From contig NZ_JAQGLJ010000117.1 of the NCBI RefSeq assembly GCF_028292945.1, forward strand, positions 1 to 34,451: 34,451 bases of DNA. Reading direction: 5' to 3'. This DNA is from Sphingomonas bacterium (GTDB taxonomy: Bacteria > Pseudomonadota > Alphaproteobacteria > Sphingomonadales > Sphingomonadaceae). The translations under genes were made by a program, and so were the position numbers. Positions 1-34,451 of this stretch are shown piece after piece. Positions within the stretch are counted from its first letter, which is position 1. The number at the start of each line of letters is the position of its first letter. The notes below the pieces were generated by a model. That model did not search any database. It saw nothing but the letters and a program-made list of their open reading frames with translations, and had not been told where the DNA came from.

Positions 1-734
1 CCGTCCACCGTCGCGGTCAGCGGCTTGGTCAATCCACCCATCGTCGCGACCAGCCCGCCGACCGGCGCGGCCAGCTTCAGGTCCACCTCCAGCTTGTCGT
101 CATCGGGCACTGCGTCCAGCTTCAGCCGCAGCCGGTCGCCCCCCGCCACGCCTGCCGCCCGCAACGCCACTGCATCGGCGGTGATCTGCGCGCGGCGGTC
201 CGCGATGTGCGCCGTGCCGTCGATCTGCAGCACATGCTGCTGCCCCGTCACAAGCGGCGCAATCACCAGCCGCGCGATGCGCAGCCGGTCGACGTCGATG
301 TCCAGATCGGGCAGGATCGGCGCGTTGGGGTCGACCGGCACCGGGATGAGCTCGGGCCGCCGCGACAGCGTCACCAGCTCGGTATCGAGGCTGCGCACGT
401 CGATATGATTGCGCGCGAACGCGAACGGCCGCCAGTCGACCGCCATGCGCGGGCTCGTTAGGAACACGCCCTTGGGATCGGACACGCGGACGTCGGACAG
501 CGTCATCTTGCCGTAGAGCGAACCGTCGATCCGCCCCACCTTGATGTTCAGCCCCGTTGCGGTCGAATAGCCGCCCAGCTGATCCGCCACGAAGCGCCGG
601 CCCGGATCGGTATTGATCCCGAACACAACCGCCAGCAGCAACACGACGATGGACGCCAGCGCGATGCCCACCCATTTCAGGATGCTGAGCCACAACGGGC
701 GGCGGCGTTCGACCGCGACAGCGTCGTCGGCCAT
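1..734 (-). CDS. tamB: Translocation/assembly module protein TamB, N-terminal part (runs off window start)
   Basis: Only the first ~244 codons are present; the gene continues beyond base 1. The product starts MADDAVAVERRRPLWL, followed by one membrane anchor at about residues 17-42, then a beta-rich periplasmic region that includes GRIDGSLYGKMTLSDVRVSD. This is the usual TamB N-terminus: an inner-membrane signal anchor followed by AsmA-like repeats. TamB spans the periplasm and works with the outer-membrane protein TamA to insert outer-membrane proteins or move lipids. The ATG overlaps the stop of the upstream tamA gene as TGATG, so the two are probably translationally coupled. The C-terminal DUF490 domain is not visible here, so the call rests on the N-terminus and the tamA neighbour. 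Confidence 0.85.
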   Translation of the reverse strand, partial: MADDAVAVERRRPLWLSILKWVGIALASIVVLLLAVVFGINTDPGRRFVADQLGGYSTATGLNIKVGRIDGSLYGKMTLSDVRVSDPKGVFLTSPRMAVDWRPFAFARNHIDVRSLDTELVTLSRRPELIPVPVDPNAPILPDLDIDVDRLRIARLVIAPLVTGQQHVLQIDGTAHIADRRAQITADAVALRAAGVAGGDRLRLKLDAVPDDDKLEVDLKLAAPVGGLVATMGGLTKPLTATVD

Positions 735-2962
735 CAGAATGCCTGCCCGATGGAGATGTACAGCGCGATCTTGCTATCGCCTGCGCGCGGATTGAGCGGC
801 GTCGCCACGTCGATCCTGAACGGCCCGAAATTGGTATAGAAGCGCCCGCCGATCCCGGCACCGATCTTTAGGTTTGAGACACTTGGCACCATTCCTTCAT
901 AGCTGTTGCCCGCATCGATGAACGGCACGATCCCGAAGTTCCCGAACCGATAGCGCGCCTCGACCGCGAACTCGGTCAGGCTGCGCCCACCCACGGGGCG
1001 CAAATCTGCGAGATCGAACTCGCCCTTTTCGTTAGGTTTCAACGACGAAACGGGCTCGAACGGCCCGAGCCGCTGATAGCCGTAGCCGCGCACCGATCCG
1101 CCGCCGCCGCCGTAATAGCGTCGCGAAGGTGCCAAATCGTCACGCGCGATGCCCAGGATCGACCCGGCACGTGCGCGACCCGCGATCACCAGGCGATCGT
1201 TGATCGGGTAATAGACCGTGCCCTCCGCCAGCAGCCGCGCATAGGGCTTAACCCCGCCCTGCACCGCGGTTTCCGGGCTGGCGTTCAGCTTTAGGCGATA
1301 ACCCTTGGTGGGATTGAGCAGATCGTCGGAGGTATCCCACTGGATCTGACCCGGCAGCGCGGCGATGCCATAGGTCCGCCGCACCCGCTCGTTGCGCGCA
1401 AAGTCGAACACGCTTTCGTTGGTGCCGACCAGCTCCGCACCGTAGAAATAGGTGATCCGCTTCTGCCAGATCGGCGTCGAGTCATAGCTCCACCGCACGC
1501 CCAGCGTGCCGGTGAACGCCTCGAACGCGTCGTAGTTCGACCGATTGGCGGACGCGATCGCGGTGAACGTCCGGTCTCGCCGCCCGGCATTGGACCGACG
1601 GAACGTGCCCGAAAGCCCCTGTTCCTGCGTGCCCGCGACGGCGCTGGCGATCAGCGCGCCCTCTGGCGGGAACAGGTTGCGGTGCGTGAAGCTGCCTTCA
1701 ATCCGGAAGCCCTGCCCGGTCGAATAGCCCGCCGTTCCCGCGAGCGAGCGATCCGGCCCCTTGGTCTGGCGCACCAGCAGGTCGACCGCTTCGGTCCCGT
1801 CCGGGTTGACCCGCCCGGTCCGCACCGGCTCCACCGCCAGCGTCGAGAACAGCCCCGTCGCCACCAGCGCATCGCGCAGGTCGTCGGTCAGCCGGCTGTC
1901 GTACAGGTCGCCGCCGTCGAAGCGCGGGAAGACATTGAGGTGCTTTAGATCGAACACCGGATCGCCCGCGGTGGTCAGCTCACCGAAGCTCGCACGCGGA
2001 CCCGTCGTCACCGGCAGCGTGTAGGCGCCCGTCGGGGTCGCGTCGTCGAGCAGTATGTCTCGCTCGCCGATCTCAACGAACGGATAGCCCCGCTGCGGCA
2101 GCACCAGCTGCAGGTTGGCTTCCGCACCCTGCACGCGCGCCGCCTCGATTGGATCGCCCGCCTTCAAGGCGAAGTTGCTCGTCAGCAGGTCGGACGGTGT
2201 CACCGGGTCGGCCTGCAACGCCACCGACGACAGCGTATACAGCCGCCCCGGCGTCGCCGTGACCCGCGCGAGAAACCGCGTCGGCGTACCCGGCGTATTC
2301 GGCACCGCCTCGATCACCGAAATCGCCGTCGCGTCGTAATAGCCCAGGCTCTTGAGCAGCCGGATCGCGAGCGCCTCGTCCTCCTTGGCCCGCGCCGACA
2401 CCTGCACCGAATTGGCCGCCTTGCCGCCGCCGTCGCGCAGTGCCGACAACGCCTTCCACTGTGCTTCCAGTCCGACGTCTGCGAGCCCCTTGATCTCGGT
2501 CGCGTAGCGCACTTCCGGCGCGTCCGTGTCCTGCAGGTCGACGGCAGTCGCCAGCGGTGTCGTGTCGAAGGTGCCGATCGGCGACAGGGGCGCGGCGAGC
2601 TGCGGGTCTTCCGGTGTGATCGTCGGCAGCGTGTCACCCGTCGCGATCGGCGTGGCGGGTGCCGCGATCGTGGGAGCGGCAGGCGTGATCGGCTCCAGCG
2701 GCGCGTTGATATCGTCGGACAGGGTCGGCACCAGCTGCGGCAGCGCCGCCTCCAGCTCCGCGTCCGAAATGATCGAAGCTTCGCCCTCGACGCTGCCGGG
2801 AGCGGGCGTAGCCGTCGGCTTGGGTTCAGGCGCGCTCGGCCCCTGCGCGGGCGCGGTCCCGGGCTTCGCCAGCTGCGCGAGCGCTGGCCCAAAGACGGGC
2901 GGCGTCAGCAGGAATGCCAACCCGAGCCAGCCACGGCGGCGGGAGAAGCCGTACACGCGCAA
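734..2962 (-). CDS. tamA: TamA, Omp85-family outer-membrane assembly protein
   Basis: 742 residues. A signal peptide (positive start, hydrophobic run LGLAFLL, cleavage near PALAQ at about residue 30) is followed by a Pro/Ala/Thr-rich linker to about 150, POTRA-like domains at roughly 170-400, and a C-terminal beta-barrel that ends IALYISIGQAF with the terminal Phe typical of outer-membrane proteins. The barrel contains YYGGGGGSVRGYGYQRLGP, the (V)RGY/F signature loop of Omp85 proteins. It pairs with tamB, which starts in its stop codon. The start appears to be TTG: an AAGGGG Shine-Dalgarno sequence lies 7 bases before it, and the next candidate (GTG two codons later) is spaced less well. The long low-complexity linker before the POTRA domains is longer than in E. 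coli TamA. Confidence 0.9.
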   Translation of the reverse strand: MRVYGFSRRRGWLGLAFLLTPPVFGPALAQLAKPGTAPAQGPSAPEPKPTATPAPGSVEGEASIISDAELEAALPQLVPTLSDDINAPLEPITPAAPTIAAPATPIATGDTLPTITPEDPQLAAPLSPIGTFDTTPLATAVDLQDTDAPEVRYATEIKGLADVGLEAQWKALSALRDGGGKAANSVQVSARAKEDEALAIRLLKSLGYYDATAISVIEAVPNTPGTPTRFLARVTATPGRLYTLSSVALQADPVTPSDLLTSNFALKAGDPIEAARVQGAEANLQLVLPQRGYPFVEIGERDILLDDATPTGAYTLPVTTGPRASFGELTTAGDPVFDLKHLNVFPRFDGGDLYDSRLTDDLRDALVATGLFSTLAVEPVRTGRVNPDGTEAVDLLVRQTKGPDRSLAGTAGYSTGQGFRIEGSFTHRNLFPPEGALIASAVAGTQEQGLSGTFRRSNAGRRDRTFTAIASANRSNYDAFEAFTGTLGVRWSYDSTPIWQKRITYFYGAELVGTNESVFDFARNERVRRTYGIAALPGQIQWDTSDDLLNPTKGYRLKLNASPETAVQGGVKPYARLLAEGTVYYPINDRLVIAGRARAGSILGIARDDLAPSRRYYGGGGGSVRGYGYQRLGPFEPVSSLKPNEKGEFDLADLRPVGGRSLTEFAVEARYRFGNFGIVPFIDAGNSYEGMVPSVSNLKIGAGIGGRFYTNFGPFRIDVATPLNPRAGDSKIALYISIGQAF

Positions 2963-3020
2963 TCAACAACCCCTTCGTGGAGCCCCGTATACGGCCCGCC
3001 CCGCTTGACGCTACGCCTTT

Positions 3021-4451
3021 TCAGGCACTTGGTTCTCTAACTCCGATCTGTTTTGCGACAGTTTTACGAAGTTTTGCACCATAAGGCGGCTTCAGCCCCG
3101 CGAGCTTCGCCACGTCGATGCGCGACTGCTTGAACACCGCCTTGGCATGGCTGAACGTGCGGAACCCGTCGCGGCCATGATATGCGCCCATCCCCGAGGG
3201 TCCGACGCCGCCGAACGGCAGCTCCTCCATCGAGACGTGGAACACCACGTCGTCCAGCGTCACCCCACCCGAGATCGTCCGGTCCAGCACACGACGCCGC
3301 TCGGCCTTATCCGGCCCGAAATAGTACAGCCCCAGCGGCCTTGGGCCGCGGTTGACCCGGTCGATCGCACCATCGATGCCATCATATTTGACGATCGGCA
3401 GCACCGGACCGAATATCTCCTCCTGCATCAGGATCATGTCGTCGGTCACGTCGCGGACGATATGGAGCGGCATTTTTCGGCTGTTCGAGCCGCCGAAATC
3501 CTCGTTTGCCGGGTTCACCACCTCGACGCTCGCGCCCTTGGCGCGCGCGTCGTCGAGCCAGTCGTGCAGCCGCTGGTGGTGTCGGTCGTTGACCACCGAT
3601 GTATAATCGGGGTTGGCAAGCACGGTCGGGTACATGGCGCTCGCCGAGGCGCGCAAGGCATCGAACACCGCAGCCTCCTGCGCGGCTGGCGTCAAGACGT
3701 AGTCGGGCGCCAGGCAGATTTGGCCGGCGTTGAGCATCTTGCCCATCGCAATCCGCTCGCCGGCCTGCTTGAGGTCCGCCCCCTGGCCAATGATCGCGGG
3801 TGATTTGCCCCCCAATTCGAGCGTCACTGGCGTCAGATTGTCGGCGGCCGCGTGCAGGATGTGGCGGCCGATCCCCGTCGCGCCCGTGAATAGCAAGTGA
3901 TCGAACGGCAGCTCCGCGAACGCCTTGCCCACTTCCGGCCCGCCGCTGACGAAAGCCAATTCCTCGATCGCGAAAAATTCCGGGCTGAGCTCCTCGAACA
4001 GCGCCGCCGTTGCCGGGGTGAACTCGCTGGTCTTGACCATCGCGCGATTACCGGCGGCGAAGATGCCCGCGAGCGGGGCCATCACCAGATTGACCGGAAA
4101 ATTCCACGGCGCGATCACGCCGACCACGCCCTTGGGCTGATATTCGACCCACGCTCTTGCGCCCAGCAGCCCGAGCGGGAACTGCACCGGCCGCTTGTCG
4201 CGCGCCGACCACCGCTCCAGATGTTTGAGCGCATGGTCGATCGGACCGGTCGAGCCGGCGATGTCGGTCAGCATCGACTGGTCGCGACTGCGATGCCCGA
4301 AATCCTCGCTCAGCGCCTCGCAGAAGCGACTCGCCCCCGCGACGATCATCGCCCGCGCCCGCTTCAGCCGGTCGCGCCGGACGGCGAGCGTTACCGGCAG
4401 CTCCGCGGTAAAGGCGGCGCGCTGCGCGGCCAGGGTCGCGATCATGTCCAT
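3021..4451 (-). CDS. Coniferyl-aldehyde-dehydrogenase-like NAD(P)-dependent aldehyde dehydrogenase
   Basis: 476 residues, full length for the CALDH/class-3-like ALDH group. Catalytic elements are visible: APWNFP with Asn117, LELGGKSPAI with Glu212, and NAGQICLAPDYVL with the nucleophile Cys246. The form GQICLAPDY is characteristic of coniferyl aldehyde dehydrogenases (CalB-like) and fatty-aldehyde dehydrogenases rather than betaine or succinate-semialdehyde enzymes. It would oxidise an aldehyde to the acid; the substrate cannot be read from sequence. The C-terminus is basic (KLRKTVAKQIG), with no hydrophobic anchor. The ATG at 4451 has AGGGA 7 bases upstream. It follows the small unknown gene by 10 bases on the same strand and precedes tamA by 58 bases. 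No lignin-degradation genes are nearby, so a general detoxification role is as likely as coniferyl aldehyde turnover. Confidence 0.85.
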   Translation of the reverse strand: MDMIATLAAQRAAFTAELPVTLAVRRDRLKRARAMIVAGASRFCEALSEDFGHRSRDQSMLTDIAGSTGPIDHALKHLERWSARDKRPVQFPLGLLGARAWVEYQPKGVVGVIAPWNFPVNLVMAPLAGIFAAGNRAMVKTSEFTPATAALFEELSPEFFAIEELAFVSGGPEVGKAFAELPFDHLLFTGATGIGRHILHAAADNLTPVTLELGGKSPAIIGQGADLKQAGERIAMGKMLNAGQICLAPDYVLTPAAQEAAVFDALRASASAMYPTVLANPDYTSVVNDRHHQRLHDWLDDARAKGASVEVVNPANEDFGGSNSRKMPLHIVRDVTDDMILMQEEIFGPVLPIVKYDGIDGAIDRVNRGPRPLGLYYFGPDKAERRRVLDRTISGGVTLDDVVFHVSMEELPFGGVGPSGMGAYHGRDGFRTFSHAKAVFKQSRIDVAKLAGLKPPYGAKLRKTVAKQIGVREPSA

Positions 4452-4461
4452 GCTCGTATCC

Positions 4462-4860
4462 CTATCGTGCCGGCTGGCAGCCGATCATCCCTGCCACTGG
4501 CATGACGATCGCGTCCTTGCCGACGCGCTCTACAGTCAGCATCGCCTCGGGTGCCAGGGCGCCGTCGCGCAGGTCGGGCCGCTCGACCGTGCTCAGCTCC
4601 AGTGACGCGGTCACATCGCCCGCTGCGTAGCGCGACACCGCCGCCAGCCCCCGCCCCGCCGCACCTTCCGCCATCGTGCGCGCCAGGTCGAGCATCTTGC
4701 CGTCGAGCGCGACGCGCAGCAGGCCGGGCTCAGCCGTCGCCATCGCCACCAGCTGGCGCGGCTCGCCGGTATTCCACAGATACGCGGCGCACCCAGCCGA
4801 GGGCAGCGCCTGCTTGCCGATCGCGCCCAAGGCGGCCTGGAGGAGAAGTGCGGTTATCAT
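4462..4860 (-). CDS. Small protein of unknown function overlapping the prepilin peptidase gene
   Basis: 132 residues starting MITALLLQAALGAIG and ending GMIGCQPAR. The first ~15 residues are hydrophobic and could be a signal peptide or short anchor. There are two cysteines, near residue 24 and near the C-terminus, which might pair if the protein is exported. I recognise no domain. The ATG overlaps the TGA of the upstream prepilin peptidase gene as ATGA, so translation is probably coupled. A longer reading of the same frame up to 5040 exists but lies wholly inside the peptidase gene and is rejected. The aldehyde dehydrogenase gene starts 10 bases downstream. The overlap supports a real gene; the function is unknown. 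Confidence 0.7.
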   Translation of the reverse strand: MITALLLQAALGAIGKQALPSAGCAAYLWNTGEPRQLVAMATAEPGLLRVALDGKMLDLARTMAEGAAGRGLAAVSRYAAGDVTASLELSTVERPDLRDGALAPEAMLTVERVGKDAIVMPVAGMIGCQPAR

Positions 4861-5603
4861 GGTACCGACGCTACCATGATCAGCCACGCCGGGTAAGCTG
4901 CCGCCGCCAGCAGGGCGCCGAGCGGCAGCGCGTCGGCCCCCGTCACCGCTCGGCCACCGACGCGCATCAACAATACCACGCCCAGCCCGATCAGGCTCGC
5001 GACCAGCAGCACAGCGGGCAACAGCTGCCAGCCGAGCCACAGCCCGATGCCGGCGAACAGCTTGGGATCACCGCCCCCCATCCCCTCGCGCCTGCGCAGT
5101 CGCTTGTACGCACAGGCGATCCCCCACAACAGCGCGAACCCCGCCACGCCACCGATCGCCCGATCAACCAGCGCCGGACCATATCCCAACAGTCCCGACG
5201 CGATCCCGCCGGCCGCCAACAAGGCGGTAAGTTGATCGGGCAGCCACCAGTGCCGCACATCGAGCGCCGCCAAGGTCAGCAACAGCCACCCGAACACTGC
5301 GCCCGCCAGCGCCTCCGGCCACGGGGCGACCGCCCCCGCCGCTGCGCCGATCGCAAGGGCGGCAAGTTCGACCTGCCAATGCAGCGGCGCGATCCGACCC
5401 CGACATGCCCGGCACCGCCCCCGCTGAACGGCGGCACTGACCAGCGGCACCAGCTCCCACGCACTCAGCACACGCGCGCATCCGTCGCACGCCGACCGCC
5501 CTCGCATCACCGATCGCCCCTCGGGCCATCGCAGCACCAGCGTCGCGATGAAGCTGCCGAGGATGAGCCCTAGGATCCCGAGGTAGAGGGGAAGCAGCAA
5601 CAT
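4857..5603 (-). CDS. Prepilin peptidase / N-methyltransferase (A24 family)
   Basis: 248 residues, a polytopic membrane protein. The N-terminal part has LGLILGSFIATLVLRWPEG, close to the family's GSFLNVVIYRLP segment. Two CxxC pairs (Cys39/Cys42 and Cys64/Cys67) form the zinc-type tetracysteine site found in bifunctional enzymes. The catalytic aspartates are Asp115 (ALDVRHWWLPD) and Asp179 (GMGGGDPKL), 64 residues apart as in characterised members such as TcpJ. The enzyme would cleave type IV prepilin or type II secretion pseudopilin leaders and methylate the new N-terminus. No pilin or secretion genes lie in the window, so its substrates (pilD- or gspO-type) are undecided. The stop overlaps the start of the next gene as ATGA. 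Confidence 0.9.
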   Translation of the reverse strand: MLLLPLYLGILGLILGSFIATLVLRWPEGRSVMRGRSACDGCARVLSAWELVPLVSAAVQRGRCRACRGRIAPLHWQVELAALAIGAAAGAVAPWPEALAGAVFGWLLLTLAALDVRHWWLPDQLTALLAAGGIASGLLGYGPALVDRAIGGVAGFALLWGIACAYKRLRRREGMGGGDPKLFAGIGLWLGWQLLPAVLLVASLIGLGVVLLMRVGGRAVTGADALPLGALLAAAAYPAWLIMVASVP

Positions 5604-5646
5604 CCCACAGCCTTACCGACCAGGCAACCTCCGCTCCATCCACTTC

Positions 5647-5752
5647 GTCACCCCGGCCTTGAGCCGGGGTCCAGTTATCGACGGGAACGGCGGCTCAACC
5701 ATGGAGCTGGCACTCGGCACCTCGCTGGATGCCGGCTTGAGGCCGGCATGAC
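5647..5752. repeat. Inverted pair of palindromic intergenic repeats
   Basis: The 220-base gap 5604-5823 has no convincing gene. It holds two 27-base copies in opposite orientation: 5647-5673 (GTCACCCCGGCCTTGAGCCG...) and 5726-5752 (TGGATGCCGGCTTGAGGCCG...). When one copy is reverse-complemented, 21 of 27 bases match. Each copy is itself a hairpin around a CTTGA/TTGAG core. The base changes between copies fall in pairs that keep the stem (ACCCCGGC/GCCGGGGT against ATGCCGGC/GCCGGCAT). Repeats of this GGCTTGAGCC form are scattered between genes in sphingomonads and related alphaproteobacteria. They may act as terminators, mRNA-stabilising elements or non-autonomous mobile repeats. Confidence 0.8.
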
Positions 5753-5823
5753 AGAGCGCCGATTGCCCCCCGCCCCGCGCGCGCTTACATCGCACTGCAA
5801 CATAGGTTTCCCGGAGCACCGCC

Positions 5824-7020
5824 ATGACCACCGATCCTGTCGTCATCCTTTCCTACGCCCGCACGCCGATGGGCGCGTTCCAAGGCGCGCTCTCGGGTGC
5901 GACCGCGACCGAACTCGGCGCCACCGCTGTCCGCGCCGCGGTCGAGCGCGCCGGTGTCGCGCCCGATCAGGTCGACAAGATCTTCATGGGCTGCGTCCTC
6001 CCCGCCGGTCTCGGCCAGGCGCCGGCAAGGCAGGCCGCGATCGGCGCGGGGCTGCCGACCTCGGTCGAGGCGACCACCGTCAACAAGGTCTGCGGCTCCG
6101 GCATGCAGGCCGCCATCTTCGCCACCGACATGATCGCCGCCGGCTCCGCCGACGTGGTCGTCGCGGGCGGAATGGAGTCGATGTCCAACGCGCCCTATCT
6201 GCTCAAGAAGCTTCGCGCCGGCGCGCGCATTGGCCACGACACCGCCTACGACCACATGATGCTCGACGGGCTGGAAGACGCGTATGACGCCGGCCGCGCG
6301 ATGGGGACCTTCGCCGAGGACACGTCGCGCGAATACCAGTTCACCCGCGACGCACAGGATGACTACGCGATCGAATCGCTCTCGCGCGCACTCGCCGCGC
6401 AAAAAGGCGGCGCGTTCGACAAGGAGATCGTCGGCGTCATCGTGAAGGGTCGCAAGGGCGACACGCTGGTCGAACTCGACGAGGCGCCCGGTCGCGGCGA
6501 CCCGGCCAAGCTCCGCACGCTGAAGGCCGCGTTCGCCAAGGACGGCACGATCACCGCCGCGTCGTCGTCATCCATCTCGGATGGTGCGGCTGCACTGGTG
6601 CTCGCGCGCGAGTCGGTGGCGACCGCCAAGGGACTGACGCCGATCGCCCGCATCGTCGCCCACGCGGCCCATGCGCAGGAGCCGTCGAAGTTCACCACCG
6701 CCCCCGTCGGAGCGGTCAAGAAGCTGCTCGCGAAGACCGGGTGGAGCGCGAATGAGGTCGACCTGTATGAGATCAACGAGGCGTTCGCCTGCGTGCCGAT
6801 GGCGTGGATGAAGGACCTCGGCGTCGCGCATGACAAGGTCAACGTCCATGGCGGCGCCACCGCGCTCGGCCACCCCATCGGCGCGTCGGGCGCGCGCATC
6901 CTCACCACGCTGATCGCCGCGCTGCAGCGCACCGGTGGCAAGCGCGGCATCGCCTCGCTCTGCATCGGCGGCGGCGAGGCGACCGCGATGGCGGTGGAAC
7001 TGATGGCCGCACGCGAGTAG
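5824..7020 (+). CDS. Acetyl-CoA C-acetyltransferase (thiolase II)
   Basis: 398 residues, full length for biosynthetic or degradative acetoacetyl-CoA thiolase. Catalytic residues are Cys90 in NKVCGSGM, His350 in HGGATALGHPIGASGAR, and Cys380 in LCIGGGEA. It condenses two acetyl-CoA to acetoacetyl-CoA or runs in reverse, feeding polyhydroxybutyrate synthesis or acetoacetate and branched-chain degradation. The start ATG at 5824 has GGAG 7 bases upstream (CCCGGAGCACCGCC). No phaB, phaC or acyl-CoA dehydrogenase sits beside it, so I do not choose between phaA and atoB. It is monocistronic in this window, flanked by the palindromic repeats upstream and a strong hairpin downstream. Confidence 0.93.
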   Translation: MTTDPVVILSYARTPMGAFQGALSGATATELGATAVRAAVERAGVAPDQVDKIFMGCVLPAGLGQAPARQAAIGAGLPTSVEATTVNKVCGSGMQAAIFATDMIAAGSADVVVAGGMESMSNAPYLLKKLRAGARIGHDTAYDHMMLDGLEDAYDAGRAMGTFAEDTSREYQFTRDAQDDYAIESLSRALAAQKGGAFDKEIVGVIVKGRKGDTLVELDEAPGRGDPAKLRTLKAAFAKDGTITAASSSSISDGAAALVLARESVATAKGLTPIARIVAHAAHAQEPSKFTTAPVGAVKKLLAKTGWSANEVDLYEINEAFACVPMAWMKDLGVAHDKVNVHGGATALGHPIGASGARILTTLIAALQRTGGKRGIASLCIGGGEATAMAVELMAARE

Positions 7021-7084
7021 CGCAGCTAATCGCGAGACGGACGAGGCCGGCCGGCTGGCGGGTCGCGTCAGCGAACCCGTCCGA

Positions 7085-7109
7085 CGTCACGGGATTTACT
7101 CCCGTGACG
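7085..7109. terminator. Perfect 10-bp hairpin between thiolase and mipA-like gene
   Basis: CGTCACGGGA and TCCCGTGACG pair perfectly around the 5-base loop TTTAC. It lies 65 bases after the thiolase stop and 29 bases before the next start. There is no following T-run, so it is either a U-poor terminator for the thiolase mRNA, a leader element of the next gene, or an operator-like dyad. I favour a terminator with low certainty. Confidence 0.45.
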
Positions 7110-7138
7110 GCCCTCGCGGCCGAGTCTACTGCTTTGTC

Positions 7139-7912
7139 ATGCTCCGCACCGCCGCCCTCCTCGCCCTCCTCCTCGCCGCCCCCGCCGTGGCCAAGGACAC
7201 AAAGCCCCGGCTGCGCACCCGGGTGGCGCTCGGACCACAGATCGTCCCCAGTTATCCCGGCGCGGACAGCTACAGCGTTCGTCCCTTCTTGGAGTTCTCC
7301 CGCGCACGCGGCGACGACGTGTTCGCGTTCGAGGCACCCGATGAGAGCTTCGGCTTTCCGATCCTGCGCGACAGCCGCTTTCAGTTCGGGCCGTCGCTCG
7401 GCTTTGAGGGCGAACGCACCGCGCGCGATGTCGGGGTGGCGGTGCCCAAGGTCGGTTTTACCGTCGAGGCAGGCGGGTTCGCACAATATCACCTCGCCCC
7501 CGCCATCCGCCTGCGAGGCGAGCTGCGAAAGGGCATCGGCGGGCACAAGGGCCTGATCGGCTCGATCAGTGCCGATTTCGTCGCGCGCGACCGCGACAGG
7601 TGGCTGTTCTCGCTCGGCCCGCGCCTGACCTTGGCCGACACCCGCTATCAGCGCGCCTATTTCGGCATCTCGCCCGCAACCGCCGCCGCCACCGGCCTCC
7701 CCGCCTTTCGCACAGACGGCGGTGTGCAGGCGGTCGGCATCACCGCCGGTGCGCTGCGTCAGCTCAACCGTCGCTGGGGCGTCACCGGCTACGCCCGGTA
7801 CGACCGCCTCGTCGCTGATGCCGCCCGTTCGCCGCTGGTGCGCGGCTTTGGCTCCCGCGGTCAGCTGTCCGGCGGAGTGGCGCTCAGCTACACCTTGGGC
7901 GCGCCGAATTAG
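7139..7912 (+). CDS. MipA/OmpV family outer-membrane protein
   Basis: 257 residues. A clear signal peptide (MLRTAALLALLLAAPAVA, cleavage before KDT) is followed by alternating beta-strand sequence with the family's early GPQIVPSYPGADSYSVRPF segment. MipA/OmpV proteins typically have a similar YxGSxxYxxxPxP element. The end (GGVALSYTLGAPN) looks like a last strand, with two or three residues beyond the usual aromatic end. Family members are small outer-membrane barrels; MipA of E. coli scaffolds murein enzymes and OmpV is a porin-like protein. The specific role here is unknown. The upstream ribosome-binding site is weak. Its stop codon overlaps the stop of the convergent SH3-domain gene (TTAG at 7909-7912). 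Confidence 0.8.
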   Translation: MLRTAALLALLLAAPAVAKDTKPRLRTRVALGPQIVPSYPGADSYSVRPFLEFSRARGDDVFAFEAPDESFGFPILRDSRFQFGPSLGFEGERTARDVGVAVPKVGFTVEAGGFAQYHLAPAIRLRGELRKGIGGHKGLIGSISADFVARDRDRWLFSLGPRLTLADTRYQRAYFGISPATAAATGLPAFRTDGGVQAVGITAGALRQLNRRWGVTGYARYDRLVADAARSPLVRGFGSRGQLSGGVALSYTLGAPN

Positions 7913-8382
7913 GGCAGGCTCTCCCCCGCTTCTACACCCCACAGCCCCGCCTGTTCCACGAACCCCGCCCGCCCCTTCACGTCCAGCCGACACCATCCGT
8001 TGCCGCACGCGCTCAGCCGACCCACCACGCCCGGCGCGACCCGCCACAGCACCCGCCCGCCCGCGGTTGGCCGGTCCTGCATCGAGGCCGGCGCGCTGCC
8101 ACGCACCATGCCCGTGCGCGTGGCGCTGAGCAGATTGGCCTGCATCCAGCCTTGCGTTCCGTCCGGGTCCTCGACCTTGCGCCACTCCTTGAAGTGCTGG
8201 ACGACGCGCACCGGCAGGTCGGCACGACGGTACAGCCAGCTTGCCGGATAGGTACGCGCCGGCCCCGTCCGCATCCGCGCCTGCCCCGCCCGGATCGATG
8301 CCCAGTATGGCGGCTTCTGCGCCTCCTGCGCGATTGTCGCGGCGGGGATCAGCAGTGCCAGCGTGGCGATCATGACGCGCAT
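7909..8382 (-). CDS. Secreted protein with bacterial SH3-like domains
   Basis: 157 residues. A signal peptide (MRVMIATLALLIPAATIAQ) is followed by ARMRTGPARTYPASWLYRRADLPVRV, a typical SH3_4/SH3b start (the RxGPxxxYpvxw pattern), and WRKVEDPDGTQGWMQANLLS. A second, poorer repeat follows, containing CGNGWCRLDVKGRAGFVEQAGLWGV. Such proteins are periplasmic and may bind peptidoglycan or act as adaptors. I chose the ATG at 8382 because GAGGAG lies 6 bases upstream. A much longer same-frame reading up to 8976 runs antisense through the dehydrogenase gene and is rejected. The gene is convergent with the mipA-like gene with a 4-base overlap of stop codons, and divergent from the dehydrogenase across 88 bases. 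Confidence 0.82.
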   Translation of the reverse strand: MRVMIATLALLIPAATIAQEAQKPPYWASIRAGQARMRTGPARTYPASWLYRRADLPVRVVQHFKEWRKVEDPDGTQGWMQANLLSATRTGMVRGSAPASMQDRPTAGGRVLWRVAPGVVGRLSACGNGWCRLDVKGRAGFVEQAGLWGVEAGESLP

Positions 8383-8470
8383 CGGCATCTCCTCGCGCCC
8401 GCCTTGCCCCGGCATCGGCCACGCTTCAAGCGCCGTTGACGCCCCTGCGCCGGTTCGCCAAGCCATTGCC

Positions 8471-9481
8471 ATGACCCAGCCCCCCCCCGGCGCGCGCCGC
8501 TGCTCCAACCCCAAGGTGGTCGTCACCCGCGAGCTGCCCGACAGGGTCATGGCGCGCATGGAGGCGTTGTTCGAAACCACCAACAACCGCACGGATGCCG
8601 CCCTCACCCGCGAACAGTTGCAGGCGGCGGTGACCGGGTGTGATGTGCTGGTGCCCACCGTCACCGACGCGATCGACGCCGAGCTGCTCGCCCATGCCGG
8701 CCCCAACCTGAAGCTGATCGCCAATTTCGGTGCGGGCGTGAACCATATCGACCTGCGCGCCGCCCGCGCGCGCGGCATCGTCGTCACCAATACGCCCGGC
8801 GTGCTGACGGAGGATACCGCCGACGTGACGATGGCGCTGATCCTGTCGGTCCCGCGCCGGCTGGCGGAGGGCGAGAAGCTGGTCCGCTCCGGCGCGTGGA
8901 CCGGCTGGAGCCCCGGCGGGATGCTTGGCCACCGCATAGGGGGCAAGGCGCTGGGCATCGTCGGGATGGGCCGCATTGGCCAGGCCGTCGCGCTGCGCGC
9001 GCGCGCTTTCGGGCTGTCGATCCACTATCACAACCGCCACCGTTTGCCCGCGGTGCTGGAGGCGCAGCTGGCCGCCACCTGGCATCCCGACCTCGACGCG
9101 ATGTTGGCGCAGATCGATATCCTCACGCTGCATACCCCACGTAACGCCGACAGCGAGAACCTGCTCGACGCCCGCCGCCTGGCGCTGCTGCGCCCCCACG
9201 TCCACGTCATCAACACCAGCCGTGGCGGCATTGTCGACGAGGACGCGCTGGTCGCCGCGCTGGAGGACGGCCGCCTCGCCGGCGCCGGGCTCGACGTCTG
9301 GGCGCACGAACCCGCCATCGATCCGCGCCTGCTGGCGTTGCCGAATGTCGTCATGACCCCGCACATGGGAAGCGCCACCTACGAAGGCCGCCTCGCCACC
9401 GGCGAGCGCGTCATCCAGAACATCCGCATGTGGGCCGATGACCACCGCCCACCGGATCAGGTGCTGGAGGGGTGGGTCTGA
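8471..9481 (+). CDS. D-isomer-specific 2-hydroxyacid dehydrogenase (glyoxylate/hydroxypyruvate reductase-like)
   Basis: 336 residues. Visible elements are the NAD(P)-binding GIVGMGRIGQAVALRARAFG (glycines 165-170), catalytic Arg251 in INTSRGGIVDEDAL, Glu280 in LDVWAHEP, and His298 in MTPHMGSAT. ANFGAGVNHIDL in the substrate domain fits the glyoxylate reductase/D-glycerate dehydrogenase branch. Residues after the first dinucleotide-binding strand (YHNRHR) include His and Arg, which favours NADPH over NADH. The ATG at 8471 matches the expected N-terminus (KVVVTRELP); an earlier in-frame start at 8363 would run through the intergenic region and the opposite gene's signal peptide. It likely reduces glyoxylate or hydroxypyruvate. 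Confidence 0.88.
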   Translation: MTQPPPGARRCSNPKVVVTRELPDRVMARMEALFETTNNRTDAALTREQLQAAVTGCDVLVPTVTDAIDAELLAHAGPNLKLIANFGAGVNHIDLRAARARGIVVTNTPGVLTEDTADVTMALILSVPRRLAEGEKLVRSGAWTGWSPGGMLGHRIGGKALGIVGMGRIGQAVALRARAFGLSIHYHNRHRLPAVLEAQLAATWHPDLDAMLAQIDILTLHTPRNADSENLLDARRLALLRPHVHVINTSRGGIVDEDALVAALEDGRLAGAGLDVWAHEPAIDPRLLALPNVVMTPHMGSATYEGRLATGERVIQNIRMWADDHRPPDQVLEGWV

Positions 9482-9487
9482 TCAGCC

Positions 9488-9786
9488 CTACTCGTCCTCG
9501 AAGTGCGCTGCCCGATTCACGCATTCGTGCAGGATCGCAACGAGGATTACGGCATCCTCCGATGTTCGCCAGTAGATGAAGTGATGTCCTGATCGGTAGC
9601 GGAAGCCGGGGAACCCGAGCTCCTGCGGAGTAGCCCGCCAGACGACTTCCCTCCCGGGGATGCGCTCGAGAGCAACAAGAATCGCATCCGAGTACCGCGT
9701 CGCCGTCGCAAGCCCCAGCGGTCGACGCCATACGCGAAGATGCCGTCCAGCTGATCCTCCGCTCGCGGGGTGATCGATAACGGCAT
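9488..9786 (-). pseudogene. ParE/RelE-type toxin, frameshifted
   Basis: The first part, from ATG at 9786, reads MPLSITPRAEDQLDGIFAYGVDRWGL, a typical ParE N-terminus. The same frame then becomes Arg/Ser-rich nonsense. The expected continuation (ATATRYSDAILVALERIPG ... FRYRSGHHFIYWR ... VAILHE) lies in another frame down to the stop at 9488. Adding one C near 9720 (GGGGCTTGCG to GGGGCCTTGCG) joins them into a 99-residue protein of normal ParE length. The toxin would act on gyrase or, if RelE-like, on mRNA. The start overlaps the antitoxin stop as TGATG, the usual order and coupling for parDE. It is either a true inactivating deletion or a sequencing error. Confidence 0.78.
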
Positions 9787-10028
9787 CACCCGTGCCGGCG
9801 CCGCATCCTCTCACGGGATGCTTCAGGAGCGAAGGGCCGAACCTCATCATCCGGGACGGCAAAGGCAGCTCGCAACTCGGCGATGACAGCCGGATGCCGG
9901 TGAAAGGCTTCCTCCGCGTCACGCTGAATCAGATCATTTACGTACGCCGCGACATCGGCGAACTGCGCCTGCTCGCCCGTCACCGCTGTCACCCGCCCAC
10001 TGGCCGCGTCGTCGAACTTGATCGTCAC
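9786..10028 (-). CDS. ParD-like antitoxin
   Basis: 80 residues, GTG start. A short beta-strand (TIKF) is followed by FADVAAYVNDLIQRDAEEAFHRH, the ParD pattern in which a ribbon-helix-helix N-terminus is followed by (D)YVRDLIRRD. The C-terminus is charged (SRERMRRRHG), as expected of the flexible toxin-binding tail. The N-terminal ribbon-helix-helix is shorter than in classic ParD, so the exact subfamily is uncertain. It sits directly before the frameshifted toxin (TGATG overlap) and 15 bases after the flavoprotein gene on the same strand, so it may be read from the long upstream transcript as well as its own promoter. The frame is intact although the toxin is not. Confidence 0.72.
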   Translation of the reverse strand: MTIKFDDAASGRVTAVTGEQAQFADVAAYVNDLIQRDAEEAFHRHPAVIAELRAAFAVPDDEVRPFAPEASRERMRRRHG

Positions 10029-10043
10029 CTCATAACCCGTCGC

Positions 10044-11501
10044 TCAATCCCCCGTCAGGATGCGGTCCACCAGCTGCTTCACCGTCGGCACGAAGCCATT
10101 TGAGTAGAACGGGTCGCGTTTGAAATTATATGCGGCGTGGCCTGCGAACATTAGGTTCTGTTCGATGTCGCCGCCATGGGCGATGTCCTGCAGCGTTTTC
10201 TGGATGCAGAACGAACGCGGATCGGCAAGCCGTCCGGTCGAATTGGTCTCCGTATCAGCCCAGCTTGAGAACAGGCATTGCGACAGACAGCCCATGCAAT
10301 CCGCCTGGTCCTTCCGGATCTCCGCTTTTTCGGTCGGCGATACGAACACCAGCGTGTTGTCTGGCGTCTTCAGCGCATCGGTGAAGCCGTGCCCGAACCA
10401 TTCGCGCGCGCTGAGCAGGTCGTTGCGCGTCACCCAGAAGTTCTTGCCCTTCACCCCCACGTCGAGCTGGAAGACGTGGTCGCCCGCCTCCTGCGTCGAG
10501 AACGCGATCTGCCGTTGCGACCGCGCTTCCAGCGCGCGCAGGAACGGGTTGCGCACCGCGGACGAGTAGAAGCCGGTTGGAGAGAAGCGGTGCAACAGCA
10601 CCTCGCCCGGCTCGATCTTGGTGAGATGATCCTTCCAGTCCTGCGGAATGGGGCTCTCGCGCGTCAGGAGCGGCCGGGTGCCATACTGGAAGGCGATCTG
10701 CCCCAGCTCGGGATTGTCGATCCAATTGTCCCAGTCGCGCAGATACCAGACGCCACCCGCCATCACGATGGGCGTGGCGTCGGAGATGCCGCCTGCTCGC
10801 ATGGTCTCGCGCAACGCCTTCACGCGAGGATAGGGATCCTGCGGCTCGAGCGGGTTCTCCGCGTTGGACAGCCCGTTGTGACCGCCCGCCAGCCAGGGGT
10901 CCTCATAGACCACCGCCGCCAGCCACTCGGACGCCTTGGAATAGGCACGCTTCCACAATGCCGAAAAGGCTCGCGCCGAACTGATGATCGGTAGATAATT
11001 GACCTGATACGACGCGGCGATCTCGCTCAGCTTGTACGGCATGCCCGCACCACAGGTGACGCCCGCGACCAGCCCGCGCGTCCGCTCCAGCACGCCGTGC
11101 AGCACGCGCGGCGCCCCACCCATCTCCCACAGCACGTTGATGTTGATGGCACCCCTGCCGCCGGCGATGTCCCACGCGCGCTGCACCTGCTGCACCGCAC
11201 CGTCGATCGCGTATTGGACCAGCTCTTCGTGCCGCTCGCGCCGGGTCAGCGCGCGATAGATCTGCGGGACGATCTTGCCCTCGGGATCATAGCTGTCGGC
11301 GTTGACCGCCGACACCGTTCCGATGCCGCCCGCCGCGGCCCACGCGCCTGCCGATGCATGGTTGGTCGCCGCGACGCCCTTGCCGCCCTCGACCAGCGGC
11401 CACACCTCGCGCCCGGCGTACATGATCGGCGTCAGGCCTTTGAACACGAGAGCAATCCCTTTCGGAGCAGATACGGGCTTTATAGCCAAAGGTTGCGGCA
11501 A
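10044..11501 (-). CDS. Nitronate-monooxygenase-like FMN protein with four-cysteine C-terminal motif
   Basis: 485 residues, much longer than ordinary nitronate monooxygenases (~320-350). The N-terminal two thirds is an NMO-type TIM barrel: PLVEGGKGVAATNHASAGAWAAAGGIGTV, AGGHNG at about 206-210, IVMAGGVW, and a phosphate-binding FQYGTRPLLTRESP near 271-284. The VSFHFG-type segment that carries the catalytic His in nitronate monooxygenases is here GVTCGAGMP, with Cys150 and no His. The extension holds Cys402, Cys405, Cys409 and Cys432 (CxxCxxxC then C), which resembles an iron-sulfur ligand set. Oxidation of nitronates is therefore doubtful; it may be an FMN/Fe-S reductase. The start is probably TTG at 11501 and is uncertain. 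It lies 17 bases after the GT4 gene. Confidence 0.75.
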   Translation of the reverse strand: MPQPLAIKPVSAPKGIALVFKGLTPIMYAGREVWPLVEGGKGVAATNHASAGAWAAAGGIGTVSAVNADSYDPEGKIVPQIYRALTRRERHEELVQYAIDGAVQQVQRAWDIAGGRGAININVLWEMGGAPRVLHGVLERTRGLVAGVTCGAGMPYKLSEIAASYQVNYLPIISSARAFSALWKRAYSKASEWLAAVVYEDPWLAGGHNGLSNAENPLEPQDPYPRVKALRETMRAGGISDATPIVMAGGVWYLRDWDNWIDNPELGQIAFQYGTRPLLTRESPIPQDWKDHLTKIEPGEVLLHRFSPTGFYSSAVRNPFLRALEARSQRQIAFSTQEAGDHVFQLDVGVKGKNFWVTRNDLLSAREWFGHGFTDALKTPDNTLVFVSPTEKAEIRKDQADCMGCLSQCLFSSWADTETNSTGRLADPRSFCIQKTLQDIAHGGDIEQNLMFAGHAAYNFKRDPFYSNGFVPTVKQLVDRILTGD

Positions 11502-11518
11502 CGCGATACTAACCTGCC

Positions 11519-12655
11519 TCAGCCGCTGAGCGCACCCGGCCGCCCAAGCGCGGCCTCGTAGAGATCGCGATAGCGCGCGACCATCAGCCCCTCATCATAC
11601 TCGGCCTGCGCGCGCCGCTGATTGGCGGCGCCAACGCTGCGGCGCAGCGCCGGATCGCTGACCAGCGCGTGCAGTGCGTCCCGAAGGAACACCTCGTTGG
11701 GTGTGGGGATGATGTAGGGCCGGTTCTCGGCCGCCACCATCGCGTACACGTCGCCGACCGCAGGTGCGGCGATCGGCAGCCCCGCCGCCATTGCTTCCAC
11801 GACCGAGATTGGGAATTGCTCGGACAGAGAGGACAGCGCCAGCACGTCGAACAGTCCGACGAACCGATGCGGGGAGGACAGAAATCCCGGCAGTACCAAC
11901 CTGTCGCTCAGTCCCATTGCCTCGGCTGCGCCTTCGATCGCTCCACGTTCGGGGCCTTCGCCGACGATCACCAGCCGCACCTTGCCCGCCAGCCCACCAA
12001 CCGCGCGCACCAGCATCGGCAGGTCCTTGACCGCGCGCAGGCCGGCGAGCGCGCCGATCACCACCTCGCCGGAATTGCGGCTCAGCCCCGGAATCGCGCC
12101 CGCGACCGGCGCTGCATAGGCTGCGACCGGGATGCCATTTACAATCCGGTGGACGCGCCCGCGCGGCTGCTTCCAGATATCGAGCGCGATCCGCTCCAGC
12201 GTCTGCGACGGCACCACCAGCGCGTGCGCGGCGGCCAGCGCGATGCGGCGGTACACATTGCGCTGGCGCTTCAGCCCACCCGCCTCGTCGGCATTGAACC
12301 CGTCCTCGTGATGCACGACCGGCGGTGCGTCCTTTGCAAAGGCCCGCCGCGCCATCACTCCGTCGATCGCGCCCCAATTGTACGTCAGCACCAGGTCGAA
12401 GCGCCGCATGAACCGCGCGATCGCCTCGTATCGCGCGACCGACGGCCTGCCCGTCAGCGGCGGGGGGTCCTGCGCGACCTCGTACGCCACCCCCGCCGGG
12501 ATCGCGTCGCGCGCACCAAGCGCGTCGGGGACGCCGGAGACGATCGTGTGCCGCGCCCGATCGCCCCAGGCGCCCATCAGCCGAACGCTCCGCGCCTCCT
12601 TGCCGCCCAGATCGAACGAGGAGTGCAGATGCAGGATGCGGACGGGCGCGGGCAT
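11519..12655 (-). CDS. Glycosyltransferase family 4 (GT-B fold)
   Basis: 378 residues. The N-terminal domain begins VRILHLHSSFDLGGKEARSVRL, with the GG(K/A)E loop seen in GT4 enzymes. The linker carries IVNGIPVAAY. The C-terminal domain has GEVVIGALAGLRAVKDLPMLV (the usual GRL..EKG..LL position), VIVGEGPERG, and the donor-binding Glu-x7-Glu motif in SLSEQFPISVVEAMAAGLPI. It would transfer a sugar from a nucleotide donor to a lipid or glycan acceptor in the cytosol or at the inner membrane; donor and acceptor cannot be told. It lies 48 bases after the GH130 gene on the same strand, which suggests that both act on the same glycan. Confidence 0.85.
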   Translation of the reverse strand: MPAPVRILHLHSSFDLGGKEARSVRLMGAWGDRARHTIVSGVPDALGARDAIPAGVAYEVAQDPPPLTGRPSVARYEAIARFMRRFDLVLTYNWGAIDGVMARRAFAKDAPPVVHHEDGFNADEAGGLKRQRNVYRRIALAAAHALVVPSQTLERIALDIWKQPRGRVHRIVNGIPVAAYAAPVAGAIPGLSRNSGEVVIGALAGLRAVKDLPMLVRAVGGLAGKVRLVIVGEGPERGAIEGAAEAMGLSDRLVLPGFLSSPHRFVGLFDVLALSSLSEQFPISVVEAMAAGLPIAAPAVGDVYAMVAAENRPYIIPTPNEVFLRDALHALVSDPALRRSVGAANQRRAQAEYDEGLMVARYRDLYEAALGRPGALSG

Positions 12656-12703
12656 GGCGGTGGCGACTAGCGCGCCCGCGCCGTCGCGTCACGCCTGCGG
12701 TTG

Positions 12704-13822
12704 TCAGCCGATCGAGTCCTTCGGCACATGCGTGATCCGGCACGCCAGGTCCGCTTCGCCGCTCGCCACGATCCAATGATCGCCGCCGTCGACCAGCCCG
12801 GTCGTGAAGACCACGTCGGACACGTACATCCGATCGGCCAGCGGATCGGTCAGCGACGGCGCGGGCTCAAGCAGCGGTGTGTGCCCGGTCGCCAGCGTCA
12901 CGCTCGGATCGTCCCGGTCGAGCAGCGTCCAATAGGTGCGGTAGATCCCCACCGTGCCTGACGGCTCCACCCCATGCCACAACGACAGCCAGCCATCGGG
13001 CGTCAGCACGGGCGGGGCGCCGCCGCCCATGCGGGCGGTCGAGACCGTCCCCGCGTGCGGCCTGATGCCGGGCCGATCGTGCGGCTTCCAGTGCAGCGCA
13101 TCGGGGGAGCGCGCGAGGTTGATCGACGGCCCGGCGCGCCATTGGCTGCCCGGCGGATAGGCGAAATAGCCGTCGCCCAGCGGTCGGGTCTGCGCCCAAT
13201 ATTCCCCGCCGATCAGGCCGGGAAAGATCAGCATGTCCTTGTTCTGGTGATCGAGCACGATGCCTTCGAGCCGCCAGTCAAGCGCGTCGTGGCTGGTGTA
13301 CAGCGTCGTGCACTGCCGCTCCGGGCTGACCGAACAGGTCGTCATAAGCCAGCGCTCGCCCACCTTGCTGATCCGCGCGTCCTCGATCCCATAGCATTGA
13401 TACGATTCGGCCGGCGCGATGGCGCGGTCGTAATGCACCGCCGTCACATGCCGGCCGTCGGGCGACAGCTCGACCGGCAGCAGCCAGGACAGGCTGGTCA
13501 GCGCCGCCACCTTCCACCCGCCGCCCGCCATCACCACCGCGCGCGGATCGGCGGTATCGACCAGCTGGAGCGGCCAGGCGTCGAGGTGGCAGGCGCCATC
13601 CGCCCAGCGCATCGAATGGACATGCCCATCCCAGCGCGGCGTGCGCAGCGCCTCCGCCACCCGCACCATCATCAGCAGGTTGCCGCTCGGCAGTCGCGTC
13701 AGCCCGGGGTTGAACGCGCCCAGCACATAGGTCTCGGCATCCACCTTCCCCGCCAGCGGGGAGCGCGCGAGGTCAACATCGTGAGGCGTGAAGACCAGCG
13801 CGTCGAAGGGGAATCCCGTCAC
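12704..13822 (-). CDS. GH130 family glycoside phosphorylase/hydrolase-like protein
   Basis: 372 residues, a five-bladed beta-propeller family by motif. Diagnostic elements are VLGAFNPGLTRL near 33-43, GIEDARISKVGERWLMT at about 145-161 (the GxEDPR motif thought to carry the catalytic acid, with Ala in place of Pro), QNKDMLIFPGLIGGEYW near 193-209 (the HKDAxLFPE position), and LWHGVEPSGTVGIYR. GH130 enzymes mostly phosphorolyse beta-mannosides such as beta-1,4- or beta-1,2-mannobiose, and some hydrolyse them. There is no signal peptide, so it is cytosolic. The GTG start at 13822 overlaps the stop of the upstream hydrolase gene as GTGA. A longer reading of the frame to 14218 lies inside that gene and is rejected. 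Substrate is not decided. Confidence 0.83.
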   Translation of the reverse strand: MTGFPFDALVFTPHDVDLARSPLAGKVDAETYVLGAFNPGLTRLPSGNLLMMVRVAEALRTPRWDGHVHSMRWADGACHLDAWPLQLVDTADPRAVVMAGGGWKVAALTSLSWLLPVELSPDGRHVTAVHYDRAIAPAESYQCYGIEDARISKVGERWLMTTCSVSPERQCTTLYTSHDALDWRLEGIVLDHQNKDMLIFPGLIGGEYWAQTRPLGDGYFAYPPGSQWRAGPSINLARSPDALHWKPHDRPGIRPHAGTVSTARMGGGAPPVLTPDGWLSLWHGVEPSGTVGIYRTYWTLLDRDDPSVTLATGHTPLLEPAPSLTDPLADRMYVSDVVFTTGLVDGGDHWIVASGEADLACRITHVPKDSIG

Positions 13823-14676
13823 GACACCCGCGCCAGCAGCCGGTCGATACCCGCGACCGCCTCGGCCTCGTCCAGCGTCGGCGCGTGCCCGACACGCGGC
13901 ACCGTCACCAGCTCTCCCTGCGGCAGCGCCTGCATCATCCGCGCCGCTGTCGTCTCCGACAGCACGTCGGACAGCGCCCCGCGCACTAGCAGCACCGGGG
14001 TGTCGGCCAGCGCCGTCAACGCCGGCCACAGATCGGCCGGCGCCTCTCCCCCCGTCTGCCGGAACGGCTCGGCGATGCGGTGGTCGTAATCGAGCTTGAT
14101 CTTGCCCTTGGCGGTCAGCCGATACAGCCGCTTGGCCATGGCGAGCCAGTCCGGCAGCGTCCAATCGGGGTAAACGTCGCTGTTTGCTTCGGCCAACGCG
14201 CGCGCGGCGTGCAGCCATGTCGGGTGGCTCGACGCCTTGCCGACATAGCCGCGGATGCGCTGCAGCCCCGCCGCCTCGATCTCCGGCCCGATGTCGTTGA
14301 GCACCGCGCCCGCCTGCCGCCCCGGCTCCGCTTGCGCCATCATCATCGCCACGATCCCGCCCAACGACGTGCCCACCGCCACGAACCGCCCCACCTCAAG
14401 CGCATCAAGCATCGCGACCACATCGGCGGCATAGGTGGCGGGCGCATAGCTTGCCCAGTCCTCCGCACGCCCGCTGCCGCCCCGACCGCGCAGGTCGATC
14501 GCCACCACCCGCCGGTCGCCCGCGACCCGCTCGGCCAGAGCTTCGAAGTCGCGGCAATTCCGCGTCAGTCCGGGCAGGCACACCACCGGCAGCCCACCTT
14601 CGTCACCGGGATACTCACGCGCGTGCAGCAACGTTCCGTCGGCGGCCGTGACGAACCGGTCCTCAAACACGCCCAT
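13819..14676 (-). CDS. Alpha/beta-fold hydrolase
   Basis: 285 residues. The oxyanion/N-terminal motif is VVCLPGLTRNCRDFEALAERV. The nucleophile Ser sits in GTSLGGIVAMM. The acid is probably Asp in VRGALSDVLSE, and the catalytic His is in PRVGHAPTLDE. IDLRGRGGSGRAEDWASY is the strand-4 loop. There is no signal peptide or lid that would point to a lipase; it resembles general esterases and lactonases of the alpha/beta hydrolase superfamily. The ATG at 14676 is preceded by a purine-rich GGGGGAG. The gene is divergent from selO with 37 bases between starts, so both promoters must overlap. It opens the minus-strand block that continues through GH130, GT4, the NMO-like gene and parD. Confidence 0.87.
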   Translation of the reverse strand: MGVFEDRFVTAADGTLLHAREYPGDEGGLPVVCLPGLTRNCRDFEALAERVAGDRRVVAIDLRGRGGSGRAEDWASYAPATYAADVVAMLDALEVGRFVAVGTSLGGIVAMMMAQAEPGRQAGAVLNDIGPEIEAAGLQRIRGYVGKASSHPTWLHAARALAEANSDVYPDWTLPDWLAMAKRLYRLTAKGKIKLDYDHRIAEPFRQTGGEAPADLWPALTALADTPVLLVRGALSDVLSETTAARMMQALPQGELVTVPRVGHAPTLDEAEAVAGIDRLLARVS

Positions 14677-14713
14677 GGTTGCGCCGCGCTCCCCCACTCC
14701 CCCATATCGCCGC

Positions 14714-16072
14714 ATGCAGCTTTCCTCGCAAGCGTATCGACCCGCCACGGCGCTCCTCGAACTCGGCCCCGAGTTCTGGGACCCGGTCGCCGCCGCCGAC
14801 TTTCCGGAGACGCGGCTCCGGTTCCGCAACGATCGCGCCGCCGCGCAAATCGGCCTCAACGCCCTGACCGAGTCAGACTGGCTCGCCCATTTCGGCCGCT
14901 TCCAGCCACTGCCCGGCACGCTCCCGCAGCCGCTGGCGCTCCGCTATCACGGCCACCAGTTCCGCAATTACAATCCCGATATCGGCGACGGTCGCGGCTT
15001 CACCTTCGCGCAGATGCACGACGACGCGGACCGGCTGATGGACCTCGGCACGAAGGGGTCGGGCAGGACCCCCCACAGCCGCTTCGGGGACGGACGACTG
15101 ACGCTGAAGGGCGGCGTGCGCGAGATCCTCGCGACCGAGATGCTGGAGGCGCTGGGCGTCCCCACCAGCCGAACGCTGTCGCTGATCGAGACGGGCGAAG
15201 CACTCGACCGCGGCGACGAGCCCTCCCCTACCCGCTCCGCCGTGCTCGTTCGCTTGAGCCACAGTCACATCCGCATCGGCACGTTCCAGCGCCTCGCCTA
15301 CGAACGCGACGAGGAGAACATGCGCCGGCTCACCGGCTATGTCCTGCGCAACCTCTACGGCGAGGAAGGTGACGATCCCGTCCGCCTGCTCGACCTCGTC
15401 ATCGGCCACACCGCAACGCTCGCCGCCCGCTACATGGCTGCGGGCTTCGTCCACGGGGTGCTCAACACCGACAACATCAACGTCACGGGCGAAAGCTTCG
15501 ACTACGGGCCGTGGCGGTTCGCCCCGACCTGGGACCCCGGCTTTACCGCCGCCTATTTCGATCATCAGGGGCTCTACGCCTTCGGCCGCCAGCCGGAGGC
15601 GATCGGCTGGAACGTCTCGCAGCTCGCGGCCTCCCTGCGCCTGCTGGTCGACAGCCCGCCGCTGATCGCGGTGCTCGATACATTCGGCCCGCGCTTCCAG
15701 ACCGCAATGGCGGATGCGCTGCTGTGGCGGCTGGGAGTCTCGCCACGCGACGAGGCAGGCGATCGCGACCTCGCCCGCGCCACCGAATCCGCGCTGCGGA
15801 AGACGGGCGTGGAGCTCGACCGATTCTTTCACGACGTGTTCGGCGGCGAGTTGCCCGCCGGGTATGGCGAGGAGTGGACCGGGCTGCGCACCGCGCTCGC
15901 CTTGTGCGCACCCCGCAAGGCCCGCGCCCACGCTTATTGGTCGGGCGAACCCTGCTCGATGCTGATCGATGAGGTGGAGACGATCTGGTCGGGCATCGCC
16001 GAGCATGACGATTGGTCGCTGCTGGAGGCGAAGGTCGTGGCGATCCGCATGATGGGCGAGGCGCTGGCCTAA
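14714..16072 (+). CDS. selO: Protein adenylyltransferase SelO (YdiU family)
   Basis: 452 residues from the ATG at 14714. SelO pseudokinases transfer AMP from ATP to Ser, Thr or Tyr of target proteins and affect redox homeostasis. Visible motifs are YHGHQFRNYNPDIGDGRG near 78-94, MDLGTKGSGRTPHSRFGDGR with the nucleotide-contacting Lys114, LSHSHIRIGTFQ, FVHGVLNTDN with catalytic Asp253 and Asn254, and metal-binding Asp263 in FDYGPW. These agree closely with P. syringae SelO (Asp252 and Asp262). The protein is shorter than E. coli SelO (478) and ends MMGEALA without the C-terminal cysteine that forms a regulatory disulfide there. No clear ribosome-binding site is seen. An earlier in-frame start at 14648 would overlap the divergent hydrolase gene. 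Confidence 0.88.
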   Translation: MQLSSQAYRPATALLELGPEFWDPVAAADFPETRLRFRNDRAAAQIGLNALTESDWLAHFGRFQPLPGTLPQPLALRYHGHQFRNYNPDIGDGRGFTFAQMHDDADRLMDLGTKGSGRTPHSRFGDGRLTLKGGVREILATEMLEALGVPTSRTLSLIETGEALDRGDEPSPTRSAVLVRLSHSHIRIGTFQRLAYERDEENMRRLTGYVLRNLYGEEGDDPVRLLDLVIGHTATLAARYMAAGFVHGVLNTDNINVTGESFDYGPWRFAPTWDPGFTAAYFDHQGLYAFGRQPEAIGWNVSQLAASLRLLVDSPPLIAVLDTFGPRFQTAMADALLWRLGVSPRDEAGDRDLARATESALRKTGVELDRFFHDVFGGELPAGYGEEWTGLRTALALCAPRKARAHAYWSGEPCSMLIDEVETIWSGIAEHDDWSLLEAKVVAIRMMGEALA

Positions 16073-16124
16073 TCTCCTCCCCCGCTCTGCGGGGTCCCCC
16101 TCGCCCGGAAAGCGGGGGAGGAGA
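16073..16124. terminator. 14-bp perfect inverted repeat after selO
   Basis: TCTCCTCCCCCGCT (16073-16086) is the exact reverse complement of AGCGGGGGAGGAGA (16111-16124), with a 24-base GC-rich loop. It begins immediately after the selO stop and ends 43 bases before astD. It could terminate selO transcription, although no T-run follows. CTCCTCCCC/GGGGAGGAG palindromes also occur as dispersed intergenic repeats in sphingomonads, so it may be a repeat family member. Confidence 0.6.
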
Positions 16125-16166
16125 AGCTTGCCCCCGCCACCGCACACCGGCAATACCGCCCCACCC

Positions 16167-17579
16167 ATGGCCGAAGAGCTCCTTTCCCACGAACCCGCGA
16201 CCGGCGCGCTGCTTTGGCGTTCCCCGGTCGGCGACGTTGACGAAGAGGTAGCGGCCGCGCGCGCCGGCTGGGCCGGCTGGGCCGCGCGCCCGGTCGCGTT
16301 CCGCATCGAAACGCTGCGCCGCTTCGCCAACACCGTGCGCGCCCGCGCCGATGCGTTCGCCGACCTGATCGCGCGCGAGACCGGCAAGCCGCTGTGGGAG
16401 GCCAAGACCGAGATCGACTCGGTCGTCGCCAAGGTCGATATCTCCGTCAGCGCCTATGCCGAGCGCACCGCCCAGCGCCGGCTCGACTCGCCGATGGGCG
16501 CGCGCACGTCCGTGCGTCACAAGCCGCACGGCGTGCTCGCGGTGCTCGGCCCGTATAATTTTCCCGCGCACCTGCCCAATGGCCACACCGTCCCCGCCCT
16601 GCTCGCCGGCAATGCCGTCGTCTTCAAACCGTCGGAAAAGACGCCCGCGACGGGCGCGTTCCTAGTCGAGTGCTATCATGCCGCCGGCGTCCCCGCCGAA
16701 TGCATGCGCCTCGTCATCGGCGGTCCGGCGGCCGGCAAGGCGCTGGCCGAGCACCCCGGCATAGACGGCCTGCTCTTCACCGGCTCCGCGCGTACGGGCC
16801 TGGCGCTCAACCGCGCTTTTGCGAACAAGCCGGAGAAGATCCTCGCGCTCGAAATGGGCGGCAACAACCCGATCGTCGTCTGGGACACGCCCGACGTCGA
16901 CACCGCCGCCACGATCGTGGTGCAATCCGCCTTCACCAGCGCCGGCCAGCGCTGCACCGCCGCGCGCCGGCTGATCGTGCAAGACGCGCTCTACGACCCG
17001 CTCGTCGCCGCGATCGACAAGCTCGCCGGTCGGCTGATCGTCGGCGCACCGCACGACGATCCACAGCCCTTCATGGGTCCGGTGATCGACAATCCCGCCG
17101 CCGACGGGCTGCAGGACGGGTTTGTCGGCCTGCTCACGCGCGGCGGTCGCGTCATCCGGCACCTGGTGCGGAGCGATCCCGACCTGCCGTTCCTGTCACC
17201 GGCGATGATCGACGTCACCGACATGCCTGACCGGCCCGATGCCGAGCTGTTCGGCCCGATCCTGCAAGTGTTTCGTGCGCACGATTTCGACGAGGCGATC
17301 GAGGAGGCGAACGCGACCCGCTACGGCCTGGCCGCCTCGCTGATCTCTCAGACGCCAGCTCTCTACGACCGCTTCTGGGCCGGCATCCGCGCAGGCGTCG
17401 TCAACTGGAACCGCCCCACCAATGGCGCGCCCTCCAACGCGCCGTTCGGTGGCGTCGGCTGGTCGGGTAATCATCGCCCGTCCGCCTATTACGCTGCCGA
17501 TTACTGCGCCTATCCGGTTGTTTCGAGCGAAGCCGAGGCCGCCCGCGCCGCGATCGGCATCGGCCTGCGAGACCCGTGA
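16167..17579 (+). CDS. astD: Succinylglutamate-semialdehyde dehydrogenase (AstD-like)
   Basis: 470 residues from the ATG at 16167; an upstream in-frame start at 16128 would add 13 residues of Pro/Thr-rich sequence. AstD oxidises N-succinylglutamate 5-semialdehyde to succinylglutamate in the arginine succinyltransferase pathway. The AstD-type motifs are LGPYNFPAHLPNGH (Asn131), VFKPSEKTP, LALEMGGNNPIVVWD (Glu229) and SAGQRCTAARR (Cys263). The EMGGNNP form separates it from most other aldehyde dehydrogenases. No astA, astB, astC or astE is present here, so the rest of the pathway must be elsewhere or the enzyme serves another semialdehyde. Its stop overlaps the GTG start of the acyltransferase gene as GTGA. 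Confidence 0.88.
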   Translation: MAEELLSHEPATGALLWRSPVGDVDEEVAAARAGWAGWAARPVAFRIETLRRFANTVRARADAFADLIARETGKPLWEAKTEIDSVVAKVDISVSAYAERTAQRRLDSPMGARTSVRHKPHGVLAVLGPYNFPAHLPNGHTVPALLAGNAVVFKPSEKTPATGAFLVECYHAAGVPAECMRLVIGGPAAGKALAEHPGIDGLLFTGSARTGLALNRAFANKPEKILALEMGGNNPIVVWDTPDVDTAATIVVQSAFTSAGQRCTAARRLIVQDALYDPLVAAIDKLAGRLIVGAPHDDPQPFMGPVIDNPAADGLQDGFVGLLTRGGRVIRHLVRSDPDLPFLSPAMIDVTDMPDRPDAELFGPILQVFRAHDFDEAIEEANATRYGLAASLISQTPALYDRFWAGIRAGVVNWNRPTNGAPSNAPFGGVGWSGNHRPSAYYAADYCAYPVVSSEAEAARAAIGIGLRDP

Positions 17580-18616
17580 CGCCCGCGCCGTCGCGACCGC
17601 GACTGCATGCGTTACAATATCTGCGCGCGCTGGCCGCGATCGCCGTGCTGATCTTCCATGCGGGCCAGGCGAGCGGCTTTCAGCTTCACCTCTTCGCGCT
17701 GGGCGTCGATCTGTTCTTCGTCATCAGCGGCTTCTTGATGGTAGCGATCACCGACGCGCACTCGCGTCCCGGCCCCTTCCTGCGCGATCGGGTGATGCGG
17801 GTGGTACCGCTATACTGGATCGCTACGCTGGCCTGGGTGCTGCTACGGATCGCAGCCGGCGGCCCCCCGCCAGACCTCGGCCACCTGCTTGGCTCGCTAC
17901 TCTTCATTCCGGTCGCGTCGCGGCATTCGGGCAGTTATCACTTCCCGGTGCTCGAGCTCGGGTGGACCCTGAATTACGAGATGGCGTTCTACGTCGCGTT
18001 CGCGGTGTCGCTGTTCGTCGTCGCGCGATGGCGCCTGCCGCTGCTGACCATGCTGTTCGTAATGGCGGTGACGGCGGGTCAGTGGGCTAGGCCAGGATCG
18101 GCGGCCCTGGCCTTCTGGAGCGGGCCGATCATCCTGGAATTTCTCGCGGGTGCATGGTTGGCGCGCTGGTGGAGAGGCGGCTGGGTGCGCCGGCCCCGGC
18201 TGGGGTGGGCGCTGGCGCTGGTCGGCGCACCGCTGACCCTCAAACTGATCATGAGTGGCGCTGCATTGTTGCCCGCTTCGATGCACCTGGACCTGCGCGC
18301 CTTGAGTGCGCTGCCCGCGGCCATGGTGCTGGCCGGAGCCTTGTTGATCGCGGGGGGCGGCGCAATGCACAGTCGCTGGCTGTCGGGACTGGGCGATGCG
18401 AGCTATTCGATTTATTTGTGGCACAAACCCGCGATCTTCGTTGCCGGACTGGTGCTCGCGCGGTTCGGCATGACCGGCGCGTCCTCGCTCGCAACTCTCG
18501 CGATCGCCGGTTTGGCCGCCGGTCTGGCCGGATACTGGCTGCTCGAGCGGCCCTTGCTGATCGTGCTCCGCCAACGTCGCCACGTCGCCGGATCGCCGGT
18601 TCCTGCCAGTGTTTGA
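17576..18616 (+). CDS. Acyltransferase family 3 membrane protein
   Basis: 346 residues, with about ten hydrophobic segments. Family hallmarks: LQYLRALAAIAVLIFHAG with the conserved His, GVDLFFVISGFLM, DRVMRVVPLYW (the R.PLYW motif), LGWTLNYEMAFY, and GDASYSIYLWHKP. Acyltransferase-3 (OafA/ExoZ-like) proteins move acetyl or other acyl groups across the inner membrane onto exopolysaccharide, O-antigen or other cell-surface molecules. The GTG start at 17576 overlaps the astD stop as GTGA. It is followed after 57 bases by a decayed paralogue. No polysaccharide gene cluster adjoins it, so the acceptor is unknown. Confidence 0.88.
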   Translation: MTPAPSRPRLHALQYLRALAAIAVLIFHAGQASGFQLHLFALGVDLFFVISGFLMVAITDAHSRPGPFLRDRVMRVVPLYWIATLAWVLLRIAAGGPPPDLGHLLGSLLFIPVASRHSGSYHFPVLELGWTLNYEMAFYVAFAVSLFVVARWRLPLLTMLFVMAVTAGQWARPGSAALAFWSGPIILEFLAGAWLARWWRGGWVRRPRLGWALALVGAPLTLKLIMSGAALLPASMHLDLRALSALPAAMVLAGALLIAGGGAMHSRWLSGLGDASYSIYLWHKPAIFVAGLVLARFGMTGASSLATLAIAGLAAGLAGYWLLERPLLIVLRQRRHVAGSPVPASV

Positions 18617-18673
18617 CGTTCGCCCTCGCGCTGCCGTGCCACCGGTGATCCCTGCGCGGCCGAGGTGACGAGA

Positions 18674-19399
18674 ATGGAGAAAGCGCAGCCGACGGGCGCG
18701 TCGCCGCTTCGGCGGCAGCTCGCGGCGATCGCATGGCTGCGCGCTGCGGCGGCGCTGGCGGTGATCGTCGGCCACGCCGCTCCACTCGCGGGTGTTCACC
18801 TCCATATCACCAGCTTCGCGCTCGACCTGTTCTTCGTCGTATCTGCTTGCCCCGCTGTTCTTCCTCCCCACGGCCCCATCCGGCGGCGGGTGGCCATATT
18901 TCCCACTGCTCGATGTCGGCTGGACGCTCAATTATGAGGCACTATTCTACCTGCTTTTCGCCGGCACACTGATTGTCCCGCGCCGACTCCAACTCTCGCC
19001 ACTCGCGGCGATCTTCGTAGGAGTCGCCCTCGCCGGTCTGATCCTACAGCCAACTGCGGTTTCGCTGCGCTTCTGGAGCAATCCGATCGTCCTGGGGTTT
19101 CTTGGCGGGACCGCGCTCGGCACCCTATGGCGGGGGGGCACTGGTTGCGGCCAAGGCTCGGTTCGGTCCTGATCGCGTTGGCGCTGCCGCTGCTGCTGGT
19201 CGTCGTCCCCGCAGAGATCATGGTCATGGCCCGGATCGCCGTGCCCGGGCCATTGGCCCTCGCGGTCGCGGTCGCGGGTGGCATCGCCGCCGGACTGATC
19301 GCCTATGTCGTCGTCGAGCGCCCGCTGATGAACAAGTCCGCGAGCGCCGACGCCGCGGCGCCCTGGCCCGGCTTGCCCCGGCCGGGCCGTAGTGGATAG
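18674..19399 (+). pseudogene. Decayed second acyltransferase-3 gene
   Basis: Starts well: GAGGTGACGAGA before ATG at 18674, then LAAIAWLRAAAALAVIVGHAAPLAG and FALDLFFVVS, parallel to the intact neighbour. The reading then shifts frame near 18841 to LLAPLFFLPTAPSGGGW and LLDVGWTLNYEALFYLLFAG, having lost about 45 residues that in the neighbour contain GFLM and R.PLYW. A second shift occurs at a run of seven G at 19132-19138; one extra G would rejoin TLWRGG to HWLRPRLGSVL. A further stretch equivalent to LGDASYSIYLWHKP is missing before the final VVVERPLM. Two deletions plus a homopolymer shift make this a real pseudogene rather than only a sequencing error. It is a tandem relative of the gene at 17576. 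Confidence 0.82.
19365..19388. terminator. 8-bp GC hairpin at the end of the acyltransferase pseudogene
   Basis: GGCCCGGC and GCCGGGCC pair perfectly around the 8-base loop TTGCCCCG, about 80 bases before the sulfate-assimilation operon. There is no T-run. It may end transcription from the acyltransferases or may be chance in GC-rich DNA. Confidence 0.3.
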
Positions 19400-19466
19400 C
19401 TCGGCTAGTGGCGCGCGAAGCATCCGCTTGCTTGAACCCGGGCCGGTGCGGGCGCATTTGGCCTTC

Positions 19467-20258
19467 ATGGCAACGCTCCTAGATCCGCACGCCCGTGGCC
19501 GCGTTATCCTCGTCGGAGCCGGTCCCGGCGACCCTGGCCTGCTGACCGTCCGCGCGGTCGAGGCGCTGAAGGCCGCAGACGTTATCGTCCATGATGGGCT
19601 GATCGACGCGCGTGTCCTCGATATTCCGTCCGTGACTGCGCAGCGCATCTGCGTGGCCAAGCGGCGCGCCCGACACACGCTGCCGCAGGAGGCAATCAAC
19701 GCGCTGATCGTCGCGCATGTGAAAGCAGGCGCGATCGTGGTGCGGCTGAAGGGCGGCGACCCGTTCATCTTCGGTCGCGGCGGCGAGGAGGTGGAGGCGG
19801 TGCGCGCCGCCGGCCTGCCGGTCGAGGTCATCCCGGGCGTGTCGGCCGCGCTCGGCTGCGCAGCGGAGGCGATGCTGCCGCTGACGCACCGCGATCACTC
19901 GTCCGCCGTCAGCTTCGTCGCCGGCCAGTGCAAGGGATTGGCGGATCAGGATTGGGCGGGCCTCGCCGGTCAGAGCCGCACGCTCGTGATCTACATGGGC
20001 GTCGCAACCGCCACCGACATTGCCGACAAGCTGATCGCCGACGGCGTCGCACCCGACATGCCCGTCGCTGTCTTGGAGCGCGGCACCTGCCCCGGTGCCC
20101 GCGCGCTCAAGACGCTGCTCGCCGACCTCGGCCCGATGATGGAGCGCGAGAAGGTGTGCAGCCCGGCGATTATCGTCGTCGGCGAGGTAGTCGAATTAAG
20201 CGACGCGCAGGACAAATTGGCGCGGTGGGCTCGCGTCGCGGAAGGCGCACACGCATGA
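19467..20258 (+). CDS. cobA: Uroporphyrinogen-III C-methyltransferase (SUMT)
   Basis: 263 residues. SUMT methylates uroporphyrinogen III twice with S-adenosylmethionine to give precorrin-2, the siroheme precursor. Motifs: VILVGAGPGDPGLLTVRAVEAL near the start, VRLKGGDPFIFGRGGEEVEA, VIPGVSAALGCAAEAMLPLTHRDHS, and the C-terminal PAIIVVGEVVEL. The first gene of a sulfite-reductase operon makes a siroheme role far more likely than cobalamin. There is no N-terminal CysG-type dehydrogenase/ferrochelatase domain, so those steps need another protein. I chose the ATG at 19467, which gives the family's normal length; a GTG at 19392 would add 25 unrelated residues. The stop overlaps the next start as ATGA. 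Confidence 0.92.
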   Translation: MATLLDPHARGRVILVGAGPGDPGLLTVRAVEALKAADVIVHDGLIDARVLDIPSVTAQRICVAKRRARHTLPQEAINALIVAHVKAGAIVVRLKGGDPFIFGRGGEEVEAVRAAGLPVEVIPGVSAALGCAAEAMLPLTHRDHSSAVSFVAGQCKGLADQDWAGLAGQSRTLVIYMGVATATDIADKLIADGVAPDMPVAVLERGTCPGARALKTLLADLGPMMEREKVCSPAIIVVGEVVELSDAQDKLARWARVAEGAHA

Positions 20259-20551
20259 AACTCCTCACCGGCAATGACCTGCCCACCGGCGACGTGATCT
20301 GGTGGACCGGCGAAGGCTGGTCGCGCCACGTCGAGGATGCCGCCGACGTCGGCACCGGGGGCGAGCCGATTGCCCAAGCGGAGGAAGGTGCGCGCCGCGT
20401 CATCGCTGCCTATGTGATCGACGCAACGCTCACCGATGCCGGCCCGCGTCCCGCCCACATCAAGGACCGTGTCCGCGCGCTCGGGCCCACCGTACGGCTC
20501 GACCTGACCCTCAAACCCGCCGACCCACAAGCCGGCAGCTGGGTGATCTGA
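20255..20551 (+). CDS. DUF2849 protein of the sulfite reductase operon
   Basis: 98 residues beginning MKLLTGNDLPTGDVIWWTGEGWS. It matches the DUF2849 pattern (LTGNDLxxGxVVWWxxxGWS) known from alphaproteobacterial sulfite reductase operons. The middle has VIAAYVIDATLTDAGPRPAHIKDRVRALGP. There is no membrane segment and no cysteines. Its function is unknown; invariant linkage with siroheme-dependent sulfite reductase suggests a part in assembly or electron delivery. It overlaps cobA upstream (ATGA) and cysI downstream (TGATG), so the three are translated as a coupled set. Confidence 0.88.
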   Translation: MKLLTGNDLPTGDVIWWTGEGWSRHVEDAADVGTGGEPIAQAEEGARRVIAAYVIDATLTDAGPRPAHIKDRVRALGPTVRLDLTLKPADPQAGSWVI

Positions 20552-22179
20552 TGTACAAATACGACACACACGATCAGGCGATCGTCGATGCCCGCGTCGA
20601 CGAGTTCCGCGACCAGGTCGAACGCCGACTCGCCGGCCATCTGACCGAGGACCAGTTCAAGCCGCTGCGGCTGATGAACGGGCTGTATCTACAGCTGCAT
20701 GCCTACATGCTGCGCGTCGCTATCCCCTATGGCACGCTCGACGGTCGCCAGATGCGGATGCTCGGCCACATCGCGCGCACCTATGATCGAGGCTACGGCC
20801 ATTTCACCACGCGTCAGAATATACAGTATAATTGGATCAAGCTCGCCGATGCGCCGCAGATCTTGGCTGATCTCGCCACCGTCGAGATGCATGCCATCCA
20901 GACCAGCGGCAATTGCATCCGCAACATCAGCTCCGACCAGTTCGCCGGTGCGGCGGCAGACGAGGTGACGGACCCGCGCCCCTGGGCGGAGCTGATCCGC
21001 CAATGGTCGACCTTCCACCCCGAATTCAGCTACCTGCCGCGCAAGTTCAAGATCGCGGTGATCGCGTCCGAAACCGACCGTGCGGCGATGCGCCTCCACG
21101 ATATCGGTATTCAGCTGGTCGAGCGCGACGGGGTGCTGGGCGCGCGCGTGTTCGTCGGTGGCGGCATGGGCCGCACGCCGATGATCGCGCCGGAGATCAA
21201 GGATTTCGTCACCGCCGACGAGCTTATGAGCTATCTCGAAGCGGCGTTGCGCGTCTACAACCGCTACGGCCGCCGCGACAACATCTACAAGGCGCGGATC
21301 AAGATCCTGGTCCATGAGATCGGTGCCGAAGAGTACCGCCGCCAGGTCGAGGAGGAGTGGGCACACGTCCGCGCACTTGGCATCGACCCGCCCGCCGCGG
21401 AGCTGGCGCGAATCACCGCAATGTTTCCGGATCCGCAATTTGAAGCGGCAACGGCCGATATCGATCGCAGCGATCCGGAGTTTGCCGTCTGGATCGACCA
21501 GAATATATCTGCCCACAAGCAGCCCGGTTACGCAGTCGTTAGCATCAGCCTGAAGTCCATCGGCGGTATTCCGGGCGACGCGTCGGCAGATCAGATCGAC
21601 CTAATGGCCGACCTTGCGGAGCGGTACTCGTTCGACGAGTTGCGCGTCACTCACAGCCAGAACATCGTCCTGCCGCACGTACGCCGGGCCGACCTCCATG
21701 CCGTCTGGCAGGCGCTGAGCGCAGCGGGTCTAGCGGAACCGAACCTTGACCTGATTACCGACATCATCGCCTGCCCCGGCCTCGACTATTGCAGCCTCGC
21801 CAATGCCCGCTCAATTCCGCTGGCGCAGAAGATCGCTACCCGCTTTGCCGATGGCGGTAGACAGCGCGAGCTGGGCGAACTGAAGCTCAAGATCAGCGGC
21901 TGCATCAACGCCTGCGGCCATCACCACGCCGGCCATATTGGCATCCTCGGCGTCGATCGGAAAGGCACGGAGAATTATCAGCTCCTGCTCGGCGGCTCCG
22001 GGGCGGAGGACGTCAGCCTCGGCAAGATCACGGGCCCTGGCTTCTCCGAAGACGGCGTAGTCGACGCGATCGAGCGCGTCACCGACCGTTACCTCGCTAC
22101 CCGCGAACCCGGCGAACGCTTCCTCGACACCTATCGCCGGGTCGGCATGGAGCCATTCAAGGAGGCGATCTATGGATGA
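20551..22179 (+). CDS. cysI: Sulfite reductase hemoprotein subunit (nitrite/sulfite reductase family)
   Basis: 542 residues. Two homologous ferredoxin-like and siroheme-binding halves are seen: GHFTTRQNIQYNWIKL and TSGNCIRNISSDQFAG in the first, SFDELRVTHSQNIVLPHV and IIACPGLDYCSLANA in the second. The siroheme-4Fe-4S ligands are Cys408, Cys414, Cys451 and Cys455 (CPGLDYC and CINAC, followed by GHHHAGHIGILG). It reduces sulfite to sulfide with six electrons. No CysJ flavoprotein gene is in the operon, so electrons may come from ferredoxin or a distant reductase. CPGLDYC together with the cysH neighbour favours sulfite over nitrite. It overlaps the DUF934 gene by 8 bases. Confidence 0.93.
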   Translation: MYKYDTHDQAIVDARVDEFRDQVERRLAGHLTEDQFKPLRLMNGLYLQLHAYMLRVAIPYGTLDGRQMRMLGHIARTYDRGYGHFTTRQNIQYNWIKLADAPQILADLATVEMHAIQTSGNCIRNISSDQFAGAAADEVTDPRPWAELIRQWSTFHPEFSYLPRKFKIAVIASETDRAAMRLHDIGIQLVERDGVLGARVFVGGGMGRTPMIAPEIKDFVTADELMSYLEAALRVYNRYGRRDNIYKARIKILVHEIGAEEYRRQVEEEWAHVRALGIDPPAAELARITAMFPDPQFEAATADIDRSDPEFAVWIDQNISAHKQPGYAVVSISLKSIGGIPGDASADQIDLMADLAERYSFDELRVTHSQNIVLPHVRRADLHAVWQALSAAGLAEPNLDLITDIIACPGLDYCSLANARSIPLAQKIATRFADGGRQRELGELKLKISGCINACGHHHAGHIGILGVDRKGTENYQLLLGGSGAEDVSLGKITGPGFSEDGVVDAIERVTDRYLATREPGERFLDTYRRVGMEPFKEAIYG

Positions 22180-22630
22180 CGCCGAGCAGACCACGATCGG
22201 CGGCGAGCCTGCCTTGCGCTTCCGCGACGACATCGAGCATCAGGAACCGGCGGTCACGCTGGAGGCGTTCCTCGACGGCCAGACCAACGCCAACGCCGTT
22301 CGGCTGGAGGCGGGCGACGACGCGCGCGCGTTGTTGCCGCATCTGACCCGGCTGGCGCTGATCGAGGTCAGCTTTCCCTCGTTTCGCGACGGTCGCGGCT
22401 ATTCGGCTGCGCGCGTGCTGCGCGAGGCAGGCTTCATGGGCGAGCTGCGGGCGGCGGGCGACGTGCTGGTCGATCAGCTGCCCTTCATGCGTCGCTGCGG
22501 GTTCGACAGCTTCGCGCCCGAAGCGGAGATCGACTCAGCGGCGCTGGGCCGCGCGCTGGATCGGTACACCGAAAATTATCAGCGCGCCGCGGATGCGGCC
22601 ATGCCGGTGTGGAAGCGTCGACATGGCTGA
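22172..22630 (+). CDS. DUF934 protein of the sulfate assimilation operon
   Basis: 152 residues. The family core is visible in ALIEVSFPSFRDGRGYSAARVLREAGFMGELRAAGDVLVDQLPFMRRCGFDSF, where the FxDGRGYS..R.LR and GDVL.DQ....RCGFD segments are the DUF934 signature. Proteins of this family sit between sulfite reductase and PAPS/APS reductase genes in many proteobacteria; the biochemical role is not known to me. The single Cys in RRCGF is conserved in relatives I recall. The ATG at 22172 lies inside the end of cysI (8-base overlap) and its own stop lies 8 bases inside cysH. Confidence 0.9.
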   Translation: MDDAEQTTIGGEPALRFRDDIEHQEPAVTLEAFLDGQTNANAVRLEAGDDARALLPHLTRLALIEVSFPSFRDGRGYSAARVLREAGFMGELRAAGDVLVDQLPFMRRCGFDSFAPEAEIDSAALGRALDRYTENYQRAADAAMPVWKRRHG

Positions 22631-23372
22631 GGCCGCGCGTCGGCTCGACCTGATCGATCTCGGTCTTACCTACACCGCCGAGGACGCGATCACCTATGAG
22701 CGCCGCTTCGCCGGGGTCGCCGCGCCCGACATGCTGCGCGTGCTGCTCACCAGTGAACTGGCCGGTCGCATCGCGGCGGTTTCGTCGTTCGGGGCTGAAT
22801 CGGCGGTGCTGTTGCACATGGTGGCGTCCGTGGATCGCGATACGCCGGTGGTCTTCACCAACACCCAGAAGATGTTCGGCGAGACGCTCGCCTATCGCGA
22901 CGAGCTTGCCGAACGGCTGGGCTTCACCGACCTGCGCGTCTATCGCCCTGATCCCCGCCTCCTCGCTGCGCGCGACAAGACCGGTCTGCGCTGGTCCTAT
23001 GATCCCGACGGCTGCTGCGAGCTGCGGAAAGTGGAACCGTTGCGTCGCGCGCTTGCGCCGTTCGATGCATGGATCAGCGGTCGCAAGGGCTTCCAGGCCG
23101 GTACGCGCGCGGCACTCCCCCGCTTCGAGGCGGACGAGGGGCGGCTCAAGATCAATCCGCTGGCGGACTGGTCAAAGGACGAACTCGACAACTATTTCGC
23201 CACCCACGACCTGCCGCGCCACCCGTTGGAGGCACAGGGCTTTCGCTCAATCGGCTGCGCGCCCTGCACGTCGAGAACCCTGCCTGGCGAAGATCCGCGT
23301 GCGGGCCGCTGGCGTGGCTGGGACAAGGTCGAATGCGGCATTCACAAGCCGGGCGAGGAGCCGGTGTTCTGA
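22623..23372 (+). CDS. cysH: Assimilatory (phospho)adenylyl-sulfate reductase CysH
   Basis: 249 residues. It reduces activated sulfate (APS or PAPS) to sulfite using thioredoxin or a similar donor. The PP-loop-like nucleotide site is VSSFGAESAVLLHM near 53-66. FTNTQKMFGET follows. Cys131-Cys132 (DGCCELRKVEPL) and Cys212/Cys215 (GCAPCTSR) are the four ligands of a 4Fe-4S cluster, which marks the APS-type reductase; enzymes strictly for PAPS lack these pairs. The catalytic Cys238 is in KVECGIH. It is the last gene of the operon, with an 8-base overlap with DUF934. No cysD, cysN or cysC is in the window, so sulfate activation is encoded elsewhere. Confidence 0.93.
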   Translation: MAEAARRLDLIDLGLTYTAEDAITYERRFAGVAAPDMLRVLLTSELAGRIAAVSSFGAESAVLLHMVASVDRDTPVVFTNTQKMFGETLAYRDELAERLGFTDLRVYRPDPRLLAARDKTGLRWSYDPDGCCELRKVEPLRRALAPFDAWISGRKGFQAGTRAALPRFEADEGRLKINPLADWSKDELDNYFATHDLPRHPLEAQGFRSIGCAPCTSRTLPGEDPRAGRWRGWDKVECGIHKPGEEPVF

Positions 23373-23380
23373 CACTGCGA

Positions 23381-23401
23381 CCGGCGGCTAGACGCCGCCG
23401 G
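23381..23401. terminator. Terminator-like hairpin between convergent cysH and Ala-rich gene
   Basis: CCGGCGGC and GCCGCCGG pair perfectly around TAGAC in the 38-base gap between two convergent genes, 8 bases after the cysH stop. Its position suits a bidirectional terminator. No T-run follows on either strand. Confidence 0.6.
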
Positions 23402-23410
23402 CCGTTCGAG

Positions 23411-24064
23411 TCACTTCGTACTGAGGGTGGTCGTCGTCCGCTGGGTAACGGCAGCGCGAACGGCGGGTTTGCGCTTGACGATGCGCCTGACGACCCGGCG
23501 AGGTGCCGCCCGCACGCTTGCTCTGGCGGCGACCGGCACGACGCGGGTCGTCTCCGTCGTGACGGTCGCGGTAGCAGCCGGCGCGGGAGCGGGTGCCGCG
23601 ACGAACACTGGCGGTGCCGCGCGCGCCGCGGCGGCGTCGGCCTGTGCGGCGGTGGCGGCCTGCTCGGCAGCGGCGGCACGCGCATTGGCATCAGCGGCGT
23701 CGCGCTGAGCGGCACTGGCGGATGCCTGTGCATCAGCCTGCGCCGACGTGGCGGCGGCGGCGCGGTTTCGCTCGGCAAGGCCGATCGCCGTGTCGGCGAT
23801 TGTCTGGGCACGGTTCGCCTCCGCGATCGCGTCGCGCTCGCGGCCACTCTCCAGTCGCTCCTCGGCAGTTCGCAGCGCCGCTGCAGCTTCCGCCTGCATA
23901 CGCGGCATCTCGCCGCCGCCGTTCAGCTTGGCGGAGACCTCGATCTTGGCACGGGCGGCGGCGATGGCGGACCGCGCGCGGTCACTCTGGCTCTGCGCAG
24001 CCACCGGGCTGGCAAGTGCGAGGATCAGCGCGGCGGTGCCGCCTAGAAGAAAGGGATTACGCAT
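23411..24064 (-). CDS. Secreted Ala-rich coiled-coil protein (DUF4398-like)
   Basis: 217 residues. A signal peptide (MRNPFLLGGTAALILALASPVAAQ) is followed by RARSAIAAARAKIEVSAKLNG and MQAEAAAALRTAEERLESGRERDAIAEANRAQTIADTAIGLAERNR, a helical pair that resembles DUF4398. An almost pure Ala/Gln/Asp/Arg coiled coil covers about 105-148, then an Ala-Pro linker, then a basic tail (RRVVRRIVKRK). The basic tail could bind DNA, lipopolysaccharide or peptidoglycan. The ATG at 24064 has AGGAG 7 bases upstream. It lies 71 bases downstream of dnaB on the same strand. The function is unknown, and the low-complexity region makes homology calls unsafe. Confidence 0.75.
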   Translation of the reverse strand: MRNPFLLGGTAALILALASPVAAQSQSDRARSAIAAARAKIEVSAKLNGGGEMPRMQAEAAAALRTAEERLESGRERDAIAEANRAQTIADTAIGLAERNRAAAATSAQADAQASASAAQRDAADANARAAAAEQAATAAQADAAAARAAPPVFVAAPAPAPAATATVTTETTRVVPVAARASVRAAPRRVVRRIVKRKPAVRAAVTQRTTTTLSTK

Positions 24065-24135
24065 GAAGACACTCCTGTCGATGAACAGAGCGCCCCAACG
24101 GGTCTGACCATTGTTAAGTTCCTGCTCCCGGCCGC

Positions 24136-25629
24136 TCAGTACCCCGCGTAATCGCTGAACTTCGTCACCGTCGGATCGAACTTCAGCGTCACCTTGCCCG
24201 TCGCACCATGACGCTGCTTGGCGACGATCAACTCCGCCAGCCCATACACGCGCTCCATGTCCGCCGCCCATTTGGCGTGGTCGTCAAAGGTGCGGGAGTC
24301 GTCCCCTTCGCTGGGTCGTTTCGGCTCCTTCGCCGCGACGTAATAGTCTTCGCGATAGACGAACCACACCATGTCGGCGTCCTGCTCGATCGAACCGGAC
24401 TCTCGGAGGTCGGAGAGCATCGGCCGCTTGTCCTCGCGCTGCTCGACAGCGCGCGACAGCTGCGACAGGGCAAGCACCGGCACGTTCAAATCTTTGGCGA
24501 GCGTTTTCAACCCGCGCGAGATCTCCGAAATCTCCTGCACCCGGTTCTCGTTCGAGCCCCGCGCGGAGCCGGTCAGCAGCTGGAGGTAATCCACCACTAC
24601 CAGCCCGATCTCGTTATTGTGCCGCCTTTGGAGCCGCCGCACGCGCGTGTGCAGCGCACCGATCGACAGACCACCGGTATCGTCGATGAACAGCGGCAAA
24701 TTCTCCAGCTCGGCCGCTGCCGACGCCAGCCGGCTGAATTCCGCGCGCGAGATCTTGCCCATGCGCAGCGATTCGGAGCTGATGCCCGACTGTTCCGACA
24801 GGATGCGCGTCGCCAGCTGATCTGCGCTCATCTCCAGCGAAAAGAAGGCGACCTTCGCGCCCACGGAGTCCGCCGGCGCGATGCCGTCGCGCATGTCGCG
24901 CATCCAGCGGCTGGCCGCATTGAAGGCGATGTTGGTGGCCAGCGACGTCTTGCCCATGCCGGGACGACCGGCCAGGATCATCAGATCGGAATGATGCATG
25001 CCGCCGATCTTGCCGTTGATCGACTCCAGCCCCGTCGTGACGCCCGACAGGTTGCCGCCCGACTGCAACGCGCGCTCCGCCATCTTGACCGCCATCGTGG
25101 TCGCCTGGGCGAAGGACTTGACGCTGTTCTCCGCGCCGCCGTCGCCCGCGACCTTGAACAGCTCCTCCTCCGCCAGCTCGATCTGCGCGCGCGGGTTGAC
25201 CTCTTCGCTCGTGTCCATCGCGCGATCGACCAGCGTCCGCCCAACGGTGACAAGCGCGCGCAGCATGGCGAGGTCGTAGATCTGCGTCGCGAACTGCCGC
25301 GCGCCGATCAGCCCCGCGCCTGATCCGGTCAGTCCGGCCAGATAGGACGGCCCGCCCAGCTCCTTCATCCCCTCGTCGGCGTCGAACATCGGGCGCAGCG
25401 TCACTGGCGTCGCGAGCATGTCGTTCGACCGCAGCGTGCGGATCGCGGCAAAGATGCGGCCGTGCAGCGGCTCGTAGAAGTGCGCCGGCTCCAGCCGGTC
25501 GAGCAGATCGTCGGCCAACCGATTGTCGATCATCATCGCGCCCAGCATCGCCGCTTCCGCCTCGACGTTACGCGGCAGCTGCTGCGGCTCGGGGGCGGTT
25601 GGGAGAATCGGGAATGCGAGGGTGGCCAT
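24136..25629 (-). CDS. dnaB: Replicative DNA helicase DnaB
   Basis: 497 residues. The N-terminal primase-interacting domain begins at PRNVEAEAAMLGAMMIDN (about 19-36) and includes FYEPLHGRIFAAI. A linker near 160-200 leads to the RecA-like motor: Walker A AGRPGMGKTSLATN (from about residue 220), FSLEMSADQLATRILSEQSGI, Walker B-type IGLVVVDYLQLLTGS, LSQLSRAVEQREDKRPMLSDLRESGSIEQDADMVWFVYR (motif H4 and arginine finger region), and GLAELIVAKQRHGATGKVTLKFDP. It unwinds DNA ahead of the replisome as a hexamer. There is no intein. I start at ATG 25629; a GTG at 25650 would add seven residues. It is divergent from the UPF0262 gene across 98 bases. Confidence 0.95.
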   Translation of the reverse strand: MATLAFPILPTAPEPQQLPRNVEAEAAMLGAMMIDNRLADDLLDRLEPAHFYEPLHGRIFAAIRTLRSNDMLATPVTLRPMFDADEGMKELGGPSYLAGLTGSGAGLIGARQFATQIYDLAMLRALVTVGRTLVDRAMDTSEEVNPRAQIELAEEELFKVAGDGGAENSVKSFAQATTMAVKMAERALQSGGNLSGVTTGLESINGKIGGMHHSDLMILAGRPGMGKTSLATNIAFNAASRWMRDMRDGIAPADSVGAKVAFFSLEMSADQLATRILSEQSGISSESLRMGKISRAEFSRLASAAAELENLPLFIDDTGGLSIGALHTRVRRLQRRHNNEIGLVVVDYLQLLTGSARGSNENRVQEISEISRGLKTLAKDLNVPVLALSQLSRAVEQREDKRPMLSDLRESGSIEQDADMVWFVYREDYYVAAKEPKRPSEGDDSRTFDDHAKWAADMERVYGLAELIVAKQRHGATGKVTLKFDPTVTKFSDYAGY

Positions 25630-25727
25630 GCGTCCGCTCATACGCGCCACCGGTCGGGTCTCAAGCGAGCTGCGCCGGAATGCCGGGGATAAGTGACAGC
25701 CCGACCGGCCGCCGCTACGCAGCCCCA

Positions 25728-26210
25728 GTGGCCGATCCCCGCATCATCGACGTCCAGCTCGACGACCGCACCATCCTGTGGCGCTCTGCGGACGTCGAGC
25801 AGGAGCGGCGGATTGCGATCTTCGACCTGATCGAGGGCAATCACTTCGCGCCCCAGCGTCAGCATGCCGATGGCTATGCGGGTCCGTACCGGGTCGCGCT
25901 GTCGGTGGAGGAGGGTCGCCTCGTTATCCAGATCAAGCGCGAGAACGACACGCCGCTGGAGACGCTGGTGCTGGCGCTCGGCCGTTTCCGCCGCCCGATC
26001 CGCGACTATTTCGCGATCTGCGACAGCTATTACCAGGCCATCCGCCAATCGACTCCGCAACAGATCGAAACCGTCGACATGGCCCGGCGCGGCGTTCACA
26101 ACGAGGCGGCCGAGCTGTTGCAGGAGCGGCTCGCCGGCAAGATCGAGGTCGATTTCGATACCGCCCGACGCCTGTTCACGCTGATCTGCGTGCTGCACAT
26201 CCGCGGATGA
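25728..26210 (+). CDS. UPF0262 family protein
   Basis: 160 residues from a GTG at 25728, the length normal for UPF0262. It starts ADPRIIDVQLDDRTILWRSADVEQERRIAIFDLIEGNHFAP, followed by YRVALSVEEGRLVIQI, LALGRFRRPIRDYFAICDSYYQAIR and GVHNEAAELLQERLAGKIEVDFDTARRLFTLICVLHIRG, which closely follows the family profile I recall from alphaproteobacteria. The function is unknown. In many relatives the gene lies near hisD or infA; here it opens a block with a GH25-like protein and pyrimidine deaminases. The stop overlaps the next start as ATGA. Confidence 0.9.
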   Translation: MADPRIIDVQLDDRTILWRSADVEQERRIAIFDLIEGNHFAPQRQHADGYAGPYRVALSVEEGRLVIQIKRENDTPLETLVLALGRFRRPIRDYFAICDSYYQAIRQSTPQQIETVDMARRGVHNEAAELLQERLAGKIEVDFDTARRLFTLICVLHIRG

Positions 26211-26884
26211 CGATGACGCCCTTCAGATTGGCTGCCGGTGCATTGCTGGTCGCGGCGTTGGTGGTGAGCGCTATCGCGCTAGCCGCGCGCTGGCACCCGT
26301 CGAAGCAGCGTTATCCGTTGCAGGGCGTCGATCTTGGCGAACGACCCGGTCCGGTCGAATGGGGCAGCGTGCGCGCGGCGGGGGCGGACTTCGCGTACAT
26401 CGTGGCGACGGCGGGGGCTCGCACTCGAGACCCGTCGTTTGGGGAGAACTGGGAAGCGCTGCCGGCCGCTGGCCTGCGTCGTGGCGCGGTGCATCTCTAT
26501 TCCCTCTGCGAAGACGGCGCGGCGCAGGGGGACGCCTTCAATGCGGTCGTGCCGCGTGCCGCCGATGCCTTGCCGCCTGCGGTCGACCTGTCCATGCGCG
26601 ACGGCTGTACCGCGCCAGAACGCGGGCCGGCGGTCGCGGAGGGGGTGCGCGCTTTTGCCAAGCGGGTCGAGGCACATGCCGGAAAGCCGCTCATCCTGCG
26701 CTTGTCGCGTGCGGTCGAACGCCGGTACGGCCTGTCAAAGGCGCTCACGCGTCCGGTCTGGCTCACCGGCAATTTCCTGCGTCCAGGCTATGTCGATCGG
26801 CCTTGGCGACTGTGGCGCGCGAACGACGGGCGACAGATCGAAGGGGTACACGGCACGGTGAATTGGGTAGTCGTAGCGCCATGA
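26207..26884 (+). CDS. GH25 lysozyme-like membrane-anchored protein, catalytic residues altered
   Basis: 225 residues. One N-terminal membrane segment (about 8-27) is followed by a GH25 fold: YPLQGVDLGERPGPVEWGSVRAAGADFAYIVATAG (the GIDVSxxqG..dw..v...g..F.iika.eG start) and ALPPAVDLSMRDGC, then VWLTGNF and a final strand VHGTVNWVVV. Canonical muramidases of this family use Asp, a DxE pair and a late Asp. Here Asp42 and Asp127 remain, but the Glu of DxE is Ser129 and the late Asp is Asn219. It is probably a binding or structural protein rather than an active lysozyme, though this is inference. It overlaps UPF0262 upstream and cdd downstream, both as ATGA. Confidence 0.78.
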   Translation: MTMTPFRLAAGALLVAALVVSAIALAARWHPSKQRYPLQGVDLGERPGPVEWGSVRAAGADFAYIVATAGARTRDPSFGENWEALPAAGLRRGAVHLYSLCEDGAAQGDAFNAVVPRAADALPPAVDLSMRDGCTAPERGPAVAEGVRAFAKRVEAHAGKPLILRLSRAVERRYGLSKALTRPVWLTGNFLRPGYVDRPWRLWRANDGRQIEGVHGTVNWVVVAP

Positions 26885-27312
26885 CGCAAGAGCAACTGAT
26901 CGCCGCAGCCCGCGAGGCCGCACGCAACGCCTACGCGCCCTATTCGCGGTTCGCGGTCGGTGCCGCGGTGCTGCTCGCCGACGGCAGCGTCGTTTCCGGC
27001 GCGAATTTCGAGAATGCCAGCTATGGCCTGTCGCTTTGCGCGGAAACGGTCGCGATCGCCACCGTCAGCGCAAGCGGCCGGCTGGCCGACGTGCGGGCGA
27101 TCGCGGTCGTCGGCGGTACCATGGGAGCACCCGGCGATGTTGCCGTGCGTCCATGCGGCCGGTGTCGTCAGATACTCAACGAGGCCGCACAGCTCGCCGA
27201 CTGCGACCTGCCGGTTCATTGCGCGGGGCTCACTGGCGGGGCGGTCGTCAGCTATCACCTGTCCGAGCTGTTGCCCGACGCTTTCGGGCCACGCGACTTG
27301 GGCCTGGCTTGA
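26881..27312 (+). CDS. cdd: Cytidine deaminase
   Basis: 143 residues, the small tetrameric type. It deaminates cytidine and deoxycytidine to uridine and deoxyuridine for pyrimidine salvage. The zinc site is Cys53 with the proton-shuttle Glu55 (LCAETVAIA) and Cys92/Cys95 (RPCGRCRQ). Substrate residues appear in [12 protein letters not shown] and [10 protein letters not shown]. The three-cysteine ligand set marks the homotetrameric class rather than the E. coli dimeric class (one His, two Cys). The ATG overlaps the GH25-like stop. dcd follows 31 bases later, so two cytosine-nucleotide deaminases sit together. Confidence 0.95.
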
Positions 27313-27343
27313 CGCGGAGCGCCGGCGCGCGCGACACGAGCCC

Positions 27344-27895
27344 ATGATCCTCTCCGACGCCTCTATCCGTGATTACGCCCGCAGCCATGCGATGATCGAG
27401 CCGTTCGTCGAGGCACAGCGCCGCGACGGCTGCATCAGCTACGGCCTGTCCAGCTATGGCTATGACGCGCGGGTCGCGGACGAGTTCAAGATCTTCACCA
27501 ACGTCGATTCGGCGATCGTCGACCCTAAGAACTTCGCGGCGAACAGCTTCGTCGATCGCAAGACCGACATATGCATCATCCCGCCCAACAGCTTCGCGCT
27601 CGCGCGCACGGTCGAATATTTCCGCGTTCCTCGCGACCTGCTGGTCATCTGCCTGGGCAAGTCGACCTATGCCCGGTGTGGGATCATCGTCAACGTGACG
27701 CCGCTGGAGCCGGGCTGGGAAGGGCACGTCACGCTCGAATTCTCCAACACCACGCCGCTGCCTGCGCGAATCTATGCCAACGAGGGCGCGTGCCAGTTCC
27801 TGTTCCTGCGCGGCGACCGGCCATGCGAGGTCAGCTATGCCGACCGGGCTGGCAAATACATGCACCAGCAGGGCGTCACGCTTCCCAAGTTGTGA
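27344..27895 (+). CDS. dcd: dCTP deaminase
   Basis: 183 residues. It deaminates dCTP to dUTP, the main route to dTMP in many proteobacteria. Signature stretches are [45 protein letters not shown] and [27 protein letters not shown], with the catalytic Glu132 in TLEFSN. It ends [14 protein letters not shown], the usual family C-terminus that closes over the nucleotide. It lacks features of the bifunctional dCTP deaminase/dUTPase. It is the last gene of the UPF0262-GH25-cdd-dcd block; its stop is 3 bases from the stop of the convergent DUF418 gene. Confidence 0.96.
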
Positions 27896-27898
27896 GGG

Positions 27899-29263
27899 TC
27901 ACGCAGCGACCGGCTCCCCGCCGCGCCCTTCGTGCGCGCGCAACCGGAACGGCAATCGACGCCCCGCGACCGCCGATCGCCACGCCCATTCCACCGGCGC
28001 GATGGCATGGTCCTTCACCCACCAGTTCGCCCACCACAACAGCAGCGCGTTGACGGCGAGCGCGGTGAGCATGAACGACGCCCAGCCCTGCTGACCGTAC
28101 AGCCCCAGCCCCCAGGGCGGGTAGAGGATGAAGACGCAGATCAGCGTCTGCAGGATGTATATCGTCAGCGCGGTTCGTCCCGCGGCCTCGAACGGCTTCA
28201 GCAGGCGGCTGCCCACGACGCTCGCCAGCGCCATGTTGATCAGGCCTACATGACCCACCGTCATCGCGAGCCGCGCCAGTTCCGATGTAGCCTGGGACAG
28301 TCCGGTGGAGCCGTCGAACCGGGTCAAGTCGTAGGCGAACAAAGCGCGCAGCGGCAGGGCGGTCGCATAGCTGATCACCGTCAGCTTGGCGTAGAAGCTC
28401 ATCGATCGCGCGCCCTGCAGGATGCCGAGCTTATACAACGCCGCGCCGATCAGCATCGTGGACGCGGCCTCCCAGACGAACAGGATCTCCAAGAACATCG
28501 CCTGGATGAAGAAGAAGGAGTCCCACGCGGATCGTACCCACTGTCCCGCGGTGCCCTGGCGCGCCTGGTCTTCCGCGACTACCCGCTGCTTGTCCTCGGC
28601 CTTGCGCTTCGCACGTTCGCCCGCCGCCTTGTCGGCATTGCCAAGTGTTTTGGCTTCGATGGTGGTGAGCGACTGGCCGGCGTCCCGCTTGACGCGCAGC
28701 TCGGTCGCCTGCCGCTCCTGCATCCGCGAAACCGTGATCCCTGCCCCGCCGCCCAGCAGCATGAACATGCTCAGGAGCAGGCCGAACACGATCAGCCAAC
28801 GCGGACGGAACCGCCGGAACAGCGCCGCGACCAAAGCCGCGATGCCGTAGGTGTGCAGGATGTCGCCGGGCCACAGCAGCACAAACACGTGGATCAGACC
28901 GAACGCGATCAGCACGATGTTGCGCCACGCATAGCTCCGGAACACCTGCCATTTGCTCATGTGTGTGGCGGCGCGGTCGGTGAGGATCACCATTCCAGCG
29001 CCAAAGAGCATCTCCAGCAGCGCGCGTGCCGTGCCGTTGGCCAAAACCTCGCGAACCCACCAGCTGGCCTGGTCCGCGGCTGTCCAGCCATAGTGGCGCA
29101 CATCGCCGAAGAAGGCGTGAAGCGAGCCGCCCATGCCGTTGATGTTCATGAACAGAATGGCGAGGATGGCGATGCCGCGCAGGATGTCGAGCGTGGCCAA
29201 GCGCGGCGCGCCGTCGGGTTCGGCAGGGGGAGGAAGTGCGACAGTCAGTCCGGCGTCGGTCAT
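27899..29263 (-). CDS. DUF418 domain multi-spanning membrane protein
   Basis: 454 residues from the ATG at 29263; a GTG at 29302 would add 13. The N-terminus has PRLATLDILRGIAILAILFMNING, the DUF418/acyltransferase-like start (R....D..RG.A...I..MN). Several membrane helices follow, then a strongly charged cytosolic or periplasmic stretch (IEAKTLGNADKAAGERAKRK and onward to about residue 230), then the C-terminal DUF418 region with AAGRTALTIYILQTLICVFILY and GLYGQQGWASFM. The C-terminus has WANWWVKDHAIAPVEWAWRSA, which matches the family (FG PLEWLWR-like). The biochemical role of DUF418 proteins is not established; they may be acyl carriers or transporters. It is convergent with dcd. Confidence 0.87.
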   Translation of the reverse strand: MTDAGLTVALPPPAEPDGAPRLATLDILRGIAILAILFMNINGMGGSLHAFFGDVRHYGWTAADQASWWVREVLANGTARALLEMLFGAGMVILTDRAATHMSKWQVFRSYAWRNIVLIAFGLIHVFVLLWPGDILHTYGIAALVAALFRRFRPRWLIVFGLLLSMFMLLGGGAGITVSRMQERQATELRVKRDAGQSLTTIEAKTLGNADKAAGERAKRKAEDKQRVVAEDQARQGTAGQWVRSAWDSFFFIQAMFLEILFVWEAASTMLIGAALYKLGILQGARSMSFYAKLTVISYATALPLRALFAYDLTRFDGSTGLSQATSELARLAMTVGHVGLINMALASVVGSRLLKPFEAAGRTALTIYILQTLICVFILYPPWGLGLYGQQGWASFMLTALAVNALLLWWANWWVKDHAIAPVEWAWRSAVAGRRLPFRLRAHEGRGGEPVAA

Positions 29264-29421
29264 CCGCTTGTCCCCCGCAGCGCGCCGGGTTTCCGGCTTC
29301 ACTGCGGTGCGTGCTAGCTCAACAACACACCCGCGACAAGCTGACGGATCGGGCGGCTGCGACGACTAGGCGACGATTAGGCGGCGAAGCCTGCTTGCCT
29401 CCTCATCCAAATGGGCGAACG

Positions 29422-30447
29422 ATGCGCCGGTCACAGGGATCGAATGGGCAGAAACTGTCACCGGCAGCCAGGCACAAGGCGGCCAACGCGCCGATCGCCG
29501 TCGGCGTGCTCTTGGCCAGCGCGCTGATCGGGTATTTCCGGTCGATGGCCATGGCGATCGAGATCCTGCGCAACACCTCAACCGAATGGAAGACCTGCGA
29601 CGAGAGCACGACGCTCAACATCACCTACGCATTGATGCCGTGGAAGGAGAAGCCCGGATCGTTGGAGGTCCAGCAGAACTGGCGCACCATCGAGCGCGAG
29701 ACTCAGGCCCGTACCCGCACCATGATCGACACCTTCTTCAAGAAGCTCGAATCGGGACCACAGACCGCGAAGGACTATTGCGCGCAGATGCATGGGCTGC
29801 GCGAGTCCGCGACTCTGTCGGTCCAGCAGACGTTTGCCGATGCCGCCCAGGTCAATGCCCTCGTCGCACAGGAAGCGGCGCAGGGCGCGCGCGACCTGGC
29901 AAAGGTGCAGTTCGGCTGCACGCTAATCTTGGCAAGCACGGGGTGCATCTTGGCCATGGCGGCGCAGTGCCCGCGGTACTGGCGACGACCAACGTCGGCT
30001 TGAAGGCGGCTGCCGTCGGGCTGAGCTACAACATCGCCGGAGCGCTTATCAAGGACGGCGCGTCGTGGTCCAGCGCGCAGGCGATCGCCATTGAGGGCAC
30101 CAAGACCGGCACCGGTGAAGCACTGGGCGGCGCCGAGAAGACGGCGCAGACCAGCTAGCCAAGACCGTCGCGCAGAAATGGCAGCAGATCGGCGCGACCG
30201 AAGCCAACATCAACAAGCTGAGCGCTGACATCGCGCGCAAGAGGAGCGAAAAGAAGATCGCCGCCTTGGGCGCGCAGAAAGCGGCCAAGGAAGCCGGCCT
30301 CAAGCGCGCGCAACAGGAGTTGGCCAAGGCCGGACGCAACAGCTGAAATGGACCGTCGCATCCAAGACCGTGCCGGTGCTGTTCCTGGCGCACGACGCCT
30401 GGAACGCCTGGAGCGATCTCTCAAGCGTTTACGAACAGACGCAATAG
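29422..30447 (+). pseudogene. Unrecognised membrane/coiled-coil protein gene with three frameshifts
   Basis: Reading from ATG at 29422: basic N-terminus, a hydrophobic segment (APIAVGVLLASALIGYF), a polar helical region with KTCDESTTLN and KDYCAQMHGLRESATLS, then a hydrophobic hairpin-like region beginning TLILASTGCILAMA. The frame then changes near 29960 and continues as VPAVLATTNVGLKAAAVGLSYN and KDGASWSSAQAIAIEGTKTG to a stop at 30156-30158. A third frame from 30155 gives a charged coiled coil (LAKTVAQKWQQIGATEANIN ...) to a stop at 30344-30346. A fourth gives VASKTVPVLFLAHDAWNAWSDLSSVYEQTQ to the stop at 30445-30447. Each step is repaired by one added base, and composition stays protein-like throughout. 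I do not recognise the family; a membrane-active helical protein is one guess. Confidence 0.65.
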
Positions 30448-30450
30448 CAG

Positions 30451-30476
30451 CGCGGGGCGGCCAGCGCCGCCCCGCG
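30451..30476. terminator. Terminator-like 10-bp hairpin after rplS
   Basis: CGCGGGGCGG and CCGCCCCGCG pair perfectly around CCAGCG, in the 37-base gap between the convergent frameshifted gene and rplS. It is placed 8 bases beyond the rplS stop. It probably ends the trmD-rplS transcript and may serve both strands. No clear T-run is seen. Confidence 0.65.
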
Positions 30477-30484
30477 TCGCCGAA

Positions 30485-30874
30485 TCAGCTGGCGACGGTG
30501 CCCTTAGCCGGACGCGGATCGCGACGCTCGGCGATACGCGCCGACTTGCCGGTGCGGCCGCGCAGGTAATACAGCTTGGCGCGACGGACCGCGCCCTTGC
30601 GCACCACCTCAATCGCCTCGATCGACGGCGAGTAGAGCGGAAAGACGCGCTCGACGCCTTCGCCGAACGACATCTTTCGAACCGTGAACGACGACCCCAT
30701 GCCGCGGTTGGCGCGCGCGATGCATACGCCTTCATAGGCCTGCACGCGGGTACGCTCGCCTTCGACCACCTTGACGCCGACGCGCAGCGTGTCGCCGGGA
30801 CGGAATTCGGGAATGGCGCGTACGGCGGTCAGCTTGGCTATCTGCTCCGCCTCGATCTGCTGGATGATGTTCAC
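30485..30874 (-). CDS. rplS: 50S ribosomal protein L19
   Basis: 129 residues from a GTG at 30874. L19 lies at the 30S-50S interface. Motifs: [74 protein letters not shown], and [26 protein letters not shown]-terminal tail of about ten residues ([11 protein letters not shown]) beyond the E. coli length is common in alphaproteobacteria. The GTG overlaps the trmD stop as GTGA, the coupling expected for trmD-rplS. A longer same-frame reading to 31279 lies inside trmD and is rejected. Confidence 0.97.
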
Positions 30875-31605
30875 TGGTCGTCTCTCTGTTCGTGCCGCGC
30901 GCCAGAGGGCGACTGGACCGGCGCGCCCCGATGGCGCTCCCAAAGGTCCGGCCGCCTTAGCCGTGTATCCTCGACCGCCCGTGCCTGACGCCAGGCGGCG
31001 ATCTTCGCATGATCCCCCGATCGCAGCACTTGCGGGATCCTGCGCCCTTCCCAGGTTTCTGGTCGGGTATAATGCGGGTATTCGAGCAGCCCCGTTTCGA
31101 AGCTCTCGTCCACGCCGCTGGAAGCCGCGCCCATTACGCCGGGCAACAGGCGGATGCAAGCATCGAGCAGCACCAGCGCGCCGAGTTCGCCGCCGGACAG
31201 GACATAATCGCCCATCGACACCTGTTCCACGGCGCGGGCGTCGAACAGGCGCTCGTCGAAGCCTTCGAAACGGCCGCACAGGACGATGGCACCCGAGCCG
31301 GCGGCAAGGTCGCGCACTAGCCTTTGGGTAAGCGGTGCTCCGCGCGGTGTCATGGCGAGCACCGGACGCTCGTCCGCGACGCTGTCCAGGGCCGCCGCTA
31401 CCACGTCCGCCCGCAGCACCATCCCCGCCCCGCCGCCCGCAGGGCTGCCGTCCACGGTGCGGTGCTTGTCGGCGGCGAAGTCGCGGATCTGCACCGCATC
31501 CAGCGACCAGCGACCTTCGCGCAGCGCCCTGCCCGCCAGCGAGTGCCCGAGCGGACCGGGAAACATCTCCGGGTACAGGGTGAGGACGGTGGCAGCGAAC
31601 GCCAT
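30871..31605 (-). CDS. trmD: tRNA (guanine-37-N1)-methyltransferase
   Basis: 244 residues. TrmD adds a methyl group to G37 next to the anticodon, preventing +1 frameshifting. The trefoil-knot SAM site is clear: [16 protein letters not shown], then [31 protein letters not shown], followed by [36 protein letters not shown] with the catalytic Asp region. The ATG at 31605 shares its A with the stop of the upstream serine-hydrolase gene (TGATG), and its own stop overlaps rplS. The normal upstream partner rimM is 2.5 kb away, separated by two other genes. A longer frame to 31701 lies inside the hydrolase gene and is rejected. Confidence 0.97.
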
Positions 31606-33101
31606 CAGGGCGCCGGGGTGAAGTCGAGCACCTGCAGGCTCAGGGTCGGGGTCGGTGCGCGCTGCACGCGGCCGGCGACACGCCCCTTCGTGCAAGTCCA
31701 ACTAAAGCTGCCCTCCATGGCGGAGGTCGGCGCGATCGGCTCCGCCATCGCGCAATCGCCAACGCTCGCCTTCAGCGTGGCAATGTCGGCCCTCCGTCGG
31801 GTCACGTCGCGATCGAGGAGCACGTTGTCTGCCAACGGCGCGCGTTGCGGATCGCCGGCGGTCCAGGCAGCCTTCGCCACAGCGTAAGCCGCCGCCAGCC
31901 CGGAACCCACCGGGATCGCCCGGTCGGGGGCTAGTCCAGTCTCGCGCAGTGCCAGCAGCGCGCGCCATGCCTGCTGGCTCGCGCCGGTATAGGTGCGGTT
32001 GGTGAAGGCGAAGACGCCGACGCCCGCATCCGGCAGCATCGCGACGACCGAGCCGAAGCCCGGATAGCCCCCGCCATGGGTTACGACGCGGCCGAGGTCG
32101 CAATCGTCAACGACACTCCACCCCATCGCATAGCTGACCGCCTGCCGGCAGGGCGCGCCAAGCCCGACGGGGCGCGCCCGGGTGGTGGTGAAGTTCGAGC
32201 CACGGACGATCTCGCGCGCGGTGGCGCGGGAGACCGGCCCCGCGTCGGCCCCGTCGCGTGCCGGCCAGGCGTTCATCAGGAATGCGACCCAACGCCAATA
32301 ATCGTTGGCGGTGGTCTCCATTCCGCCCATTGCCCCGAACGCACCGTCGGCCATGTCTGGCTCGCGCACCCAACGCTCGTCCTGCCAGCGAAAGCCGCGG
32401 GCGCGATCGGCGCCGGGCGCGGTGAAGATGTCGTAGCCGGTGCTGCGCATCTGCAACGGCGCGAGCAGCTGCTGACCTATATAGTCCTGATAGCGCACGC
32501 CCGACACGGTGCCGACGATCCGACCGAGCAGCGCATAGCCGTAGTTGGAATATTCCATCCGCAACCCCGGCGCGTTGGCGAACGGGACGCCGGCGCCAAG
32601 CATCGCCGAGAAGGAATCCTCTGATAGCGGCTGCTGCCGATCACCCCAAGGATTGTCCTCGACGAAGCCGGCGCTGTGGTGGAGCAGGTCGCGCACCGTG
32701 ATCCTGGGGCTGTCGCTGGTCGGATAACGCCAGCCTCGCAGGTGCGGGACATAGGCTTCGGCGGGCGCGTCGAGCGACAGCTTGCCCGCGTCGCGCAGCT
32801 TCAGAATCGCCATCGCCGTAAAGGCCTTCGACATCGAAGCGATGCGGAAGCGGGTGTCAACCGTGGCCGGCAGCCCGCGCTCGGCGTCGCGCAGGCCGAT
32901 GGCGCGGACGTGGAGAAGCCGTCCGTCCTTGACGATGCCATAGGTCATGCCGGGGACGCGCTTCTCGCGCACCAGTTCGGAGAAGATGGCGTCGACGCGG
33001 GCGACGGCTGCTTCGGTAGCTACCGACGGCGCAGGTTGCGCAGAGGCAGCGCACGGAACCGCGATTGCCATGGCTGCGGCGAGCAGTTTGATATTGCGCA
33101 T
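31605..33101 (-). CDS. Secreted serine hydrolase of the class C beta-lactamase / penicillin-binding-protein-like family
   Basis: 498 residues. A signal peptide ([21 protein letters not shown]) is followed by a beta-lactamase-type domain: nucleophile Ser89 in [11 protein letters not shown] (SxxK), Tyr184 in [13 protein letters not shown] (YxN), and His342 in [10 protein letters not shown] (the KTG-equivalent HxG). DLLHHSAGF is the typical lid segment. A C-terminal region of about 100 residues containing two cysteines has no clear family. Such enzymes include esterases, D-aminopeptidases and AmpC relatives; length and motifs do not show true resistance activity. I chose the ATG at 33101, with AGAGGGGA upstream. 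A TAAATC-like -10 element precedes the ribosome-binding site. Its stop overlaps the trmD start. Confidence 0.88.
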
Positions 33102-33187
33102 GGGCCGTCCCCTCTGATTTATGGTCGGTGTTAGTCGTACGGCGGCACCGGTGGAACCCTGTCGCATGCTGAGCCATTCCATGCTGC

Positions 33188-34096
33188 ATGATCGACTGCC
33201 TCGTGATCGGCGGTGGCCCCGCCGGGCTGACCGCCGCCATTTACCTCGCCCGCTTCCACCTCTCCGTCCGCGTCGTCGACGCGGGGCAGAGCCGGGTCAG
33301 TTGGATCCCGCGCACGCACAACCATGCGGGCTATCCGGGCGGGATCAAGGGCACCGACCTGCTCAAGCACATGCGCGATCAGGCGGAGGAGTTCGGCATC
33401 TCGGTCGAACACGGCTTGGTCGAGCACCTGGAACTGATCGAAGGCGGCTTCGCGGCGCGCATTACCGATAGTGAGACCATCGAGGCGCAAACGGTGCTGC
33501 TGGCGACCGGCGTGGTGAACAACAAGCCGCCGATCTCGCCCGAGCTTCATGACGTCGCCATGGCGCGCGGGCTGCTGCGCTATTGTCCCATCTGCGACGG
33601 CTATGAAGTCACCGACAAACGCGTCGGCGTGATCGGCAACCGCACCCACGGCTTCAAGGAAGCGATGTTCCTGCGCACCTATACCAAGGACGTGACGTTG
33701 ATCGCGCCCGACGCCGATATCGAGCTGAGCGACGACGAACATGCCCGGCTGGCGGCACTGGGGATCGCAACAGTCGGTGGGCCGTGCGCGTCGTTGCGGG
33801 TCGACGACGACAAGATCGTCGCACCGACGCCCAAGGGCGAGTTTAGCTTCGACAGCATCTATCCCGCACTCGGCTCGGTCATTCGCTCAGAGCTGGCGAT
33901 AGCACTCGGTGCGGAGGGCTCGTCCGACGGCTGCCTGGTGGTGGACGATCACCAGCGCACCAGCGTGCGCTGGCTGTATGCCGCCGGCGACGTCGTCAAG
34001 GGACTGGACCAGATCAGCCACGCGATGGGCGAAGGCGGCGTCGCCGGAGTGACGATCAGGAACGACTTGGCTGAAGTGCGGGAGCTGGCGCGATAA
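33188..34096 (+). CDS. Thioredoxin-reductase-like NAD(P)/FAD-dependent oxidoreductase
   Basis: 302 residues. FAD-binding CLVIGGGPAGLTAAIYLARF at the start; HNHAGYPGGIKGTDLL matches the TrxB substrate loop; a redox CPIC at Cys133-Cys136 (RYCPICDGYEV) is the active disulfide; the C-terminal FAD segment is LYAAGDVVKGLDQISHAMGEGGVAG. The second Rossmann motif, which in TrxB reads GGGDSAVEEA, is here VGVIGNRTHGFKEAMFL, so NADPH binding may differ. It is probably a disulfide reductase of unknown partner rather than the main thioredoxin reductase. It is divergent from the serine hydrolase across 86 bases and convergent with rimM (25 bases between stops). Confidence 0.87.
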   Translation: MIDCLVIGGGPAGLTAAIYLARFHLSVRVVDAGQSRVSWIPRTHNHAGYPGGIKGTDLLKHMRDQAEEFGISVEHGLVEHLELIEGGFAARITDSETIEAQTVLLATGVVNNKPPISPELHDVAMARGLLRYCPICDGYEVTDKRVGVIGNRTHGFKEAMFLRTYTKDVTLIAPDADIELSDDEHARLAALGIATVGGPCASLRVDDDKIVAPTPKGEFSFDSIYPALGSVIRSELAIALGAEGSSDGCLVVDDHQRTSVRWLYAAGDVVKGLDQISHAMGEGGVAGVTIRNDLAEVRELAR

Positions 34097-34121
34097 GGAC
34101 GTATGCGCCCGGCACCGCGCC

Positions 34122-34451
34122 TTAACCCTCCACAAACGCTGGGTCGATTACAAGTCGCTCTGCGTTCCAGTCGGGCACAGCCTCGGGCCGCAGCGGGGCC
34201 ATGAACGTCCTGCCGTCGAGGCGCTGAACCTCAATTACATCGCCGGCGCCAAAATCGCTGATCGCGACGATGCTGCCAATCGGATCGCCGTCGGGTGTTT
34301 CGACCGGCAGGCCGATGAGGTCGGCATGGTAAAACTCACCCTCCTCCAGCGGCGGCAGGTCGGCGCGCGAGACCGTTAACGTCCTGCCGCGCAGTGCCTC
34401 GGCCCCGGTCCGATCCGCCACTTCCGCAAACCGGGCGATCGAGCCGCGCAG
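34122..34451 (-). CDS. rimM: Ribosome maturation factor RimM, C-terminal part (runs off window end)
   Basis: The last 110 codons are present, open at base 34451. Sequence RFAEVADRTGAEALRGRTLTVSRADLPPLEEGEFYHADLIGLPV is the end of the RimM N-domain and the linker (the LPPLxEgEFYxxDLIG motif), followed by the PRC-barrel domain (GSIVAISDFGAGDVIEV, MAPLRPEAVPDWN). RimM binds S19 in the 30S head and helps 16S rRNA processing. It ends LVIDPAFVEG. In most bacteria trmD follows directly; here the next gene downstream is convergent and trmD is 2.5 kb away. Confidence 0.95.
   Translation of the reverse strand: MRGSIARFAEVADRTGAEALRGRTLTVSRADLPPLEEGEFYHADLIGLPVETPDGDPIGSIVAISDFGAGDVIEVQRLDGRTFMAPLRPEAVPDWNAERLVIDPAFVEG

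Follow-up and report, generated by a model that had tools for sequence, protein, structure and literature searches.

The window analysed here, a 34,451-nucleotide stretch of a Sphingomonas contig (NZ_JAQGLJ010000117.1, positions 1 to 34,451), encodes a flavoprotein that carries an iron-sulfur-like set of cysteines, and this combination raises the question of which reaction the protein performs and which pathway it serves. As we argue below, the protein is likely to be a long FabX-type acyl-ACP dehydrogenase/isomerase that replaces FabA and FabB in unsaturated fatty acid synthesis. The initial annotation had placed the gene in an open frame at 10044-11501; this is indeed a single frame, on the minus strand (the plus-strand frame at these positions is interrupted by stops), and its start is probably the GTG at 11447-11445, residue 19 of the ORF counted from TTG 11501, and not that TTG itself, since most same-genus relatives align only from ORF residues 14-19. 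Residue numbers in this text count from TTG 11501, and numbers from the GTG start are lower by 18. The features to which we refer are the following:

10044..11447, minus strand: FabX-like coding sequence, 467 residues from the probable GTG start (11447-11445); the open frame extends to TTG 11501.
11037..11060, minus strand: VTCGAGMP with Cys150 (kept in 43 of 44 aligned relatives), opposite FabX IITGAGLP and not the histidine segment.
10872..10889, minus strand: AGGHNG with His208, equivalent to FabX His182; histidine in 44 of 44.
10299..10511 (approximate limits), minus strand: insert, about 70 residues long, that separates the TIM barrel from the first cysteine and is absent from FabX, by profile alignment and model.
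10275..10298, minus strand: Cys402, Cys405 and Cys409, the first three presumed [4Fe-4S] ligands (FabX C300, C304 and C308); 44 of 44, by profile alignment.
10206..10208, minus strand: Cys432 in DPRSFC, the fourth presumed ligand (FabX C320); 44 of 44, with DPRSFCIQ opposite FabX YCIA / TFCIA.

The whole source genome (2.79 Mb) holds one match to the window protein. Upstream of the gene, and likewise on the minus strand, lie a group 1 glycosyltransferase (11519-12655) and a GH130 phosphorylase-like protein (12704-14218); these window neighbours gave no functional evidence. Among related loci, the Sphingomonas parapaucimobilis copy (NZ_CP155753.1, 44520-45920) sits on a 385 kb replicon that its record classes as a plasmid, an odd place for a widely conserved gene, and two Sphingomonas-like loci with 88-89% protein identity come from records whose names look wrong (L017, Microvirga sp. 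SRT01; L044, Arthrobacter sp. TPD3018).

Automatic annotation had been expected to call the protein a nitronate monooxygenase, and the RefSeq plasmid record does give that name to the S. parapaucimobilis copy. The same label follows from our Pfam search, in which NMO (PF03060) was the single match at E up to 1, with 32.6 bits where the cut-off is 28. Membership of this family says little by itself about nitronate detoxification, given that, according to PMC8626469, FabK and FabX also fall within the NMO flavoprotein family. A second comparison in the initial annotation, with 2,4-dienoyl-CoA reductase, finds no footing in these searches: no match to Oxidored_FMN, which we take to be the family name of that reductase, appeared at E up to 1, and the closest relative of known structure is Helicobacter pylori FabX (HP0773; PDB 7e1q, 9lt5). 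In a phmmer search against PDB sequences FabX was closest to the window protein at E about 7e-18; with a family profile it reached E 2e-29, FabK following as the next family at E 1e-4, and a profile-profile comparison of 44 relatives with the FabX-proper family (12 sequences drawn from other genomes, a family that matches solved FabX at E 8e-77) gave E 9.4e-30 and a probability of 99.8. Structural comparison agreed with this ranking. Using an AlphaFold2 model of the window protein with a mean pLDDT of 90.2, Foldseek placed FabX first, as did VIA (Z 37.5, 354 aligned residues, rmsd 3.2 A), in which FabK entries scored about 29-30. Model residues 1-466 match FabX chain residues 1-363 over the whole length, cluster subdomain included, at 20-26% identity in the structure alignments.

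We then compared the residues on which FabX chemistry depends. The motifs AGGHNG and GTRPLLTRESP, which had been read as FMN motifs, are both present in the translated ORF. In FabX, His182 in SGGHQG is the catalytic histidine, and the roles of the other residues, including the basic ACP-docking K152, R160 and R164, are described in the same source (PMC8626469). Both the phmmer and the profile alignments set AGGHNG on SGGHQG, so that the supposed absence of a catalytic histidine has to be withdrawn: His208 corresponds to His182 and is invariant in all 44 aligned relatives. The segment VTCGAGMP, which is present as described, had been taken for the place that normally supplies this histidine; it aligns with FabX IITGAGLP, which contributes none. 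The histidine partner S273 of FabX corresponds to ORF Ser307 (44 of 44), and the FMN contacts N99, E175, Q240, F339 and G341 are occupied by identical residues in 44 of 44 relatives. At the docking surface, R160 is Arg and K152 is replaced by Arg throughout (44/44 each), and the R164 position is basic in 40 of 44 (Lys 32, Arg 8, Asn 3, Ser 1). K159 has a basic counterpart, Lys or Arg, in 35 of 44; I156 and T340, mostly Ala here (38/44 and 39/44), are not conserved in kind. FabX numbers were set on the alignments by hand, counting from named residues, and the 44 sequences were hand-picked, the most distant sharing 48% identity with the window protein, with near-duplicates left out. Also outside this alignment are 20 loci for which the script found no start motif (L108, L112, L117, L124, L129, L140, L153, L156, L159, L160, L169-L173, L175-L177, L188 and L190).

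The cysteine set tells a similar story. The CxxCxxxC motif and the fourth cysteine 23 residues on are present in the ORF as the initial annotation described them, and their lack of conservation in close homologues had been named beforehand as a possible refutation; Cys402, Cys405, Cys409 and Cys432 are invariant in 44 of 44 relatives, and Cys150, for which the same check had been proposed, is nearly so. In the profile-profile alignment with the FabX-proper family, CLSxC and the last FCI fall in register and the four cysteines align, although the spacing differs, being Cx2Cx3Cx22C in the window protein against Cx3Cx3Cx11C in FabX, with a longer loop preceding the fourth cysteine. The pattern occurs together with GGHxG in 95 of 95 family rows listed from L091 onward, the rows below L091 being close Sphingomonas relatives; among the 95 are the window's own locus, two genomes that each appear twice and one row with GGHIG in place of GGHNG. 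In this listing all 20 loci set aside for their start motif carry both. Three further NMO-family loci of the same genome read GGHIG, GGHTG and GGHAG, and all of them lack the cysteine pattern. Judged from sequence, the window protein is very probably an FMN plus [4Fe-4S] enzyme. The proposal that it might be a new kind of FMN/Fe-S enzyme survives in part: the family forms a new branch, but the enzyme type, that of FabX, is known and so not wholly new. Among 20 shorter FabX-like relatives, eight lack the FabX cysteine pattern (L192, L193, L194, L196, L200, L205, L206 and L207), which implies that part of the superfamily may work without a [4Fe-4S] cluster.

Overall, the window protein shares with H. 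pylori FabX the FMN-bearing TIM barrel, the catalytic histidine and its serine partner, the FMN contacts, the four cysteines for a [4Fe-4S] cluster, basic ACP-docking residues and a host without FabA. It differs in length (467 against 363 residues), in the insert before the first cysteine, in its occurrence, which covers Alphaproteobacteria and a few families elsewhere in the phylum, and in its frequent linkage to pnp and a Fur-family gene. In a model of 81 residues (pLDDT 85.2), the insert forms a small alpha/beta subdomain, and in sequence it adjoins the cluster ligands. Against PDB folds, Foldseek found nothing at E <= 0.001 for this subdomain and VIA gave a best Z of 2.3; the comparison therefore offers no clue to an electron acceptor, nor should the fold be called new for want of a match.

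The next closest fold, FabK (enoyl-ACP reductase II), suggests another role, namely that of a FabK-type enoyl-ACP reductase or another general enzyme of fatty acid synthesis that is not specific to unsaturated chains. FabK likewise combines a TIM barrel with FMN and a catalytic histidine, and its equivalog TIGR03151 is the best NCBIfam family nearby. The protein scores 25.1 bits against the TIGR03151 cut-off of 453.1, however, and is not a member, and the sequence match to FabK is weak (E 1e-4 to 3e-3); according to PMC8626469, FabK also has no [4Fe-4S] subdomain and possesses an NAD(P)H-binding part. Genome content bears on this reading as well. FabI was found in all 48 FabX-like carriers tested out of the 163 (E <= 2.6e-81), as well as in each of the seven FabA genomes examined, and with FabI in all 55 genomes tested we reject a role as sole enoyl reductase. 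As the distribution of the gene moreover mirrors that of FabA and FabB, as set out below, we consider a FabK-type function very unlikely.

Many alphaproteobacteria, Sphingomonas included, have cis-vaccenic acid as a main fatty acid. We examined the distribution of the gene in an even draw of 289 alphaproteobacterial genomes and detected it in 163 (best E 0 to 1.7e-70), including genomes of 0.6-0.9 Mb, with roughly 50-70% identity across the class among the matches listed. FabA was detected in 103 genomes, 97 of them above the TIGR01749 cut-off and six at E 2e-63 to 6e-71 that we counted as FabA carriers; in the remaining genomes the FabA profile gave best E values of at least about 1e-10, presumably FabZ, the exception being a 47-position piece in G075 at E 2e-15. 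Not one of the 289 genomes contains both the FabX-like gene and FabA, against 58 expected if the two were independent (Fisher p 3e-56, a value that ignores relatedness), and 163 of the 186 genomes without FabA have the FabX-like gene. FabB follows FabA: calling it at more than 390 bits (the next score, 354 bits, belongs to a genome with neither gene), we found it in 102 of the 103 FabA genomes and in none of the 163 carriers. The sole FabA genome without a FabB-level synthase is G222 (L244), in which fabI lies 131 bases from fabA. Beyond the class, the gene extends to a few other families of the phylum, with matches of about 60% identity in f178, f197 and f218; FabA above cut-off was found in none of 20 such non-alphaproteobacterial carriers and in none of 20 genomes with shorter FabX relatives.

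A true nitronate monooxygenase would leave much of this unexplained: the exclusion of FabA and FabB, the retention of the gene in small genomes, the level of identity among the matches listed and the conservation of the cysteines. We regard that function as hardly credible, and the name as very probably a misnomer.

Not every genome is accounted for by these two systems. The 23 of 289 with neither FabA nor the FabX-like gene (G063, G071, G075, G097, G103, G107, G111, G122, G127, G129, G131, G142, G169, G195, G219, G227, G230, G237, G240, G248, G260, G290 and G314) indicate that a further route or host supply exists; 21 of them are without a PF00487 desaturase, 20 have a ketoacyl-ACP synthase match, and a search of all 23 with the family profile returned one weak match alone (G103, E 1.1e-4). 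Desaturases of the FA_desaturase family (PF00487) occur above cut-off in 9 of 11 FabA genomes and 2 of the 23 with neither gene; among 14 carriers of the FabX-like gene tested, five have a match above cut-off, one has a match below it and eight have none, and in these eight none of the families searched for offers a candidate besides the FabX-like gene. In the window's own genome we found two FA_desaturase matches, one FabA/FabZ-type match at FabZ level and ketoacyl-ACP synthase matches below FabB level; FabZ-, FabF- and FabI-type genes are present.

The position of the gene on the chromosome provides a second line of evidence. We compared 40 carrier stretches (20 divergent matches and 20 hand-picked) with 40 hand-picked FabA stretches, identifying neighbours by Pfam; both sets are non-random and several stretches are cut off at contig ends. 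Around the FabX-like gene, pnp lies within 3 kb in 25 stretches; closer in, at no more than 1 kb, 14 stretches have a Fur-family gene and nine a rubrerythrin, and 14 stretches have none of these three. Of the FabA stretches, 27 have a Fur-family gene, 20 a rubrerythrin and 33 fabI at no more than 3 kb; fabB is present in 37 and pnp, anywhere in the stretch, in 19, and eight of 40 have none of the three anchors. We take the Fur-family gene near the slot to be irr, and the gene order to be that in rhizobia. Three families contain both states. In f131, one genome (G163) reads truB-rpsO-pnp-GDPD-[FabX-like gene]-Fur-rubrerythrin and another (G267) is collinear with it, carrying fabI-fabA-fabB in place of the FabX-like gene. 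In family f132, G164 has pnp-[FabX-like gene]-Fur-rubrerythrin and G268 has pnp-fabA near a contig end. In family f100, G132 has pnp-[FabX-like gene] with no Fur gene found and G242 has fabI-fabB-fabA-Fur-rubrerythrin without pnp, so this pair has no anchor in common. In four of four Sphingomonas and Stakelama stretches (L012, L030, L075 and L087) the gene lies away from the pnp cluster, so the window's own lineage contributes nothing to the slot argument. On balance, the FabX-like gene is best read as standing in for FabA and FabB, two families unrelated to it (a dehydratase/isomerase and ketoacyl-ACP synthase I) that would act at the same pathway step and in many genomes occupy the same chromosomal slot.

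To what extent could shared ancestry produce this exclusion? By family code, the genomes fall into 158 families, of which 86 contain carriers only, 51 FabA only, 13 only genomes with neither gene, five a mixture that includes such genomes, and three both states in different genomes; these three mixed families speak against a single old split. A quick tree built on PNPase from 25 carriers and 19 FabA genomes, the 44 of the 80 stretches with a PNPase of at least 450 aligned residues, required 11 state changes against a shuffled mean of 14.4-14.6 (21 and 17 of 500 shuffles were as low), while its well-supported branches force just two changes and 24 of the 41 inner branches stay open. Clustering of the labels is thus weak, on a poorly resolved tree, which indicates that the exclusion is partly phylogenetic.

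By analogy with H. pylori FabX, the proposed cycle would begin with an acyl-ACP of about C10 docking via the basic helix. His208 would take the alpha proton and a hydride would pass to FMN, giving trans-2-enoyl-ACP, which would isomerise to the cis-3 form in the tunnel; the product, cis-3-decenoyl-ACP, would be the entry to unsaturated fatty acids, and the cis chain would then be extended by FabF. FMN would be reoxidised by O2 or another acceptor, the cluster helping. We infer the same product for the window protein from three facts taken together, namely that the main FabX mechanism residues are kept, that carriers are without FabA and FabB, and that FabZ-, FabF- and FabI-type genes are present in the window genome; the FMN and cluster content, substrate, reaction and essentiality of the protein are likewise predicted.

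The electrons may go to O2 or to a different acceptor; a Neisseria relative is described as acting anaerobically, with an acceptor that is not known (PMC11300592). A redox-neutral or O2-independent isomerase would fit the same distribution and slot evidence: FabZ would supply trans-2-decenoyl-ACP, and the enzyme would turn this into the cis-3 isomer either with no net oxidation or by using a protein as electron acceptor. In favour of such an isomerase one could cite the insert beside the cluster, some 70 residues that FabX does not have. The closest solved relative, FabX, is nonetheless an O2-dependent dehydrogenase (PMC8626469), and the FabX histidine, Ser273 and the FMN and cluster residues are kept, so that we judge such an isomerase improbable. 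A more far-reaching view, in which the protein is the unrecognised main unsaturated fatty acid route in more than half of the sampled alphaproteobacteria, has been swapped repeatedly in situ with fabI-fabA-fabB, and works independently of O2, either as a redox-neutral isomerase or by sending electrons by way of cluster and insert to an acceptor of its own, seems to us doubtful as a whole.

Setting these variants aside, the FabX-type dehydrogenase/isomerase reading can be placed beside published work. NGO1024 of Neisseria gonorrhoeae, a FabX homologue, is essential for anaerobic unsaturated fatty acid synthesis according to PMC11300592. A gonococcal record that we took as NGO1024 matches the window protein at 27% identity over 64% of the query. 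NGO1024 is presumably UfaA, and the title of the original paper reportedly speaks of anaerobes lacking FabA. PMC8626469 lists FabX homologues above 50% identity alone, a threshold below which the window family falls with its 20-26%. Among the FabX papers listed (21 of 22, in a mainly open-access literature), none deals with this family as judged by title and opening of the abstract, and no paper there joined FabX to Alphaproteobacteria. In main-text word searches of four transposon or CRISPRi studies on alphaproteobacteria, 'nitronate', 'nitropropane' and 'fabA' were not found; two studies gave no match, a third mentioned 'fatty acid' once, in the title of a cited work, and the fourth had passages on a desaturase, acyl-CoA dehydrogenases and an ACP (12 of 14 places). 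A word search of PMC12136173, on mitochondrial membranes, found no FabA or FabX.

Together, these data suggest that a gene annotated as nitronate monooxygenase encodes a lipid enzyme, one that we would expect to be essential, probably, in its carriers. The FabX-like gene is a concrete, testable candidate for 163 of the 186 sampled genomes that are without FabA. It also offers an unusually clear example of two unrelated solutions being exchanged at a single chromosomal site, which raises the question of how the choice between FabA/FabB and an iron-sulfur flavoenzyme is made. If this reading is confirmed, both the metabolic models built for a large bacterial class and the annotation of its genes would have to be corrected.
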